From an uncultured Phycisphaerales bacterium (GTDB lineage: Bacteria > Planctomycetota > Phycisphaerae > Sedimentisphaerales > Anaerohalosphaeraceae), in the NCBI GenBank assembly GCA_937868095.1, contig CALMLO010000036.1, positions 1 through 64,000 of the forward strand: a stretch of 64,000 bases of DNA. Direction: 5' to 3'. A program made the position numbers and the translations under genes. Of this stretch, positions 1 through 64,000 are shown in pieces. Position 1 is the first letter of the stretch. The number at the start of each line of letters is the position of its first letter. The notes under the pieces were generated by a model that ran no database searches, was not told where the DNA came from, and worked only from the letters and a program-made list of their open reading frames with translations.

Positions 1-89
1 AGGCTAAAACAATGGAGCCGCTATGAACCTTCAACTACGGCTGGGACATAATCCAGATATGTTGGGAGATAAATTTCAAAAAGATCAAT

Positions 90-581
90 TTGTCATTCAA
101 TCTCGGAGAACCAAAGTTATTATTTGAGACATGCAAAGAAGATTCTGTCAAAGATAGACAACTTCGAAAGAATACATGTGTGATAGCGGAATGGTTTTTA
201 TGGGTATATTGTGCATATTGGAAACTAACTGTTTTAGATGATTATGGGAAGAAGAAGTTGTCTGCGACTTCCTCCTCAACATCAAGAGAGAAAAAGAAAA
301 TATGTCGATTTTTATGTGGGCAAAGATTGTCTCATATAAATATTGATTGCAAAACAGGAAAGACAACATTGCTTTTTGATTTAGGAGCTAAACTCGTTCT
401 TCGTCGACCAAGAAAGGAAACAAAAGAACTCTGGCTTTTATACACTCCCAATGGTGAATACTTATCTATTCATGGAAATGGAACTTATGATTACAAACCA
501 AGTTCGGATACAGATACACGTCCAACAGTTGAAAATACTCCTATTCCGAAAGATATAATTATTGGGCCAAAGATAATTTGA
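90..581 (+). CDS. Hypothetical protein, AT-rich orphan ORF
   Basis: I do not recognise this 163-residue protein. It is much more AT-rich than the rest of the window. The C-terminal half has a regular alternation of hydrophobic and charged segments (LLFDLGAKLVLRR, ELWLLYTPNGEYLSI), so it looks like a real folded protein. The start is uncertain. TTG at 90 is the first canonical start in the open frame, but the frame stays open and protein-like back to a TGA at 24-26, and an in-frame ATG lies at 12, before that TGA. The gene may therefore be a remnant broken by a nonsense codon. It sits next to a degraded insertion sequence, which fits acquired DNA. Confidence 0.5.
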   Translation: MSFNLGEPKLLFETCKEDSVKDRQLRKNTCVIAEWFLWVYCAYWKLTVLDDYGKKKLSATSSSTSREKKKICRFLCGQRLSHINIDCKTGKTTLLFDLGAKLVLRRPRKETKELWLLYTPNGEYLSIHGNGTYDYKPSSDTDTRPTVENTPIPKDIIIGPKII

Positions 582-736
582 CTTATGACCCCGCACGGTG
601 CAAATATTCATCGGCACTTAAAATCTTGCTCTTTCACAAGTTGAGAATGAAATATTCGTTCGCAAAATGGCGGCCGTTGTTTGGACTGACTCAGTTCCAC
701 TGCTTAAAATGACGCAAATCTGTCAATTGTTGGGTA

Positions 737-1195
737 GTGTCAAGAAAGTTTCGCACATTTTCGGATACGCTCTCCGTCTGGTCCTGGTTTCTCTTCCCTT
801 CACCCCTTAAGGGGTGAAAATTTTATCGGTCTATCCGACCGCTTTCGTTGCCTCGGACGCCTCTTGCTGACGACGCTCTTGCAGACGCTTCATATTCAAA
901 TAACAAGCCGTGCTCCATTTCGTTCCGGCGATGTGCCGCAGCCGGGCCGCCTCGGCATCCTCCTGGGCATGAAGGGCCTTCAGCATTCCCGCCACCGCTT
1001 TTCGCTGACTGTGGCGGGGCTGACTTTGGTGCCCCATAACGCCTCCGTAATATCCTCCACCCGACGCACGGAGACTCCGGCCAAATACATAGGCCCTTTC
1101 TCTGTTCCGATGGTTTTGTTTGTTTTCACTCTTCCATCGACCAGAGCAAGGGCTTTTCTTTTGGACCCGATAATAATGTGCGAAAGATAGTGTAC
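737..1195 (-). mobile_element. Degraded IS256-family element, internally deleted
   Basis: This is a short remnant of an IS256/Mutator-type insertion sequence. The right end carries GTGTCAAGAAAGTTTCGCACAT at 737-758 (20 or fewer bases matter: the inner TTTCGCACAT at 749-758). A perfect 10-base inverted copy, ATGTGCGAAA, lies at 1176-1185 on the other side of the transposase fragments. These two sites are taken as terminal inverted repeats, which would make the remnant about 460 bp instead of the usual 1.3 kb or so. The boundaries are an inference from these repeats. The transposase fragments between them are the stronger evidence. Confidence 0.5.
833..1092 (-). pseudogene. IS256-family transposase remnant, three fused pieces
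   Basis: Three blocks of a Mutator/IS256 transposase can be read on the minus strand. Block 1 (about 1090-1004) reads MYLAGVSVRRVEDITEALWG, followed by TKVSPATVS, which is the conserved N-terminal third. Block 2 (about 1001-945) reads KAVAGMLKALHAQEDAEA, from the centre of the family. Block 3 (about 950-879) reads AARLRHIAGTKWSTACYLNM, the typical C-terminus. The first junction changes frame; the second keeps it. The catalytic DDE region that should lie between blocks 1 and 2 is missing, so the copy cannot be active. The family assignment rests on motif recognition. Confidence 0.75.
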
Positions 1196-2047
1196 GTTAT
1201 CGAGCCGTCCTGTCACGGATGCTTCAGAAATGATCGCTGTGCTCGATTTAATCGGGACCCAAATCCGTGAAAACTACCAAAGAATACATACGTGGTCAGG
1301 GATGATAGAAACAGAGGTTACTCTGCTTCATACCGGCAAAAATGCAGAAGAGACAGAATAACAGGCGTTTTGTGTTTTGGGAAAAGAGGGGTAAGCAGGG
1401 GTGGGGAAAAGGGCTGTGTGGCGGAGTTTGGTGATTTTTGTTCTCTCAGCGGCGGGCCTCGTCCCCTCGTCTGCGCAGGTCCCCGGTGCGGGTCAGCAAT
1501 TTCTTCGTCTTTCGTCGGCATAACCTCTCGCTGGTACTAAATGCTGTTTTGTTTGCTCGTCATAGAAAATATACAAAATAAATCCGCCGTCTCCAAATCA
1601 CACAGAAGAAAAATCTATTCGCTGGCATTGGAAGCGGCGGATCACGGCCGGAAAGAGCGGGCAGAAGAAGTGCTGCGAAAAACGGCGGCTCAGAATAAGG
1701 ATTATTGCTTTTCATAAGGGTTCCCAATCAAGGTTTTCTGCGATTCAGTCTTTGGGGCCAGGTAAATGCTCCGGGTTGTGCTTCCGGCGGTCCGCGGCCA
1801 CCCTCCACAGCGAGGACAAGTTCGACTTTTGCGTTTTTTATGGTCATCTGTTTTCCCCCCAGATTTTGCTGTGTTCTCACTTGGATGATACAGGTGTAAG
1901 TATAATCGAAGGGGCTTGGAAAATCAAGAAAATGTTAAGAGAAGATTAAGATTTTTTGGTATATTTTGAGGTATCGGTGTAATCTTGCAAAAGATTCCGA
2001 TTTTATGGGACATTCTGGTAAAAAATTCTTAATTTCTTAAAAATTTT
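1196..2047. other. Gene-poor stretch without recognisable features
   Basis: About 850 bases between the insertion-sequence remnant and the thioesterase gene. The frames here are short, low in complexity and mutually shadowing. Only the 58-codon ORF at 1541 looks faintly protein-like. The last 100 bases are AT-rich with several T runs, next to the 3' end of the minus-strand thioesterase. I see no RNA gene, and no repeat beyond the insertion-sequence end. Confidence 0.5.
1541..1717 (+). CDS. Possible small ORF, 58 residues
   Basis: An ATG at 1541 opens a 58-codon frame ending at TAA 1715-1717. The second half is charged and helical in character (LALEAADHGRKERAEEVLRK), unlike the low-complexity readings of the surrounding sequence. 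No convincing Shine-Dalgarno sequence precedes the ATG and I recognise no family. It could be a small gene, the tail of a decayed gene, or chance. Confidence 0.2.
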   Translation: MLFCLLVIENIQNKSAVSKSHRRKIYSLALEAADHGRKERAEEVLRKTAAQNKDYCFS

Positions 2048-2527
2048 TTAAGATTTTTTCTCGTCGTCTGAGTCGGGATACATAAAATGAGGCATGCGGC
2101 GGGGTCTTCCTGAGGCATCAACACAGGCCAGAATGCTGCTTCCTTCGGCCAGGAGCACGCCGGTGGATTGGCGAATCAGCCGATAGGAATGTTCCACGCG
2201 GGCACTGGTGATTCGGGTGCAGGCGGTTATCAGGTCCAGTTTTTCATCGTAAAGTGCGGGTCGGCGGTATTTTACATTCAGTTCGGCGACGACAAAATAA
2301 ATGCCGTGTTTTTCCAGTTCGCTGTAGGCCAGGCCGTTGACGCGAAGCAGTTCGGTGCGTCCCATTTCAAACCAGACGGGATAGACGGTGTGATGGATTA
2401 CTCCCGATTGATCGGTTTCGCTGTAGCGGGGAATAATGGTAATGGTGTGGCTTTGGATTTTGGTACAATCGGGGAATTGCTTCTCCTGCAGGGTCTGCTG
2501 GTCTGCGGTTTGAGGGTTTACTCGCAT
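2048..2527 (-). CDS. Acyl-CoA thioesterase, YbgC/hotdog-fold family
   Basis: A 159-residue hotdog-fold thioesterase of the 4-hydroxybenzoyl-CoA thioesterase/YbgC type, expected to hydrolyse acyl-CoA esters in the cytoplasm. The signature is RYSETDQSGVIHHTVYPVWF (about residues 34-53), where the Asp in ETDQSG is the family's catalytic acid, followed by EMGRTELLR and a long central helix. About 25 extra N-terminal residues precede the fold. The ATG at 2527 is preceded by an AGGA motif. It is transcribed divergently from murD across a 150-bp gap. The substrate cannot be told from sequence. Confidence 0.85.
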   Translation of the reverse strand: MRVNPQTADQQTLQEKQFPDCTKIQSHTITIIPRYSETDQSGVIHHTVYPVWFEMGRTELLRVNGLAYSELEKHGIYFVVAELNVKYRRPALYDEKLDLITACTRITSARVEHSYRLIRQSTGVLLAEGSSILACVDASGRPRRMPHFMYPDSDDEKKS

Positions 2528-2677
2528 GGTTTTGATTCCTAAGGGTCATTCTTTTTTTCTTGATTTTTTGTTTTCAATGATTTTCTCTGCTGCTGAACGC
2601 AGGTGCAAGGGTCTTTTTTGATTTTTCCTGCGCCGATTTCCGATGTATGGTCTAATGATAGAAAGTGAGACGGCAAG

Positions 2678-4042
2678 ATGATTGATTTGAAGAATAAGCG
2701 TGTGCTTATCATGGGATTGGGGTCTTTCGGCGGGGGGGCGGACAGCGTGCGATTTGCGTGCGAGCAGGGCGCGGAGGTTACGGTTATGGATTTGGCGGAG
2801 GAGTCCAAACTTCGCGAAACCATCGAAACGCTGGGTTCGCTGCCGGTTCGCTGGCATCTGGGGGGGCATTCGGAAGAGGATTTCCGAAGGGCGCAGGTGG
2901 TGATTGTCAATCCGGCGGTGACGGCGGAGAATCCCTACCTTCAACTTGCCCGGCAAGCCGGCGCTGTGATTACGTCGCAGGTTGAACTTTTCTTCGAGCG
3001 GTGCCCGGCCCGCATTGTCGCTGTTACCGGTTCCAACGGCAAGAGCACGACGACGGCATTGACGGCGCATCTGCTTGCGGGCGGCGGGGATTCGGCGGGC
3101 CGGCCGTATCGGAGGGTTTATTTGAGCGGGAATATCGGTAATCGGCCGCTTTTGGGGCTTTTAGAGGACCTGAGGAGTGAAGACATTGTGGTTCTTGAAA
3201 TCAGCAGTTTTCAGCTGGAGCAGCTGGGGCCTTGCCGACGGGGTGCCGATGCTGCCGTGCTTACCAATTTAAGCCCTAATCATCTTGACCGCCATAGTTC
3301 CTTTGAGACGTATTGTGCGGCTAAGGAGATTCTCTTTTCCAATCAGAAGCCCAATCCTGCGTTTCCGCCTGTTTCGATTTTTAATGGGGAGGACGCCGTC
3401 GGGCTTCGATGGTTTGAGAAGTATTCCCAAGAGGGCTTTCGGCGGTGTGTTTTGTTTCGAGCGGGGGATGTCGAGGCATGCTATCGTGAAAAGTTTCGGC
3501 TGCCCGGTCAGGTGAATCTGCAAAATCTGGCGGCGGCTCTGGCTGCTGCGAAAGTGTTTGAAGTGGACAGGGAACATCTGCAGAAGGCCGTTTCGACATT
3601 TGAGGGCCTTGAGCATCGGATGCAGCTGGTTTCCGAAAAAGACGGCGTCCGCTGGTACGACGATTCGAAAGCCACTACGCCCATCAGCACGATGGCGGCC
3701 CTGAACGGCATTGAAGAGCCAAAAATCCTTATTGCGGGCGGGTATGATAAGCACATTTCCTTTGATGAACTGGGGCGGTGCATTGCCCAACGGTGCAAGG
3801 CGGTTGTGCTGATTGGGCAGACGGCCGATAAGATTTCTGAAGCGATTCAATCGGCCGGTCCGTCACAAGTGATTGTCAAGAGGGCTAAGACGATGGAAGA
3901 GGCCGTTGTTTGTTGTTCAAAAATGGCACAAAAAGGGGACATTGTTCTGATGAGCCCTGCCTGTGCGAGTTTTGATATGTTCAAAAATTATCAAGAGAGA
4001 GGGAAGGTGTTTCAAAAGGCGGTTTTAAACCTTTGCCAATAG
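2678..4042 (+). CDS. murD: UDP-N-acetylmuramoylalanine--D-glutamate ligase MurD
   Basis: MurD adds D-glutamate to UDP-MurNAc-L-Ala in cytoplasmic peptidoglycan precursor synthesis. The 454 residues show the Mur-ligase layout: an N-terminal Rossmann domain (LIMGLGSFGGGADS), the ATP-binding loop GSNGKSTTTAL at 118-128, the central LEISSFQLE, and NLSPNHLDRH typical of MurD. The C-terminal domain contains YDDSKATTP, and its end carries the MurD pattern SPACASFDMFKNYQERG. The length is normal for the family. It stands alone here rather than in a dcw cluster. Its presence supports a peptidoglycan wall. Confidence 0.96.
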   Translation: MIDLKNKRVLIMGLGSFGGGADSVRFACEQGAEVTVMDLAEESKLRETIETLGSLPVRWHLGGHSEEDFRRAQVVIVNPAVTAENPYLQLARQAGAVITSQVELFFERCPARIVAVTGSNGKSTTTALTAHLLAGGGDSAGRPYRRVYLSGNIGNRPLLGLLEDLRSEDIVVLEISSFQLEQLGPCRRGADAAVLTNLSPNHLDRHSSFETYCAAKEILFSNQKPNPAFPPVSIFNGEDAVGLRWFEKYSQEGFRRCVLFRAGDVEACYREKFRLPGQVNLQNLAAALAAAKVFEVDREHLQKAVSTFEGLEHRMQLVSEKDGVRWYDDSKATTPISTMAALNGIEEPKILIAGGYDKHISFDELGRCIAQRCKAVVLIGQTADKISEAIQSAGPSQVIVKRAKTMEEAVVCCSKMAQKGDIVLMSPACASFDMFKNYQERGKVFQKAVLNLCQ

Positions 4043-4313
4043 CAGTTATGGGACATCGAAAATCTTTTTTCTGCAAAATTTGAAATCTGAACAAAACATT
4101 TCCAGAAAGTTCAGTTCCGCATAAAAACCCCCATTTTACCATCACAAGCCGCAAAAAGGTTTGTTTTCGTGTAAGTTCCGGCTGGTGCGAGATTTTCCCG
4201 ATTTCTGATGTCCTCTTTGGTTGATTAACTGTGGACAGCGTCTGTCCGACATAGTGGTGCAGAGGGGATGAAGAAAAAAGATAAGGGAAAAATTCAGCAG
4301 CTGGAGAGTTTTT

Positions 4314-4679
4314 ATGGAACTGACGGACGAAAGAAGGGCGGAAAAAAGACTGCGTTACAGTTGGCCGATTTGGTTTGCGGAAGATTGCGATGATATTCTT
4401 ACGCAGGGTCAAATGATTGATATTTCGAGCGGGGGAGCTGCTTTTTCCTGCTATTCTGACCGATGCCCCAGTCTGGGGGAGCATATTACCGCCCGATTCA
4501 GCGTTCCTCAGTTTGACGAAGATGAGAGTTTCGGGTTGGCTAACTTTATTCGGGATGGGAGAATTTGCCGGATTGATCAGTTGGGGCCTTATTTGCGGAA
4601 AGTTGCGGTTCAGTTTGCAGAGCCGCTTCCGTTCAAGCCGGCCGAAGGTCAGCCAGTAGAACAATTTATGGTTATTTGA
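4314..4679 (+). CDS. PilZ domain protein
   Basis: A 121-residue stand-alone PilZ domain, the usual c-di-GMP receptor module. Both binding motifs are visible: the arginine motif RRAEKRLR near residues 6-13 and DISSGGAAF around residues 38-46. The predicted product is a small cytoplasmic effector that would respond to c-di-GMP, but neither a partner nor an output is visible. The ATG follows CTGGAGAG. The 271 bp upstream hold no gene, and a rho-independent terminator follows. Confidence 0.85.
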   Translation: MELTDERRAEKRLRYSWPIWFAEDCDDILTQGQMIDISSGGAAFSCYSDRCPSLGEHITARFSVPQFDEDESFGLANFIRDGRICRIDQLGPYLRKVAVQFAEPLPFKPAEGQPVEQFMVI

Positions 4680-4724
4680 GTTTGCGGCTTGTGCCTGAGT
4701 CGGCGGGTGCAGCGAAGATTGACC

Positions 4725-4757
4725 AAACGCCTGAGCGGTTTTTCGGCAGGCGTTTTT
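4725..4757 (+). terminator. Rho-independent terminator after the PilZ gene
   Basis: AAACGCCTG (4725-4733) pairs with CAGGCGTTT (4747-4755) around a 13-base loop and runs into a T tract. It separates the PilZ gene from the cobalamin adenosyltransferase gene. Confidence 0.85.
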
Positions 4758-4794
4758 TTCTTTTCTTGGGTGGGTGGTCTGCTATGATGGGGGC

Positions 4795-5334
4795 ATGCTT
4801 GAAAAAGGACTTGTCCAGATTTATACAGGGGACGGCAAGGGCAAAACTACGGCGGCCCTGGGACTGGCTGTTCGTACGGCCGGCCACGGGGGCAAGGTTC
4901 TGATTTATCAGTTCCTTAAGCCGTCTACACTGGACCTGGGAGAGCGAGGGGGGCTGCGGAAGATTGGGTCCATCACGGTGCTGTCGCTGGAGGAGCCGTG
5001 GGATATGTTTGCCTCGATGGAGGATGAGGGGGCCGTGGAGGGGGTTCGGGGGGCTATTCAGCAGGCCTTGCGGAAGATTGGGGAGGCGGCTCAGCGGGGA
5101 CATTATGACCTGATTATTCTGGATGAAATTATTTTTTGCCTGTCGCGAGGTCTGGCTTCTATGGCCGATGTGCGGCCGCTTATTGCCAATCGGGATGCGC
5201 ATGTGGAGTTGGTCCTGACGGGGCGGGGGGCGTCGGAGGAACTGATTGCGATGGCGGATTTGGTGACGGAGATGAAATCCATCAAGCATCCTTTTGACAA
5301 GGGGGTGGTTGGCCGAAAAGGGATTGAATACTGA
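4795..5334 (+). CDS. cobO: Cob(I)yrinic acid a,c-diamide adenosyltransferase (BtuR/CobO type)
   Basis: Transfers the adenosyl group of ATP to the cobalt of a cob(I)alamin-type corrinoid. The P-loop GDGKGKTTAALG lies at residues 12-23, followed by KVLIYQFLK and LIILDEI, all characteristic of the BtuR/CobO/CobP family (179 residues, normal length). The frame is open to a GTG at 4774, but ATG 4795 gives the usual short leader MLEKGLVQIYTG and a GATGGGGG ribosome-binding candidate. It could serve de novo synthesis or salvage; no other cobalamin gene is in the window. ispD follows after 14 bp. Confidence 0.93.
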   Translation: MLEKGLVQIYTGDGKGKTTAALGLAVRTAGHGGKVLIYQFLKPSTLDLGERGGLRKIGSITVLSLEEPWDMFASMEDEGAVEGVRGAIQQALRKIGEAAQRGHYDLIILDEIIFCLSRGLASMADVRPLIANRDAHVELVLTGRGASEELIAMADLVTEMKSIKHPFDKGVVGRKGIEY

Positions 5335-5348
5335 GCGGAGAAGGAAGA

Positions 5349-6110
5349 ATGGCTCGTGAAGAAAAAAAACTTTCAAAGTCGGCTGCGGTGATTATCTGTG
5401 CGGCGGGGGCCAGCGCCCGTTTCGGCGGGGACCGGAAGAAGCCGTTTGTGGAGTTGGCGGGGCGTGCGGCGTTTTTGCGAAGTATTGAATATTTTACCAA
5501 TCGCGATGAAGTCAAACAGATTGTCATGGCGATTGCCAAGGAAGATGAGGAATTGGTTACGGTCAAGTGGGGGTCGGCTTTGGCCTTCAACGGGGTGCGG
5601 GTTTGTTTGGGCGGGGCTGAGCGGTTTGAGACTGTGGCCAATGCCCTGGCCAAAATTGGGGAGGATATTGACCTGATTGCCGTCCATGATGCGGTTCGCT
5701 GCTGTCTGAAGAAGGAATGGGTGGATGCGGTTTTTGAAAAAGCGGCTCAGACGGGGGCGGCCATCCTGGCCTGTCCGGTCAACGGCACCCTTAAGCGGGT
5801 TCAAAACGGGGTGATTGTTGAGACGGTTGACAGGGATAATCTGTATGAGGCGCAGACGCCGCAGGTCTTTGATGCGAAACTGCTTCGGCAGGCCTATGCA
5901 AAAATAGGCAATCTGGGCAAGGTAAAGATTACCGATGATGCTCAACTTGTCGAATCCCTCGGTCATAAAGTGCACATTGTCGAAACGGATTATACCAATC
6001 TGAAAATCACTCGAAAAAGCGATGTGCCGATTGCCGAGGCCATCATTCAGTCGAGGCCCAAGCCCAAACCGGAAGGGCCTATCGGGCCTTATATTGAGGC
6101 CCAATGGTAA
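5349..6110 (+). CDS. ispD: 2-C-methyl-D-erythritol 4-phosphate cytidylyltransferase IspD
   Basis: IspD attaches CMP from CTP to methylerythritol phosphate in the non-mevalonate isoprenoid pathway. The CTP-binding loop AAGASARFGGDRKKPF is at about residues 19-34, VHDAVRC at about 114-120 and AQTPQVF at about 174-180. The 253 residues include a proline-rich tail (PKPKPEGPIGPYIEAQW) beyond the usual fold. GGAGAAGGAAG precedes the ATG. ispF is found separately at 15347, embedded in another operon. Confidence 0.95.
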   Translation: MAREEKKLSKSAAVIICAAGASARFGGDRKKPFVELAGRAAFLRSIEYFTNRDEVKQIVMAIAKEDEELVTVKWGSALAFNGVRVCLGGAERFETVANALAKIGEDIDLIAVHDAVRCCLKKEWVDAVFEKAAQTGAAILACPVNGTLKRVQNGVIVETVDRDNLYEAQTPQVFDAKLLRQAYAKIGNLGKVKITDDAQLVESLGHKVHIVETDYTNLKITRKSDVPIAEAIIQSRPKPKPEGPIGPYIEAQW

Positions 6111-6147
6111 GGTGTTTCTAATAGGGTTTTGAAGGGGATTTGATTTC

Positions 6148-6175
6148 TTGACAAGTGCGGCAAACGTGATATGGT
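6148..6175 (+). promoter_or_regulatory. Sigma-70-type promoter for the TPR lipoprotein gene
   Basis: TTGACA at 6148-6153 and TATGGT at 6170-6175 are separated by 16 bases, about 45 bp before the start codon. It lies just after the stop of ispD. Confidence 0.55.
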
Positions 6176-6222
6176 AGAGCGGAAAACAAAAACCAGCGGT
6201 TTTTGAACGAAAGGGAATGACT

Positions 6223-7035
6223 ATGAAGAGGATAGTGCCGGCAGCAGCGGCGGTGATCACAGCGGGTTTGATTTGTCTGACAGGCGGCTGCAATAATCCG
6301 CGCGTTACAGATGTGCATTTGACGGATACGGAACTGGCCCGGATTCAGGAGGGGGTGCTGATGCCGGAAGCCCGTGAGGCGGATTATGTAGAGCAATTGG
6401 CGGCTGCACGTGAAGGATATAAACAGGCGCTGCTGAACTTGATTGCCTATTATGAATCTGTCGGCAATGCTACTAAACTTCAGTGGGCCCGTACAGAGCT
6501 GAAGACCTTTGAGCAGATGGTGCATTACAGTTATCTGATGCCGGGCGAATGGCTGCCGGAAAATCTGTCGGCTGCGGAGTCGATTGAAGAGGCCGATCGG
6601 CTTTATGAACAGGCGATGGACCTGTATCGTCAGGCCGGCGGTCTGCTGATGGTGACCAATGATGCGCTCCTGCGGCAATCGCTGCAACTGTTCAATCAGC
6701 TGATTCGCGAGTATCCCACCAGCGATAAGATTGATGATGCGGCCTATCGGGCGGCCCGTATTTACGAACATTTGAAGAACTACGAACTGGCGGCGGTTCT
6801 GTATCAGCGGGCTTTCCAGTGGAATCCGGAGACTCGTTATCCTGCCCGATTCCGGGCGGCTTATGTGCTTGATCGTCGGCTTCGGATGCGGGCTGATGCG
6901 CTTCCGCTGTATAAGCTGGCGGTGGAGAAAGAGTCGATGTATCAGAATAATACGGAATATGCACTGGCTCGCATTCAGCAGTTATCGACCCCGAATCCGA
7001 GACCGGCACCGGATGTGCAGATTCAAGGGGATTAA
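6223..7035 (+). CDS. Lipoprotein with TPR-like repeats
   Basis: A predicted exported lipoprotein of about 270 residues. The N-terminus KRIVPAAAAVITAGLICLTGGC has a charged start, a hydrophobic core and the lipobox LTGGC. The mature part is helical. The second half reads like tetratricopeptide repeats: LFNQLIREYPTSDKIDDAAY is followed by ARIYEHLKNYELAAVLYQRA and a third similar unit, the pattern seen in BamD/YbgF-type proteins. A role in envelope assembly is possible but not shown. AAGGG is better spaced for ATG 6223 than for the in-frame ATG at 6217. Confidence 0.8.
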   Translation: MKRIVPAAAAVITAGLICLTGGCNNPRVTDVHLTDTELARIQEGVLMPEAREADYVEQLAAAREGYKQALLNLIAYYESVGNATKLQWARTELKTFEQMVHYSYLMPGEWLPENLSAAESIEEADRLYEQAMDLYRQAGGLLMVTNDALLRQSLQLFNQLIREYPTSDKIDDAAYRAARIYEHLKNYELAAVLYQRAFQWNPETRYPARFRAAYVLDRRLRMRADALPLYKLAVEKESMYQNNTEYALARIQQLSTPNPRPAPDVQIQGD

Positions 7036-7128
7036 GAACTCCTTCGTGAGGGAGTTTTCGGGAGTGTGGCGGGGTCTGTTCAAGGATGAGCAGGCCCTTT
7101 TTTTTGAGAGGTTCAATCGGGAGAGGTT

Positions 7129-8070
7129 ATGAAACCATCGGGATGGATTGCAGCGGTTTTCGCTGCGGTTTGTGCGGCGGGGTGTTCCAAATCGGCCAGG
7201 CCGCTTGACGTGGAGGTCTCCAAGGCGGAGCCGTGCGGCGGGCGGAGTGTGCAGGTTGTAACCTTCAATATTCGCTACGGCACAGCGCCGGATGGGGAGA
7301 ACCGGTGGGAGAACCGCCGGCAGATGGTGATTGATTTGCTGCGGGGGTATGAGGCGGATGTGATGGGCTTTCAGGAAGCCCTTTCCTTTCAAACGGAACA
7401 ATTGCAGGAAGGGCTTCCGGAATATGACGTTGCAGCAGTCGGCAGGGATGATGGGCGGAATGCGGGGGAGGCCTGTCCCATTTTTTATCGGCGCAGCCGT
7501 TTCGAGCGGCTGGATTGGGGCGTCTTTTGGTTCTCTGATACGCCGGATGTGCCTGGTTCGAAGCACTGGGGCAATGAAGTGCCGCGGATTTGTACGTGGG
7601 TGTCGCTGCGTGACCGCCGGAGCGGTCAGGTGATTTGGGTTTTCAATGTTCATCTGGATTATCAGTATCAGATTACCCGGCAAAAAAGCGCGGCGCTGCT
7701 GGCCGAGCGGATTAAGCAATGGGTGCCGGCGGGGTGTTTTCCGATAGTGATGGGGGATTTTAATACGGAACTGACGAATCCGGCGATGGAGCCGCTGCTG
7801 GCGAAGGATGGTCTGCATCTGGCGGACTGCTGGCGGACGGCTCATCCTCAGGAGGAACTGGCTGGAACCTGGAACGATTTCGGCCGTCAGGTGCATGGAG
7901 CCAAGATAGACCATATTCTCATTCCTGCGTGGGCGAAAGTGCTTGAGGCGGAGGTTGACCGCCGGCAGTTCGACGGCCGGTATCCTTCAGACCATTTTCC
8001 GCTGCGGGCTGTTTTTTGTGCAGAGATGGAGCCGGCCCTTGAGGGGCTGAAGAGTGAAAATGGAGGATAA
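7129..8070 (+). CDS. Exported endonuclease/exonuclease/phosphatase family hydrolase
   Basis: A 313-residue metal-dependent phosphoesterase of the EEP superfamily. A signal sequence ends in a likely lipobox (AVCAAGC), so the enzyme should be anchored outside the cytoplasmic membrane. The family motifs are in order: TFNIRYG, FQEA with the metal-binding Glu, VFNVHLDY, MGDFN and SDHFP with the catalytic His. The substrate could be nucleic acid, a sugar phosphate or a phospholipid; family members cover all of these. The stop codon overlaps the tilS start by one base, so the two genes are probably co-translated. Confidence 0.85.
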   Translation: MKPSGWIAAVFAAVCAAGCSKSARPLDVEVSKAEPCGGRSVQVVTFNIRYGTAPDGENRWENRRQMVIDLLRGYEADVMGFQEALSFQTEQLQEGLPEYDVAAVGRDDGRNAGEACPIFYRRSRFERLDWGVFWFSDTPDVPGSKHWGNEVPRICTWVSLRDRRSGQVIWVFNVHLDYQYQITRQKSAALLAERIKQWVPAGCFPIVMGDFNTELTNPAMEPLLAKDGLHLADCWRTAHPQEELAGTWNDFGRQVHGAKIDHILIPAWAKVLEAEVDRRQFDGRYPSDHFPLRAVFCAEMEPALEGLKSENGG

Positions 8071-9515
8071 TGAATCCGACGGTTGGGTCTGATTCTTTTG
8101 AAGAGCAAGTTCGAGCAGGGGCGGAGCGCTGCCGGCTGCCTGCGGAAGGGGGGCGGCTGCTGCTGGCGGTTTCGGGCGGGGCGGATTCGATGGCTATGCT
8201 TGAGGCGCTGCAGTGTCTTCAGAAGGGCGGAGTGCTGCGGATGGAACTGGCGGTCGGTCATGTCAATCATCAGTTGCGTGGCGCGGCCTCGGACGGCGAT
8301 GAGCGGTTTGTTGAGGACGAGGCCGGCCGGCGGGGGCTGGCTTTTTTCAGTCGAGCGGCGGATGCGGCCGGCTATGCGCAGCGGCATCGTCTTTCTGTAG
8401 AAACGGCTGCAAGAATCCTTCGGCTTCGGCTGCTGGCGGAGACGGCGCGCTGCTGGCAGGCGGATGCGGTTGCGACGGCACATCAGCAGGATGACCAGAT
8501 GGAAACGCTTATTTTCCGTCTGCTTCGGGGGACGAGTTTTCGGGGGTTGTGCGGGATTCGGCCTTCGGTGCGGCTGGAGGGGGTTCGGTTTGTTCGTCCG
8601 ATGCTGTCGGTCAGCCGGGAACGGATTCTGGATTACTGTCGAGAGAAACATCTGGGCTGGCGGGAGGATGCGACCAATGCCGACTGCGGATTTGCCCGCA
8701 ACCGGATTCGTCATCGGATGCTTCCTTTTCTTCACCGGCAGGGCGGCCGGCAGATGGAGGCGGAGATGCTGCGGCTGGCGGAGCGCTGTCAATCGCTGTT
8801 CGAGACTGTCGAACAGCAGGCGCAGGAGCAGTTTGTTCTTGCTGCTTTGTTTGAAACGGGGGAGCAGGTGGTTCTAAACCGGAGTGTGCTGGAGGATTGT
8901 TCGCCCTTTGTTCTTGGGGAAATTATCCGGCAGTGTCTGCTTCACCTGAAGGTTGGGTTGCGGGATTATACCGCCCGGCATTATCAAACCGTGATAGAGG
9001 GGATTTATCAGGGCCGGCAGCGGTGTGTTGTGCTGCCCGGGGAGATAGAGTGCCTGGTGAATGAAAAAACTCTCACTTTTTGTCGGCGGAAAGAGTCGGC
9101 TGAACCGTCGGAGCCGGAGCCGATGGTGCTTCCGATTGGTCAGACCGGTCAGTTTGGACCGTGGCGGATTCGGTCGGCTGTTGTGGAGAAGGCCGCCGAC
9201 GGCTGGAAGAGACCTTCTGCAGGAGCCAAACAATGGACGGAGTATCTGGATGCGGATAAGGTGCGCGGTCCTGTGCGGGTGCGGATGCGACGAGCAGCGG
9301 ATCGATTTGTGCCGCTTGGAATGAGCCGGCCCAAAAAGGTCGGGAAATTTCTGACGGCCGTCCAGGCGGATGAGGCCCTTAAAAAGGGGGTTTTTGTGGT
9401 GGAGGATGCTGAAAAAATCCTTTGGGTTGCCCCTTTGCGGATTTCTGAAGAAGTCAAAATTGATGAGCAAACGGGCAGGATTTTGCAACTGTCTATATGG
9501 CAACAGGTTATGTGA
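8070..9515 (+). CDS. tilS: tRNA(Ile)-lysidine synthase TilS
   Basis: TilS modifies the wobble cytidine of tRNA-Ile(CAU) to lysidine, using ATP. The PP-loop LLLAVSGGADS lies at about residues 30-40, and VGHVNHQLRG and ATAHQQDDQMET follow at family positions. The C-terminal part (about residues 380-470) has the RRAADRFVPLGM pattern of the tRNA-binding TilS_C domain. At 481 residues it is a full-length enzyme. TAATG couples it to the upstream hydrolase gene. Confidence 0.95.
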   Translation: MNPTVGSDSFEEQVRAGAERCRLPAEGGRLLLAVSGGADSMAMLEALQCLQKGGVLRMELAVGHVNHQLRGAASDGDERFVEDEAGRRGLAFFSRAADAAGYAQRHRLSVETAARILRLRLLAETARCWQADAVATAHQQDDQMETLIFRLLRGTSFRGLCGIRPSVRLEGVRFVRPMLSVSRERILDYCREKHLGWREDATNADCGFARNRIRHRMLPFLHRQGGRQMEAEMLRLAERCQSLFETVEQQAQEQFVLAALFETGEQVVLNRSVLEDCSPFVLGEIIRQCLLHLKVGLRDYTARHYQTVIEGIYQGRQRCVVLPGEIECLVNEKTLTFCRRKESAEPSEPEPMVLPIGQTGQFGPWRIRSAVVEKAADGWKRPSAGAKQWTEYLDADKVRGPVRVRMRRAADRFVPLGMSRPKKVGKFLTAVQADEALKKGVFVVEDAEKILWVAPLRISEEVKIDEQTGRILQLSIWQQVM

Positions 9516-9541
9516 AGGGCGGATTTTGTGGAAAATGTTTC

Positions 9542-9570
9542 TTGACAAACGAGGTCTGGAGCCCTACATT
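9542..9570 (+). promoter_or_regulatory. Sigma-70-type promoter for gap
   Basis: A consensus TTGACA at 9542-9547 and TACATT at 9565-9570 are separated by 17 bases. The site lies about 75 bp before the gap start codon and just after tilS. Confidence 0.7.
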
Positions 9571-9611
9571 ATTGGCTTTGTCGATGGTTCCCTGAGCAAA
9601 ACGGGATGTAA

Positions 9612-10661
<1,050 letters not shown>

Positions 10662-10701
10662 AGTTTTTCGGCGATGATGTGCCGAGTGAATAAACAAAAC
10701 C

Positions 10702-10730
10702 AGAAGCCCGCGTCCCGGACGCGGGTTTCT
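10702..10730 (+). terminator. Strong GC hairpin between gap and pgk
   Basis: A near-perfect 13-bp stem (10702-10714 with 10718-10730, one G-U pair) with a 3-base loop. No T tract follows, so it may act as a partial terminator, an RNA-stability or a processing element rather than a full stop. Confidence 0.6.
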
Positions 10731-10781
10731 GTGTGATTATGCGAAATGCAAACAGCAGTGTCCTGAGGAAAGGGCAAAACC

Positions 10782-12023
10782 ATGGCAAAAAAGACAGTTG
10801 CGGATATTGATGTCAAAGGTAAAAAGGTTTTGATGCGGGTGGACTTTAACGTTCCCCTTGACAAGAAGACCGGTCAGATTACCAACGATGCCCGAATTAA
10901 GGGAGCGCTGCCGACGATTCAGCATGTGCTTAAAAACGGCGGCAGTGTGATTCTGATGAGCCATCTGGGACGGCCCGAAGGGGAATATGACCCCGCCTAT
11001 AGTCTGGCCCCTGTGGCCAAGCGGCTCAGCGAACTGCTGGGCAGAGAGGTGATTTTTGTTAAGGATTGCGTTGGCCCGGAAGTGAAGAAGAAGGCCGCCG
11101 CCCTCAAGCCGGGCGATGTGCTGCTGCTTGAAAATGTTCGTTTCCACAAGGAAGAAGTCATTAAGGACAAGGCCGCCAAGGAAGACCCGCAGCTTCGCAA
11201 GGCGAAGGATGATTTTGCGCGGCAGCTGGCCGAACTGGCGGATGTCTATGTGAATGATGCGTTCGGCACGGCCCATCGCGACAATGCGTCGATGTACACG
11301 GTTCCGATGATGATGAAGGGCAAGCCGCGGGTTATCGGTTTTCTGATTGAGAAGGAATTGAAGTTTCTGGGCGATGCGCTTCAGAATCCGCAACGGCCGT
11401 TTGTTGCGATTTTGGGGGGTGCGAAGGTCTCCGACAAAATCGGCGTTATCGAAAACCTGATGCGCAAAGTGGACCGCATTCTTATCGGCGGGGCGATGGC
11501 TTATACGTTTGCGCGGGCACTGGGCAAGCGGGTCGGCAATAGTCTTTGTGAGGAAGATTTTATCGAGAAGGCCAAATCCCTTTTGAAAGATGCCGAAGCG
11601 TGCGGCTGCGAGCTGGTTTTGCCGGTGGATACGGTGGCGGCTAAGGAGTTCAAAGCCGGCGCTGAGCATAAGGTAGTGGAAGGGGATATCGAAGACGGCT
11701 GGCAGGGGATGGATATCGGTCCCAAGACGCGGGCGCTGTTTGCTTCCAAGATTAAAGGGGCCAAGACCATTTTCTGGAACGGGCCGATGGGAGTTTTTGA
11801 GATGCCGCCTTTTGATGCGGGCACCCGTGCGGTTGCCGAGGCGGTGGCGGCGGCTACCCGTGAAGGGGCTTGCAGCATCATCGGCGGCGGCGACAGTGCC
11901 AGCGCGATTGTGAGTATGGGACTGGAGGATCAGGTGACCCATATCTCTACCGGCGGCGGTGCCAGCTTGGAGTTTCTCGAAGGCAAGAAGTTCAAGTGCC
12001 TGGAGATTCTGGATGACAAATAG
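10782..12023 (+). CDS. pgk: Phosphoglycerate kinase
   Basis: Transfers the acyl phosphate of 1,3-bisphosphoglycerate to ADP. The 413 residues carry the N-terminal RVDFNVPLD, the substrate arginine region LMSHLGRP, LLENVRFHKEE, and the C-terminal nucleotide-binding motifs GGAKVSDKI, FWNGPMGVFE and GGGDSASAI. The length is typical of bacteria. AGGAAAGG precedes the ATG. It lies 120 bp after gap, with a strong hairpin in the gap, so expression of the pair may be adjusted post-transcriptionally. Confidence 0.97.
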   Translation: MAKKTVADIDVKGKKVLMRVDFNVPLDKKTGQITNDARIKGALPTIQHVLKNGGSVILMSHLGRPEGEYDPAYSLAPVAKRLSELLGREVIFVKDCVGPEVKKKAAALKPGDVLLLENVRFHKEEVIKDKAAKEDPQLRKAKDDFARQLAELADVYVNDAFGTAHRDNASMYTVPMMMKGKPRVIGFLIEKELKFLGDALQNPQRPFVAILGGAKVSDKIGVIENLMRKVDRILIGGAMAYTFARALGKRVGNSLCEEDFIEKAKSLLKDAEACGCELVLPVDTVAAKEFKAGAEHKVVEGDIEDGWQGMDIGPKTRALFASKIKGAKTIFWNGPMGVFEMPPFDAGTRAVAEAVAAATREGACSIIGGGDSASAIVSMGLEDQVTHISTGGGASLEFLEGKKFKCLEILDDK

Positions 12024-12028
12024 GATGG

Positions 12029-12076
12029 AAAAACCGCCTGCTGCTTTTCGAGCAGAATCGGCGGGGGCGGTTTTTT
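12029..12076 (+). terminator. Rho-independent terminator after pgk
   Basis: AAAACCGCC (from 12029) pairs with GGCGGTTTT (12066-12074), followed by T residues. A second small hairpin CTGCT/AGCAG (12041-12055) sits in the loop. It separates the gap-pgk unit from rpe. Confidence 0.8.
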
Positions 12077-12089
12077 CTGGAGTGCGGCT

Positions 12090-12776
12090 GTGGCAGGACG
12101 ACTTCCCAAGCCCGGTACTATTGAGGTAGCCCCGTCTATTTTGAGTGCGGATTTTGCCAACCTTGCTTCGGAAATTCGCCAGGTGACGGAAGCAGGGGTG
12201 CGGATGGTGCATCTGGACATTATGGATGGGCATTTTGTGCCGAATCTGACTATCGGGCCGCCGGTGGTGAAGTGGATTCGCCGATGCACGGAGGCGGTTC
12301 TGGATGTTCATCTGATGATTACGGACCCGCAGCGGTATGCTCCGCGGTTCATTGAGGCGGGGGCGGACCATATCACCTTTCATATTGAGACGGTGAAAAA
12401 TCCGTTTCAGATGATTGAGGAACTTCATGCACAGGGTGTCAGCGCTGGGGTGACGCTCAATCCAGCTACGCCGGTTGAATCGGTTTTTGAGGCGGCGCCG
12501 CTGTGTGAGATGGTGCTGGTGATGACCGTCGAGCCCGGGTTTGGGGGCCAGGAGTTTATGGATTTTGCGGCTCGCAAGTGCCTTCCTTTGCGGGAGAGGT
12601 TCGGCCCTTCGCTTCGGATTGAGGTGGACGGGGGCATCAATGCTCAAACCGCCCCCCTTGCTGTCGGCTATGGAGCTGATACGCTGGTGGCCGGTCAAGC
12701 CGTTTTTGGAGAACAGGACCGCGCCGGGGCTATTCGCCGCATTCTTGAATCGGCCGCTCGGGCTGCCCGCCAATGA
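12090..12776 (+). CDS. rpe: Ribulose-phosphate 3-epimerase
   Basis: Interconverts ribulose 5-phosphate and xylulose 5-phosphate. The TIM-barrel motifs are clear: APSILSADFANL at the start, HLDIMDGHFVPNLTIGP with metal-binding His and catalytic Asp, DVHLMI, VEPGFGGQEF and EVDGGI. At 228 residues it is standard length. The start is GTG 12090; about 10 residues precede the conserved core. Its stop overlaps the accD start (ATGA), so the two are probably translated together. Confidence 0.95.
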   Translation: MAGRLPKPGTIEVAPSILSADFANLASEIRQVTEAGVRMVHLDIMDGHFVPNLTIGPPVVKWIRRCTEAVLDVHLMITDPQRYAPRFIEAGADHITFHIETVKNPFQMIEELHAQGVSAGVTLNPATPVESVFEAAPLCEMVLVMTVEPGFGGQEFMDFAARKCLPLRERFGPSLRIEVDGGINAQTAPLAVGYGADTLVAGQAVFGEQDRAGAIRRILESAARAARQ

Positions 12777-13630
12777 AACCCATGGCAAAAGATAAGAAAA
12801 AAAAGGGCTGGAATGGTTTTTCGCTTCGACCGCGAAAGGAAATGCCGGAGGGTCTGTGGCTGGCTTGCCCCGGCTGCAAGGAAATGCTCTTCCGAAAGAC
12901 GATGGAAGAAAATCTTCATGTCTGTCCGGAGTGTGATTATCATTTTCGGATTGACGGCCCGACACGGATTGCGCAGTTGGCGGACGAAGGGTCTTTTGAG
13001 GAGTTGGGGGCTGATTTGGCCAGCAGCGACCCGCTGAAGTTTACTTGGGGCGACGAGAAATATCAGGACCGGATTCGTGTAAACAATGGCGACGGCCGCT
13101 CTCATGAGGCGATGCTGGCAGGCAAGGCCTTTATCAAGGGACGGCCTGTGATGCTGGCGGCGATGAATTTCGGTTTTCTGGGGGGGTCGATGGGGATGGT
13201 GGTTGGAGAGAAGTTCTGCCGGGCGGTGGAGCGGGCTGTCGACGAAAAACTGCCGCTGGTTGTTGTGAGCTGTTCGGGCGGCGCGCGGATGCATGAGGGA
13301 GTTGTGGCCCTTCAGCAAATGGCCAAAACCAGTGCCGCTCTGGCCCGTTTTGACCAGGCGGGTGGTCTGTATATTTCGGTGCTGACCGACCCGACTACGG
13401 GCGGCGTGGCGGCCAGTTTCTCCATGCTCGGCGATGTGATTATGGCGGAGCCCGGGGCCTTAATCGGCTTTACCGGCCCGCGGGTGATTCAGCAAACCAT
13501 CAAAATCGAACTGCCTGAGGGCTTTCAGCGGGCGGAATTTCTGCTGGAACACGGCTTTATCGATATGATTGTCCACCGCAAAGACCTTCGCAGTGAAATC
13601 AGCCGGCTGATTGACTACTGCGGTCATTGA
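12773..13630 (+). CDS. accD: Acetyl-CoA carboxylase carboxyltransferase subunit beta
   Basis: The beta subunit of the carboxyltransferase half of acetyl-CoA carboxylase, which makes malonyl-CoA for fatty acid synthesis. A four-cysteine zinc ribbon (CPGC ... CPEC, about residues 33-55) precedes the crotonase-like domain, with VVSCSGGARMHEG and TGGVAASF forming the acyl-CoA and oxyanion region. At 285 residues it is standard length. ATG 12773 overlaps the rpe stop; ATG 12782 is an alternative. The partner alpha subunit gene is not in the window. Confidence 0.95.
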   Translation: MKPMAKDKKKKGWNGFSLRPRKEMPEGLWLACPGCKEMLFRKTMEENLHVCPECDYHFRIDGPTRIAQLADEGSFEELGADLASSDPLKFTWGDEKYQDRIRVNNGDGRSHEAMLAGKAFIKGRPVMLAAMNFGFLGGSMGMVVGEKFCRAVERAVDEKLPLVVVSCSGGARMHEGVVALQQMAKTSAALARFDQAGGLYISVLTDPTTGGVAASFSMLGDVIMAEPGALIGFTGPRVIQQTIKIELPEGFQRAEFLLEHGFIDMIVHRKDLRSEISRLIDYCGH

Positions 13631-13683
13631 TTTGCCTTCCGGCTTTGATTTCCATCTTTCCCTTTGGACGGAGGGGCCTTATA

Positions 13684-14766
13684 ATGGGCTCCGGAAAGGA
13701 CGGCAGCAGGATGGGATATTTTCGCGAGTCGATAGAACAGATGGCCGGTTATACGCCTGGGTATCAGCCCAAGTCCGCCAATGTGGTCAAGCTGAATACC
13801 AATGAAAATCCCTATCCCCCTTCTCCGAAGGTTTTGGAGACGATTCGCCGCCTCCATCCGGAGCGGCTTCGCCGTTATCCGGAGCCGCTGGGAGATACCT
13901 TTCGTGCGGCGGCGTCGTCTGTTTTCGGTATTGCGCCGGAGATGATTCTTTGTACGAATGGGGGCGATGACCTGCTGGCTATCTGCGTGCGTGCCTTCTG
14001 CGACGGCCGCCGGCCGATGGCTTATGCGCAGCCGACCTATTCACTCTATCCGGTTCTGGCGAAGATTCAGGGCTGCGAGGCGATCGAGACAGAGCGTCGG
14101 GGCGACTGGCCGGCAGAGTTGGCCCGCATCAATGCCGCCCTGACTATTGTCTGCAATCCGAATGCGCCCACAACGGACTTTCTTGCGGTCGAGCGGCTGG
14201 AGCAGCTGGCGTCGGCTCTTCGGGGGGTGCTGCTGATTGACGAGGCCTATGCGGATTTTGCTTTGGATAATGCCCTTCGGCTGGTGGAAAAGCATGACAA
14301 TGTGATTGTGCTCCGTTCGCTGAGTAAGGGGTATTCGCTGGCGGGGCTTCGCTTCGGCTTTGGGGTTGCCCAGCCGGGGCTGATTGAAGGGTTGATTAAA
14401 GTGAAGGATTCTTACAATGTCGATGCGGTCGCGATTGCGGCAGCGTCGGCGGCGGTTTTGGACCAGCCCTATTTCCGGGCTAATGTGGAGCAGATTCTCC
14501 AGGAACGTCAGCGTCTGACGGAATCGCTTCGCCTGCTGGGTTTTGAGGTGCCAGACAGTCAGACTAATTTTGTTCTGGCGCGTTTTGCGGGCGGCTCGGC
14601 CAAACCGATTTATGAGGCGCTGGTTGAGCGGGATATTTATGTCCGCTATTTTGAACTGCCTGGTCTTGAGGATAAACTTCGAATCACGGTCGGCACGCCG
14701 CAGCAGAACAAAATCCTCGTGACGGCCTTGCGTGAAATTCTTTCTGAAAAGGGGACTTCCGTATGA
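13684..14766 (+). CDS. hisC: Histidinol-phosphate aminotransferase HisC
   Basis: A PLP-dependent aminotransferase of histidine synthesis, converting imidazole acetol phosphate to histidinol phosphate. Landmarks are KLNTNENPYPPSP near the start, CTNGGDDLL, YAQPTYSLYP, CNPNAPT, LIDEAYADF, and RSLSKGYSLAGLRFG with the PLP-binding lysine. GGAGGGG seven bases upstream supports ATG 13684. Family similarity starts at MGYFRESIEQM (ATG 13711), so the first nine residues are an extension or 13711 is the true start. The stop overlaps hisB by 4 nt. Confidence 0.93.
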   Translation: MGSGKDGSRMGYFRESIEQMAGYTPGYQPKSANVVKLNTNENPYPPSPKVLETIRRLHPERLRRYPEPLGDTFRAAASSVFGIAPEMILCTNGGDDLLAICVRAFCDGRRPMAYAQPTYSLYPVLAKIQGCEAIETERRGDWPAELARINAALTIVCNPNAPTTDFLAVERLEQLASALRGVLLIDEAYADFALDNALRLVEKHDNVIVLRSLSKGYSLAGLRFGFGVAQPGLIEGLIKVKDSYNVDAVAIAAASAAVLDQPYFRANVEQILQERQRLTESLRLLGFEVPDSQTNFVLARFAGGSAKPIYEALVERDIYVRYFELPGLEDKLRITVGTPQQNKILVTALREILSEKGTSV

Positions 14767-15347
14767 AAAACCGAACCGCCTCCATCAGCCGGAAAACCAA
14801 GGAAACGGATATTCTTGTTCAGATGAATCTGGATGGGCAGGGCAGTTATGAAATTGACACAGGGGTCGGATTTTTCGACCATATGCTCACTCATCTGAGC
14901 AAACACAGCGGCATTGATTTGAGCGTCAAGGCCAAGGGGGATTTGGAGGTGGATGCGCATCATACGGTGGAGGATGTCGGCCTTTGCGTGGGCGAGGCCC
15001 TCCAGCAGGCCCTTGGCGAAAAGCGGGGCATCCGGCGTTTTGGTCATGCGGTTGTGCCGATGGAAGATGCCAAGGCGGAGGTGAGCGTGGACCTGTCGGG
15101 CCGGCCTTATCTGGTCTATCGGGTTCAGTATGCGTCGGAAAAAATCGGCGATTTTGATGTGCAGTGTGTGGAGGAGTTCTGGCGGGCTTTTTCGAGTGCC
15201 GCCCGAATGAATCTGCATATTGAAGTGCCTTACGGCACCAACAGCCATCATATTGCCGAAGCGATATACAAGGCCGTTGGTCAAGCCGTCGGTCAGGCCG
15301 TTCGGATTTCAGGAAATCAGATTCCGAGCACAAAGGGGACCCTTTGA
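14763..15347 (+). CDS. hisB: Imidazoleglycerol-phosphate dehydratase HisB
   Basis: Dehydrates imidazole glycerol phosphate in histidine synthesis. The metal-binding His clusters are plain: GFFDHMLTHLSKHSG, DAHHTVEDVGL, and near the end NSHHIAEAIYKA. Between them lies RRFGHAVVPMEDA. The 194 residues match the monofunctional HisB; there is no phosphatase domain. ATGA overlap with hisC indicates translational coupling. Only these two his genes are present here, so the pathway is dispersed on the chromosome. Confidence 0.96.
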   Translation: MKNRTASISRKTKETDILVQMNLDGQGSYEIDTGVGFFDHMLTHLSKHSGIDLSVKAKGDLEVDAHHTVEDVGLCVGEALQQALGEKRGIRRFGHAVVPMEDAKAEVSVDLSGRPYLVYRVQYASEKIGDFDVQCVEEFWRAFSSAARMNLHIEVPYGTNSHHIAEAIYKAVGQAVGQAVRISGNQIPSTKGTL

Positions 15348-15850
15348 TGGAACTTCAGTATGAGTATCGAACGGGGTTCGGAACGGATATTCATCGCCTT
15401 GCGCCGGAGATTGTTCTCAAACTGGGGGGCATTGAAGTACCGTATGATCGCGGTCTGCTGGGGCACAGCGATGGAGATGCCGCCCTGCATGCCCTGATGG
15501 ATGCTCTTCTGGGGGCGGCGGGGTTGGGAGATATTGGAATGATGTATCCGGATACGGCTCCTCAATGGGCAGGGGCCGACAGCCGGGCGCTGCTGCTCGG
15601 CGTCAAAGAGCGGCTCCAGAAAGACCGATGGGAGGTGGTTAATGCGGATTTGACCATTCACGCCGAAGAGCCGAAGTTGACGCCGTTCAAAGGGCAGATG
15701 AAACGGTGCATTGCCGGCCTTCTGGAGATTGATTTTGCCAGTGTGAATATCAAGGCCAAGACGAATGAAGGGCTGGGCGAGATTGGACGCAGCGAGGCCA
15801 TTGCCGCTGATGCTATTGTGCTGCTGCGGCGCCGGCTGAAAGGATTTTAA
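15347..15850 (+). CDS. ispF: 2-C-methyl-D-erythritol 2,4-cyclodiphosphate synthase IspF
   Basis: Forms the cyclic diphosphate in the non-mevalonate pathway, releasing CMP. The zinc-site motif GTDIHRL lies near residue 12, followed by LLGHSDGDAALHALMDALLG, LGDIGMMYPD, and TNEGLGEIGRSEAIAADAI at the end. The length of 167 residues is slightly long at the N-terminus. ATG 15347 shares its first base with the hisB stop (TGATG); an in-frame TTG at 15344 is less likely. The cognate ispD is 9 kb upstream. Confidence 0.96.
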   Translation: MELQYEYRTGFGTDIHRLAPEIVLKLGGIEVPYDRGLLGHSDGDAALHALMDALLGAAGLGDIGMMYPDTAPQWAGADSRALLLGVKERLQKDRWEVVNADLTIHAEEPKLTPFKGQMKRCIAGLLEIDFASVNIKAKTNEGLGEIGRSEAIAADAIVLLRRRLKGF

Positions 15851-15872
15851 ATCAGATTGTTCTGAGGCATCT

Positions 15873-17354
15873 ATGGCATTAAGGTTGTACAATACATTGG
15901 GACGCAAACTTGAGGAATTTCAGCCCCTTCAGCCGGGGCGGGCGGGTATTTATGTCTGCGGGCCGACGGTTTATGGGCATGCCCATTTGGGGCATGGAAA
16001 GAGTTATGTAAGTTTTGATGTGCTGGTGCGGTATCTTCGCTTTCTGGGCTATGCGGTTACCTATGTCCAGAATATTACCGACGTCGGTCATCTGACGGAT
16101 GATGCCGATGCCGGCGAGGATAAAATCGGACGGCAGGCCCAGCGTGAACGCAAACACCCGATGGCTGTGGCCGAGTTTTATACCCGCAGTTTCTTTGAAG
16201 ATATGGACGCCTTGCATTGTGTGCGTCCTGATATCAGTCCCCGTGCTTCCGGTCATATTCCTGAACAGATTGAACTGGTTGAAAAACTTCTGGAGAAAGG
16301 GTATGCCTACGAGGCAAACGGCTCGGTCTATTTTGATGTGAGCCGGTGGCCTTCCTATGGGCGTCTGTCGGGGCGAAGCGTTGAGGAAATGCAGGCCGGT
16401 GCGCGGGTGGACATCAACCCGGAAAAGCGGCACCCTGCGGATTTTGCGCTTTGGAAGAAGGCCGAGCCGGGCCATATTATGCAGTGGAACAGCCCCTGGG
16501 GGCGCGGGTATCCCGGCTGGCATCTTGAGTGTTCGGCGATGAGTATGAAATATCTGGGGCCGACAATTGATATTCACGGCGGGGGGATTGAGAATCAGTT
16601 TCCGCATCATGAGTGTGAGATTGCGCAGTCGGAGGCGGCTACGGGTCAGCCGTTTGTTCGTTTCTGGCTTCATCATAATATGGTGACGGTGGACGGCCAG
16701 AAAATGGGGAAGAGTTTGAACAACTTTATCACCCTCAAGCAGATTTTCAAGGAAGGGCATCCGCGGTTGAGCCGCACGTATTCGCCGCCGGCGGTTCGGC
16801 TTCTGATTCTGCAAACACACTACCGCAGCCCTATTGATTTTTCGGATGCCTCGCTGGCGGCGGCTCAGAGCGGTTATGAAAAGATAACGGATGCCGTTTT
16901 GTCGGTGCGTCGGCATCTGGCTAAGGCGGCGGCCGGACCGGCTGACGCTGCTGTCATCGAGCAGATCGGCCGGCTGGAGCAGAAGTTTCTGTCGGCGATG
17001 GATGATGACCTGAATACGTCGATTGCCCTGTCGGTTTTGTTTGAACTGGTTAAATTGGCCGGCGCCCTTTCGGAGGATTCGGCGGCAACGCAGGGGACCT
17101 GGCAGGCCGTTGATGATGCCTTTCGCCGTTTGGGCGGGCAGGTGCTCGGCGTGGTGCTCGATGAATATCCGCAGACCGGTACGGCGGATGAAGAACTGCT
17201 GGATTTTCTGATCGGCAATCTGATTGCGCAACGGGCGCAGGCCCGTGCCCGCAAAGATTTTGCCGAGAGCGACCGCATTCGAGACCAGTTGGCCCGTTTC
17301 GGCATTATTCTTGAAGACAAGCCCGGCGGGATAACGACGTGGAGACGGAAATGA
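15873..17354 (+). CDS. cysS: Cysteinyl-tRNA synthetase
   Basis: Charges tRNA-Cys with cysteine. Class I landmarks: YVCGPTVYGHAHLGHGKSYV with the first zinc cysteine and the HIGH-like HLGH, WHLECSAMS and GGGIENQFPHHECE with further zinc ligands, and KMGKSLNNF as the KMSKS loop. The C-terminal helical bundle and DALR-type region (residues about 340-490) are present. At 493 residues it is full length. The stop overlaps the ruvC start (ATGA). Confidence 0.97.
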   Translation: MALRLYNTLGRKLEEFQPLQPGRAGIYVCGPTVYGHAHLGHGKSYVSFDVLVRYLRFLGYAVTYVQNITDVGHLTDDADAGEDKIGRQAQRERKHPMAVAEFYTRSFFEDMDALHCVRPDISPRASGHIPEQIELVEKLLEKGYAYEANGSVYFDVSRWPSYGRLSGRSVEEMQAGARVDINPEKRHPADFALWKKAEPGHIMQWNSPWGRGYPGWHLECSAMSMKYLGPTIDIHGGGIENQFPHHECEIAQSEAATGQPFVRFWLHHNMVTVDGQKMGKSLNNFITLKQIFKEGHPRLSRTYSPPAVRLLILQTHYRSPIDFSDASLAAAQSGYEKITDAVLSVRRHLAKAAAGPADAAVIEQIGRLEQKFLSAMDDDLNTSIALSVLFELVKLAGALSEDSAATQGTWQAVDDAFRRLGGQVLGVVLDEYPQTGTADEELLDFLIGNLIAQRAQARARKDFAESDRIRDQLARFGIILEDKPGGITTWRRK

Positions 17355-17842
17355 AAATCCTCGGGGTGGACCCTGGACTGAACCGGTGCGGCTATGCTGT
17401 TCTGGAGGTGTGCGAAAGGGGGGAACATTTGCTCGAGGCCGGCGTTATTCGGACTGATATGGGGTGTTCGCTGGAGAGCCGTCTGGTTCAGATTGCTGAG
17501 GATTTTTCTTTGCTGCTGGAGAAATTCATTCCTGACTGGGTGGCGGTGGAAGAACTGTATGCGCACTATCGGCATCCGAGGACGGCGATTTTGATGGGTC
17601 ATGCGCGGGGGGTTATTCTTATGCAGGCGGCCGCCGGAGGGGCGGCTGTGAAGAGTTATTCGGCTACGCGGATTAAAAAGTCGCTTACCGGCAATGGGCG
17701 GGCGGGCAAGCAGCAGATTCAGCGGGCCATTCAAACGCTTTTGGCGCTGCCGACGTTTCCGGAGCCGCCTGATGTCGCCGATGCGATTGCGGCGGCTTTG
17801 TGTTGTGCTAACGAGCAAAATCGGGTAAAACAATCCTTATGA
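17351..17842 (+). CDS. ruvC: Crossover junction endodeoxyribonuclease RuvC
   Basis: Resolves Holliday junctions by paired nicking, with RuvAB. The first catalytic Asp is at residue 7 in LGVDPGLNRCGY; the Glu of AVEELYA and the acidic residues of PPDVADAIAAAL complete the active site. At 163 residues it is standard. The start is ATG 17351, inside the cysS stop, with GGAGACGGA upstream; an upstream GTG at 17339 is less likely. It overlaps ruvA by 4 nt. Confidence 0.96.
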   Translation: MKILGVDPGLNRCGYAVLEVCERGEHLLEAGVIRTDMGCSLESRLVQIAEDFSLLLEKFIPDWVAVEELYAHYRHPRTAILMGHARGVILMQAAAGGAAVKSYSATRIKKSLTGNGRAGKQQIQRAIQTLLALPTFPEPPDVADAIAAALCCANEQNRVKQSL

Positions 17843-18471
17843 TTGCCGGAATCGAAGGGAAATTGGTTGCTTTGGAAGAGGACAAGGGCCTGGTTCAGGT
17901 AGGGCCGGTCTGTTATGAAGTCCTGCTGGCCGGCTATGCCGTCAGTGCTCTCAGCGGTGCAATCGGAACGACAATCACACTTTCGACACTCGAATATTTT
18001 GAAGGGTCGCCGGGCGGCGGCAATCTGATTCCCCGTCTGGTCGGCTTTTTGAGCGATTCAGAAAAGGCCTTTTTTAACTGCTATACGAGCGTGAAGGGGA
18101 TGGGCATAAAAAAAGGCCTTAAGTCGCTGGCTATGCCGATCGGGCGGATTGCCGATGCTGTTGAAAACGGAGATGAAAAGTTTCTGGCTACCTTGCCGGG
18201 TATCGGCAAGAGAATGGCGCAAGTCGTCATTGCGGAACTCAAGGGCAAACTGGGGCGGTTTGCTTCTGTTTCTGAGACCAGCGGCCGGGCTGAACCGACG
18301 GCTTTCAGAACGTTTCAGATGGAGGCCCTCGAGATTTTGATTGCCTGGGGAGAAAAACGAGCTGAGGCAATGGAACTGATAGAAGCGGCGTGCCGAAAAT
18401 ATCCTGACATCCGCAGTGCTGAGGAGCTGGTGCCGCTGGTTTATCGAATTAAGCAGGGAATTGAAGTCTGA
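17839..18471 (+). CDS. ruvA: Holliday junction branch migration protein RuvA
   Basis: Binds the four-way junction as a tetramer and recruits the RuvB motor. An N-terminal OB fold (MIAGIEGKLVALEEDKGLVQ) is followed by two helix-hairpin-helix motifs, VKGMGIKKGLKSL and LPGIGKRMAQVVIAELKGKL, and a small C-terminal domain that contacts RuvB. It has 210 residues. ATGA overlap with ruvC and a two-base gap to ruvB show a single ruvCAB unit. Confidence 0.95.
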   Translation: MIAGIEGKLVALEEDKGLVQVGPVCYEVLLAGYAVSALSGAIGTTITLSTLEYFEGSPGGGNLIPRLVGFLSDSEKAFFNCYTSVKGMGIKKGLKSLAMPIGRIADAVENGDEKFLATLPGIGKRMAQVVIAELKGKLGRFASVSETSGRAEPTAFRTFQMEALEILIAWGEKRAEAMELIEAACRKYPDIRSAEELVPLVYRIKQGIEV

Positions 18472-18473
18472 CG

Positions 18474-19523
18474 ATGGCTATCGAGCGGGTTATAAGCGGG
18501 CAATCCGGGGGTGAAGGGGAGGAGCAGTTCAATTATGCGCTGCGTCCGCGTCTGCTTGAGGAGTGTGTCGGGCAGGATGGGGTTCGGCAGAAACTGGCTA
18601 TTGCGATTGAGGCGGCGCGAAAGCGGGGCGAGCCGCTGGAGCACATTCTTTTTTATGGGCCGCCCGGTCTGGGCAAGACGACGCTGGCCCATGTGATTGC
18701 CAACGAAATGGGAGCAGCTATTCGGGTTACCTCCGGGCCGGCTCTTACCAAGCAGGGCGATGTGATGGGGCTGCTTTCCAATATCGGCACGGGCGATATT
18801 CTTTTTATTGACGAGATTCATCGTCTTAGTGCGCCGGTGGAGGAGTTTTTGTATCCGGCGATGGAGGATTTCAAGGTTGATTTTACGGTGGACAGCGGCC
18901 TTCACGCCAAGACTATCAATTTTCCGCTTAAACGGTTTACGCTGATTGGGGCGACGACGCGGGCGGGTCTGCTGAGTGCTCCGCTGCGCGGCCGTTTCGG
19001 GATTCTTCATCATCTTGACTTTTACAGTCCTGAGGAACTGACGCAGATACTTCGCCGTTCCGCGGCTCTTCTGGCACTTCATTGTGCGGAGGGGACGCTG
19101 GAGCAGATAGCCCAGCGAAGCCGCGGCACGCCGCGGATTGCCAATCGCCTTCTCAAGCGGGTGCGGGATTATGCGCAGGTCAAGGGCGTCGGCAAACTGA
19201 CAGAGCCGATTGTTTCCAGTGCCCTTCAGATGGAGCAGATTGACCCGCTGGGGCTGGATGAACTGGATCGGGCATTTCTGCGGGCGCTGGCGACGGTTTA
19301 CGGCGGGGGGCCGGCGGGCATTGAGGCGCTGGCGGCGACCCTCGGCGAGGAACGGGACACGCTGGAGGATATGGTGGAGCCCTATCTGCTTCAGATTGGT
19401 TTTGTTCGGCGCACCAAACGCGGGCGTGAGATTACGCCTGCTGCGTGCCGGCATTTGGGACTCAAAGAGAAACGGCCTGAGCGTTCGAGTTTGCAGCAGG
19501 ATTTGTTTGAGGAAGACCGTTAA
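18474..19523 (+). CDS. ruvB: Holliday junction branch migration ATPase RuvB
   Basis: Hexameric AAA+ motor for branch migration. LRPRLLEECVGQ opens the domain, with Walker A GPPGLGKTTLAH near residue 62, Walker B LFIDEIHRL, the sensor GATTRAGLLSAPLRGRFG, and a C-terminal winged helix ending in RGREITPAA. It has 349 residues. The last four bases overlap the 3' end of convergent recO, so both lines of DNA repair genes end at the same point. Confidence 0.97.
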   Translation: MAIERVISGQSGGEGEEQFNYALRPRLLEECVGQDGVRQKLAIAIEAARKRGEPLEHILFYGPPGLGKTTLAHVIANEMGAAIRVTSGPALTKQGDVMGLLSNIGTGDILFIDEIHRLSAPVEEFLYPAMEDFKVDFTVDSGLHAKTINFPLKRFTLIGATTRAGLLSAPLRGRFGILHHLDFYSPEELTQILRRSAALLALHCAEGTLEQIAQRSRGTPRIANRLLKRVRDYAQVKGVGKLTEPIVSSALQMEQIDPLGLDELDRAFLRALATVYGGGPAGIEALAATLGEERDTLEDMVEPYLLQIGFVRRTKRGREITPAACRHLGLKEKRPERSSLQQDLFEEDR

Positions 19524-20245
19524 TCCGGTCGGCACTTCAGGGGGCTGCCGAGCAGTTCGGTAAAATGATAAAGCAGAAGGGCTTGGATTTCGTGAATTGT
19601 TTTTTCATCTGCATTTTTCAGAAGGTGGAGGTCGGCCAGCGCCGCGGCTGCCTGCGGGCTGATGCGTTTTTTTTCGGCAAACGCTCCTTCGCAGTCCGGG
19701 CAGAGCAGGCCGTTGCTGCGGCTGGAAAAGTAAATACTTTTCCAGTGCGGGCTGAAGGGATGGGGGCCGTTTGTACAGCGGTCCAGCACGGGTCTGAGTC
19801 CAATCTCCGAGAGCAGGGCTATCTGGTATAGAATCAGATGAATCTGAATCTCCCGCGGGTTCGGGGCCTGCTGGACGTTGGCTAAAAACCGGTGCAATGC
19901 TTCGAAGAGGCCAGGGTGCGGGTCTTCGGGCTGGGTGAGTTTTTCTGTCAGTTCGGCGGCGAGGAGGGCTGCATTCAGCAACTCCAGCCGTCTTCGCAGT
20001 CCGCTGAACAGCGGCTCCTGAGCAAACTCAGAAAGCACCGCCAGTCCCTCGCCGCGAGAGGGCCTATAGACGATGGTGCCGAAGGCAAATGTTTCGATGG
20101 GCCCGTCAAAGGGGTTCCTGGGGCGGCGTGATCCTTTGGCAATCGCTGAGATTTTGCCGGCCGACTGCGTCAGAAAGGTGACAACTTGCGAGGTTTCCGA
20201 ATAGACAACCGTTCGCAGGCAAATGGCTTGGTCCTTTTTCTGCAT
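19520..20245 (-). CDS. recO: DNA repair protein RecO
   Basis: RecO loads RecA at gaps with RecF and RecR. The N-terminal OB-fold signature is KDQAICLRTVVYSETSQVVTF and TQSAGKISAIAKGSRRPRN. A helical middle domain follows, and a zinc-type cysteine group (CTNG ... CPDC) lies near residues 165-190. It has 241 residues. It is the last gene of a minus-strand run and follows the CNNM/CorC gene by 2 bp. Confidence 0.92.
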   Translation of the reverse strand: MQKKDQAICLRTVVYSETSQVVTFLTQSAGKISAIAKGSRRPRNPFDGPIETFAFGTIVYRPSRGEGLAVLSEFAQEPLFSGLRRRLELLNAALLAAELTEKLTQPEDPHPGLFEALHRFLANVQQAPNPREIQIHLILYQIALLSEIGLRPVLDRCTNGPHPFSPHWKSIYFSSRSNGLLCPDCEGAFAEKKRISPQAAAALADLHLLKNADEKTIHEIQALLLYHFTELLGSPLKCRPD

Positions 20246-20247
20246 CG

Positions 20248-21513
20248 TTATTGGCTGACAGCGTTGCGGCCGGCTTCTTTGGGCAGTTTCTGAATCCGAA
20301 CGCGACGGACACTGCGCGGCTCGGCGTGGGTAATCGTCAGTTTCAGGTCTTTGTACTCAAATGACTCGCCTGTCTTGGGGATATAGCCCAGATGGGAGAA
20401 GACAAAACCGCCCAGGGTGTCGTAATCTTCTTCTTCGGGCAGGTCGATTTCCAACTCGCCGTTGATGTCTTTGATGTTGGCCCGGGCATCTACTTCGAAG
20501 GTGTTTTCATCGAGTTTCCGGAATGTTTCCGGAGGGGTATCTTCATATTCGTCTGCGATTTCGCCGACCAGTTCTTCGAGAATATCTTCGATGGTAATCA
20601 GTCCTGCGGTGCCGCCGTACTCGTCGAGAATAACGGCGATGTGGAGTTTCTGCTTCTGAAACTCGTGGAGGAGGTCCCGCAGCGATTTGCTCTCGGGGAC
20701 AAAGTAGGGTTTCCGCATCGTTTCCCGCAGATTAAATTCTTTGGGGTCTTTGCGGAGGAAGGAAAGGAGGTCTTTGGCATACAGCACGCCTACAATATTA
20801 TCGATGGTTCCTTCATAGACGGGTATTCTGGAATGGCCCGCCCGCTGAATTGCATTCAAGATTGTCGAAAGGTCTGCTGTGACGGGCACGGCCACCAGAG
20901 CCGTCCGCGGCGTCATAATTTCGCCGGCTGTTGTTTCATCCAGTTCGAGGACATTTTCGATCATCTCCATCTCTTCTTCATCGACGACGCCTTCGATTTT
21001 TCCCTGTTCGACGGCGCCGAGGATTTCTTCCTGGACTTCTTCGGGTGATTCGTCCGGAATGCCGGCGAGACGCTTGACCAGTCGGTCGTGCAGGTCTGCG
21101 GCTGCCAGAAAGGGGCTGACCAAATACATCAGCCCTTTGAGCAGGACGAAGGTGCGCGGGAGGATAAATTCACCGGCATGTCTGGCCCAGGAATAGGGGA
21201 CGATTACTGCAAAGGTCTCCAGGATGAGCAGGGCCGCCAGAAACGTCAGCAAATAGTGGCGGTCGCTCATCAGATGAACCAGTATCAGCAGAATGGCGAC
21301 ATTGATGAGCATCCGGAGAAAGGAGCAGGTGAGGGCAAGCCGCTCGCTAATCCGCAAAAATTCATCGAAGCGGTTTTCCCGGCCGGCGGCCCTGAAGCGC
21401 TCCTGCAGTTTCAGTACGGAGAAGTTCTGCAGGGCCAGTGCGTTCAAAGAGAGGAACAAAGAGGCCCCGGTTAATCCGCTTAAAAGCAGAATCCATCCTG
21501 CTGTTTCATTCAC
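20248..21513 (-). CDS. CNNM/CorC-family membrane protein with CBS pair
   Basis: An integral membrane protein of the hemolysin/CorC family, linked in known members to magnesium or other cation transport or homeostasis. The N-terminal DUF21 region has about four hydrophobic segments. A Bateman pair of CBS domains follows (EIMTPRTALVAVP, HSRIPVYEGTIDNIVGVLY), then the CorC_HlyC domain (LGGFVFSHLGYIPKTGESF). GTG 21513, with AGGAG upstream, is chosen. It overlaps the ybeY stop by 8 nt, and the longer reading upstream lies inside ybeY. Confidence 0.9.
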   Translation of the reverse strand: MNETAGWILLLSGLTGASLFLSLNALALQNFSVLKLQERFRAAGRENRFDEFLRISERLALTCSFLRMLINVAILLILVHLMSDRHYLLTFLAALLILETFAVIVPYSWARHAGEFILPRTFVLLKGLMYLVSPFLAAADLHDRLVKRLAGIPDESPEEVQEEILGAVEQGKIEGVVDEEEMEMIENVLELDETTAGEIMTPRTALVAVPVTADLSTILNAIQRAGHSRIPVYEGTIDNIVGVLYAKDLLSFLRKDPKEFNLRETMRKPYFVPESKSLRDLLHEFQKQKLHIAVILDEYGGTAGLITIEDILEELVGEIADEYEDTPPETFRKLDENTFEVDARANIKDINGELEIDLPEEEDYDTLGGFVFSHLGYIPKTGESFEYKDLKLTITHAEPRSVRRVRIQKLPKEAGRNAVSQ

Positions 21514-22018
21514 GTTTTTTTCTCCTGGTTTTTGCCGGTTTGACCGGGGCTGCATAGACTGTGCCGAAGCCGAGCTGGTTCAAAATCTGATCTTCTGCGT
21601 GATGCATTTTGGCTGCCTGTTCGGCATCGGTGTCATCGAAACCCAGCTGGTGAAGCAGGCCGTGAACGATATACAGCATCAGTTCCGCCTGGGGGCTGTG
21701 TCCGCGCTCGCGCTGGTCTGCCTGGCGGGCTGCCTGTTCGGCGTTGACCAAAATCTGAAAGCACCGCGGACATTGGTCCCGGCCGCTCAGGTCAAAACTG
21801 ATTACATCGGTGGTTTCGGCATCACCGAAATAGTCCTTGTGCAGTTTTCGCATGAGCGCATCATCTGTGACGGCGATTTCCGTCCAGGCGTTTCGGACAC
21901 CGAATTGGCGGAGGATACGCTGAACCGCCCGCCGAATCTTTGCCCGGTCTATGGGAAACGGTTCGGTCTGAATTTGGATAGAGACTGTGCAGGCCGATTG
22001 TTTTTTTGAGTCTGTCAT
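21506..22018 (-). CDS. ybeY: Endoribonuclease YbeY (rRNA maturation)
   Basis: A zinc-dependent single-strand endoribonuclease needed for 16S rRNA 3' processing and ribosome quality control. The metal-binding motif is HGLLHQLGFDDTDAEQAAKM; the third ligand position, usually His in HxxxHxxGyDH, reads Asp here, with nearby MHHAE. TTDVISFDL is another family marker. It has 170 residues. It overlaps both the HD gene upstream and the CNNM gene downstream, in the common phoH-HD-ybeY-corC order. Confidence 0.92.
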   Translation of the reverse strand: MTDSKKQSACTVSIQIQTEPFPIDRAKIRRAVQRILRQFGVRNAWTEIAVTDDALMRKLHKDYFGDAETTDVISFDLSGRDQCPRCFQILVNAEQAARQADQRERGHSPQAELMLYIVHGLLHQLGFDDTDAEQAAKMHHAEDQILNQLGFGTVYAAPVKPAKTRRKKRE

Positions 22019-23622
22019 GTGTTTGGCTGGTTGTTCGCCGGATTGTTTGACTGGTTGTTCGCTGTGTTTTGGGCTTTTTCGGCGGCGTGGGTTTCCTGTT
22101 TGTCTTCGCCGGCGGGCTTTCCATCGAGTTTCGGATAGGCGATACGGCCGTGATAGTGAGCCGCCAGAAACTTGGACATGCTTGCTTCAATCAAACTCAG
22201 CTCCCGCAGGGTGAGGTCGCAGTCGTCAAACTGTCCGTCCTGAAGCCGCTTCATGGCGATGCTGTGGACGAGGGCTTCAATTTTGGTGGGCGTGGGGTCG
22301 GTCAGAGACCGAGCCGCACTTTCTACGGCATCGGCCAGCATGATAATCGCCGCTTCGCGCGTGCGGGGCTTTGGTCCGGGATAGCGAAATTCAATTTCGG
22401 AAACTTCGTTATCCAGTTCTCCTTTTCGCTTGCGGGCCTCGTTGTAGAAATATTCCATCAGCGTTGTGCCGTGGTGCGTCTCGATAAACTGGCGGAGGAC
22501 GGCGGGCAGACCATATTTGCGGGCGATTTCCATTCCGTCGTTGACGTGGCCGATAATGACCAGTTTGCTCATTGCCGGCGAGAGCTGTTCGTGCCGGCTG
22601 ATAGAGCCCATCTGGTTTTCTACAAAATAGGAGGGCTTGTTGATTTTTCCGATGTCGTGATAGTATGCCCCTACGCGGCACAGCAGTCCGTTGGCGCCGA
22701 TGGCGTCGGCGGCTGTTTCGGCAATCGAGCCGATGAGCAAACTATGGCTGAATGTCCCCGGCGCCTCCATCGCCAGTCTTTTCAGCAGGGGCTGGTTGGC
22801 GTCGCTGTAGTCCATCAGGGTCATACTGGTTGCGATTCCGAACAGTTTCTCGATAAACGGCAGAAAGGCCTGTATGAATACGCCGACTAAAAATGTTGCC
22901 CCTGCTGCAAAGCCGGCATTCAGCGTCCTTTCGGCGTGGGGCTTCTGCTGGAGCAGTCCGAAGCAGAAGGCCATCAGAAACACTGCGACGGATGCGTAGG
23001 CACACACTTCGATGAGTTTCATGCGTGTGCGGATTTCCCGCAGGAGTCCGCAGCAGGTCAGCCCGCCGGCCATCATGGTCAAAAACAACTCCATCGTGGC
23101 CAGCTGATTGACGGAAAAACAAGCCAGTACGGAATAGAACACGGTCAGACCGATGGCAAAGCGCTGGTCGAATATCATGGTCAGGATGATGGCTGCCGTG
23201 ACGGTTGTGCCTGTGGCCAGGTAAATCACGCCTCCCTGCCAGATGGAGAAAAAGCGGTTGACAGCCAGCAGCAGCCAAAACAAGAGTGCCATCGTAAACG
23301 CGCGGTTGGCCCGGTTGAAAAAATGGGGCCGGCAATGATGAATATAAAAGACTGCGCCGAGCATAAGCAGGGCTGTGACAACAGTCAAAGCCCCTATCTG
23401 CGACCAGGGCTTGAAATATCGCATGCCGGAGGTCAGGAACTCCGGGTGTTCCGTATCCAGTGCCAGGAGAAAGACTACGCCGGCCAGAAAGGCGAAAAAC
23501 AGAAACGTCAGCAGCAGTTTTGTGATGCTGAACGGCTCCACCCATCGCCGGCTTCGTTCCGACGGAAGGGTTGTGCGGATGGGCTGACGCCGCCCGCTGG
23601 TTTTTTTACGAAACCATCCCAT
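22015..23622 (-). CDS. PgpH-type membrane HD phosphohydrolase
   Basis: A 7TM-HD protein of the kind that degrades c-di-AMP in other bacteria. About six or seven hydrophobic segments (residues 35-285) precede an HD domain with HSLLIGSIAETAADAIG, YYHDIGKI with the catalytic HD, HEQLSPAMSKLVIIGHV and ETHHGTTLMEYF. The tail is Asn- and Gln-rich. ATG 23622 overlaps the phoH end by 17 nt; longer readings lie inside phoH. The large extracytoplasmic domain typical of full PgpH proteins is missing, so the substrate is uncertain. Confidence 0.88.
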   Translation of the reverse strand: MGWFRKKTSGRRQPIRTTLPSERSRRWVEPFSITKLLLTFLFFAFLAGVVFLLALDTEHPEFLTSGMRYFKPWSQIGALTVVTALLMLGAVFYIHHCRPHFFNRANRAFTMALLFWLLLAVNRFFSIWQGGVIYLATGTTVTAAIILTMIFDQRFAIGLTVFYSVLACFSVNQLATMELFLTMMAGGLTCCGLLREIRTRMKLIEVCAYASVAVFLMAFCFGLLQQKPHAERTLNAGFAAGATFLVGVFIQAFLPFIEKLFGIATSMTLMDYSDANQPLLKRLAMEAPGTFSHSLLIGSIAETAADAIGANGLLCRVGAYYHDIGKINKPSYFVENQMGSISRHEQLSPAMSKLVIIGHVNDGMEIARKYGLPAVLRQFIETHHGTTLMEYFYNEARKRKGELDNEVSEIEFRYPGPKPRTREAAIIMLADAVESAARSLTDPTPTKIEALVHSIAMKRLQDGQFDDCDLTLRELSLIEASMSKFLAAHYHGRIAYPKLDGKPAGEDKQETHAAEKAQNTANNQSNNPANNQPNT

Positions 23623-24583
23623 TTTTTCGGTCCCGATCGTTTTGTTCCGCCTGCTTTTTCTGTTCATAGGCCTGGACGATGGTTTGCACCAGACTGTGCC
23701 GGACAATATCGGCCTCGGTCAATTCGACGAAACCAATCCCTTCGATTCCTGACAAGGTTCGGATTGCGTCTATCATGCCGCTGGTTTGGCCTCGTTCGAG
23801 GTCTATCTGGGTAATGTCGCCGGTGATAATCATTTTGGAGCCGCGTCCGAGGCGTGTCAGAAACATCAGCATTTGCGACGGGGATGTATTCTGGGCTTCA
23901 TCGCAGATTACGACGGCCTCATTGAGTGTACGTCCCCGCATAAAGGCGAGCGGAATAATTTCAATCACATCCATTTCCATCAGTTTCCGCATCTGGCCGA
24001 ATTCCATCATATCTTCCAGACTGTCGAGGAGGGGGCGCAGATAGGGATTGACCTTTGCCTGGAGGTCGCCTGGGAGAAAGCCCAGTCGTTCGCCGGCTTC
24101 TACGGCCGGACGAGCCAGCACGATTTTTCGGATTTGTCTTTTTCGGAGCATCGAGACGGCCACCGCCACGGCCAGATAGGTTTTTCCGGTGCCGGCAGGG
24201 CCGGTGCAGAAGGTCAGATCACTGCGGTGCATGGTTTTGATGTATTCGAGCTGGCCTTTGGTAAACGGTTCGATAATTCCTTTGCTCGAAAAGACCTCAA
24301 TCACTTCGTCCCGTTCGGGGCGTACTTGATTTTTTGACTGGTCGAGGATTTCGAGCACATCTTTGGGGTTTAGGGTGCCGCGTTTGATCAGCCGTTTCTG
24401 CATGCGGTCCAGGACGTCGGCTGTTTGACGAACCTGGGGATCTGGGCCGCTGATGAGGACCGTCTCATCGCGTGCCGTAATCCGAACATGGAGTTCGTTC
24501 TGCAGCAGCCGCAGATGCCTATCTGTCGGGCCGAACAGTTCCAGACGCTGCTGGTCAGACTGTACGATAAATTTCAGTTCCAA
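23606..24583 (-). CDS. PhoH family ATPase (YbeZ type)
   Basis: A P-loop NTPase thought to work with YbeY in RNA metabolism. A KH-like N-terminal part (residues 1-110) precedes FCTGPAGTGKTYLAVAVAV (Walker A), RPAVEAGERLGFLPGDL and VICDEAQNTSPSQM (Walker B), which are diagnostic of PhoH. It has 325 residues. It is the first gene of the phoH-HD-ybeY-CNNM-recO series. A 30-bp gap separates it from cdsA upstream, so the whole minus-strand run from purA could be one transcript. Confidence 0.94.
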   Translation of the reverse strand: MELKFIVQSDQQRLELFGPTDRHLRLLQNELHVRITARDETVLISGPDPQVRQTADVLDRMQKRLIKRGTLNPKDVLEILDQSKNQVRPERDEVIEVFSSKGIIEPFTKGQLEYIKTMHRSDLTFCTGPAGTGKTYLAVAVAVSMLRKRQIRKIVLARPAVEAGERLGFLPGDLQAKVNPYLRPLLDSLEDMMEFGQMRKLMEMDVIEIIPLAFMRGRTLNEAVVICDEAQNTSPSQMLMFLTRLGRGSKMIITGDITQIDLERGQTSGMIDAIRTLSGIEGIGFVELTEADIVRHSLVQTIVQAYEQKKQAEQNDRDRKNGMVS

Positions 24584-24613
24584 TTCTTTTTTATCCCTTT
24601 CGTGGGGTACTTT

Positions 24614-25474
24614 TTACTTCCACAAAAAAAACAGGTACGCAAGGGGTGCCGGCAGGAGAAGCGAATCAATCACATCCAGAACTCCGCCGAATCCGGGGAT
24701 GGTCTCTGAGGCGTCCTTTTGCCCGGCATCCCGTTTGAGCATCGACTCAGACAGGTCGCTCAATTGTCCTAATACGCCAAAAACCGCCCCAAAGATCACG
24801 GCCTGTTTTAGGGATATTATACCAGAAACGGCTGAAAGAAGACAGGCCCCTATTATGCCGCCCAAGACGGCGCCCCCCAGCCCCTCCCATGTCTTTTTGG
24901 GGCTGACGACAGGGGCCAGTTTATGTCTTCCCATTATTTTGCCAATGGTATAAGCTCCTGTATCAGAGCACTTTATGGTGAAAATATACAAAAGAATCGC
25001 CCACGGTCCGTCGGCAACCCGAATGGCCATCACGAAACTGGACAAAAAACCGAGATAAAAGATGGAAAAAAAGGAAGCCGAGCAGTTTTTGAGAGTTCCT
25101 TCTACTCCTTGCCGAACAATCTGGACTAAAAAAAGTCCGGCAAAAATCAGAAACAGCGAAAGCAAAAGATAATAAAGCAAAAAATGCTCCGGATTGTCTG
25201 ATAATGCGGCCCAGTAGAAAGCCGACGCCAGCACAATCGAGCCGACAACCGCCTCCGGTATGTAAATGCGAATGCCGCCGGCCCGGGCCAAGGCGGCTGT
25301 CTCCATTTGCGCCGGTACAGCCAGAAGACATACGAGGAGCAAAAAGAGAGTCCCCTGGGCTTTGCCGGCGATGGCGGAGCCGGACAGCGAGCCATCCATC
25401 CAGCCATCGAAAAGAATCAGCCCGACAAAAACGGCTGTCATCAGGGTTCCGAAAATCAAGCGCTGTTTGAGCAT
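24614..25474 (-). CDS. cdsA: Phosphatidate cytidylyltransferase CdsA
   Basis: Makes CDP-diacylglycerol from phosphatidate and CTP, the branch point of phospholipid synthesis. The protein has about eight hydrophobic segments. The C-terminal signature is complete: KCSDTGAY, SPKKTWEGLGG, and KDASETIPGFGGVLDVIDSL with its acidic residues. ATG 25474 with GAGG upstream gives 286 residues. The frame stays open far upstream through uppS, but that part is not CdsA-like. It follows uppS by 14 bp. Confidence 0.94.
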   Translation of the reverse strand: MLKQRLIFGTLMTAVFVGLILFDGWMDGSLSGSAIAGKAQGTLFLLLVCLLAVPAQMETAALARAGGIRIYIPEAVVGSIVLASAFYWAALSDNPEHFLLYYLLLSLFLIFAGLFLVQIVRQGVEGTLKNCSASFFSIFYLGFLSSFVMAIRVADGPWAILLYIFTIKCSDTGAYTIGKIMGRHKLAPVVSPKKTWEGLGGAVLGGIIGACLLSAVSGIISLKQAVIFGAVFGVLGQLSDLSESMLKRDAGQKDASETIPGFGGVLDVIDSLLLPAPLAYLFFLWK

Positions 25475-25488
25475 TTGGATACCTCGAA

Positions 25489-26262
25489 TCAGGAAGGTTT
25501 GGGCTGAATATCTCCAAACCTGCGGGCTCTTGCCGCAAAGGCCATGAGGGCCTTGTCCATGTCCGCCGGCGAAAAGTCCGGCCAGAGTGTTTCGGTTACA
25601 TAAAACTCCGCATAGGAGATTTGCCACAAAAGAAAATTGCTGATTCGCAGTTCTCCAGAGGTTCGGATGACTAAATCGGGGTCCAGACAGCCGGCTGTAT
25701 AAAGGTGATTGGATATGCACTCTTCGTCGATTTGTTCGGGCTGGAGCAGATTGCGGCGGCATTTGTCGGCAATGGTTCGTACGGCCTGGACAATTTCTTC
25801 CCGGCCGCCATAGTTCAGGGCCAGGCACAGGGCCATTCCTGTGTTGCCGGCTGTCAGACGCTTGGTTTCTTCGAGGGCATCAATCACGTGCTGAGGAAGA
25901 TTGTCCAGCGTGCCCAGGTGAATCAGCCGTACGTTATTTTTCATTAACATCGGCCGGATTCCCTCCAGATAGATGGCGTACAGATACATCAGAAAATCGA
26001 TTTCTTCTTTGGGGCGTTTCCAATTCTGCATGCTGAAGGAGTAAAGGGAGAGATACTCCAGCCCGATGTCCACACAGTATTGTGCGATGGTTTCTACCGT
26101 TTTTCCGCCTTGTTCGTGTCCTCGAAATCGGGGCAGTCCTCGCTGGAGTGCCCAGCGTCCGTTTCCGTCCATAATAATGGCAGCATGCCGCGGCAATGCC
26201 TCGCTCTTCAGCCCCAGCCGAAGGGCGGTTTGGCGGCGTTTTGTTTCGAAATCCGTCATCAT
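25489..26262 (-). CDS. uppS: Isoprenyl transferase (undecaprenyl diphosphate synthase)
   Basis: A cis-prenyltransferase that builds the C55 carrier lipid for peptidoglycan and other envelope polymers. HAAIIMDGNGRWALQRGLPR holds the catalytic Asp and the diphosphate-binding Arg, GHEQGGKTVETI follows, and the C-terminal end shows RTSGELRISNFLLWQISYAE. It has 257 residues. The start ATG 26262 overlaps the purA stop by 4 nt. A second ATG lies at 26259. Pairing with cdsA is common in bacteria. Confidence 0.95.
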   Translation of the reverse strand: MMTDFETKRRQTALRLGLKSEALPRHAAIIMDGNGRWALQRGLPRFRGHEQGGKTVETIAQYCVDIGLEYLSLYSFSMQNWKRPKEEIDFLMYLYAIYLEGIRPMLMKNNVRLIHLGTLDNLPQHVIDALEETKRLTAGNTGMALCLALNYGGREEIVQAVRTIADKCRRNLLQPEQIDEECISNHLYTAGCLDPDLVIRTSGELRISNFLLWQISYAEFYVTETLWPDFSPADMDKALMAFAARARRFGDIQPKPS

Positions 26263-27542
26263 AGGGGGTTTCGGTAAATAATCTGGCTTCGCTGGGGTCC
26301 CACGCCAACCATCGTGATGGGGATTCCAATGAGGGACTCGACGACCTCGAGGTATCGCCGGGCCGCCGGCGGAAGGTCTTCGGCCTTGTGGATTTTAGAG
26401 AGGTCCTCTTTCCAGCCGGGCAGGGTTTCATAAATGCATTCGGCGGCTTCCAGTTCGCTGCTGTCGCCTGGGAAAAAGGTTGTTTGCCGGCCATGGATTT
26501 GATAGGCCCGGCAGATTTTGACTTCGTCCAAGCCGGCCATGGTATCCAGATGCATCATTGCCGCCTCGGTGATGCCTCCGAGGCGAACAGTGAATGCCAC
26601 CGCCACCGCATCAAACCAGCCGCACCGTCTCGGGCGTCCGGTTGTGGTGCCGTATTCGTGTCCTTTTTCCCGGATAAGCTGGCCGATGGGATTGTTCAGT
26701 TCGGTGGGAAACGGTCCGCTGCCGACGCGGGTGGAGTAGGCCTTGGCCACACCAATGAACCGGCCCACATGGCGGGCGGGAATGCCGCTTCCCGGTCCCA
26801 GCCCCAGGGCGCTGGCGTTGGAACTGGTAACATAGGGAAACGTGCCGTGGTCCAAATCCAGCAAGGCCCCCTGGGCCCCTTCAAAAAGAATGGATTTCTC
26901 GGCATCGATGGCTTCAAAGAGCATCTGGGTGGTATTGGTGATGGACGGCAGGAGCGTCGGGCGCCATTGCATACATTTGTCAAAGATGGTATCGGCCTCC
27001 ATCGGGGGGGCGTTGTAGAGGGTGCCGAACAGTTTGTTTTTGTAGGAGACGATTTTTCGGAGTTTCTCCTTCAGTTCGTCGGGCTTTCGAAAATCCGCCA
27101 TCCGCACGGCGTAGCTGCGTCCGACCTTGTCGGCGTAGCAGGGGCCGATGCCTCGTTCGGTGGTGCCGATTTTGTTCTTGCCGAGGGCTTCCTCCCGCAA
27201 GCGGTCTTCGAGTTTGTGATAGTCGAGCACCACGTGAGCGTTTTCGCTGATAAACAGCCGGCCCTCCAGCGAGATGCCGCGTTCGTTCAGTGCGCTGATT
27301 TCTTCCATCAGGACGGCGGGGTCCACAACGACGCCGTTGGCAATGATGCACCGGCATCGCGGGCGGATGGCGCCGCTGGGCAGCAGGTGCAAAGCAAACC
27401 GCTGGTCTCCGATGATGACCGTATGGCCTGCGTTGGCTCCGCCGTTATAACGAACGACCAGGTCGCTCTGTTCGGCCAGAATATCGACTACTTTTCCTTT
27501 GCCCTCATCCCCCCATTGCAGGCCTGCGATACAGCAGTTCAT
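26259..27542 (-). CDS. purA: Adenylosuccinate synthase PurA
   Basis: Joins IMP and aspartate using GTP, the first committed step to AMP. GLQWGDEGKGKVVDIL at the N-terminus is the GTP loop. NGGANAGHTV, the IMP-binding GIGPCYADKVGR, TRVGSGPFPTEL and TTGRPRRCGWFDAV follow. It has 427 residues. The 3' end overlaps uppS. It starts 23 bp after the upstream unknown membrane gene, so the minus-strand unit may begin above it. Confidence 0.96.
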   Translation of the reverse strand: MNCCIAGLQWGDEGKGKVVDILAEQSDLVVRYNGGANAGHTVIIGDQRFALHLLPSGAIRPRCRCIIANGVVVDPAVLMEEISALNERGISLEGRLFISENAHVVLDYHKLEDRLREEALGKNKIGTTERGIGPCYADKVGRSYAVRMADFRKPDELKEKLRKIVSYKNKLFGTLYNAPPMEADTIFDKCMQWRPTLLPSITNTTQMLFEAIDAEKSILFEGAQGALLDLDHGTFPYVTSSNASALGLGPGSGIPARHVGRFIGVAKAYSTRVGSGPFPTELNNPIGQLIREKGHEYGTTTGRPRRCGWFDAVAVAFTVRLGGITEAAMMHLDTMAGLDEVKICRAYQIHGRQTTFFPGDSSELEAAECIYETLPGWKEDLSKIHKAEDLPPAARRYLEVVESLIGIPITMVGVGPQRSQIIYRNPL

Positions 27543-27565
27543 CCAACCCGCCTTCCTTTCTTTTT

Positions 27566-28048
27566 TCAGCTGATTTTGCTCACCAGTGTATCGAGTAATT
27601 CAGGCAGGTTATCGTAATTGCGGTCTGACAGCGTCAGCCGGCGTATTTGCCCGTTGTCCCGATAGGTAATGGTAAAGTATCCTTTTTTGTCGAAGTATGT
27701 TTTGTCGATGCTCTCGATTGCGTCGTAAGGAATTTTGCCCTTTTCGGTGTGCAGACCCGTCTGGTCGGCGATGAGTTTTCTCCCTTTTGAGCGATAGTAA
27801 AGAACGGCCATCACGGCTGCTGCCGCCAGAAAAAACGGCGGGCTGTAGAGGTTGAACTTCATATCGGAGTCGGGCCGGCCGCCGTTATCGAGGACATGCT
27901 TGCGGTAAAACTCATACCGTCCTGACCAGGGGTAGCGGCTTACATATCCGTCATAGGCGAACAGCACGGCCGCAGCCGCCAGGATGAGTGCGACGATGAG
28001 ATAATTTTTTTGTTTGTACCGGCTGAAGGGGGCCTCAATGACATCCAT
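27566..28048 (-). CDS. Unknown two-helix membrane protein
   Basis: I do not recognise this 160-residue protein. Two hydrophobic segments (about residues 15-30, LIVALILAAAAVLFAY, and about 67-82) flank an extracytoplasmic stretch. The C-terminal 75 residues look like a small beta-rich cytoplasmic domain (KGRKLIADQTGLHTEKGKIP, then KGYFTITYRD), similar in feel to bacterial PH-like domains; that is only a suggestion. ATG 28048 with GAGGTG six bases upstream is chosen over the longer frame. It follows the next unknown gene by 32 bp. Confidence 0.65.
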   Translation of the reverse strand: MDVIEAPFSRYKQKNYLIVALILAAAAVLFAYDGYVSRYPWSGRYEFYRKHVLDNGGRPDSDMKFNLYSPPFFLAAAAVMAVLYYRSKGRKLIADQTGLHTEKGKIPYDAIESIDKTYFDKKGYFTITYRDNGQIRRLTLSDRNYDNLPELLDTLVSKIS

Positions 28049-28080
28049 GACCGACACCTCGCTTTCCAAAATTGCGGACG

Positions 28081-28830
28081 TTATCGTCTCTGGGAGATGG
28101 CATTGCTGAGCGGCCGGGCAAAAAGGGGAATGATGCGTTCGAACATCAGCTGTTCCGCCATGCGGCACTGCTGGGTAAATGCATCCACGCCGGCAAACTC
28201 CGTTTTCCCCGACGGATAGCGCCGTATCGTAAAATACAGACTGATTGGCTCGTCGATTTTGTTTTTTTCATTCCGGTCCAGAAGTCCGCTGCGGGATTCC
28301 AGTGCAATGCGGGCCTGCATAGAACCATCGCTTGTCAGAGCGGCGATCATGGTGGGGCAGCAGCTGACCACCCTGGCGCCGGGAATTTCAAAGAAACCGC
28401 TCAGACTTGAGTTGCCCAGCAGGGCTTCTGCGATTACTTCATCGTGGTTGCCCTGATAATCAAAATCCATCGTAAAGGTTACATCCAGCGAGTCAATGTC
28501 CAGCGGCGTGATGCCGAGCATATAGGGCATAATCTCGATGACTTCGTGCTGCAACTGATAGGCCTGTTCAAAATCGTCGGGGTCGGCACAGCCGGCAGAG
28601 AGCCGCTGGCTTTCCATGGCTACCCATCGAAACCGCCGTCCATCGATTTCTTCTTCGAGAATGAGTTCTCCCTGTTCCCGTCGGGAGAATTGGCGGAGTG
28701 TTGGAAAACGCCTCTGGATATGCTCGAAGAAGGCCAGCACCGTTTCTCGCTGGCGCGGCAGCTTCATCTGTGTGGTCACGCACATGTCCAGGAACAGGCC
28801 GTCACAAAACGACCCAAAAGGATTATTCAT
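28081..28830 (-). CDS. Hypothetical protein, possibly conserved in Planctomycetota
   Basis: A 249-residue soluble protein without signal peptide or membrane segment that I cannot place in a family. It contains a run of alternating strands (DSLDVTFTMDFDYQGNHDEV), several cysteines (SCCPTMIAAL) and a C-terminal part resembling a mixed alpha/beta domain. It is probably co-transcribed with the two-helix membrane protein downstream and with purA. The start ATG 28830 is the first in frame. Confidence 0.6.
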   Translation of the reverse strand: MNNPFGSFCDGLFLDMCVTTQMKLPRQRETVLAFFEHIQRRFPTLRQFSRREQGELILEEEIDGRRFRWVAMESQRLSAGCADPDDFEQAYQLQHEVIEIMPYMLGITPLDIDSLDVTFTMDFDYQGNHDEVIAEALLGNSSLSGFFEIPGARVVSCCPTMIAALTSDGSMQARIALESRSGLLDRNEKNKIDEPISLYFTIRRYPSGKTEFAGVDAFTQQCRMAEQLMFERIIPLFARPLSNAISQRR

Positions 28831-28943
28831 CTTCTTTCTGCTCCAAAAACTTGTTTTTGGGTTTCCTGTGAAAAATATTTTCCCACAAAATGCGAATTAT
28901 ACAAGGGGACGGTAAAGAAATCCAGATGAAAAATAAAGGCAAA

Positions 28944-29107
28944 CCGGATAAACACAAGCGGTTATTTGCGGGCTTGTTTTACTTCGGTAAGGGTTTTAAA
29001 TCGGGGGACAGCCGGGCGATTTCTGCCGGATAAACACAAGCGGTTATTTGCGGGCTTGTTTTACTTCAGTAAGGATTTTAAATCCGGGGACGGCTGTGTG
29101 ATTTCCG
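28944..29107. repeat. 82-bp tandem duplication carrying a stop codon and terminator hairpin
   Basis: Two adjacent copies, 28944-29025 and 29026-29107, start with CCGGATAAACACAAGCGG. The copy at 29026 contains the last 15 or so codons and the TAA of the kinase-like gene, plus the hairpin ACAAGC/GCTTGT (29036-29041 with 29054-29059). The other copy repeats the same coding end in the same frame with several substitutions, and an identical hairpin (28954-28977). The roughly 35 bases beyond the stop are identical in both copies while the coding part differs. The hairpin is a plausible terminator for the minus-strand gene. Confidence 0.9.
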
Positions 29108-31610
29108 CCGTTAGTCCGCCGAGAACGGCAAAGAAGGTCATTGGCAGCAGCCGCCATAAAAACGGAGTGAAAACGGCCGGTTTTGTATCAGCCCACCCCT
29201 GCTCCATATAAAAAGCCAACAGGGTGTACAATGCGCTGATAATCACTCCGGCGACAGCAGCGGCGGCGATTCGTCTGGTTCGGGCCAGTCCTCCTGCGAA
29301 CCGGGCTGCTGTCCAGCCGGCGGCTGCCGAGAGCAGAATCGTCGGAACAATCAGCGACTGCAGGTACCAGCGATTTTCCTGCGAAGGCGGGATTTGTGTG
29401 TTTGCATAGTAATGACTGTGCAGAAAGGCCAAAATCAGGCAGACTCCTATTGAAGCAGCCCCCACATGCCACAATCGAACCTTCTGTCCCATTCTTTCCC
29501 GGCTGATTTGCGCCATCCGTCGCCGGATAGTCAACGGCCAGTTGTAGCACAGCCGGAATATCCAATGCTCCAGCAGAGCCCCTTGTTCGCCGAATACCGG
29601 AACAATATGCACGGCGTTTGTCGCCCAGTGGGCCGCCATAAATCGTGCCAGGGCCGGATATCGATATGTCATTTGGATTGGAAAGGCCAGATAGCCCACA
29701 TATTTGAGATAACTGAGAAACAGTGCAATATTGTAATCTTTAAAATTCCGGTCATGGATGGCCAGGCACGTTGTATAAAGACCTCGACAGAAAGACCCCG
29801 GCGAGATGGGAATTACCTGAAAAAGAAGTAAAATGCCGGCGACGGCGAGAGCCCGCTGTTCCTCCGGTGTTTCCGGGTGGGTGAAGTAGTAGATGGCTGC
29901 CACTGTGCCGGAGACAAGTTGGGTAATCGGCAGGGTCATCAGGTGAACAACCAGACTCACTAAATACCTCTGAATGAATGGTTCGTTCACTTGCGACAGA
30001 ATCGTTTCTGCATCTTCTTTGCTGAGAATGTGTTTTTTCTGCCCTTCGCAAACCATATCCTCCAGCCACTGTTTGCGGAGTTCGGCCTTGAAGTACAGTT
30101 GGAAGGGGCGGATGAAGATTGAATGCAGACGGCTCTGGAAGAATTCCGCATCTGTCAGAAAGCGGTGCAGTCCGGCCGGCAGCAGGGTTAGCGGCAGATG
30201 CAGGAAAAACCGCCACGGCCGGCGGAGAATCGCGTGTGTCTGTTTTTCGCTGAGGCGGCCTTTTCGAAGCCATTTGACCAGCGATTCATGGATTTTGCCG
30301 ACGATAGCCCGCCGCAGATAGGAGGGGCTTGACAGTATGGCCCGATAGTGAGCGCTCCAATCCGGCCGGCCCCATGCTTTTCGCAGGACCCTTCCCAGGA
30401 GGGGCACAAGTCCCAGCAGCCAGAAAACAAGCGTCTTGCCGATGCTGGTGTGCAGGGCTTTCTCGTGTTCGGCATCGATTTGGTTTCGGATTCGCCAGCT
30501 GGTTGCGGCACTGGAGAGAATCGTGGACCACAGCCGGCCGTCCGTCAACAGACGGATATGGTTGTGTGTGATATCGGGAACAGAGTTGCGGTAAATCCGC
30601 TCGCATTCTTTCAGTTCATTCAGCAGTTGTTTGCCGGCGGGCATGTTGTCAAAGGTTTCCGGATGCCGGGCAATATAGTCGTGCAGCCGGTGTAAGTTTC
30701 CGCGGTCAAACTGAACCAGCGAGCCCCTGGCAAATCCCTGGGCAATCAATTTAAAATCGCCCGGACTCATCGGCAGGAAAGGCAGGAGGGTCAGTCCAGC
30801 CCGAAAGTCAACGGCCACGAGTCCGGCGGCCGGGTCGGCATCGGTCTGCATCTGCTTGAGGCAGTTCGGCTGGCTTTTGCAGGTGCTCCACTCGTACTGT
30901 CGGGCAAACTCATGGGCGCCCATCTGGTGAAGGAGCCGGACAAAGTCCCTCATAAAAAGATATTTGGTGCGATATTCCGGCGAGCCGAGCCGTTCGGGGG
31001 GGACGGGTTTGCCCCTGCGCCACAGCCGGAGCAAATCCATTCGGTCGTCCACTTCCAGCCGCCATGTGCGTCCGTCAATCCATCGGCTGATTTCGCCGCA
31101 ACTGCCGATGTTTGGGTCAACAAAGGTGGCGTAAATTTCGTTGACGCATTCGTCATCTCCGAAATGAGCCGCGGCGGCCTGGCGGATGAATTTCTGCCAC
31201 AATGCGCCGGCGCGTGCCGCCGACGGGTTCACCTGCGGCTGAAACGGCCCTTGAAAGCCGATGCCGTACAGAAGATTTCGGAATATCTGCTTGAGTCCCG
31301 ACGGCGGGATGAGGATTTTCATTGCATAGAGCTGCTCGGCTGCAAGCCCGCCGTGCTCCGGGACGGATTGGCCGTCTTTGACCAACTGAAGGATGCGAAT
31401 CTGATAGACCTGGCCGGCAAAGCCGCCCCCCACAAAGCGCTCTATGCGCAGGCGGGCCGTAACCTCGCCTGCCGGCAGGAGGGGACAGAGGGAATAGTCC
31501 AGTTGCCGGCCGGCTTCATACCGCTCCACCCTCATCGGACGGTGCAGATTCAGCCCTGAAAAGGCCTGCTCTATCTGCTGTATCATCTGGGAAGAGTAAT
31601 CTTTCGCCAT
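29061..31610 (-). CDS. Large membrane protein with N-terminal protein-kinase-like domain
   Basis: An 849-residue protein of unknown function. The first 280 residues show a kinase-like order: a glycine-rich loop FVGGGFAGQVYQI (59-71), a candidate ATP-binding lysine in LYAMKIL (Lys98), a possible catalytic loop with His233, Lys245 and Asn249 (GAHEFARQYE ... KSQPN), and VAVDFRAG (Asp268) in place of DFG. The rest is helical, with perhaps six to eight membrane segments from about residue 400 on and a terminal pair before the charged end. This could be a pseudokinase or an atypical kinase fused to a membrane domain. No partner gene is evident. Confidence 0.8.
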   Translation of the reverse strand: MAKDYSSQMIQQIEQAFSGLNLHRPMRVERYEAGRQLDYSLCPLLPAGEVTARLRIERFVGGGFAGQVYQIRILQLVKDGQSVPEHGGLAAEQLYAMKILIPPSGLKQIFRNLLYGIGFQGPFQPQVNPSAARAGALWQKFIRQAAAAHFGDDECVNEIYATFVDPNIGSCGEISRWIDGRTWRLEVDDRMDLLRLWRRGKPVPPERLGSPEYRTKYLFMRDFVRLLHQMGAHEFARQYEWSTCKSQPNCLKQMQTDADPAAGLVAVDFRAGLTLLPFLPMSPGDFKLIAQGFARGSLVQFDRGNLHRLHDYIARHPETFDNMPAGKQLLNELKECERIYRNSVPDITHNHIRLLTDGRLWSTILSSAATSWRIRNQIDAEHEKALHTSIGKTLVFWLLGLVPLLGRVLRKAWGRPDWSAHYRAILSSPSYLRRAIVGKIHESLVKWLRKGRLSEKQTHAILRRPWRFFLHLPLTLLPAGLHRFLTDAEFFQSRLHSIFIRPFQLYFKAELRKQWLEDMVCEGQKKHILSKEDAETILSQVNEPFIQRYLVSLVVHLMTLPITQLVSGTVAAIYYFTHPETPEEQRALAVAGILLLFQVIPISPGSFCRGLYTTCLAIHDRNFKDYNIALFLSYLKYVGYLAFPIQMTYRYPALARFMAAHWATNAVHIVPVFGEQGALLEHWIFRLCYNWPLTIRRRMAQISRERMGQKVRLWHVGAASIGVCLILAFLHSHYYANTQIPPSQENRWYLQSLIVPTILLSAAAGWTAARFAGGLARTRRIAAAAVAGVIISALYTLLAFYMEQGWADTKPAVFTPFLWRLLPMTFFAVLGGLTAEITQPSPDLKSLLK

Positions 31611-31711
31611 TCTTGTTCTGCAATGTCCTTAATTGGTTGGCAAATTTTAAAATCTTATCGGCAAAATAGCAATGGAAACGAAGGATTTTCCAGGGAAAAA
31701 GGGGAGAATAT

Positions 31712-32212
31712 TTATCCAAATAAAGATGGGATAAATCTAATAGCGAGCATTGCGACGGCTGCGCCATAGATGCCGGCAGCTAAATCGTCGGCAAGGATGC
31801 CCCAGCCAGCCGGCATTTTTTCCAGTTTTCGGATAGGCCATGGCTTGGTTATGTCAAACAGGCGAAAGAGGGCAAATCCGAGCACGGCTGTATTGCAGAT
31901 GTGAACCGGCTCCAGCAGGGCGACCGCCAGCAGGAGGAGGGCTTGGCCGGAGATTTCGTCTGCCACCACCTCCGACGGGTCCTTTTGCTGTGTTTTCTCC
32001 ATTACGGCGGGGGCAAACTGGACACAAAACCACCCGAAAAGGAGGGCCAGCAGGGCCATAGCGTATCCATTTGCCTGGGGCTGGAGATGTCCGAGCACCA
32101 GATAAATAATCACCGGCGGCAGCGAGCCCCATGTGCCTGGGGCAAAAGGCAGTTTTCCCAAGCCAAAACCGGCTGCAAGAAATTGTTTTATGTTTTTCCC
32201 TGCGGTCTTCAT
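31712..32212 (-). CDS. pgpA: Phosphatidylglycerophosphatase A
   Basis: Dephosphorylates phosphatidylglycerol phosphate in the inner membrane. The PgpA pattern is clear: GLGKLPFAPGTWGSLPPV at about 17-34, FALFRLFDITKPWPIRKLE, and GWGILADDLAAGIYGA with the acidic pair. Three or four hydrophobic segments span its 166 residues. It overlaps the upstream HD (dGTPase-like) gene by 4 nt (ATGA). With cdsA 7 kb away it represents phospholipid synthesis in this region. Confidence 0.92.
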   Translation of the reverse strand: MKTAGKNIKQFLAAGFGLGKLPFAPGTWGSLPPVIIYLVLGHLQPQANGYAMALLALLFGWFCVQFAPAVMEKTQQKDPSEVVADEISGQALLLLAVALLEPVHICNTAVLGFALFRLFDITKPWPIRKLEKMPAGWGILADDLAAGIYGAAVAMLAIRFIPSLFG

Positions 32213-33309
32213 CTTGAGGATATTTTCTGAAGCAGACTAAGTGCATAGCGGTCTGTCATTCCGGCAATGTAATCACAGACCGTTCGCTCCGGTCCTTCGC
32301 TTTCAATCAGGCGGAAAAAATAGCCAGGCATTTGTTGGGGGTTAGCGGTGAACCAGTCAAACAATTTGTTGAGCCATTCTTCGATTTGCGGGTCGTTTTC
32401 TCTGAGCGCGGGGTGGCTGTAAAGCCGCTGCTGGAGAAAGGTCTCCAGTTCCTGCACTTCGGCCAGGGTTTCCTGCCGGAGGACAATCAGCGGTTCGGGG
32501 TGCTGATAGACCTGCTCCAGGGTGCGAATGCGGGCTTTCTGAATGGCCTGGCGGCTGGCTTCGATGGCATCGACGACCAGCCGGTCGAGAATTGCCTTGG
32601 CTGTACGGATGCGGCGAATTACATAGTCGTCGATGGAGGCCGCACCGATTTTTTCCTGTGCCTGGCGGAACAAAGATACCGTCCGGGCCACCTCCTCGTC
32701 GAGGAGACGGGATAGAATGCCATCCTCGAGGTCGTGGCAGTTATAGGCAATCCGGTCGGCCAGATTGGCAATTTGTCCTTCCAGGCAAACTGTTCTCTCC
32801 GAAAACTCGGTCAGGCGGCCGTGGTCATAGGGGCCGTAATGGCCGGCCAGCGACTGCCTGGTTTCGTACATCAGATTCAGCCCCCGAAAATCGGGGTAGG
32901 GATGCTCGAGGAAATCCACAATTCGCAGACTCTGGCGATTGTGCTCGAAGCCGCCGTGCTTTTTCATCCGCTTATTTAAAATCTGTTCGCCGGTATGGCC
33001 GAAAGGGCTGTGGCCGATATCGTGAGCCAGGCAGACGGCCTCGGTTAATTCTTCATTTAAGTTCAGTACGCGGGCAATTGTGCGGCCGATTTGGGCTACC
33101 TCGATGCTGTGGGTCATTCGGGTGCGGTAGTGGTCGTTCACGTTTGGCGTGAAGACCTGGGTTTTTCCCTCCAGACGCCGAAATGCAGCGCTGTGGATGA
33201 TGCGGTCGCGGTCCCGCTCAAAATCGCCCCGGTAGGGGTGGGGCGGCTGCGGATAGATCCTTCCGCGGCTGTTTTTGTCGGTGACGGCATAGGGGGCCCA
33301 AGAGCGCAT
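32209..33309 (-). CDS. Deoxyguanosinetriphosphate triphosphohydrolase-like HD protein
   Basis: A 366-residue HD-domain protein of the dGTPase family, expected to hydrolyse dNTPs to nucleoside and triphosphate and so adjust the dNTP pool. DRDRIIHSAAFRRLEGKTQV, TRMTHSIEVAQIGR and CLAHDIGHSPFGHTGE with the catalytic HD are diagnostic. The C-terminal half is helical and more divergent. The protein is close to the dgt family used as a sanitising or regulatory enzyme. It overlaps pgpA by 4 nt; the HIT gene upstream is 3 bp away. Confidence 0.92.
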   Translation of the reverse strand: MRSWAPYAVTDKNSRGRIYPQPPHPYRGDFERDRDRIIHSAAFRRLEGKTQVFTPNVNDHYRTRMTHSIEVAQIGRTIARVLNLNEELTEAVCLAHDIGHSPFGHTGEQILNKRMKKHGGFEHNRQSLRIVDFLEHPYPDFRGLNLMYETRQSLAGHYGPYDHGRLTEFSERTVCLEGQIANLADRIAYNCHDLEDGILSRLLDEEVARTVSLFRQAQEKIGAASIDDYVIRRIRTAKAILDRLVVDAIEASRQAIQKARIRTLEQVYQHPEPLIVLRQETLAEVQELETFLQQRLYSHPALRENDPQIEEWLNKLFDWFTANPQQMPGYFFRLIESEGPERTVCDYIAGMTDRYALSLLQKISSR

Positions 33310-33312
33310 CGT

Positions 33313-33828
33313 TTACAGTCCGGCGGGCAGATGATGTTCCTGCGAAAGGCGGCTGAGTTGGTCGTACAGTTCGGCCAGACTCTGGCTGATGACCTTGGTA
33401 TCGCTGCAAACGGACATAAAATTTGTGTCGCCTTCCCAGCGGGGGACGATATGGACATGCAGATGTTCCGGCAGGCCGGCTCCGGCACAGCGTCCGAAAT
33501 TCATTCCTACATTAAATCCATGCGGCTGAACGGCCAGCGTCAGGGCTTTCTGCGCCTCCCGCACCAGTTTGAGCATCTCCAGCATCTCTGCCTCGTCGGC
33601 TTCCTTCAGCGCGGCGATGTGCCGCAAGGGGGCAATCAGAAGATGGCCGTTGTTGTAAGGAAAACGGTTCAGTACGACCAGACAGCGCGGCGTTCGCCAC
33701 AGGACCAGATTTTCGCGGTCCTGGTGAGGAGTGCGGATATAATCGCACAGAAAACAGGGGCTTTTTTGGGTCAATCCCTGAATATAAGGCATTCGCCAGG
33801 GCGCCCATAAAATGTTAGAGGCCGCCAT
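33313..33828 (-). CDS. HIT-family nucleotide hydrolase/phosphorylase
   Basis: A 171-residue histidine-triad protein. The active site HLHVHIVPRWEGD (about 115-127) has the three spaced histidines; NRFPYNNGHLLIAP and FNVGMNFGRCAGAGLPEHLH are typical of the Ap4A phosphorylase-like branch. CFLCDYI and related cysteines near residue 26 may bind zinc. It probably acts on dinucleoside polyphosphates or aminoacyl-AMP-type compounds. It overlaps the end of the lipoprotein gene upstream by 14 nt. Confidence 0.9.
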   Translation of the reverse strand: MAASNILWAPWRMPYIQGLTQKSPCFLCDYIRTPHQDRENLVLWRTPRCLVVLNRFPYNNGHLLIAPLRHIAALKEADEAEMLEMLKLVREAQKALTLAVQPHGFNVGMNFGRCAGAGLPEHLHVHIVPRWEGDTNFMSVCSDTKVISQSLAELYDQLSRLSQEHHLPAGL

Positions 33829-34858
33829 TCTTCCTCTCCGAGCGGGTATCGTCTGAAAGCCGTTCGATTTGGATATGCTGGTGAACCGTCAGTTTTGGAA
33901 GACTTTCGCCGAGGGGCAGGATGAAAGAAGCCGAGGTTAGCAGCGTGTACTCATCCTGGGCCGACTCAAGGCATCCGTCGGTAAGATTGAAGACCAGCCG
34001 TCCGCTTCCTTCCAGCGACTGGTGCTGAAAGTTGCGAAGGACTGAAAACAGCGAACCGCGAATTTGGTAATTGCCTTCGTAAGGGAGCGGAAAATTCAGC
34101 ACCGGCCGTTCTCGCAGTTTATAACTGGTGCTGATGAAAGCCAGCTGGCAGTCTTGTTCGTCAATCTGTTCTACCGTATAGGTGAGAATGCGGCTGGGCA
34201 GGTTCTGAATCGGCACCGGCCATGGCAGGAACTGCTCACTTTCCCATGTGGAGCCGACGCGGATTCCTTCGAGCGGGCGGGGATGGGAAGCAGGCAAATC
34301 CCAGAGGGTGTACTGGAAGAAGAGCCAATCGAGAATCATATCCGGGTCTTTGACATTCTGCTGCTGGGAACCGCTTTTGGCGGCGAAACTTTTCTGTCCG
34401 ATTTCCCGGAGCAGATTTTTGAATGAATCCGTCAGTTCGAGCCGGCCGGTTGGGCTGACCTGAATGGTGTAGCTTCGTCCCTGCAGGGCTTGCACGGCAT
34501 CCGCCGCGGCGGGTTTGCCGGAAAAAGTAGTCCGTTTTACCTGGACGGATTCGCAAGTAAATTCAAGCGTGGACAGACCGTAAGGGTCAATCTCCACCGG
34601 CCGAATCTGGAAGACCATTTCTATCGACTCATTGGACGCTTTGGAGTCTTCCTTTTTGCCGGAGGGGCCGCTGGTCAGTTCAATCTGAACCTCGCGTGAG
34701 GAAACAAAACGATAGCGCAGGGGCTTGGTTTTGTCGAATTCCAGGGCCATATACTCGCCGCGGGGCACGGAACGACATCCGCTGAAAAAGGCGACAGCCG
34801 CCGCCAGAAGCAGCTGCATGGTGCGGGCTATTCGCTGGGCTGGGGATGGTCTTCTCAT
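33815..34858 (-). CDS. Lipoprotein, DUF6263-like
   Basis: A predicted lipoprotein of 347 residues; the hydrophobic leader ends in FFSGCRS. The mature part is beta-rich. A phrase shared with the neighbouring lipoprotein (GRSYTIQVSPTGRLELTDSF here; GQSYTVRLSPDGKAEALDVS there) and a common order of segments mark the two as distant paralogs. The similarity to a DUF6263-type family is a recognition from general pattern, not a search. The function is unknown. Confidence 0.75.
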   Translation of the reverse strand: MRRPSPAQRIARTMQLLLAAAVAFFSGCRSVPRGEYMALEFDKTKPLRYRFVSSREVQIELTSGPSGKKEDSKASNESIEMVFQIRPVEIDPYGLSTLEFTCESVQVKRTTFSGKPAAADAVQALQGRSYTIQVSPTGRLELTDSFKNLLREIGQKSFAAKSGSQQQNVKDPDMILDWLFFQYTLWDLPASHPRPLEGIRVGSTWESEQFLPWPVPIQNLPSRILTYTVEQIDEQDCQLAFISTSYKLRERPVLNFPLPYEGNYQIRGSLFSVLRNFQHQSLEGSGRLVFNLTDGCLESAQDEYTLLTSASFILPLGESLPKLTVHQHIQIERLSDDTRSERKNGGL

Positions 34859-34873
34859 CGCAGGGGCGGAACC

Positions 34874-35839
34874 TTACTGAACGAGTTTGCGGTCGATGCT
34901 TTGAATGAACCGAATCACCAGCGTATCCGGGCCTTGCTCCGGCTTGGCCTTCGGATTCATCTCCTGAGCCGTGTGGGAGCTGATGAGGGTTTCATTATAA
35001 TCGAGCACTTTGCCGGTATCGAGATTCATTGTCATCTTGCCGGTGTATTGAACTTCGGTATCCAGCATCTTGGCGAAAATGCCCATACTGCCCTGACCGG
35101 CTGCGTCTGCACTGGCAGCGCTTTCTGAGGCGTTCATCTCAATCGTGGCGATTTTTCCGTTCTCCGTCCGCTGGATATCTTTGACGGTATAAACTTTGCG
35201 GAAGTTTTTGCTGGCAAGCATTCCCTGGGGAGAGGGGACAATCCGTTCCCATGTTGTGCCGATTTTGACGGGTGTGCCTGGATCGGGCAGGGCCGGGATT
35301 TCATGCCGCTTGCTCACTTCCTCTTTTGTAAAAAGGTGGGCAGCCAGCCGCCCTTCCTGTCCGGGGATATTGCTGGTTTTTACGGTGCTTACATCGAGGG
35401 CTTCGGCCTTGCCGTCCGGACTGAGGCGCACGGTATAGGACTGGCCGATTAACTTCTGAAGAGGATTCTGCCGGTCGGCTTCCCGGCGGCTGTCATAATC
35501 AATCTGCACTTCGTTCTGCTTGACGACCCGACAGACCAAATCACGGATCGTAATCGCTGCCTCGGCGCTGCCGTTTTCATCGACCTTGTCGATTCGCTGG
35601 TCAAATATCATTCGAACGGTGGTGGAGGTTTCCTCCTGACGCGCCTTTTCCAGTACGGGCTGCTCAAACTTAAAATCTTTGGTGGTGGCTGTCGCTACTT
35701 CATAAGTATCGGTGGTTTGAGGGATAAATTGCTGAGATACCTGAAAGGCCGCTCTTTTTGAAGGGCCTTTGCAGCCGGGCAGCACAGATGTAAAAGCGAC
35801 ATTCAGAACAGCCATTGCAATGATTACCGATCGACGCAT
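34874..35839 (-). CDS. Lipoprotein, DUF6263-like paralog
   Basis: A 321-residue predicted lipoprotein with leader ending in SVLPGCKG. It contains VRMIFDQRIDKVDENGSAEAA, then GQSYTVRLSPDGKAEALDVS, GTTWERIVPSP and a C-terminal strand ending QSIDRKLVQ. The order of these segments matches the adjacent lipoprotein, so the pair arose by duplication. The function is unknown; family members are typically periplasmic or outer-membrane associated. It is the first gene of the minus-strand run and faces divergent ilvD. Confidence 0.8.
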   Translation of the reverse strand: MRRSVIIAMAVLNVAFTSVLPGCKGPSKRAAFQVSQQFIPQTTDTYEVATATTKDFKFEQPVLEKARQEETSTTVRMIFDQRIDKVDENGSAEAAITIRDLVCRVVKQNEVQIDYDSRREADRQNPLQKLIGQSYTVRLSPDGKAEALDVSTVKTSNIPGQEGRLAAHLFTKEEVSKRHEIPALPDPGTPVKIGTTWERIVPSPQGMLASKNFRKVYTVKDIQRTENGKIATIEMNASESAASADAAGQGSMGIFAKMLDTEVQYTGKMTMNLDTGKVLDYNETLISSHTAQEMNPKAKPEQGPDTLVIRFIQSIDRKLVQ

Positions 35840-36107
35840 GGGGCTCTCCCTTCAAATTGATAGATATCCTTATCTTTTTTTCCTTTTGTAAGCGGAAATT
35901 ATAGATGTTTGCCGACGGCTTTACAACTGAAAATTCTCTACTATATCCGAATTCGTATTATTTTTTTGGTCCGGCTCGGCTTCTTTCCGGCCGGGAGGGG
36001 CCGATTTTATTCTATGGTCGGCCGGATTTTTCGGTATAATGTTCTCGTTTTCGTCCTGGAAAGAAAATCAAACCGAGAGGAGATTTTTTAAAGAGATGGA
36101 GACTCAT

Positions 36108-37778
36108 ATGAACAGCGACCAGGTAAAGCAAGGATTTCAGCGTGCCCCTCACCGCGGTCTTCTTCGGGCCTGCGGGCTGAAGGATGAAGACCTGAACAAG
36201 CCCTTTATCGCCGTAGCAAACAGCTATTGCGATATTGTTCCCGGGCATATTCATCTGCGGGAGGCGGCCAAGGTTGTCAAAAACGCCATTCGCCAGGCCG
36301 GCGGGGTTCCTTTTGAATTTAATACCATTGCTATCTGCGACGGCATCGCCATGGGCCATACGGGGATGAAATATTCTCTGGCTTCGCGGGAAATCATTGC
36401 CGATTCGGTGGAGGCGATGCTGCGGGCCCATTGCTTTGACGGGGTGGTCTGCATTCCCAACTGCGACAAAATCGTCCCCGGGATGCTGATGGCGGCGGTG
36501 CGTGTGAATATTCCCACCCTTTTTGTTTCCGGCGGGCCGATGATTGCCGGAAAGACGAAAGACGGGAAAAAGATAGACTTAATCAGTATTTTTGAAGGGG
36601 TTGCCCAGTTTAAAATGGGTAAAATCACGGAAGAGCAGCTTTACGAACTTGAATGCTTTGCGTGTCCCTCCCAGGGCAGCTGCTCAGGGATGTTTACGGC
36701 AAACAGCATGAATTGCCTTTGCGAGGCCATCGGCATTGCTCTGCCCGGCAACGGCACGATACCGGCTGTGGACCGACGCCGGCAGAAATTGTATCGAAGA
36801 GCGGGACAGCGGATTGTTGAGATGGTTCAGGAAAACCTGAAACCGAAAGACATTATTACGGAAAAATCTATCGATAACGGCTTTGTTCTGGATATGGCGA
36901 TGGGCGGCTCAACCAATACGGTGCTGCATTCTCTGGCGGTTGCCAGTGAGGCCGGTATTGCCTATGACCTGGACCGAATCAACGCCATCAGCGACAAATG
37001 CCCCAATATCTGCAAGGTCTCTCCTTCCAGTCATTGGCATGTCGAAGATGTAGATGCCGCGGGCGGCATCAGCGCTATTCTCAAGGAAATCAGCAAGATT
37101 AAAGGTCTGCTGAATACCGACTGTATGACCGTTTGCGGAGTATCGCTTGGGGAGCGAATCCGAAAGGCCCGGATTCGCAATACGGAGTGCATCCGTCGCC
37201 TTGAACATGCCTATTCGAAAACAGGGGGGCTGGCTATTCTTCGCGGCAATCTGGCTCCAAATGGCTGTGTGGTCAAGACGGCCGGCGTATCGGAAACGAT
37301 GCTTACTCACAGCGGGCCTGCGGTGATTTTTGAGAGTCAGGAAGATGCCTGCGAGGGGATTCTTGCCGGTAAAGTCAAGGCCGGCGATGTTGTGGTGATT
37401 CGCTACGAGGGGCCGCGAGGCGGACCGGGAATGCAGGAAATGCTCAGCCCAACCAGTTATATTATGGGGGCCGGATTGGGCGATTCTGTGGCTTTGATTA
37501 CTGATGGGCGATTTTCCGGCGGTACACGCGGGGCCTGTATTGGGCATATCAGCCCGGAGGCGGCGCTGGGCGGACCGATTGCCCTGCTGCAGAATGGAGA
37601 TATTATCGAGATTGACATCCCTGCCAGAACCCTTCAGGTGCGGTTAAGCCCGGAAGAAATCGAGCAGCGGAAAGGCCGATGGGTTGCTCCAAAACCGCGA
37701 ATCACATACGGCTGTCTGGGGAAATATGCTGCGCTGGCCACCAGTGCCGACACCGGCGCGATTTTGAAATGGGATTGA
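36108..37778 (+). CDS. ilvD: Dihydroxy-acid dehydratase IlvD
   Basis: Makes the 2-oxo acids of valine and isoleucine synthesis. The iron-sulphur ligands can be seen in [23 protein letters not shown] and [16 protein letters not shown], with [12 protein letters not shown]-like ([13 protein letters not shown]) near the C-terminus. ATG 36108 gives 556 residues and the usual [17 protein letters not shown] start; ATG 36096, with AGAGGAG further upstream, is an alternative. It overlaps the following YkgJ gene by one base. Confidence 0.96.
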
Positions 37779-38263
37779 TGGGGATACCGTCTGACAAATG
37801 GTATGCCAAGGGGCTGCGGTTTGAATGCCGCCTCTGCGGCCGGTGCTGCGCCGGACCGGAGGAAGGGTATATTTGGCTCACGGGCCGGGAGTTGAGTCGG
37901 GCTGCGGAGTTTCTCAAAATGAGCCCCCAGGTCTTTCGCGAAAGATTTGTCAGGAGGATCGGGTTTTGGATGAGTCTGCTGGAGCATCCGCAGACCAAGG
38001 ACTGCATCTTCCTGACGGATATCGGCCTGGGCAGACGCGGGTGTGCGATTTATCCGGTTCGGCCTCTTCAATGCTGTACGTGGCCTTTTTGGACGGAAAA
38101 CCTTCGAAGCATCTATACCTGGGAAAAGGCCGCAGCTAAATGTCCGGGCATCAATCAGGGACCTTTGTGGAGTTTTGAAGAAATTGAGCGACGGCGAACC
38201 GCAAAATCCGGTTTCGACGGACTGTCTGGAGCTGATTCTCCAGCGGGTTCAGCAGGTTTATGA
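37778..38263 (+). CDS. YkgJ-family cysteine-cluster protein (first copy)
   Basis: A 161-residue protein with a YkgJ/Fe-S-type cysteine cluster: FECRLCGRCCAGPEEGYIWL near the start, then RRGCAIYPVRPLQCCTWPFW. Such proteins probably bind zinc or an iron-sulphur cluster; their function is unknown. The start is ATG 37778 (TGATG with the ilvD stop) or ATG 37769, which overlaps ilvD by 10 nt. The tail after EEIERRR overlaps the next gene in another frame. Confidence 0.8.
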   Translation: MGIPSDKWYAKGLRFECRLCGRCCAGPEEGYIWLTGRELSRAAEFLKMSPQVFRERFVRRIGFWMSLLEHPQTKDCIFLTDIGLGRRGCAIYPVRPLQCCTWPFWTENLRSIYTWEKAAAKCPGINQGPLWSFEEIERRRTAKSGFDGLSGADSPAGSAGL

Positions 38264-38639
38264 CTGGCTTGGGGAGCAAACGGCTGCACTGAAGCCCTCT
38301 TGCCGGGTGTGCGGTGTCTGCTGTGATTTTGATCACTACGGTCATCGTCTCTACATTACTACGCCGGAGATGCTCTATTTTCTGCATTATCTGCCTTTTG
38401 ACCTTCGCCCGATGACAGATGGGGTTTGTCCCTATCGTCAGGAGGACCGATGCAGCGTTTATTCGCGGCGGTTTGCCGCCTGCCGCATTTTTTGCTGTAC
38501 CACCGACCCACACCGGCAGCATCAGCTCAGCGAAGAAGCCATCGCCCGTCTCAAGTCCATCTGCCGAGAGTATGATTTGGCTTACCGCTATATTGACTTG
38601 AAATATGCATTGAGCCGCCCTGAATTATTGTTTGCATAG
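38175..38639 (+). CDS. YkgJ-family cysteine-cluster protein (second copy)
   Basis: A second YkgJ-type protein: CRVCGVCCDFDHYGHRLYIT, then CPYRQEDRCSVYSRRFAACRIFCC. It is a distant paralog of the preceding gene. The start is uncertain: the frame has no ATG, and TTG 38175 or TTG 38184 give sensible N-termini (KKLSDGEPQNP). A GTG at 38043 would read out of frame through the cysteine core of the first copy and is rejected. The two genes overlap by about 90 nt in different frames. Confidence 0.7.
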   Translation: MKKLSDGEPQNPVSTDCLELILQRVQQVYDWLGEQTAALKPSCRVCGVCCDFDHYGHRLYITTPEMLYFLHYLPFDLRPMTDGVCPYRQEDRCSVYSRRFAACRIFCCTTDPHRQHQLSEEAIARLKSICREYDLAYRYIDLKYALSRPELLFA

Positions 38640-38718
38640 TTTCCTTCGTTACTCTGTATTTTTCCCGGCGGGTTTTTCAGAAAACAGATGCTTTGAGCCA
38701 AAAGTCCGCAGAAAATCC

Positions 38719-38746
38719 TTGTACTTATAAACTTTTTGTTTATAAT
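38719..38746 (+). promoter_or_regulatory. Sigma-70-type promoter for the ferritin-like gene
   Basis: TTGTAC at 38719-38724 and the consensus TATAAT at 38741-38746 are 16 bases apart, in an AT-rich stretch about 65 bp before the ATG. Confidence 0.65.
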
Positions 38747-38812
38747 AACGTAAAAGGAAGAGGAGCGCAAAAGGTTGTGTTCTCACAAAGTGTTTTTTGG
38801 GTGGGAACCATC

Positions 38813-39265
38813 ATGGTCGAGTTTCATACCATTGACGGCATTTTGAGATTTGCGCTGGCCCTCGAAGCGTCTTCTGAGAATTTGTATCACCGCCTGGCGG
38901 ATGCAATTGCCGACCCCGCTGTCCAGTCGATCTTTACGGCTTTGGCCCAGGCCGAGGCACGCCAGAGGGAATCCATCGAACTGGAGTTGTTCAAGATAGG
39001 TTCTACCATCACTCCCAGCGATGTTCCTTCGGAGCCGACGGGCGAAGAATGGCCCGAACTGCCTTTGCTGGCGCGGGGAATGTCGGTGAAAGATGCCTTT
39101 GATTTGGCGATGCAGCGGCAGCGATGTTCTTTTCAGCTTTTTTCGGAACTGATGGCTGGTGCTGAAGATCCGGAAGCGGCGGACGTGCTTTTTAGTTTGG
39201 CGGAGCGGGAGATGCGCCATTTGATTCAGCTGGAAAGGGACTATAAATCGATTTTTCCGCAGTGA
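38813..39265 (+). CDS. Ferritin-like domain protein
   Basis: A 150-residue all-helical protein of the ferritin-like/rubrerythrin superfamily. The repeated metal-binding pattern is visible: FALALEASSENLYHRLADAI near residue 15, LAQAEARQRESIELELFKIG, then a long second half with CSFQLFSELM and LAEREMRHLIQLERDYKSIF at the end. The glutamates in these helices fit a diiron site; a peroxide-scavenging role is typical of rubrerythrins, but no rubredoxin domain is present. ATG 38813 follows TGGGA. Confidence 0.75.
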   Translation: MVEFHTIDGILRFALALEASSENLYHRLADAIADPAVQSIFTALAQAEARQRESIELELFKIGSTITPSDVPSEPTGEEWPELPLLARGMSVKDAFDLAMQRQRCSFQLFSELMAGAEDPEAADVLFSLAEREMRHLIQLERDYKSIFPQ

Positions 39266-39277
39266 AGTCGGCGCGGA

Positions 39278-39297
39278 CCTGCCTTTGCACCGGCAGG
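39278..39297. terminator. Short bidirectional terminator between convergent genes
   Basis: CCTGCC (39278-39283) pairs with GGCAGG (39292-39297) between the ferritin-like gene and coaD. The stem is short and the T run weak. Confidence 0.4.
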
Positions 39298-39299
39298 GT

Positions 39300-39821
39300 T
39301 TATTCCGGTACGTCGTTTTCTTTGGAGGGACGTCGGGTAGATACTTTTTTTCGAAGCTGCTGATAAACCGATGGGGGAATCAATCCGGAAACATCTCCTC
39401 CCAGGAGGGCCAGCTGGCGAACAATCGCTGAGCTGACATAGCCGTATTCTTCGCTGGTCATAATGAAAACAGTTTCAATGCCGGCAATTTTCCGGTTTGT
39501 CATTGCCAGCTGAAATTCATATTCCACATCGGTGAGGTTTCGCAGTCCCCGGAGCATTACCCTGGCTCCTTTGCGGGCGGCAAACTCGACTGTCAGGATA
39601 TCGTAGCTTTCCACGGAGACACGGGGCATATCGGCCACCAGCGTTCGAATCATTTCGACTCGTTCGGCCTTGGTGAATAATTCCTCTTTTTCGGGGTTTT
39701 GTCCAACGGCTACAATGAGTCGGTCGAACAGGTTGTAGCCCCGACGAATCACATCCAGATGACCGTTGGTAATCGGGTCAAACGAACCCGGAAAAACAGC
39801 TGTAATCGGCTGACGTTCCAT
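39300..39821 (-). CDS. coaD: Phosphopantetheine adenylyltransferase CoaD
   Basis: Transfers AMP from ATP to 4'-phosphopantetheine in coenzyme A synthesis. AVFPGSFDPITNGHLDVIRR carries the T/HxGH nucleotide-binding motif, GLRNLTDVEYEFQLAMTNRK is family-specific, and YGYVSSAIVRQLA is the ISSS-type loop. It has 173 residues, slightly longer at the C-terminus than usual. The HD-like gene lies 56 bp upstream on the same strand. Confidence 0.95.
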   Translation of the reverse strand: MERQPITAVFPGSFDPITNGHLDVIRRGYNLFDRLIVAVGQNPEKEELFTKAERVEMIRTLVADMPRVSVESYDILTVEFAARKGARVMLRGLRNLTDVEYEFQLAMTNRKIAGIETVFIMTSEEYGYVSSAIVRQLALLGGDVSGLIPPSVYQQLRKKVSTRRPSKENDVPE

Positions 39822-39876
39822 GGATTTTCCTTTTCACTGCCGGCGCCGCCGGCAGGGCGTCTTCTTCGATATGATA

Positions 39877-40563
39877 TTAGAGAGTGCCGCCGAAGGATTC
39901 AAGGTCTTGTCCAAAATATTCTTTACGAAGCTGCTGGATGTAGCGTTCCATTGCCTCAAATCGGTCCTGGGCAATCCGGCGGACAGAGGGGAAATGGAAT
40001 CCTTCTTTGAGACGGGCTTCCCAATAGCGGTATTCAATCCTTCGATCCCATCCTTCCAACAAGGCCCCCGGCCCTTTGCCCTGCAGGATGCAGCGGCGGA
40101 TTTCATGGACGATGCCCAGCGCCCCAATTTCGTCGAGCATTCGCGCATCTGAAAGAATCCTGGCTTCGAGCAGTTGGGTAGAGCGGTTTTCTGATTCTGC
40201 GATAATACGACATATAAGGTCTGCTTTGCCTTCAAGACAGGGGTCTTTTTCTTTGCCTTTGATGATTTGGATGGAATTCTCTCGCAATTGCTTTCCCTGC
40301 AATTGGAGGGCCGCCCATCCCGTTTTGCCTTCTATTTGGGTGGAAATCCGGTATCCTGCATCGGAAAGATAGGCCGCTGCCAGGAGAGCAAACAGGTCGA
40401 AGGAAACGCCTTTTTTTGTTAATTCGGGTAATTTAGAGATTTGTTCTGCATTTCGGGCGATTCTCTTGGCTCTGTCCCACAGCCATCGCTCGATATGCCC
40501 CGAAGATACTTGGAAGGTTAACACCTCCTCCGCGAGGCGCTGGATTCTTTCCATCTGTGCCAT
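39877..40563 (-). CDS. HD-domain-like protein with degenerate active site (YedJ type)
   Basis: A 228-residue helical protein that follows the order of YedJ-like HD phosphohydrolases: HIERWLWDRA near residue 23 (first His), then AAAYLSDAGYR where the catalytic HD should be (Ser67-Asp68), then SDARMLDEIGALGIVHEI and a C-terminal part like RLAEERHxxMExFLxQ of the family. The Ser at the His position suggests a non-catalytic or altered enzyme. The function is unknown. It is next to coaD on the same strand. Confidence 0.6.
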   Translation of the reverse strand: MAQMERIQRLAEEVLTFQVSSGHIERWLWDRAKRIARNAEQISKLPELTKKGVSFDLFALLAAAYLSDAGYRISTQIEGKTGWAALQLQGKQLRENSIQIIKGKEKDPCLEGKADLICRIIAESENRSTQLLEARILSDARMLDEIGALGIVHEIRRCILQGKGPGALLEGWDRRIEYRYWEARLKEGFHFPSVRRIAQDRFEAMERYIQQLRKEYFGQDLESFGGTL

Positions 40564-40797
40564 ACATCCTCCTGTTGGCGCATTGGATATAGTATGAAAA
40601 AGGGGGAAGATGCGTCAAGCAATTTCTGTTCCGGCCGCTTGATTTCGGCTGTTTTATTCCGGATAAACCTTACATCCGCACCTCGGCGGAATCGGTATAG
40701 AACATAGGGATGTTTTGGACGCTATTTTAGGAATCCCCATCGTTTTTTATTTTCTATATTTTTAGAGGTATGAACGAAAAGTTTTTATGATTTTTGT

Positions 40798-40824
40798 TTG
40801 AACCGCCGAAATAATTGATACAAT
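40798..40824 (+). promoter_or_regulatory. Candidate promoter for the amidase-like gene
   Basis: TTGAAC at 40798-40803 and TACAAT at 40819-40824 are 15 bases apart, 25 bp before ATG 40849. This is the only promoter-like pair noticed in the roughly 285-bp gene-free gap 40564-40848. Confidence 0.4.
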
Positions 40825-40848
40825 GGTGTTGATTGATTCAGAGCGGGT

Positions 40849-41415
40849 ATGAGATGGACATCTTTTCATGGGCGCACAGGGATGGGCATGAGTCGACAGA
40901 ATCGAACGTTTTTTGTTTGGGTTTCGCTGGTTGCTTCGATGACAATCGCTGGTTTTCTGCTGATGCTGCTTGATCAGCAGACGCCGGTAACCGGGGCATA
41001 TAGTTTAGCCAGTTATTTACGACTGGATCCGATTGAAAAGGCGGCGTTTCGTCCGATAAGTGTGCCGCTCGGGACGTGGAATCGGATAGAGGTGTATTAC
41101 AGCCGGACCAGTTCGGGCAATGCGGCTGATTTGGCGATGGTTTCTACTCTGCGCGATACCGCCAGGGCCGATTTTCATTTTGTGGTCGGCAACGGCAAAG
41201 GGGCTGGCGATGGTCAGATTCAATGTACCGACAGCTGGATTCACCAGAAGAGTGCTAATGGGATTATCCGGATTTGCGTCGTAGGAGATTTGTACAGCAG
41301 CCCTGTGACGGATTACCAGATTCGTCGAACCACTACTCTGGTTGAATCGCTGAGCCGGCACTTTAATATTAAGACCCAATACATCCATTATCCTGTTAAC
41401 TGGCAACTGTTGTAA
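40849..41415 (+). CDS. Membrane-anchored amidase-2/PGRP-like protein, likely degenerate
   Basis: A 188-residue protein with one N-terminal membrane segment (FFVWVSLVASMTIAGFLLML). The rest resembles an N-acetylmuramoyl-L-alanine amidase (amidase_2/PGRP) domain: RIEVYYSRTSSGN in the first strand, ADFHFVVGNGKGAGDGQIQ, then RICVVGDLYSSPVTDYQI and a helix before HFNIKTQYIHYP. The first zinc His pair, HHS in active enzymes, is YYS here (83-85) and the cysteine/His of the C-terminal end are absent. It is probably a peptidoglycan-binding pseudoenzyme. The start could be 40849 or 40882. Confidence 0.6.
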   Translation: MRWTSFHGRTGMGMSRQNRTFFVWVSLVASMTIAGFLLMLLDQQTPVTGAYSLASYLRLDPIEKAAFRPISVPLGTWNRIEVYYSRTSSGNAADLAMVSTLRDTARADFHFVVGNGKGAGDGQIQCTDSWIHQKSANGIIRICVVGDLYSSPVTDYQIRRTTTLVESLSRHFNIKTQYIHYPVNWQLL

Positions 41416-41438
41416 AAATACTTTTTGGTTGTTTGTTC

Positions 41439-41468
41439 AAAGCCGCCTTTTTGAAGGGCGGTTTTTTT
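41439..41468 (+). terminator. Rho-independent terminator after the amidase-like gene
   Basis: AAAGCCGCC (41439-41447) pairs with GGGCGGTTT across a short loop, and a T tract follows to 41468. Confidence 0.8.
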
Positions 41469-41522
41469 GTTCCACTCGATGGCGGGGTTTCTTGTTTTGT
41501 CTTTTGTTGGGGAAGGAATCGT

Positions 41523-41550
41523 TTGCATCCCGCATTGGATTTGCTATAAT
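41523..41550 (+). promoter_or_regulatory. Sigma-70-type promoter for the GH10-like gene
   Basis: TTGCAT at 41523-41528 and consensus TATAAT at 41545-41550 are 16 bases apart, about 50 bp before the TTG start. Confidence 0.6.
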
Positions 41551-41602
41551 CCCTCTCACTGTCTTTTAAACACAAACAAGTTTTTGGGGATCGGAGAAGA
41601 TA

Positions 41603-43078
41603 TTGAAATTTCAGGTTTTTCAGGATGGCGAACTTGCCAAGGATTTTTCTCTGGCAGCGGCTTATATGTTTGGAGCGGACCTGATTCCTCTTTATCAGGT
41701 GCAGATGGAATACAAGGATGGGCTGATCGAATGTGCGAAGCGAAGTCCTGATTCAGCCGGTTTGGCACTGCTTTGGTCCGTCAAAGAGGCAGGTCGGCTT
41801 CTGCTTTCGACCACTCGCCTGCCGGAGCGTCCGGAACCCTACAATCTGAATGTGGAACTGGCCCGTGCCCGCCTGATGCAGATTACCCTCAAGCGGGAGG
41901 ATTGGGCCTTGTTCGAGGAAGACAGCCATTTTGCTGATTTGGCCCACGAGGCGCAGGACCTGTTTATTCAGTCTCTTCTTCATATTTCGGATCCTGGCAA
42001 GGCGTCGGTTCTGGCGGACCAGTCTCTGGAAAAAGGTCTTCAGTTTTCCGAACAGCTGGCGGCCCGTCACGCCGAGCAATTGCTGGCGCTTCGCTGCCGG
42101 CATCGCGGTCTTGGACGGCACTCGCTGGGGGTTGTGATTGATTTAGACCGGGTTTCCGATCAGACCTATCGGCGCTGGCTGCTTGAAATGTTCGGGTATG
42201 TGACTATTCCGATGGAATGGGGTCGGATTGAAACCAAGGCCGGCCATTATGACTTCGAGCTGATTGACCGCTGCATGGATTTTTTGGCTGGCCGGCGTCT
42301 TTCCCTGTGTGCCGGGCCTTTGCTTCGTTTCACGGCGGACAGTCTGCCGGCCTGGCTGTCGTCCGAAAAGATGGAGTTTGAGAAAATCCGCGAGGCCGCT
42401 TATGAGTTTGTGACACGGGTCGTGACCCGTTATGCCAAATACATTCATACCTGGCAGGTCATTTCCGGGATGCATGCGTGGAACTTCTTCGGGTTCACAT
42501 TTGAACAGATTATCGAGATGACGCGGACGGCCTGTCTGGCGGCTAAGTCTGCCGATACCAAATCCCGTAAAATCATTGAAATTGTATCACCGTGGGGGGA
42601 GTATTATGCGATAGACCGAACGACTATTCCGCCGCTGGTTTATACGGATATGGTTATCCAGAGCGGCATCAATTTTGATGCCATCGGACTTCAATTTCTT
42701 TTCGGCGCTAATGTTCCGGGGATGCACGTGCGGGATATGATGCAGATTTCGTCTCGTCTGGACCTCTTTGCGCAGGTTGCCAAGCCGGTTCATATTACCC
42801 TTACCGGTGTGCCGGACCGGTTTGCTGATTCTGACGGCGATCCGGAGTTGTGCGGGTACTGGCACAAACCCTGGTCGCAGGACGTTCAGGCCCAATGGAT
42901 TGAGAGTTTTTACAGGGCGGCCCTGAGCCGTTCCTATATCAATACGGTTACCTATACTGCTCTGGCCGACAGTCCGGGAAAGCCGCTGGCAGGGTATGGG
43001 CTGCTTGATGAAAACCTCAATCCCAAAAAAGGTCTCTTGACCATTGCCAAGTTTCAGAAACTGATTGAGAAACGATAG
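41603..43078 (+). CDS. GH10-like protein lacking the catalytic glutamates
   Basis: A 491-residue protein. Residues 1-170 form an unrecognised N-terminal domain. The rest looks like a (beta/alpha)8 barrel of the glycoside hydrolase 10 type: FGYVTIPMEWGRIETKAGHYDFELID resembles the strand-2 region, and YIHTWQVISGMHAWN (W284) sits where GH10 has WDVVNE. The acid/base Glu is replaced (Gly289), and the later nucleophile position ITLTG (Leu400) lacks the Glu of TELD. It is therefore probably not a xylanase. No signal peptide is seen. The start TTG 41603 has GGAGA upstream. Confidence 0.6.
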   Translation: MKFQVFQDGELAKDFSLAAAYMFGADLIPLYQVQMEYKDGLIECAKRSPDSAGLALLWSVKEAGRLLLSTTRLPERPEPYNLNVELARARLMQITLKREDWALFEEDSHFADLAHEAQDLFIQSLLHISDPGKASVLADQSLEKGLQFSEQLAARHAEQLLALRCRHRGLGRHSLGVVIDLDRVSDQTYRRWLLEMFGYVTIPMEWGRIETKAGHYDFELIDRCMDFLAGRRLSLCAGPLLRFTADSLPAWLSSEKMEFEKIREAAYEFVTRVVTRYAKYIHTWQVISGMHAWNFFGFTFEQIIEMTRTACLAAKSADTKSRKIIEIVSPWGEYYAIDRTTIPPLVYTDMVIQSGINFDAIGLQFLFGANVPGMHVRDMMQISSRLDLFAQVAKPVHITLTGVPDRFADSDGDPELCGYWHKPWSQDVQAQWIESFYRAALSRSYINTVTYTALADSPGKPLAGYGLLDENLNPKKGLLTIAKFQKLIEKR

Positions 43079-43081
43079 CAT

Positions 43082-43510
43082 TTGAGGGCCCAGGTGTACG
43101 CGGACGAATCAAATCTCAGGGGGACAGATGCTCAGGCCCGCACCCGCCGGACGGTCGAAGGGCTGCAAGGGTATCAGGCGGTCGCGGCTGTGTGTCTGTT
43201 GGTCCTTGTTTTCCTTGCGGGGAAGGTTTGGGTGCTTGAGCATGCGAAGCCGGCTGATGCGGTCCTTTGGGATCGGATCAACCCCAATACGGCTTCGATG
43301 GGCAGTTTGATGCGGCTGGAGGGAATCGGGCCGGTGCGGGCGCTGCAGATTGTTGAGTATCGCCGGCATGAGGCGGCAGGCCGGCCGCCTTTTGAAAAGG
43401 CGGACGATTTGGAAAAAGTGTCCGGGATTGGGCCGAAAACCGTCTTCAAAATCGCCCCCTCTCTCTGGTTTGACCTGACTGCTCCGCAAGCGAATGAAGG
43501 GATAGAGTAG
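43082..43510 (+). CDS. ComEA-like helix-hairpin-helix protein with one membrane segment
   Basis: A 142-residue protein with one membrane segment (AVAAVCLLVLVFLAGKVWVL, about 34-53) and a C-terminal pair of helix-hairpin-helix units: INPNTASMGSLMRLEGIGPVRALQIVEYR and LEKVSGIGPKTVFKIAP. This arrangement resembles ComEA, a DNA-binding competence protein, but other HhH membrane proteins exist. The start is uncertain; TTG 43082 is the first start in frame and lacks a good Shine-Dalgarno sequence. It follows the GH10-like gene by 3 bp. Confidence 0.7.
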   Translation: MRAQVYADESNLRGTDAQARTRRTVEGLQGYQAVAAVCLLVLVFLAGKVWVLEHAKPADAVLWDRINPNTASMGSLMRLEGIGPVRALQIVEYRRHEAAGRPPFEKADDLEKVSGIGPKTVFKIAPSLWFDLTAPQANEGIE

Positions 43511-43515
43511 CTGGA

Positions 43516-44007
43516 ATGGCAGAATGGGAAATCAAAAAACCGCTCGGCCGCTGTTCCGTTACCGGCAAAGAGTTTGCGGTGGACGAAGAATATTATGCCG
43601 CCCTGGTCGAGACGCCGCAGGGATTGGAAAGGCAGGATTTCTGCAAAGAATACTGGGAGGCCAGCCGGCCGGAGGTGTATTGCTTCTGGAAGACCCGAAT
43701 GCCCAATCCTCAGAAAAAAAAGCAGATGTTTATCGACCCGGAAATGCTTTTGACTTTTTTTGACCGTCTGGCGGATGAAACCGAGCCGGAAAAGATGAAT
43801 TTCCGCTTTGTGCTGATGCTGGTGCTGATGCGCAAAAAACGTCTGAAATATGAGTCCGGCCGAATGGACAACGGGCGGGAAATCTGGACGGTGCGGGTGG
43901 TCGGGCAAGAGCGGGCAGTGGATGTAGTCAATCCAAAACTAACCGATGAGCAGATTCAGCAATTGTCTGGGCAGATGAGTCAGATTCTTCAGGTAGAACT
44001 TGATTAG
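43516..44007 (+). CDS. Conserved hypothetical protein
   Basis: A 163-residue soluble protein with no signal peptide. The N-terminus has a small cysteine pattern (RCSVTGKEFAVDEEYYAAL ... DFCKEYWE), like the zinc-binding start of proteins that read CxxxxxxF..GE; then a mostly helical region (MNFRFVLMLVLMRKKRLKYE). I do not know its function. It lies 6 bp after the HhH gene and 10 bp before the lipoprotein gene, so these three genes and the GH10-like gene are probably one operon. Confidence 0.65.
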   Translation: MAEWEIKKPLGRCSVTGKEFAVDEEYYAALVETPQGLERQDFCKEYWEASRPEVYCFWKTRMPNPQKKKQMFIDPEMLLTFFDRLADETEPEKMNFRFVLMLVLMRKKRLKYESGRMDNGREIWTVRVVGQERAVDVVNPKLTDEQIQQLSGQMSQILQVELD

Positions 44008-44016
44008 GAATCTATT

Positions 44017-44871
44017 ATGTACCGGATAGGGCTTATCTTGCTGTTTTCTTTGTGTGTGCTGTTTCAGGGGGGCTGTCGGGCTCCGCTTCCGCCTATTTCT
44101 GATAAACCGCCTCTTTCATGTCCGGGGAAGGGCTCCATGGAAGAAGTCATCCAGGCCCTTGCGCTGAAGCGGGCCAATCTTCATCCTTTGAAGGCATCGG
44201 CCCGCTGTTATCTGGAGTGGGTTAATCCTGACGGCTCTTCCCAAAAAGAGAGTTTTGATGCTCAGTTTCGATATGTCCCGCCGGATTGCCTGTTTATTCG
44301 GGGGGATAAGTTTGGAGAAATCCGCTTCGGCACCAATGAAGAGGCCTTTTGGATGATGGTCAAGCCCGAGATTGATACCTATTGGTGGGGCAAACGCCAG
44401 GCCGCCGAGCAGTGCAAAGAAAAACTTCAGTTTAATCCGTGGAATGTCATCGAGGCCCTCGGTGTGGTGGAGGTGGATTCGAGTTGGGTTTTGAACTGGC
44501 ACAATGGATATGATGTTTTGACTTTGACGAATCCGGAAGGGGTGATCGTAAAGAAAATCTGGATAAGGGCTTGCGATTATCAAGTGGTTTCCATCGAGTC
44601 AGCCGACCCGGAGGGGGGGTACCTCGTCCAGTTGAATATGGATCATTATGTGCCTACGGAGCAGGGGTTTTCCGTTCCGAGTGTGATTGAGGCCCGGCAT
44701 TTGTCGCAAGGCCGGATGGATGCCCTGCTGCGGCTGGAATTGCGGGGGGTTGGGCTTTTTGAGTCCCCTCCGGACCGTCTCCATCGCCTTTTTTTGCGTC
44801 CGTCGGAGGAGAATTATCGGACGGTTTATCGGCTCAGTCCTACCTGCGATTTTGTCCTTGTCGGGCGGTAA
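44017..44871 (+). CDS. Lipoprotein of unknown function
   Basis: A 284-residue predicted lipoprotein: leader YRIGLILLFSLCVLFQGGC ends in a lipobox QGGC. The mature protein is beta-rich, with many short strands (FDAQFRYVPPDCLFIRGDKF, VDSSWVLNWHNGYDVLTL), in a pattern like LolA/DUF4292-type lipoproteins. It is the last gene of the 41603-44871 unit. The function is not established; location in the outer membrane or periplasm is inferred from the leader. Confidence 0.7.
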   Translation: MYRIGLILLFSLCVLFQGGCRAPLPPISDKPPLSCPGKGSMEEVIQALALKRANLHPLKASARCYLEWVNPDGSSQKESFDAQFRYVPPDCLFIRGDKFGEIRFGTNEEAFWMMVKPEIDTYWWGKRQAAEQCKEKLQFNPWNVIEALGVVEVDSSWVLNWHNGYDVLTLTNPEGVIVKKIWIRACDYQVVSIESADPEGGYLVQLNMDHYVPTEQGFSVPSVIEARHLSQGRMDALLRLELRGVGLFESPPDRLHRLFLRPSEENYRTVYRLSPTCDFVLVGR

Positions 44872-44913
44872 TTCAGCCAGGGATTTTTCCAAAACTCTTT
44901 TGAAAACAGGATG

Positions 44914-44954
44914 TTGCGCGAATTTGTCTTTATTTATGCGCGATATTGCCTTGT
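44914..44954 (+). promoter_or_regulatory. 41-bp element shared with the next module-A gene
   Basis: Begins TTGCGCGAA and ends ATTGCCTTGT, with GCGC in between. A same-length copy at 46126-46166 shares both ends and about two thirds of the middle. Both copies lie about 100-140 bp before genes for exported proteins with the same N-terminal module. The function (operator, promoter or duplicated leader) is an inference. Confidence 0.5.
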
Positions 44955-45061
44955 CATGCCAGACCCCTTTTTTGGATAATTCAAAATGTGCAGGAGTGTG
45001 ATGTGTGTGAGGAGCAGTGTGTAAGGTATTTTTTTAACAACTCTTTGGAAAGGAGCGAGGA

Positions 45062-45949
45062 ATGATGAAAAAAGTATTGTTGTTTTTATTGGCTGCAGGT
45101 CTTGTTCTCAGCAATGTCAGCCCCGCCGTCGTTCTCAATGATACCTTTGCTGATGGCGACCGCACCAATACGGCTCTGCCGACGGACTCGGCGGTTTATT
45201 TTTCTCACCCTGATTATTTGACGGTGTCTCCGGGTTCGCTGGCGGTGAATCAGGTCGGTATCGGCGGCAGTTCAAAAATGTGGACGTATTTTGCTCCGAA
45301 TGGCTCGCCTGTTTCGCTGAATGTGGGTCATCAGCTTATCGCCACGATTGATTTTACCCCGCGGGTTGCGATGTCGGGCGATAATACGAGCAAAAATTTC
45401 CGATTTGGGCTCTTTTATGATCCTACCAACGATCAGGTTTTAGCTGATAGGAACAAGGACAGCGGAGGAGACGATAACCCGTGGATAGACTCAACGGGCT
45501 ATGCAGTGCAATTCAGTCTCAGCACGACGGATACGGCGGGTGCGATTGCTATCGGCAAACGAACCAGCACAACGAATACGAGTCTGTTGGGCAGCACCGG
45601 TGCCTATAGCTGGGGCGGCAGTTCCGGCAAGGCGGCCAATTTGGCCCTGGACACCCTTTACACAATGACGCTGGTGCTTGATTATCAGGCGGCTGACCTG
45701 ATGGTGGTTACGTTTACGTTTTCTGAAGGCGATAACGTAATTGCCACCAATTCGCTGGTGGATAACGGCCTTGGCGACAAGCCGATTTATACGCAGTTTG
45801 ATCAGTTGTTCTTCCGAATGTCCGGGAATGTGGGAACAGCGGATGTTCTGGACTACTCCCGATTTATGATTGAGCATGCGGTTCCTGAGCCGGCAACGAT
45901 GGTGCTGCTGGGGCTGGGCGGCCTTCTGACGACCTTGCGCAGACGCTGA
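45062..45949 (+). CDS. PEP-CTERM exported protein with module A
   Basis: A 295-residue exported protein. A signal peptide (KKVLLFLLAAGLVLSNVSPA) is followed by a beta-rich domain called module A here (DTFADGDRTNTALPTDSAV, FAPNGSPVSLNVGHQLIATI, FRFGLFYDPTND) and a C-terminal VPEPATMVLLGLGG with a basic end, the PEP-CTERM sorting tail recognised by exosortases in known systems. Module A recurs in the next gene. The carbohydrate-binding role is only a guess. ATG 45062 or 45065 follows GGAAAGGAGCGAGG. Confidence 0.8.
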   Translation: MMKKVLLFLLAAGLVLSNVSPAVVLNDTFADGDRTNTALPTDSAVYFSHPDYLTVSPGSLAVNQVGIGGSSKMWTYFAPNGSPVSLNVGHQLIATIDFTPRVAMSGDNTSKNFRFGLFYDPTNDQVLADRNKDSGGDDNPWIDSTGYAVQFSLSTTDTAGAIAIGKRTSTTNTSLLGSTGAYSWGGSSGKAANLALDTLYTMTLVLDYQAADLMVVTFTFSEGDNVIATNSLVDNGLGDKPIYTQFDQLFFRMSGNVGTADVLDYSRFMIEHAVPEPATMVLLGLGGLLTTLRRR

Positions 45950-45993
45950 GAAGAAACGTTCTTTTTGAGTCAATGAATGTATAATGTATAGGG

Positions 45994-46034
45994 AAAACCG
46001 GCCCAGACCCCGGCGGGTAAGGGCCGGTTTTTTT
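45994..46034 (+). terminator. Rho-independent terminator after the PEP-CTERM gene
   Basis: AAAACCGGCCC (45994-46004) pairs with GGGCCGGTTTT (46021-46031), followed by T residues. A strong stem and typical intrinsic terminator. Confidence 0.88.
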
Positions 46035-46125
46035 GAAAAGTGAAGAGGGAGCGATTTATCGAGGAGGCGGCAAAAGGGGATTTTTCATACAGATAAGTTG
46101 TTTGTGGAGGTTTTCAATCGTGTTT

Positions 46126-46166
46126 TTGCGCGAAATGGGTCTTCTTTTGGCGCAAGATTGCCTTGT
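46126..46166 (+). promoter_or_regulatory. Second copy of the 41-bp shared element
   Basis: The partner of 44914-44954, with TTGCGCGAA at the start and ATTGCCTTGT at the end at identical spacing. It lies upstream of the module A/DNRLRE gene, in the 356-bp gene-free gap 45950-46305 that also holds a terminator and a 16-bp tandem repeat. Confidence 0.5.
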
Positions 46167-46224
46167 TTTCAACGTCCGTTTTTCCGAAGATATACTTGCT
46201 TAAAGTCTTTATCAATTCAATCGT

Positions 46225-46256
46225 CCATGTGCAGTGAGTGCCATGTGCAGTGAGTG
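46225..46256. repeat. 16-bp tandem duplication
   Basis: CCATGTGCAGTGAGTG occurs twice in succession (46225-46240 and 46241-46256), between the shared 41-bp element and the ribosome-binding site of the 46306 gene. Probably a slippage product. Confidence 0.8.
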
Positions 46257-46305
46257 CGGATCCGCGGAGCTTGCCCTGCGGATGAAAAAAACAAGGAGTC
46301 ATAAG

Positions 46306-48519
46306 ATGAGGAGATGCAAAATGACAAGGACATTTCAGTACACCTTTTTGTCTGCATTTCTGGCGATGAGTGCCTTTTGTTCTGCGGAGGTGCTGCTGGA
46401 TGATACCTTTGCAGACGGCAGCCGCACGGAAACCAATCTGCCGACAGAGTCGGCTGTCTGGGTTTCGCATCCGACAAGTGTTACGACGGCAGCCGGTTCG
46501 CTGGCTTATACCCAAAGCACCGGCAGCCAGAAGTTGTGGACCTACTTTACCCCGAATGGTTCACCTGTTTCGCTGGGCGTCGGTGAGCAGCTGATTGCGA
46601 CGATTGTGTTTACGCCGCGCGGGGCTTTGTACAACACTACATCCAAAAATTTCCGCTTTGGGCTGTTTTATGATCCGACTGATGCTCAGTTTTGCCAGGA
46701 CAGCAACACGGACAGCGGCAACGGACAATGGATAGACGCGACGGGCTATGCGGTTCACTTTCCGCTGAGTTCCGGCCCGACCGGTGCAAACGCGTCTCTC
46801 GGCAAACGAGTCCCCAATTTAACGGACAGTCTGCTGGGCAGCGGTACGGCCTATCCGAATATGAGCAGCGGCGGCAACTCGATTGTTGCCTCGCTGGATA
46901 CGGCCTATACCCTCACGCTGGCGCTGAAGCGGACCTCGGAGAGCGCGATGGAGGTTACTTTCTCCATTGCGGATGGCGGCGGGGTGCTCTCCACCCATTC
47001 GATTACGGATGATGCGGGAATCTACACGAAGTTTGACCAGTTGTTCTTCCGTTTCTCCAAGGCGGAAGGGACGGCGGATGTCATCGACTTCCATTCTTTT
47101 AAGGTGGAGTACATTCCTGCCATCCCGGTGGGTCAGTGCGAAAATATCGGCACGCTGGTTTCCGCTTATGCGGTTCAAAGCTGCCGGACGGAACTGTTTG
47201 ACGGAACCAACCCTCGTGTCAATGACAATCGTCACGACGCCAGCAAACTCAGCGTTCGCGGGGATTCGAAGGCCTCGAAATCCTGGATTAAATTTGATCT
47301 TCGCAATCTTGGGATTACTGACCCGAACAATCTCCGCTCGGCCACACTGAGGATTACCCTGCATGAAGGCAAAACCGGTACCTGTTCACTGTCGTATGTC
47401 AAAGACATCTGCCGGGATAACATCAATTGGGCCGAGAGAGATTTGACGTGGAACAATGCTCCCGGCAATATTCCCAGCGACGACGGCATCAATCCGAGAG
47501 ATACTGCCTTTGCCGTCGCTGATCTTCAGAAGAATCTTGACCCGGCGAAGGCCGCCTTTCTTGCCACTGTTGACTATTCGGCCGGCGGTGTGGCGGGGCA
47601 GCAATTCTTTTTCGATGTGCTGCCGGCCCTTCGGAGCGATACCGATGGGATTGTGCAGTTTGTTCTGCATAATGCCAGCGGCTTGACCAATTTTGCCACG
47701 CACGACCACGCCAGCGGCGAAGCATATTGGCCCAAATTGGAGATTCTGATTCCCCCTGCCGGAGCGGATAATCCCTATCCTTGTCCCGGCCAGAAGGTGA
47801 ACTCGAACCTGGTCGGCTTGTCCTGGACCAATCCGGATCCCAATGACGGTGTCAGTCCCATTATCTGTACCGTTTATCTTGGAACGGAGCCGAATCGGCT
47901 GCAAATGGACCACGTGACTCTGGGACCGGATGAGCATTCGGTGTTAATCAATACGGACAATTTCCGCAACTTTGGAAACCTGGTCAACCATCAGGTGTAT
48001 TGGTGGGTGGTGGATTGTGAAGACCCCAGCCGCGACAACCCGCTGATTGAGGGGTTGATGTGGAGTTTCTTCGTACAGGATAATGAAGCCCCCATCGTGA
48101 ATGCCGGTTTCGAGCAGGTCATCTGGCTGACAGAGACTGATACGGTCCAGCTGGAGGGCACCGCCGAAGACGACGGTCAGCCGGAAGAGCCGGGAACCCT
48201 CACTTACACCTGGGCGAGAACCGCCGGACCGGAAACGGCTGTTCTCAGCAATCCTAATCAGCTGTCGACAACGGTAACGTTTGCGGAGCGGGGCGATTAT
48301 ACCTTTACGCTGACCGCCGATGACGGGGAATTGAAAACCTCCGCCAGTGTTCGTGTGGTTGTCGGAGACAATGCCTGCGATGCCTCGCATTTGAGCACAG
48401 GGAAACCCTATGATGCCGGCGATGTCAACCATGACTGCATCGTCAATCTGGAAGATTTTGCCATTCTGTTTGGAAACAACTGGCTGGATTGCACGAATAC
48501 CCTGGCCAAGTGTGAGTAA
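46306..48519 (+). CDS. Exported module A/DNRLRE/PKD protein with dockerin-like tail
   Basis: A 737-residue exported protein. A signal peptide (TFLSAFLAMSAFCSA type) is followed by module A, nearly as in the 45062 protein (DTFADGSRTETNLPTESAV, YFTPNGSPVSLGVG). Next comes a DNRLRE/CBM96-like domain (KLSVRGDSKASKSWIKFDL, WAERDLTWNNAPG), an Fn3-like region, and a PKD/K319L-like domain (DGQPEEPGTLTYTWARTAG). The C-terminus DAGDVNHDCIVNLEDFAILF with flanking Cys is a single dockerin-like loop. AAGGAG at 46293-46298 supports ATG 46306; ATG 46321 is an alternative. No active-site signature is seen. Confidence 0.8.
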   Translation: MRRCKMTRTFQYTFLSAFLAMSAFCSAEVLLDDTFADGSRTETNLPTESAVWVSHPTSVTTAAGSLAYTQSTGSQKLWTYFTPNGSPVSLGVGEQLIATIVFTPRGALYNTTSKNFRFGLFYDPTDAQFCQDSNTDSGNGQWIDATGYAVHFPLSSGPTGANASLGKRVPNLTDSLLGSGTAYPNMSSGGNSIVASLDTAYTLTLALKRTSESAMEVTFSIADGGGVLSTHSITDDAGIYTKFDQLFFRFSKAEGTADVIDFHSFKVEYIPAIPVGQCENIGTLVSAYAVQSCRTELFDGTNPRVNDNRHDASKLSVRGDSKASKSWIKFDLRNLGITDPNNLRSATLRITLHEGKTGTCSLSYVKDICRDNINWAERDLTWNNAPGNIPSDDGINPRDTAFAVADLQKNLDPAKAAFLATVDYSAGGVAGQQFFFDVLPALRSDTDGIVQFVLHNASGLTNFATHDHASGEAYWPKLEILIPPAGADNPYPCPGQKVNSNLVGLSWTNPDPNDGVSPIICTVYLGTEPNRLQMDHVTLGPDEHSVLINTDNFRNFGNLVNHQVYWWVVDCEDPSRDNPLIEGLMWSFFVQDNEAPIVNAGFEQVIWLTETDTVQLEGTAEDDGQPEEPGTLTYTWARTAGPETAVLSNPNQLSTTVTFAERGDYTFTLTADDGELKTSASVRVVVGDNACDASHLSTGKPYDAGDVNHDCIVNLEDFAILFGNNWLDCTNTLAKCE

Positions 48520-48569
48520 GCGGAGCGGTTCGGATTATATTCCTTGCAGATTCGATGAGGAGAACAAAA

Positions 48570-49967
48570 ATGAAAAAAACGATATTTGCGATTATCCTGT
48601 GCATGCTTGGCAGCGTGGTATTCGCTTATGATGTCCTGGTTCCGGCCAATGTGAGCTGCCGTACGGATAAAACTGCGCCGGATACTAACAAACATGACAG
48701 CAGCAAACTCAGCATCCGCTCGGATAACAACGCGGCAAAGTCCTGGATTAAGTTTGACCAGCTTAACGCCTTGGAGAATCGCCAGGATGTGCGCAAAGTG
48801 CTTTTGAGACTGACGCTGTATGAAAGCAGAGCCGGCAGCAACTACTTTGACGTCTCGGCGGTCAATGATGATTACCGTCAAAACATCGGCTGGGCGGAGC
48901 GGGAGATTACGTGGAATAATGCTCCTGCTAATGATACCGCCAGCAATACGGGTTTGCTGGCCAATGCGGCCTCGCTGGTGGGGAGGGTGACTTTCACCGA
49001 TGGGGTCGAAGGCCAGCAGTTCTTTGTGGATGTGACGGATGCCTTCAAGGCCGACACCGACGGCATCCTGCAGTTTGTCCTGCACAATTCCAGTGCGCTG
49101 ATTCAGATTTGCACGCACGATCAGAGCGGCACGATGCTTGGCGGCACCATCATCGGGCCGGAGGCGGCGCATCCAACCTTGATTGTGAGTTATCCGCCGC
49201 TGGGGGCTGATTGGCCGGTGCCGGAGGTCGGCGAGACCGTGAAAACAAGTCTGGCATCCCTGTCGTGGACCAATCCGGAACCCAATGACCTTAGCCCCGT
49301 CACCTGTACCGTTTATCTTGGAACCGACCCGAACCGGCTGAATATGGATAAGTTTTCGCCGACGGAGGCCGGTGTGACAACCGCTTCCATTAATGAAACC
49401 AATTTCCCCAAGTCGTATGATGAAGTCAACGGCCGGCTCTACGATAACACCAAATATTACTGGTATGTGGATTGCTGCATCGGGGAGACGACTATTCCCG
49501 GCGAACAATGGTACTTTTTCACCTATGATAATGAACCGCCTGTTGTTAATGTCGGCGAGGAGCAGGCCATCTGGCTGACGGATCCCAATACGGTTAATCT
49601 GGTCGGCGATGTCAAAGATGACGGGCTGCCGTCGGATCCGGGAACGGTAACAGTTAAATGGACACTCACCGAAGGTCCCGCCACGGCTGTTATCGGCACC
49701 CCCGACCAGCTGACGACCACGGTAACGTTTACTGAACGGGGAGATTACACGTTTACATTAACCGCCGATGATGGAGAACTGAAGGCCAGCGCGTCGGTTC
49801 GGGTGGTTGTGGGGACGAATTCCTGCGATGCTTCCCATCTGCAGAGCGGCGAACCGTACAATCCGGCGGATGTCAACGAAGACTGTGTGGTGAATTTGGA
49901 CGATTTGCAGATACTGCTGGTTGATGATTGGCTCAACTGCACAGATAATCTTACAGACTGTCTCTAA
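48570..49967 (+). CDS. Exported DNRLRE/PKD protein with dockerin-like tail
   Basis: A 465-residue paralog of the preceding protein without module A. After a signal peptide (KKTIFAIILCMLGSVVFA) come the DNRLRE domain (KLSIRSDNNAAKSWIKFDQL, WAEREITWNNAP), the Fn3-like part (SLSWTNPEPNDLSPVTCTVY), the PKD/K319L-like domain and NPADVNEDCVVNLDDLQILL with Cys on both sides at the tail. The same phrases recur at the same spacing as in the previous gene, so the pair is a duplication. GAGGAG precedes ATG 48570. The function is unknown; adhesion or carbohydrate binding is suggested by the domains. Confidence 0.82.
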   Translation: MKKTIFAIILCMLGSVVFAYDVLVPANVSCRTDKTAPDTNKHDSSKLSIRSDNNAAKSWIKFDQLNALENRQDVRKVLLRLTLYESRAGSNYFDVSAVNDDYRQNIGWAEREITWNNAPANDTASNTGLLANAASLVGRVTFTDGVEGQQFFVDVTDAFKADTDGILQFVLHNSSALIQICTHDQSGTMLGGTIIGPEAAHPTLIVSYPPLGADWPVPEVGETVKTSLASLSWTNPEPNDLSPVTCTVYLGTDPNRLNMDKFSPTEAGVTTASINETNFPKSYDEVNGRLYDNTKYYWYVDCCIGETTIPGEQWYFFTYDNEPPVVNVGEEQAIWLTDPNTVNLVGDVKDDGLPSDPGTVTVKWTLTEGPATAVIGTPDQLTTTVTFTERGDYTFTLTADDGELKASASVRVVVGTNSCDASHLQSGEPYNPADVNEDCVVNLDDLQILLVDDWLNCTDNLTDCL

Positions 49968-50007
49968 AAGTTTGTGAAATTTGCTTTTGATTGTGAGGCC
50001 CAAACAG

Positions 50008-50037
50008 GCCCGCATGGGAGTCCATGCGGGCTTTTTT
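50008..50037 (+). terminator. Rho-independent terminator after the DNRLRE cluster
   Basis: GCCCGCATGG (50008-50017) pairs with CCATGCGGGC (50022-50031), followed by a T6 run. It ends the 46306-49967 unit. Confidence 0.92.
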
Positions 50038-50039
50038 AT

Positions 50040-50067
50040 TTGGATTCCCTGCCGTATCTGGTAGAAT
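50040..50067 (+). promoter_or_regulatory. Candidate promoter for the homocysteine methyltransferase-like gene
   Basis: TTGGAT at 50040-50045 and TAGAAT at 50062-50067 are 16 bases apart, immediately after the terminator. Weak -35. Confidence 0.4.
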
Positions 50068-50104
50068 GCATCTATCGACAGGAACAAAGCCGAAACAGCA
50101 TGGA

Positions 50105-51010
50105 TTGAGGAGACAAGCCATTCGAACGACATTATCACAGCGATTGAAGGAGGGTGTTTTTTTCCTCGATGGGGCGATGGGCACCCAGTTGTTTGCCCGG
50201 GGCATCCAGCCGGGGCAGTGCGTCGAGCGGCTCAATGCTGAGCGTGCCGAGCTGGTTGCCGAGGTTCATCGGGACTATCTGAACGCGGGGGTGGATGCTG
50301 TTCTGACGAATACGTTCGGCGGCAATTCCATCTCGCTTGGCCGGCATCGGCTTGCCGACAAAACAGAACATCTGAATCGGGCGGCAGCAGAACTGGCGCG
50401 TCGGGAGGCCGGAGAAGACCGCTGGGTGCTTGGGGATATAGGACCCTGCGGCGATTTTCTTGAACCGCTGGGCATGCTCCAAAAGGCAGACTTGAAAAAT
50501 GGTTTTTGCCGTCAGGTGCGGGGGCTTCTGGAGGGCGGCGTCGATGGTCTTTTGATTGAAACGATGACGGCGCTGGAGGAAATTGAAACCGCTGTAGAAG
50601 CGATTCAGGAACTTACGGATTTGCCGATACTGGTTTCGCTGGCGTTTGATCCGGCCGGCCAGGGCTTTCGAACGATGATGGGGGTTTCTCCCGCTCGGGC
50701 TGTTGAGCGGCTGGTCAGCCGCGGCATTACAGCCCTTGGATTCAACTGCGGCACACTCGATATGCCCGATTATGTCTGGCTGGCGCGGGAGTTGGCCGAT
50801 AGGTTGACGAGCAAGGGGGTGCTCCTGCTGGCAGAACCCAACGCCGGCAGGCCGCGGCTCGAAGGCAGCAGCGCTGTGTACGACCTTTCCCCGGAGGATT
50901 TTGCCGAGGGACTGGAGCAGATTTATCGCGCCGGGGCTGTGATTCTGGGCGGCTGCTGCGGCACCACCCCCCGGCATCTGGCCGCCGCCGTCAAACGGCT
51001 GCGGGGATAA
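50105..51010 (+). CDS. Homocysteine S-methyltransferase-domain protein
   Basis: A protein of the homocysteine S-methyltransferase superfamily (zinc-dependent methyl transfer to homocysteine or related thiols). FLDGAMGTQLFARGI is the N-terminal motif; TNTFGGNSISL, LLIETMTALEEI, GFNCGT and GGCCGTTPRHL near the C-terminus contain the zinc cysteines. There is no ATG or GTG start at a sensible place. TTG 50105 lacks a Shine-Dalgarno sequence, while an ATT at 50120 is seven bases after GAGGAG. The gene is flanked by a terminator and convergent kdtA. The methyl donor is unknown. Confidence 0.87.
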   Translation: MRRQAIRTTLSQRLKEGVFFLDGAMGTQLFARGIQPGQCVERLNAERAELVAEVHRDYLNAGVDAVLTNTFGGNSISLGRHRLADKTEHLNRAAAELARREAGEDRWVLGDIGPCGDFLEPLGMLQKADLKNGFCRQVRGLLEGGVDGLLIETMTALEEIETAVEAIQELTDLPILVSLAFDPAGQGFRTMMGVSPARAVERLVSRGITALGFNCGTLDMPDYVWLARELADRLTSKGVLLLAEPNAGRPRLEGSSAVYDLSPEDFAEGLEQIYRAGAVILGGCCGTTPRHLAAAVKRLRG

Positions 51011-51022
51011 GGCCTCCCGGCC

Positions 51023-52336
51023 CTACTTTGCCGGCTCTTCCTGCCGGGAATGGGCAAGCACTTCGCGAACGGCTTCAATGGTTTTTTGCGTAGCCCCTTT
51101 GTTGCGGAGGATGATGCGGCGTCCGTTTTCGGCAATTTGACGGGCAAAGCCGCTCTCGAGGAGGCAGGTGCGGGTCATTTCAAACAGCTGCTCTTTATCG
51201 GCAACTTCGATGGCCCCTTGGCCGGCCAGCAATTCCTGAACTGTCTGCTTGAAATTGAAGGTGTACGGGCCGAAGAGGGTGCATTTGCCCAGCGCCGCCG
51301 GCTCCATCATATCCGAGCCGCCCAGCGGAGTGAGCGTGCGTCCGACGAAAACAACAGATGCCAGCGCATAAAACTTGTTCAGGTCGCCCATGGTGTCGCC
51401 GAGGATTATCTCCGGTTTTGCGTCGGCGGTTGTGTTTTGCTCTTTCAGCCGGCTGTACCGCACCCACGAAAAGGGCGATTGTTCAATCAGGGCGGCTGCC
51501 TCGTCAAACCGCTCAGGCTTGCGGGGAATGACGGCCAGCCGAAGGTCCTTCAGCGGCGGTTCTTTTTTGAGCCGGCTGAAGACTTCCAGCACGATTTGCT
51601 CTTCTTGCGGGCCGGTTCCGCCTGCAACCCACAGCGGCTCGCTCTCCAGATGAATCTGCTCGGCCAGTCTTTGCACGGCCGGGCTGTCCGCTTCCGTGCG
51701 GGCCGTGTCGTATTTGAGCGAGCTGACAACCCGCACACGCTGCGCAGGACAGCCCAGTTCCATAAACCGCTTCGCATATTCTTCCGTCTGGGCCAGCACC
51801 AGAGCCAGCCGGCTGAACATCGGCTGAACCAGCCGGCGGATTTTGCGATAGCGGGGGAAACTTTTGTCGCTCAGCCGGCCGTTGACAACAATCACCGGAA
51901 TATTTCGCTGGAAGGCAAAGCGGGCAAGATTGGGCCAGACCTCCAGTTCCATCAGCAGAATGGCATCCGGGCGAATCTGCTCGAAAGCGCGGCTCATGCT
52001 CCAGGAAAAATCAAAGGGAAAGTAAGAAACCGTCAGGGTTTGTTCATAAAGAGAGCGGGCACGCTCCAGCCCTGTATCGGTGGTGGAGGTAAGTACAATT
52101 TCATATTCCGGCATCTGCCGGCGCAGTTCGTCGATGAGTGTTCGGGCGGCATTGACCTCCCCGACACTGACGGCGTGAAGCCACAGGCACGGGCGCTCCG
52201 GGTCTCGTCGGCGAATCTTTCCCAGCCGCTGGCTCCAGCCCGATTTGTATCGGTTTTCCCGAAAAAACCGGTACACAATCTTCGGACTGTACCCGAGCAT
52301 GGCGATGATATAGGCAAAATCAATCAAATATCTCAT
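51023..52336 (-). CDS. kdtA: 3-deoxy-D-manno-octulosonic acid (Kdo) transferase
   Basis: A GT30-type transferase that adds Kdo from CMP-Kdo to lipid A, implying an outer membrane with lipopolysaccharide. The family motifs are seen: LWLHAVSVGEVNAARTLI, LTSTTDTGLERA, FPFDFSWSMSRAFEQIRPD, LLMELEVWPNLARFA, GRLSDKSFPRYRKI and VFVGRTLTPLGGSDMMEPAALG. It has 437 residues. It is convergent with the homocysteine methyltransferase gene. No other lipid A genes are present in the window. Confidence 0.93.
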   Translation of the reverse strand: MRYLIDFAYIIAMLGYSPKIVYRFFRENRYKSGWSQRLGKIRRRDPERPCLWLHAVSVGEVNAARTLIDELRRQMPEYEIVLTSTTDTGLERARSLYEQTLTVSYFPFDFSWSMSRAFEQIRPDAILLMELEVWPNLARFAFQRNIPVIVVNGRLSDKSFPRYRKIRRLVQPMFSRLALVLAQTEEYAKRFMELGCPAQRVRVVSSLKYDTARTEADSPAVQRLAEQIHLESEPLWVAGGTGPQEEQIVLEVFSRLKKEPPLKDLRLAVIPRKPERFDEAAALIEQSPFSWVRYSRLKEQNTTADAKPEIILGDTMGDLNKFYALASVVFVGRTLTPLGGSDMMEPAALGKCTLFGPYTFNFKQTVQELLAGQGAIEVADKEQLFEMTRTCLLESGFARQIAENGRRIILRNKGATQKTIEAVREVLAHSRQEEPAK

Positions 52337-52489
52337 ATTTTCCGCTGATTTCAGAAAGTTTCATCATAGCCGAACGGCCGGTGCTGTCAACGCTTCGCCT
52401 TTTCCCATTCGTGCGGAAAATAGCGGGACAAAAAGAGTCCGCAATTCTTGCTTGGGCTTCGATGCTTCGAAAGCGGCCGCATTCTTTTC

Positions 52490-52518
52490 TTGACTTGCAC
52501 GCGCCGTTTGCGTATTTT
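52490..52518 (+). promoter_or_regulatory. Promoter for tRNA-Arg
   Basis: TTGACT at 52490-52495 and TATTTT at 52513-52518 are 17 bases apart, 17 bp before the tRNA 5' end. Confidence 0.6.
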
Positions 52519-52535
52519 GGATGGGAGAAAGATGT

Positions 52536-52608
<73 letters not shown>

Positions 52609-52981
52609 GTTCATAAGTCCTGCTCTTGCAATTCGTTAAGAACATGATGCCTAATTTCTTTCCCATCATAGAGCTGCTGGTTCTGTCGGCTCGGCTGTAA
52701 AAGGGGAAAAACACCTCTTTGCCGCCTGCACGTCGTCCGATGTTTTAGGGAACCGCCGAAATTCATTTTTGCTGGAAGCGGCTGCAATCGCCGCGTCCGG
52801 CGTTGGACTTGAAAAATTGTCCTGTGCATAAGTTGTTTTTGGGCAAGAGGTTATGCGGTTTTTGGCTTGTCAGGAAGATAGAAAATTTAAAAAATTTGTC
52901 CAAATTATCACGCCAACATACCGTTGTAAGGAGAAGACAGCAGGCAGAGCGGTTTTTTCTGCTTTATTTGGGACGAAGAGG
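52609..52981. other. 373-bp gap between tRNA-Arg and the sigma factor gene
   Basis: No gene is supported in this stretch. The frames are short and none looks protein-like, apart from a low-quality extension upstream of the sigma factor start. Toward the 3' end is an AT-rich block (AATTTAAAAAATTTGTCCAAATT region, about 52885-52907) that could hold a promoter for the ECF gene, but no convincing -35/-10 pair was found. There is no terminator T run right after the tRNA. Confidence 0.5.
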
Positions 52982-53524
52982 ATGGATCAGGAGCTTTATA
53001 AGCGAAATAAGTTATTTATTAAACTGCTTTTAGAGCATCAGCCGAAAATCCACGCCTATATCTTATCGCTCGTGTCCAGCCAGTCGGATGCAGATGATAT
53101 TCTTCAGGAGGTTTGTTCCCAGATTTGGGCACGGTTTGACCAGTTTGAGGAGGGCTCGAATTTTCTGTCGTGGGCGCTGCGGTTTGCTTTTTTTGAGGTG
53201 CTGAATTTTCGAAGCAGGAAAAGCAGGTCGAAACAAGTCCTGTTTGATGACGAGGTTCTTCAGCAGATGATACCGATTTTAGATGAGGAAATGCAGACGG
53301 CCGACGCCCGGATGGATGCCCTCGAGCAGTGCCTGGAAAAACTGAATGAACGCAGCCGAAAACTGATTGATATGAAATACGATAAAGGATTAAACCCGGC
53401 GCAAATCAGCTGTTTGATGGACCTGTCGATTCATGCCGTCTATAAGTTGCTGAGCCGAATTCACCGGCAGCTGCTTGCCTGTGTAGAGCGGGCTCTTCGG
53501 CGGGAGGAGTTTTTGCATGGATGA
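52982..53524 (+). CDS. ECF-type sigma-70 family RNA polymerase sigma factor
   Basis: A 180-residue ECF sigma factor of the planctomycete type. Region 2: LFIKLLLEHQPKIHAYILSL and DADDILQEVCSQIWARFDQF; region 4: LEKLNERSRKLIDMKYDKGL and PAQISCLMDLSIHAVYKLLS. ATG 52982 matches the usual N-terminus, though the Shine-Dalgarno-like GAGG abuts it. The stop overlaps the FecR gene by 8 nt, so sigma and putative regulator should be co-translated. The target genes are probably the exported proteins downstream, which is an inference. Confidence 0.9.
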   Translation: MDQELYKRNKLFIKLLLEHQPKIHAYILSLVSSQSDADDILQEVCSQIWARFDQFEEGSNFLSWALRFAFFEVLNFRSRKSRSKQVLFDDEVLQQMIPILDEEMQTADARMDALEQCLEKLNERSRKLIDMKYDKGLNPAQISCLMDLSIHAVYKLLSRIHRQLLACVERALRREEFLHG

Positions 53525-55214
53525 ACCGATTCAGAAAACGCTGGAAGAGTACCTGATTTTGGCCCTGGAGGATGCGATTTCGGAAGACGATGCGCAGCGG
53601 CTGAACCATCTTTTGAAAGGCCACCCGGAACGAATCCGCTATGCGATTCGTTTTTTGCAGCTTGCTTCGCATATAAAGCAGTCTAAAAAGTTGGCCGCCA
53701 TGTCCAAGGCGTGGCTGTCAATCGACCCGGGAGATTCCTTTTCCGGATTTCTCAAATTGATGGCGGAATATGAGAAGGCGGCTGAGGCCGTCGAGGTGGA
53801 CAGTCGGCCTTCGCCGCCGGCCGCCGCCGTCTGCAAGGCGGCACCGGTTCCGGCCAGCCGGCCACGGGTGAGCCGCCTGTCCCTGGCGGCCCTGTTTCTT
53901 TCGTCGGCGGCGCTGATTTTCATTTTTGCTTATGCCTATTGGGGACAAATCAGCGGCGGCGTAGAGACCGCCACGATTTACGACAGCATTCGGGCTTGCT
54001 GGGCGGAGAAAAATCTGCAAGCGGAACTGAAAAACGGTGCCCGCCTTTCGACAAAGTCCGCTCCGCTGCGGCTGCTGGAGGGAACGGTAAAAATCCGTTT
54101 TGATAACGGTGCGGTGCTTGTCCTTGAAGGGCCTGCGGAATTTCGAATCCTTGCTCCTGATCATGTTCAGCTGCCGAGCGGCTCTTTGTATGCTTCGATC
54201 GGGCCGGAGGCATTTGGTTTTACCGTGAGCACGAAGAACGCCAAGGTGGTGGATTTGGGAACGGAGTTCGGCATACAGGCCCATCAAAGCGGCGATTCGG
54301 AAGTGCACGTGGTCAAAGGCAAAACTGTTGTTGCGGCTTCGGACGGGAAAAAGCTGAGGGATTCGCAGATTGTGCTGAATGGAACGGCCCGATGGGTGGA
54401 TGCCCGAAGCCGGACTATCCGTGAAGCGGTGTTTAACCCTGACAAGTTTGTTCGCAATATCGACTCCAGGCATAATCTGCTCAGCCGGGGCAAACTGACG
54501 CTGGATTTGGCGGATATAACAGCCGGCGGCAGCGGCAGGGGGCCGGCAAAACTGGATGTGTGGCTGGACCCGAAGAATGGATATACTCCCTCTTCCATTC
54601 ACGAGCACGATACATCCGAGCACTATCTGCCTATTCCGTCCAATCCTTATGTGGATGGGCTCTTTGTGCCCGGAGGGCAAAGCAGCACCCAAATCATCAG
54701 TTCTGAGCATGACCGGTTTGTCGATTGCCCGCAGACCAGCGGATTGTTTTATGCCAATCTCGGCGTTAATCCGGCTCCGTCTTCCTTGCGTATCAACGGC
54801 CGGCGCGATGGTTTGATTTCTTTTCAGGATACCATTTACGGCACGGCGGAGCATCCCTGTCTGGTTCTGCATGCCAACCTTGGAATCACCTATGATTTGA
54901 GGGCTGTTCGCAATGAATATTCCGAATGGAAACTGGACCGCTTTACGGCCAGGGTGGGTATCGCCGATTTGAAGGAACCCTATCCCTGCAATGCAGATTT
55001 CTGGGTTCTGGTTGACGGCCAGGTCCGGTATTGCCTGAAGAACTGCCGGGAGAAAGGCAAACTGGCAGATGTGTCCGTGGAACTTCGCCCGACTGATCGG
55101 TTTTTAACGCTGATGACCACGGACGGAGGAGATCCGGATGTGCCCAGGATTTATGAACGGGCGATTTCGTGTGATTGGTGCGTCTTTGCGGAGCCGGTTC
55201 TGGAGCTTCGCTGA
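53517..55214 (+). CDS. FecR-domain membrane protein with C-terminal NPCBM-like module
   Basis: A 565-residue single-span protein of the kind found next to ECF factors in planctomycetes. Residues 1-120 are cytoplasmic and helical, possibly binding the sigma factor; a membrane segment (LAALFLSSAALIFIFAYAYW) is at about 123-142; the FecR domain follows (ARLSTKSAPLRLLEGTVKIR, VVDLGTEFGIQAH). The C-terminal 150 residues resemble NPCBM carbohydrate-binding modules (HANLGITYDLRAVR, ADFWVLVDGQVRY). It may act as an anti-sigma or sensor of surface polysaccharide; this is inferred from family and context. Confidence 0.85.
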   Translation: MDEPIQKTLEEYLILALEDAISEDDAQRLNHLLKGHPERIRYAIRFLQLASHIKQSKKLAAMSKAWLSIDPGDSFSGFLKLMAEYEKAAEAVEVDSRPSPPAAAVCKAAPVPASRPRVSRLSLAALFLSSAALIFIFAYAYWGQISGGVETATIYDSIRACWAEKNLQAELKNGARLSTKSAPLRLLEGTVKIRFDNGAVLVLEGPAEFRILAPDHVQLPSGSLYASIGPEAFGFTVSTKNAKVVDLGTEFGIQAHQSGDSEVHVVKGKTVVAASDGKKLRDSQIVLNGTARWVDARSRTIREAVFNPDKFVRNIDSRHNLLSRGKLTLDLADITAGGSGRGPAKLDVWLDPKNGYTPSSIHEHDTSEHYLPIPSNPYVDGLFVPGGQSSTQIISSEHDRFVDCPQTSGLFYANLGVNPAPSSLRINGRRDGLISFQDTIYGTAEHPCLVLHANLGITYDLRAVRNEYSEWKLDRFTARVGIADLKEPYPCNADFWVLVDGQVRYCLKNCREKGKLADVSVELRPTDRFLTLMTTDGGDPDVPRIYERAISCDWCVFAEPVLELR

Positions 55215-55380
55215 ACACGCGGAGGAACGGGATGAGGGGGTTATTGAATTTATGATGAGGACGGAGATGAAAGGAACCTTTTCCTACGTAAAGGAGGAAA
55301 CATTATGCCTGCCTGAATTGTCTGCTGTTTTGTATGGAATTCACGAACGAATCAAGTTTTCCAGTTAAGGAGACAGAGCG

Positions 55381-57543
55381 ATGCAAAGACAACGGCTTCA
55401 ATTCATTCTTTTTCTTTTTGGAATTTGTGCCCTGGCTGCGCAGGGGGCTGTAATCAGTTTCAGCATGACTGCGCCGGCGCCGGATGCCGATGATATTTTC
55501 AGTCTGAGCGGTGCCGCCCAGGACCGCGACAATGTCGGCGGTGATGGAACGACGGACGGCAGCGGCAATGACGAAACAACCTATGTTTCGTTTGATCGGC
55601 CTGCCCAGGGACAAACCTTTCTGACGGGGCCTGCCTTAAAAATGATTAAGGGGATCTGGGTGCGTCATCCCGGCTACAGCGGAAATAATCCCGGCGGCGA
55701 GACGTCGGCGAATACATGGTATGCAATGGGGGTCGGCAGCCAGGTGATTATTCGTATTACTAATCCGGCTGCCGGCGGCACGGAAGGGTTTGTGCTCAGC
55801 AGGGAGACGGCTGTGATTACAGGGACCGAACCGTATGTGCTGCCTTCGGCGACGACGAACTCTCCGGATGGAACCGGCACGTGGATTCATCTGATCCTGG
55901 AGAGGTCTGTACCGGCGGCTGCCAATACGGTTTACGGCTTTGACCTGTCCAGCTCAGCCGGAACGTTTTTTGAACTGCTGGGGATTCGGGATGCGGCCGT
56001 CGGCGGCAATCCTTATTCGGCAGGGACTGCCTATATCAGCGGTGCCGCCGGTGCCGGCAACAATGCCCTTACTGCTCAGGCCGGCGACCGGGTTTTCCTT
56101 GTGGAAATGATTCCGTATGCGACCAGTGCGTCGAATCCGGAGCCCGCTGATAAGGCGACGGATGTGGACACGGATGAGCCGGTTCCCTTCCGTTGGGATG
56201 CCGGCCGTGCGGCTGATCCGCAAGACCCTGCTTCCGAGATTGTCAATCCGAATATTCTGTATCATTATTTTTATCTGGCGGCGAACGAGCCGAACTTTCT
56301 GAATGTCGCACCGATTATCATTGGGGCGGATGTCAATCCGGCTGACGGCAGCGTCGATGCAAGGGCGTCTTATACTCTGCCGTTCCTGCTGGACTCGGAT
56401 ACGGCCTACTTCTGGCGGGTTGATGAAATTCTGGACAATGGAATGGGTCAGCCGCTGGGGCCGTCCGATCCGAATAATCTTATCGGTCCTGTCTGGTCCT
56501 TTGGGACTGAGAAGAAGGGGCCGCAATTGAATCCCGCCCTTCCTCTTGATGTTGCGGCCTGGGTCGGCGAGCAGGCGGCGTTTGCTGTAGAGGCCATCAA
56601 TCCATTCACGCAGGACAGCACGGGGCTGACCTATCAATGGTATCGAAACGGTGTTCTTCTGTCCGGCGAAACCGGTCCTGTCTATGTGCGGACGGTGCAG
56701 AACGGAGACGAAGGAAGCACCTTTTACTGCAAAGTAACCCTGACCGAAACCGGAAGGACGGTTCAGTCGCGCACCGCGCATCTGATGCTCAGAAAGCTGC
56801 TGGCCTATTGGCCTTTTGAAAAGAATGTGAATGATGTTTCCGGCAATGGCTATAACGGCACTCTTGTCGGCGAGCCGAATTATCCAGCCGGTAAAGTCGG
56901 TTATGCCCTGGAGTTTGACGGGCTGACGGATTATGTGGATTTGCCGGATGGGTTTTCCGATTTTACCACCGGCCTGACCGTTACCTTGTGGGCAAAGCCG
57001 ACTGCGGCCGGCAGCTATGCCCGCTTTTTCGATTGGGGCAATGGGGCGGACAGCGACAACATTTTCTTCTACCGGCTGGGGACTGCCAATACCCTTGCGT
57101 TCAACACCTATCTGGGAGCCGTTTCCAGTACCGTTGTGCAGGCGCCGGCAGCGCTGGAACAGGATGTCTGGCAGTTCCTGGCGGTAACGATGGACAGCAG
57201 CGGAAATGTGGTCCTTTACAAAAACGGCCGTCCGATTCAGTCCGGCACGGTTGCGGTTCCCAATGTTGTGGTTCGAACCAGCAACTATATCGGCGAGAGC
57301 AACTGGGCGGCGGATGCGCTCTATGAAGGAATGATGGATGAAATCAAAGTGTACAATTACGCAATGACCGCTGGTGAGATTGCTCAGGTTTACTACGAAG
57401 TCGAAGGCGAATTCTGCCTGCAAAATCCGGCAGGTGATTTGTCCGGTCCTCAGGGAGAACCCGACTGCGTGGTGGATCTGCACGACTTGCAGAAACTGGC
57501 GGAAGAATTTCTGGCGTGCGGCTATTTCCCGGAATGTCCGTAG
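55381..57543 (+). CDS. Exported module B/LamG protein with dockerin-like tail
   Basis: A 720-residue exported protein. A signal peptide (QFILFLFGICALAAQG) is followed by a domain of about 210 residues called module B here (DADDIFSLSGAAQDRDNVGG, ETTYVSFDRPAQGQTF, YGFDLSSSAGTFFELLGI, GDRVFLVEMIP). Then come an Fn3-like part, an Ig-like part (TYQWYRNGVLLSGETGPV), a LamG domain (LLAYWPFEKNVNDVSGNGYN, LEFDGLTDYVDLPDG, YIGESNWAADALYEGMMDEI) and a tail GEPDCVVDLHDLQKLAEEFL with Cys around it. The domains suggest carbohydrate or surface binding. AAGGAG precedes ATG 55381. Confidence 0.83.
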   Translation: MQRQRLQFILFLFGICALAAQGAVISFSMTAPAPDADDIFSLSGAAQDRDNVGGDGTTDGSGNDETTYVSFDRPAQGQTFLTGPALKMIKGIWVRHPGYSGNNPGGETSANTWYAMGVGSQVIIRITNPAAGGTEGFVLSRETAVITGTEPYVLPSATTNSPDGTGTWIHLILERSVPAAANTVYGFDLSSSAGTFFELLGIRDAAVGGNPYSAGTAYISGAAGAGNNALTAQAGDRVFLVEMIPYATSASNPEPADKATDVDTDEPVPFRWDAGRAADPQDPASEIVNPNILYHYFYLAANEPNFLNVAPIIIGADVNPADGSVDARASYTLPFLLDSDTAYFWRVDEILDNGMGQPLGPSDPNNLIGPVWSFGTEKKGPQLNPALPLDVAAWVGEQAAFAVEAINPFTQDSTGLTYQWYRNGVLLSGETGPVYVRTVQNGDEGSTFYCKVTLTETGRTVQSRTAHLMLRKLLAYWPFEKNVNDVSGNGYNGTLVGEPNYPAGKVGYALEFDGLTDYVDLPDGFSDFTTGLTVTLWAKPTAAGSYARFFDWGNGADSDNIFFYRLGTANTLAFNTYLGAVSSTVVQAPAALEQDVWQFLAVTMDSSGNVVLYKNGRPIQSGTVAVPNVVVRTSNYIGESNWAADALYEGMMDEIKVYNYAMTAGEIAQVYYEVEGEFCLQNPAGDLSGPQGEPDCVVDLHDLQKLAEEFLACGYFPECP

Positions 57544-57597
57544 TTCCGAACTGAATTTCAAACAAGCAATTGATCCTGTATAAAAGGAGACCTGACA

Positions 57598-59721
57598 ATG
57601 CAGATGAAACGATTTTTCACATTCCTTCTTGTGCTGGCGTGGGCCGTATCCGCCTCGGGTGCAATTCTGACCTTTCATCCGACTCAGCCGGCGGTGGATG
57701 CCGATGATATTTACAATCTTGTCGGCAGTGCAGCAGACAGAGACAACGTCGGAACCTCGACCGCCGACGGAGCGGCCAACGACGGATGCACCTATATCGC
57801 CCATGACCGCAATGGAAAAGGCCAGACCTTCAAAACCCTCAATGTCCCCGGCTCCTGCCGCGTGCGGTCGGTGACGGTTCGGCATGTGGGCTATACGAAC
57901 AACACGGTGACGACCTGGTATATGATCGGCACCGAAAGCCCGCTGCTGGTCCGGCTGACCGATCCGACCAATCAGAACACACCGAACTTTGTGCTGGCGT
58001 CCGAATCGTATATCACGACTGGTGCCGAGGCCAATATTTTCTCGGTCGGTGTAACTTCCAGCAGTCTGAACGGAACGGGTACGTGGCTGACCTTCACTTT
58101 TGAAAATCCCATCCTGCTGGCTTCTGACACGCTCTACGGCTTTGACATTACCAAGACAGCAGGCGGACAGAGTTTCTTCTTCGAAACCCATGGCATCAAA
58201 GATACGGCTGTCGGCGGCAATCCCTACCCGAATGGCACGGCTTACTCTACGGGAACCGTCCAGGTGCCCGGAAACAACCTGACGGTTGACCCGGGCGATC
58301 GTGTGTTTATCGTGAAACTGGACACCGTGTACAGTGCCTGGGGTCCGATGCCCTCTCATAAAGCCGCCGGCGTGGATACGGATGTGCCCCTTACCTTGTC
58401 CTGGAAGACGGGAATGAATCCGAGCAATCCTGCCCAGGTGAATCCGAACGTCAAGGTTCATTATTTGTTCGGCAATTTTGCCAATCCGGCCGACCCGAAC
58501 CTGTATCTGGTTGCGGCCATTGATGCCGGCCAGCCCGTTCAGGAAACCGCATCCTGTCTTCTGCAGGGGGCCTATGCCGTCCGGCGGGATCAGACCTACC
58601 GATGGATGATTGCAGAAGGCCTGGATAACGGACATGGCGGTGTGTTCGGACCTTCGGATCCCAACAACATTTCCAGTGCCGTCTGGTCGTTCAAAACGGA
58701 ACTGTCTGTGCCCGACATCGCGCCGGATACGCCCGCAGACCAGGTAATCTTTCCGGGAGAGCCGGCCTCGTTCGAGGTTTCCGCGCTCAATCCGTTTACA
58801 GGCGATACGAGCAATTTGACCTATCGCTGGTATAAAAATAACGTCCTGCTGAGCTCTCAGACTTCTTCGACTTTGTCGATTGCCAATGCCAAGGAATCTG
58901 ATGAAGGGGAATATTACTGCGTTGTTACCCTCACCACCAACGGCACTTCCAGTCAGTCTCGCACGGCTATCCTGAAACTGAAAAAACTGGTTGCCCATTG
59001 GAAGTTTGACAATGATGCTCTCGATTCCGCCGACGGATTTCACGGCACTCTGATGGGAGGTCCTTCGTTTGATTCGACAGGGAAGATCGGTCAGTCTCTG
59101 ATTTTGGACGGCGTGGATGATTATGTGGATATTCCTGACGGGTTTGCTGATTTCCGTTCTGGATTGACCATTTCGCTGTGGGCCCGACCGACCGCCGCGA
59201 ACAACTATGCTCGTTTTCTTGACTTTGGAAACGGCGCCCCCAGCGATAACTTTTTCTTTACCCGCGTCGGCACGACCAGTACGCTGCAGTACCAAGTAAT
59301 GCATATGAATGTCTCAGGCGGAATCGTCGAAGCCGCCAATGCCCTTACGCTGAATGAATGGCAGATGCTGGTGGTTGTCCATGATCCTGTCACCACCCTT
59401 GCCACCCTCTATAAGAATGGTGTTCCGATTGCGTCCGGCGGGGTGGCGGTGCCCAACAATGTTGTTCGAACCAGCAATTTCATCGGCCGCAGCAACTGGA
59501 CGGCGGATGCCTACTATGCCGGCCGGATTGATGATGTGCGGATTTACAATTATCCGCTTTCCGAAGAGGAGATTGCGGCGCTGTATGCGGCCGCAGAAGG
59601 CCCTTATTGCCGGTTCCGGCCTGAGTTTGATTTGACCGGCGACTGCTATGTGAAACTGGATGACTTTGCTGTGCTCGCCCAGCATTGGCTGGAGTGCGGA
59701 TTCTATCCTTCCTGTCAATAG
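57598..59721 (+). CDS. Exported module B/LamG protein with dockerin-like tail (paralog)
   Basis: A 707-residue paralog of the preceding gene, with the same order: signal peptide (FFTFLLVLAWAVSASG), module B (DADDIYNLVGSAADRDNVGT, YGFDITKTAGGQSFFFETHG), an Fn3-like part, an Ig-like part (TYRWYKNNVLLSSQTSSTLS), LamG (LVAHWKFDNDALDSADGFHG, LILDGVDDYVDIPDG, FIGRSNWTADAYYAGRIDDV) and a tail TGDCYVKLDDFAVLAQHWLE with Cys on both sides. The two genes are separated by 54 bp and likely arose by tandem duplication. AAAGGAGA precedes ATG 57598. Confidence 0.83.
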   Translation: MQMKRFFTFLLVLAWAVSASGAILTFHPTQPAVDADDIYNLVGSAADRDNVGTSTADGAANDGCTYIAHDRNGKGQTFKTLNVPGSCRVRSVTVRHVGYTNNTVTTWYMIGTESPLLVRLTDPTNQNTPNFVLASESYITTGAEANIFSVGVTSSSLNGTGTWLTFTFENPILLASDTLYGFDITKTAGGQSFFFETHGIKDTAVGGNPYPNGTAYSTGTVQVPGNNLTVDPGDRVFIVKLDTVYSAWGPMPSHKAAGVDTDVPLTLSWKTGMNPSNPAQVNPNVKVHYLFGNFANPADPNLYLVAAIDAGQPVQETASCLLQGAYAVRRDQTYRWMIAEGLDNGHGGVFGPSDPNNISSAVWSFKTELSVPDIAPDTPADQVIFPGEPASFEVSALNPFTGDTSNLTYRWYKNNVLLSSQTSSTLSIANAKESDEGEYYCVVTLTTNGTSSQSRTAILKLKKLVAHWKFDNDALDSADGFHGTLMGGPSFDSTGKIGQSLILDGVDDYVDIPDGFADFRSGLTISLWARPTAANNYARFLDFGNGAPSDNFFFTRVGTTSTLQYQVMHMNVSGGIVEAANALTLNEWQMLVVVHDPVTTLATLYKNGVPIASGGVAVPNNVVRTSNFIGRSNWTADAYYAGRIDDVRIYNYPLSEEEIAALYAAAEGPYCRFRPEFDLTGDCYVKLDDFAVLAQHWLECGFYPSCQ

Positions 59722-59793
59722 CGGCCGGCACAGAATCAGTGTGTGGAGTGTGATGTTTTCATAAACAAGAAAACTTATTTGGAGGTATGTGAG

Positions 59794-60576
59794 ATGAAAA
59801 AGAAAGTGTTTGTGGTAATGGCGGTGCTCCTGGTTCTTCTGGGAGTGAATGCAAAATCGATGGTCCTCAGCTACCATGCAAGTGCACCGGTACTTGGTCC
59901 GCACGATATTGCTTTTTTGGGTGAGTCCTCTACGGATGAGACGAACGCAGCCGGCGGAGATGATGCTGCTACCTATGTGGCGCACGACAGGCCGGGAATG
60001 GGACAGACCTTTACAACCGGCTCCAATCCCGCCGGATATTGGATGCAGGGATTCTGGCTGAAAAATGTTCTTTACAGCACACCCTCCGGCAACGGCACGT
60101 GGTGGTATATGGACTATGACGGCGGTTCTCAGGTGGAAGTGCGTGTAGTGGACCCGTCGGCCGCGGGAACACCGGCATTTGAAGTGCACTCGGAGATTTA
60201 TACCGTAACAGGAACTGAATCCGGCATCGAACTGATGCCCGAAGACTGGGCCAGCAATAAACTGGGTACCGGAACGTGGGTGTATTTCGGGCTGGATACG
60301 CCGGTTTATCTGGCGCCGGATACGCAATACGGCTTCGATGCGACCGTGATTGTCGGTGCCTGGGGATATTTCTTTGAGACGGCCGGCGTCAATGATGCCG
60401 ATGCCTATTTGGGCGGTGCGGCCTATCAGACCACCGGCGGAGCCAACGGAACCAACAGTCTCTATTTGGATACAATCTGGAATGGAGACCATACTTTTGT
60501 GGTTGAAATGGTGCCGGAGCCCTTTACGGCGGCCCTGTTCGGGCTGGGTGCCTTGCTGGTGTCCCGCAAACGCTGA
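59794..60576 (+). CDS. PEP-CTERM exported protein with module B
   Basis: A 260-residue exported protein. A signal peptide (KKKVFVVMAVLLVLLGVNAK) is followed by a module B domain (LGPHDIAFLGESSTDETNAA, ATYVAHDRPGMGQTF, YGFDATVIVGAWGYFFETAG) and the tail VPEPFTAALFGLGALLVSRKR, a PEP-CTERM sorting signal. It thus pairs module B with a different C-terminus from the two LamG proteins upstream. GGAGG eight bases upstream supports ATG 59794; the frame extends to 59743 but that part is not signal-like. Confidence 0.83.
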   Translation: MKKKVFVVMAVLLVLLGVNAKSMVLSYHASAPVLGPHDIAFLGESSTDETNAAGGDDAATYVAHDRPGMGQTFTTGSNPAGYWMQGFWLKNVLYSTPSGNGTWWYMDYDGGSQVEVRVVDPSAAGTPAFEVHSEIYTVTGTESGIELMPEDWASNKLGTGTWVYFGLDTPVYLAPDTQYGFDATVIVGAWGYFFETAGVNDADAYLGGAAYQTTGGANGTNSLYLDTIWNGDHTFVVEMVPEPFTAALFGLGALLVSRKR

Positions 60577-60630
60577 TGGTGTGCGGACCTAAGGAAGACA
60601 AGAGCATGAACGAGGACAATTGACGTCCAA

Positions 60631-60667
60631 AAGGAGACTGTGCCCGCTGGGTGCAGTCTCCTTCTTT
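60631..60667 (+). terminator. Rho-independent terminator after the module B PEP-CTERM gene
   Basis: AAGGAGACTG (60631-60640) pairs with CAGTCTCCTT (60654-60663), followed by T-rich sequence. It separates this gene from the GH127 gene. Confidence 0.8.
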
Positions 60668-60718
60668 GCAAACTTTGGAAAAAGATTTTGAGAAAAAAGT
60701 GACCTCTGGGGGTGACCT

Positions 60719-63700
60719 ATGAAAACGCCGGCTGTCTTTTTTGCGTTTTGCTTGTTGGCAATTGGGGTTTCAGCAGCGGGGGCGGTTGTATCCTTCAGTC
60801 CGACTCCGCCGGCGGCGGGGCCTTACGATATCTCCAACCTGCTCGGAGCAGCAAGAGACCGGGATAATGTCGGCACTGCGACCGCCGACGGCGGTGCAAA
60901 TGATGAAACCACTTATATCGCTTTCGATCGGCCGGCGCAGGGGCAGACCTTCCGCACCCGTTCGGATTATCCCTTGTACAAGTTGACTGCTGTGACGGTT
61001 CGTCATGTCGGCTACAGCGGCAATAACCCCGATGGTCAATCTGCCGCCAATACATGGTATTATATGCCCGCCGGCGGCCAATTTACGATTCGCCTGACCG
61101 AGCCGGCTCAGTCGGGTTCAGCCGGTTTTGTGCGGCACAGCGAAACGTATGTGCTCAGCGGAACGGAGGAAAATCTTTTCGCCGCAGGGGCCGTCGCGAA
61201 TACGCCGGATGGGACGGGAACATGGGTTACCTTCACGCTGGATACGCCGATTCTTCTTGCGGCGGATACCTTATACGGGTTTGACATCAGTGCCAATGTT
61301 TCCGCCTTCTTCGAAAGCTGGGGCATTAAGGATACCGCCGACGGCGGCAATCCCTATCCGGCGGGAACCGCCTACCTCAGCGGCGCCGCTGGTGCCGGCG
61401 GCAATTCGTTCTCGCCGGCTCCGGGAGAGAGGGTCTTCCTTGTTCATCTGATTCCGCAGATTCCTGAAAACGGCGACCTAACCGGCAACGGCAAAGTGGA
61501 CCTCGACGATATGGCCGCACTGGCTGCCGGCTGGAAGAGCATCTATGATTTGTCCGCTTTGGTGAAGATAGCGGCCCACTGGCTGCTGATTGAGCCGCCG
61601 GCTTTTCGGACAGAGCCGATTCTCAAAACAGATGCCTGCGTTCAGGAGCCCTACAGCGAATCGCTCACAGACGACATCATTTATTATGATATATTCCAAC
61701 TGTCCTTCTGCAAAATCAGCGGGCCGGACTGGCTGACTGTTTCTCCGGAAGGGCTTCTGTCCGGCACTCCCGAAGTCGGCGACCTTGGGGTGAATCTTTT
61801 TACTATCGAAGTCCGTCAGGAGCAAGGAGTTTCGATTCAGGCGGTTCTGCAAATAACCGTCAAAGAAGGGTCCGGCCCCATTGATCTGCTCCAGGCCGTC
61901 CCGTTTACTCAGGTGCACTTTACGGATGACTTTTGGCTGCCGCGTCAGCAGACCAATCAGCAGGTTACCATCCCTTATGTTTTCAGCAAACTTGAGGAGA
62001 CCGGACGAATTGATAATTTTGCGATTGCCGGGGGGCTGATGACCGGAACAGGCCGCTACAATTTTCCCTTTGACGATACGGATGTTTACAAGACCCTCGA
62101 AGGGGCCAGTTATACGCTTCAGGTTCAGCCCAATCCGGCGCTGGATGAGTATCTGGATGAACTGATTGTCAAAATTGCGGCGGCTCAGGCGAACAACGGA
62201 TTTCTCCCCGGCTATCTTTATACCATCCGCACTAACGGAATCGATATCTGGTGCGGGCCGGCTCCCTGGACGAATCTCCAGTCCAGCCACGAACTCTATA
62301 ATGCCGGCCATCTGTTTGAAGCCGCGATGGCACATTATCAGGCAACCGGCAAGACCTCTCTGCTGCAGGTTGCAAAGAATTTTGCAGACTTGCTGGTGGA
62401 TACCTTTCATGAGGGGGGCGTTGAAATCCCGCCCGGCCACGAGATTGTCGAGTCTGCTCTGGCACGGCTGTATGAAGTAACGGGTAATCCGAACTACCTT
62501 ACCCTGGCCCGCTATTATTTGGACATTCGCGGAACGGTGACGGATGACTACAGCCCGTGGGGACCGTACTATCAGGATCATCTGCCGGTTCTTCAGCAAA
62601 CGGAGGCCGTCGGCCATGTAGTGCGGGCGATCTATCTGTACATGGGCATGGCCGATGTGGCCGCCCGAACGGATGATGCGGAGTATCGCCAGGCCTTGAT
62701 GGCGGTACTGGACAGCATCTGGCACAGCGTCAATGACACCAAGATGTATATTACCGGCGGATTAGGAGCAATGGCGGGAGGAGAATCTTTCGGCGCCCCT
62801 TATGAGCTGCCTCACAACGGCTATTGTGAAACGTGTGCTCAGATTGCCAATGTGATGTGGAATTACCGGATGTTTTTGTATTATCGGGACAGCCGATATA
62901 TCGATGCACTGGAACGAACCCTTTACAATGCCCTGCTTAGCGGGGTCTCGCTGCAGGGAAATACATTCTTTTATCCCAATCCGCTGATTTCGACCGGCGG
63001 CTATACGCGAAGCGGCTGGTTTTCCTGCAACTGCTGCATTGGGAATATCGCCCGCACCATTCCTTCCCTGTCGGGCTATGTGTACAGCCGCACCCAGGAT
63101 AAACTTTACATCAATCTGTATGCGGCCGGCACCGCCGAGTTCCCGCTGGCGGATACAGAGGTGGCGGTAACCCAGGCAGGCGGCTATCCGTGGGACGGCA
63201 ATATGACCATCACGGTCAGCCCTGCTCAACCTGCTGAGTTTACCATCTATCTGCGGATTCCCGGCTGGGCGCAGAATCATCCAGTCCCCGGCGACCTTTA
63301 TACCTATGCGGACAGCGGTTTGCCGTCGGTGACACTGGATGTCAATGGAACCATCGTGCCGCTGAATCTTCAAAAAGGGTATGCGGCAATCCGCCGTACG
63401 TGGCAGAGCGGTGATCAAATTCATCTCTCGCTGCCGATGGCAGTTCGGCTGGTGCGTGCACATTCCAATGTAAGTGCCTGCCGAGGTCAGGCCGCTGTGG
63501 AACGCGGGCCGATTGTCTATTGTGCGGAATGGCCCGATTTTGCCGAACAGACGGTCTTTCATCTCTATATTCCGGATTCAGCCGTTTTTGAAAGCGAATA
63601 TCGCGACAATATGCTCGGCGAGCCCGCAATTGTGAACAAAGGGTGCATTATCCGCGGCACGGTGAAGGGCTTGTATGAAGCAGAAGGCGGCGGAATCGAG

Positions 63701-64000
63701 GAACGCCAGGAGACTTTTACGGCGATTCCATACTATGCGTGGGCTCATCGCGGAGCCGGCCCTATGACGGTTTGGCTTCCGACCGACCCGAATCTTGCTG
63801 TGCCGGTATCTCTGCCCAGCCCTCCTGAACTGATTGGGTACTGGCGATTGGATGAGACATCGGGAACCGCCGCCGCAGACTCCAGCGGAAAGGGAATGAA
63901 CGGCACGCTGATGAACGGGCTTTCTTTTTCCGCCAACTCCGTCCCCGGCAAGGTCAATACCGCCCTCTCTTTCGACGGGAGAGATGATTATATTGATTTG
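60719..64000 (+). CDS. Exported GH127 (beta-L-arabinofuranosidase-type) multidomain protein, 3' truncated by window
   Basis: An open frame of 1094 codons from ATG 60719 to the window end with no stop. Order: signal peptide; module B (about 25-240); a single dockerin-like loop (GDLTGNGKVDLDDMAALAAG, about 251-270) with a second half-loop; a short Ig-like part; a GH127 catalytic domain from about residue 395 (QVHFTDDFW, GRIDNFAIAGG, WTNLQSSHELYNAGHLFEAA, QDHLPVLQQTEAVGH); and a LamG domain starting near 1037 (ELIGYWRLDETSG). The zinc-site residues expected for GH127 are kept: Glu704, Cys706, Cys772, Cys773. It probably releases L-arabinofuranose from plant or algal polymers; this is a family inference. 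GGGGTGACCT precedes the start. Confidence 0.85.
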   Translation, partial: MKTPAVFFAFCLLAIGVSAAGAVVSFSPTPPAAGPYDISNLLGAARDRDNVGTATADGGANDETTYIAFDRPAQGQTFRTRSDYPLYKLTAVTVRHVGYSGNNPDGQSAANTWYYMPAGGQFTIRLTEPAQSGSAGFVRHSETYVLSGTEENLFAAGAVANTPDGTGTWVTFTLDTPILLAADTLYGFDISANVSAFFESWGIKDTADGGNPYPAGTAYLSGAAGAGGNSFSPAPGERVFLVHLIPQIPENGDLTGNGKVDLDDMAALAAGWKSIYDLSALVKIAAHWLLIEPPAFRTEPILKTDACVQEPYSESLTDDIIYYDIFQLSFCKISGPDWLTVSPEGLLSGTPEVGDLGVNLFTIEVRQEQGVSIQAVLQITVKEGSGPIDLLQAVPFTQVHFTDDFWLPRQQTNQQVTIPYVFSKLEETGRIDNFAIAGGLMTGTGRYNFPFDDTDVYKTLEGASYTLQVQPNPALDEYLDELIVKIAAAQANNGFLPGYLYTIRTNGIDIWCGPAPWTNLQSSHELYNAGHLFEAAMAHYQATGKTSLLQVAKNFADLLVDTFHEGGVEIPPGHEIVESALARLYEVTGNPNYLTLARYYLDIRGTVTDDYSPWGPYYQDHLPVLQQTEAVGHVVRAIYLYMGMADVAARTDDAEYRQALMAVLDSIWHSVNDTKMYITGGLGAMAGGESFGAPYELPHNGYCETCAQIANVMWNYRMFLYYRDSRYIDALERTLYNALLSGVSLQGNTFFYPNPLISTGGYTRSGWFSCNCCIGNIARTIPSLSGYVYSRTQDKLYINLYAAGTAEFPLADTEVAVTQAGGYPWDGNMTITVSPAQPAEFTIYLRIPGWAQNHPVPGDLYTYADSGLPSVTLDVNGTIVPLNLQKGYAAIRRTWQSGDQIHLSLPMAVRLVRAHSNVSACRGQAAVERGPIVYCAEWPDFAEQTVFHLYIPDSAVFESEYRDNMLGEPAIVNKGCIIRGTVKGLYEAEGGGIEERQETFTAIPYYAWAHRGAGPMTVWLPTDPNLAVPVSLPSPPELIGYWRLDETSGTAAADSSGKGMNGTLMNGLSFSANSVPGKVNTALSFDGRDDYIDL

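Follow-up and report, generated by a model that had tools for sequence, protein, structure and literature searches.

A family of membrane-embedded kinase-like proteins that alternates with uppP beside pgpA in planctomycete genomes

Peptidoglycan and other surface glycans depend on undecaprenyl phosphate (C55-P) as their essential carrier, and the pyrophosphate form of this carrier, C55-PP, is the phosphate donor of LpxT. LpxT has been described as a phosphotransferase of the inner membrane with a link to the synthesis of C55-P (PMC2229476), so that formation of C55-P by transfer of a phosphate to another lipid, instead of by hydrolysis, has a precedent. The enzymes described for the conversion of C55-PP to C55-P are BacA/UppP (PF02673) and PAP2 proteins, and these known phosphatases act outside the cytoplasm, where their active sites are located (PMC12826051). 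Why the carrier is made as C55-PP, as well as the dephosphorylation step, are treated as open points in a review (PMC12826051). Fusion logic has previously tied DUF368 to BacA and PAP2 (PMC9876793). Our literature search found nothing relevant on a kinase-like C55 enzyme or on UppP in planctomycetes. The protein described here, which we call X, occupies the gene slot of uppP and resembles two further groups: the protein kinases (PF00069; GSK3, PknB) in the fold of residues ~35-285, and the UbiB/ABC1/COQ8 proteins (PF03109) in combining a kinase-like head with a membrane protein and a link to isoprenoid lipids.

The window, a stretch of 64,000 nucleotides from an uncultured Phycisphaerales bacterium, encodes X as an open reading frame of 849 codons with an ATG start and a TAA stop, as translated from the window letters (Table 1). 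The frame reads on the minus strand, and the strand given in the preliminary description of this DNA needs correcting; the frame itself is real beyond chance, being present as a single copy in its own genome and having full-length homologs with 35–70% identity in tens of genomes. Single-sequence searches of X against Pfam, NCBIfam, PHROGs, PADLOC and PDB sequences returned no match, and scans of 44 homologs and of the X-family profile returned no known family other than PgpA, a domain present in the two fused homologs, in agreement with the earlier statement that no described family has this layout. X defines a new family and, together with a sister family, a new superfamily of membrane-embedded kinase-like proteins with one layout.

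Table 1. Features of protein X and of its gene cluster in the window.
Feature	Coordinates	Strand	Basis or remark
Protein X, kinase-like head and membrane domain	29061..31610	-	849 aa
Kinase-like domain, residues ~20-300	30711..31553	-	AlphaFold model, Foldseek and VIA matches to protein kinases
Glycine-rich loop GGGFAGQVY, residues 61-69	31404..31430	-	Homolog alignment; GxGxxGxV in 44/44
Lys98 (AxK, beta-3 lysine)	31317..31319	-	Homolog alignment; invariant
Catalytic-loop equivalent, residues 234-249 (EFARQYEWSTCKSQPN), without HRD Asp	30864..30911	-	E234, R237, Q238, W241, K245, N249 invariant
DFG equivalent DFRAG, residues 268-272	30795..30809	-	DFG in two PgpA-fused members
Membrane/helical domain, residues ~340-700	29511..30593	-	Invariant S606, R609, Q646, E675, E681; no solved fold matched
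C-terminal four-helix part, residues ~700-849	29064..29513	-	Missing from some homologs; PgpA instead in two
pgpA (phosphatidylglycerophosphatase A), directly upstream of X	31712..32212	-	Pfam PF04608, E 1.3e-39
g250, conserved orphan, downstream of X (of uppP in X-minus genomes)	28081..28830	-	Similarity clusters
g150, conserved orphan, start uncertain, homologs ~150 aa	27566..28168	-	Similarity clusters
uppS, undecaprenyl diphosphate synthase, same cluster	25489..26262	-	Pfam PF01255, E 2.5e-79
cdsA, phosphatidate cytidylyltransferase, same cluster	24614..25828	-	Pfam PF01148, E 7.6e-47

The kinase-like fold that had been read from the order of motifs, with structure prediction as the proposed check, was borne out by an AlphaFold model of X (mean pLDDT 83.9). 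In a Foldseek search of the PDB the top matches were all kinases (probability up to 1.00, best E 4.9e-3; probability 0.98 and E 5e-3 for a match to a protein kinase), and VIA aligned residues 35-285 with GSK3-beta over 150 residues (Z 10.0, 3.6 Å); these scores are moderate, as the E-values lie above 0.001. A viral structure library likewise yielded essentially kinase matches to the head. The predicted model thus supports a protein-kinase-like fold of the head. APH structures were not among the fold matches listed for X, and the HxD of the APH loop HxDxxxxN is absent from the 44 homologs. None of these 44 sequences matched the Pkinase Pfam profile at E<1, and a profile-profile comparison with 21 profiles gave weak scores in which UbiB ranked first (31.4; P 0.0021) and the Ser/Thr kinase profile second (28.7), with 19 controls at 25.9 or below.

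Conservation was counted in an alignment of the 44 X homologs. All 44 carry G61, G63, G66, V68, A96, K98, W241, K245, N249, D268 and G272, as well as E234, R237 and Q238. The series of motifs noted earlier therefore holds for the glycine loop, Lys98, Lys245, Asn249 and Asp268, but not for His233, which is a histidine in just 22 homologs. The reported DFR in place of DFG is also a family trait, since Arg270 is kept in 42 of the 44 and replaced by glycine in two, and the literal DFG occurs at the loci of the two PgpA-fused members (L094 and L096). X has in common with protein kinases the GxGxxGxV loop, the AxK lysine and the active-site Asn and Asp. Unlike them, it has no HRD aspartate, no helix-C glutamate and no Pfam match, and it carries a large membrane domain. 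The canonical catalytic Asp is absent because the residue five positions before N249 (position 244) is C, W, A, M or L and in no homolog Asp, and in the helix-C region W138 is invariant and Q139 and R143 are near-invariant with no conserved Glu. Judged from the alignment, X keeps the kinase set of putative nucleotide- and metal-binding residues but neither the usual catalytic base nor the Glu of helix C. The absence of the HRD aspartate makes ordinary kinase activity doubtful.

The remainder of X had been described as hydrophobic with several spans, and family-averaged hydropathy indeed places about eight hydrophobic segments beyond residue 390, in a part that is all-helical in the predicted model. 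S606, R609, Q646, E675 and E681 are invariant here among the 44 homologs. When residues 300-712 were predicted alone (pLDDT 85), no solved fold matched convincingly (best VIA Z 4.8 over 76 residues, Foldseek E 1.8), a result that does not in itself prove a new fold.

A second, distant and likewise undescribed family of ~530-610 aa (L101 and relatives) has the same kinase-like and membrane layout and aligns to X along both domains with a probability of 96.9 to 98.5% in profile comparison. Its motifs comprise GxGRSGxVF, a Lys, an Asn and 'WIDxESG'. We found it in 22 of 392 genomes of the phylum (L101, L183-L188, L196-L218), a count that includes four short matches to the N-lobe only. At these four loci the frame is of kinase type, with a glycine loop, HRD and then DFG or DLG, as genuine kinases have, and they probably encode genuine HRD kinases. 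Since the sister family shares the layout of X and its profile reaches the N-lobe of HRD kinases, it independently supports the kinase-like fold of X. Conserved lipid genes were not found in the sister-family neighbourhoods.

Of the 126 good-quality genomes of its own class, 33 encode X, which also occurs in 12/294 and 12/392 genomes in two samples across Planctomycetota, and in three of 297 genomes from the phylum of one Deltaproteobacterial MAG. The family is thus mostly planctomycetal, with a few members in Desulfobacterota-like MAGs. In a tree the latter branch beside the X proteins of the order to which the window belongs, Sedimentisphaerales, a position that suggests transfer, and within the class the tree makes the descent of X look old and mostly vertical. 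Outside the class, that is, in Desulfobacterota-like MAGs and other Planctomycetota classes, no pgpA or lipid neighbourhood was found beside X. The neighbours in the Desulfobacterota-like MAGs (L002-L005, L099, L100) are DHH, SixA-like and acyl-CoA genes, with lipid-carrier genes absent.

Within the order, X is part of a conserved cluster, dGTPase-pgpA-X-g250-g150-purA-uppS-cdsA-phoH-HD, whose genes we named from Pfam or from similarity clusters. Across the class, pgpA is present in all 35 X-plus genomes versus 85 of 115 X-minus genomes, and in 24 of the 35 it lies less than 3 kb from X or is fused to it, with arrangements that range from co-directional and convergent genes to fusions. The other families of the class have a convergent pair of X and pgpA, sometimes beside pgsA and rimO, and pgsA (CDP-alcohol transferase) adjoins pgpA and X in some genomes (for example at L085). 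PgpA (PF04608) is a separate domain that is not homologous to X; it occurs in just two X proteins, where it forms an extra C-terminal domain (G749 and G774, Pfam E 1.7e-33 and 3.9e-28). The preliminary description had suggested a signalling or a lipid/carbohydrate-phosphorylating system; this gene context favours lipid metabolism, and signalling received no support. Two genomes of the genus to which the window belongs (L243 and L244; G198 and G251) have pgpA with the dGTPase gene and X with g250 on another contig, and here the cluster is broken between pgpA and X. g250 and g150, neither of which has a convincing Pfam match, remain neighbours of pgpA/uppP or pgpA/X across much of the order.

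The most interesting aspect of X, which was invisible in the preliminary description, is its exchange with uppP. X-minus genomes of the order have the arrangement dGTPase-pgpA-uppP-g250-g150-purA-uppS-cdsA (G278, G324 and G336; partly G057, G127 and G339), and the slot between pgpA and g250 accordingly holds X in X-plus genomes and uppP, alone or fused, in X-minus genomes. In the loci that were counted, uppP is close to pgpA in 16 of the 20 X-minus genomes versus none of the 31 X-plus genomes (Fisher 7e-10, a value without phylogenetic correction from genome counts that are not independent). Both states coexist within the families f1, f2, f93 and f96 and even within one genus, g224, in which G324 is X-minus and G332 X-plus. 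Furthermore, the PgpA of X-minus genomes is often a protein of ~455 aa in which PgpA is fused to BacA/UppP, as in G336, G339 and G744 among others (Pfam E as low as 5.5e-71). Such fusions, which place two lipid-phosphate phosphatases in one chain, were seen at L159, L163 and L162 and also at L160, L168, L176 and L232-L238.

The uppP genes in the slot differ in type between G324/G278 and G336/G057, and therefore the gene in the slot has been replaced more than once. Their motifs are EGxTEYLPVSSTGH versus QGxTEFLPVSSSGH (L235 and L239 versus L233 and L242). No uppP was found in ~798 kb of X-plus stretches or in 756 kb (33% of 2.28 Mb) of the X-plus genome G332, in a search confined to uppP whose queries recovered the known uppP in control loci. 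A motif scan of the X loci for EGxTEFLPVSSxGH and PGxSRSGxT was negative as well, and X did not match PF02673. Because the exchange at a fixed slot recurs and PgpA is fused to X or to UppP in mirror-image fashion, a shared function best explains the relation of X to uppP. A function of X centred on PgpA alone had been considered first and was weakened by uppP being the gene with which X is swapped.

The slot position suggests that X performs the task of UppP, or one tied closely to it, by a new route. Our tentative proposal, which we consider possible and somewhat short of probable, is that X is a membrane-embedded ATP-binding kinase-like protein substituting for UppP/BacA in the supply of C55-P. 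The kinase-like head (G-loop, K98, N249, D268) would face the cytosol and bind Mg-nucleotide, the helical membrane domain with its five invariant residues would hold polyprenyl (pyro)phosphate, and C55-PP, provided by UppS or returned from wall synthesis, would be converted to C55-P by phosphoryl transfer. Alternatively, X may spend ATP on moving or presenting the lipid, in the manner proposed for UbiB/COQ8. We infer the C55 substrate, the use of ATP, the direction of the reaction and the cytosolic side of X. That X represents a third, unrelated class of undecaprenyl-pyrophosphate enzymes, in which a kinase fold is combined with a new membrane domain and C55-P is made on the cytosolic side, where UppS makes C55-PP, so that UppP is not needed for this step, seems unlikely to us. 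Several points count against a substitution of UppP. X shares with UppP the gene slot and the fusion partner, but has no detected sequence or fold similarity to UppP or PAP2, and X outside the class and the sister family are found without a lipid neighbourhood. Moreover, the nucleotide-binding head, which sets X apart from UppP, implies a location inside the cell, unlike that of the known C55-PP phosphatases, and the missing HRD Asp argues against ordinary phosphotransfer.

The close association with PgpA and the presence of pgsA beside the pair in some genomes would also fit a UbiB/COQ8-like ATPase of phosphatidylglycerol metabolism, which makes phosphatidylglycerophosphate or another lipid available to PgpA by extraction or presentation and whose gene has merely displaced uppP from the cluster. 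Although UbiB gave the best, if weak, profile score, we hold this reading to be rather improbable: it leaves unexplained that it is always uppP which disappears from the slot and that PgpA has fusion partners in both X and UppP. Furthermore, the helical domain of X is unrelated to that of UbiB, hallmarks such as KxGQ and DxHPGN are absent from the X alignment, Pfam is unmatched, and a separate true UbiB is encoded in the same genome. The invariant nucleotide-binding residues of the kinase-like fold and the lipid genes around X could instead point to a polyprenol or lipid kinase, which acts on undecaprenol or another lipid alcohol and feeds the C55-P pool of UppP. E234 or K245 could stand in for the absent HRD aspartate of such an enzyme, but a lipid kinase alone would not make UppP dispensable, and we regard it as distinctly unlikely. 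Least probable of these readings is a regulator of envelope lipid synthesis, either a pseudokinase or of protein-kinase type, with a role in signalling and not in metabolism. That X has kept the nucleotide-binding residues but neither the HRD Asp nor the helix-C Glu fits a nucleotide-sensing pseudokinase, and the best fold matches are protein kinases; however, the gene exchanged for X in its slot encodes a metabolic enzyme, X is fused to PgpA, and no sensor or receiver domains were found attached to it.

If the preferred reading, a kinase-like replacement of UppP, is true, a step of a pathway that is a major target of antibiotics would proceed by new chemistry, and would do so in a phylum whose walls are unusual. 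Should the exact reaction differ, X still represents a new superfamily, consisting of two families with one layout, for which a concrete and testable function can be proposed.

Two minor observations concern individual X loci. Long antisense open reading frames opposite X in GC-rich loci (L067, L095) were judged spurious. The X homolog of family f24 (L069:5132-8782), 1216 aa in length, is extended at its C terminus by a long part that contains hydrophobic segments and weakly resembles GDSL lipases (E 0.02).
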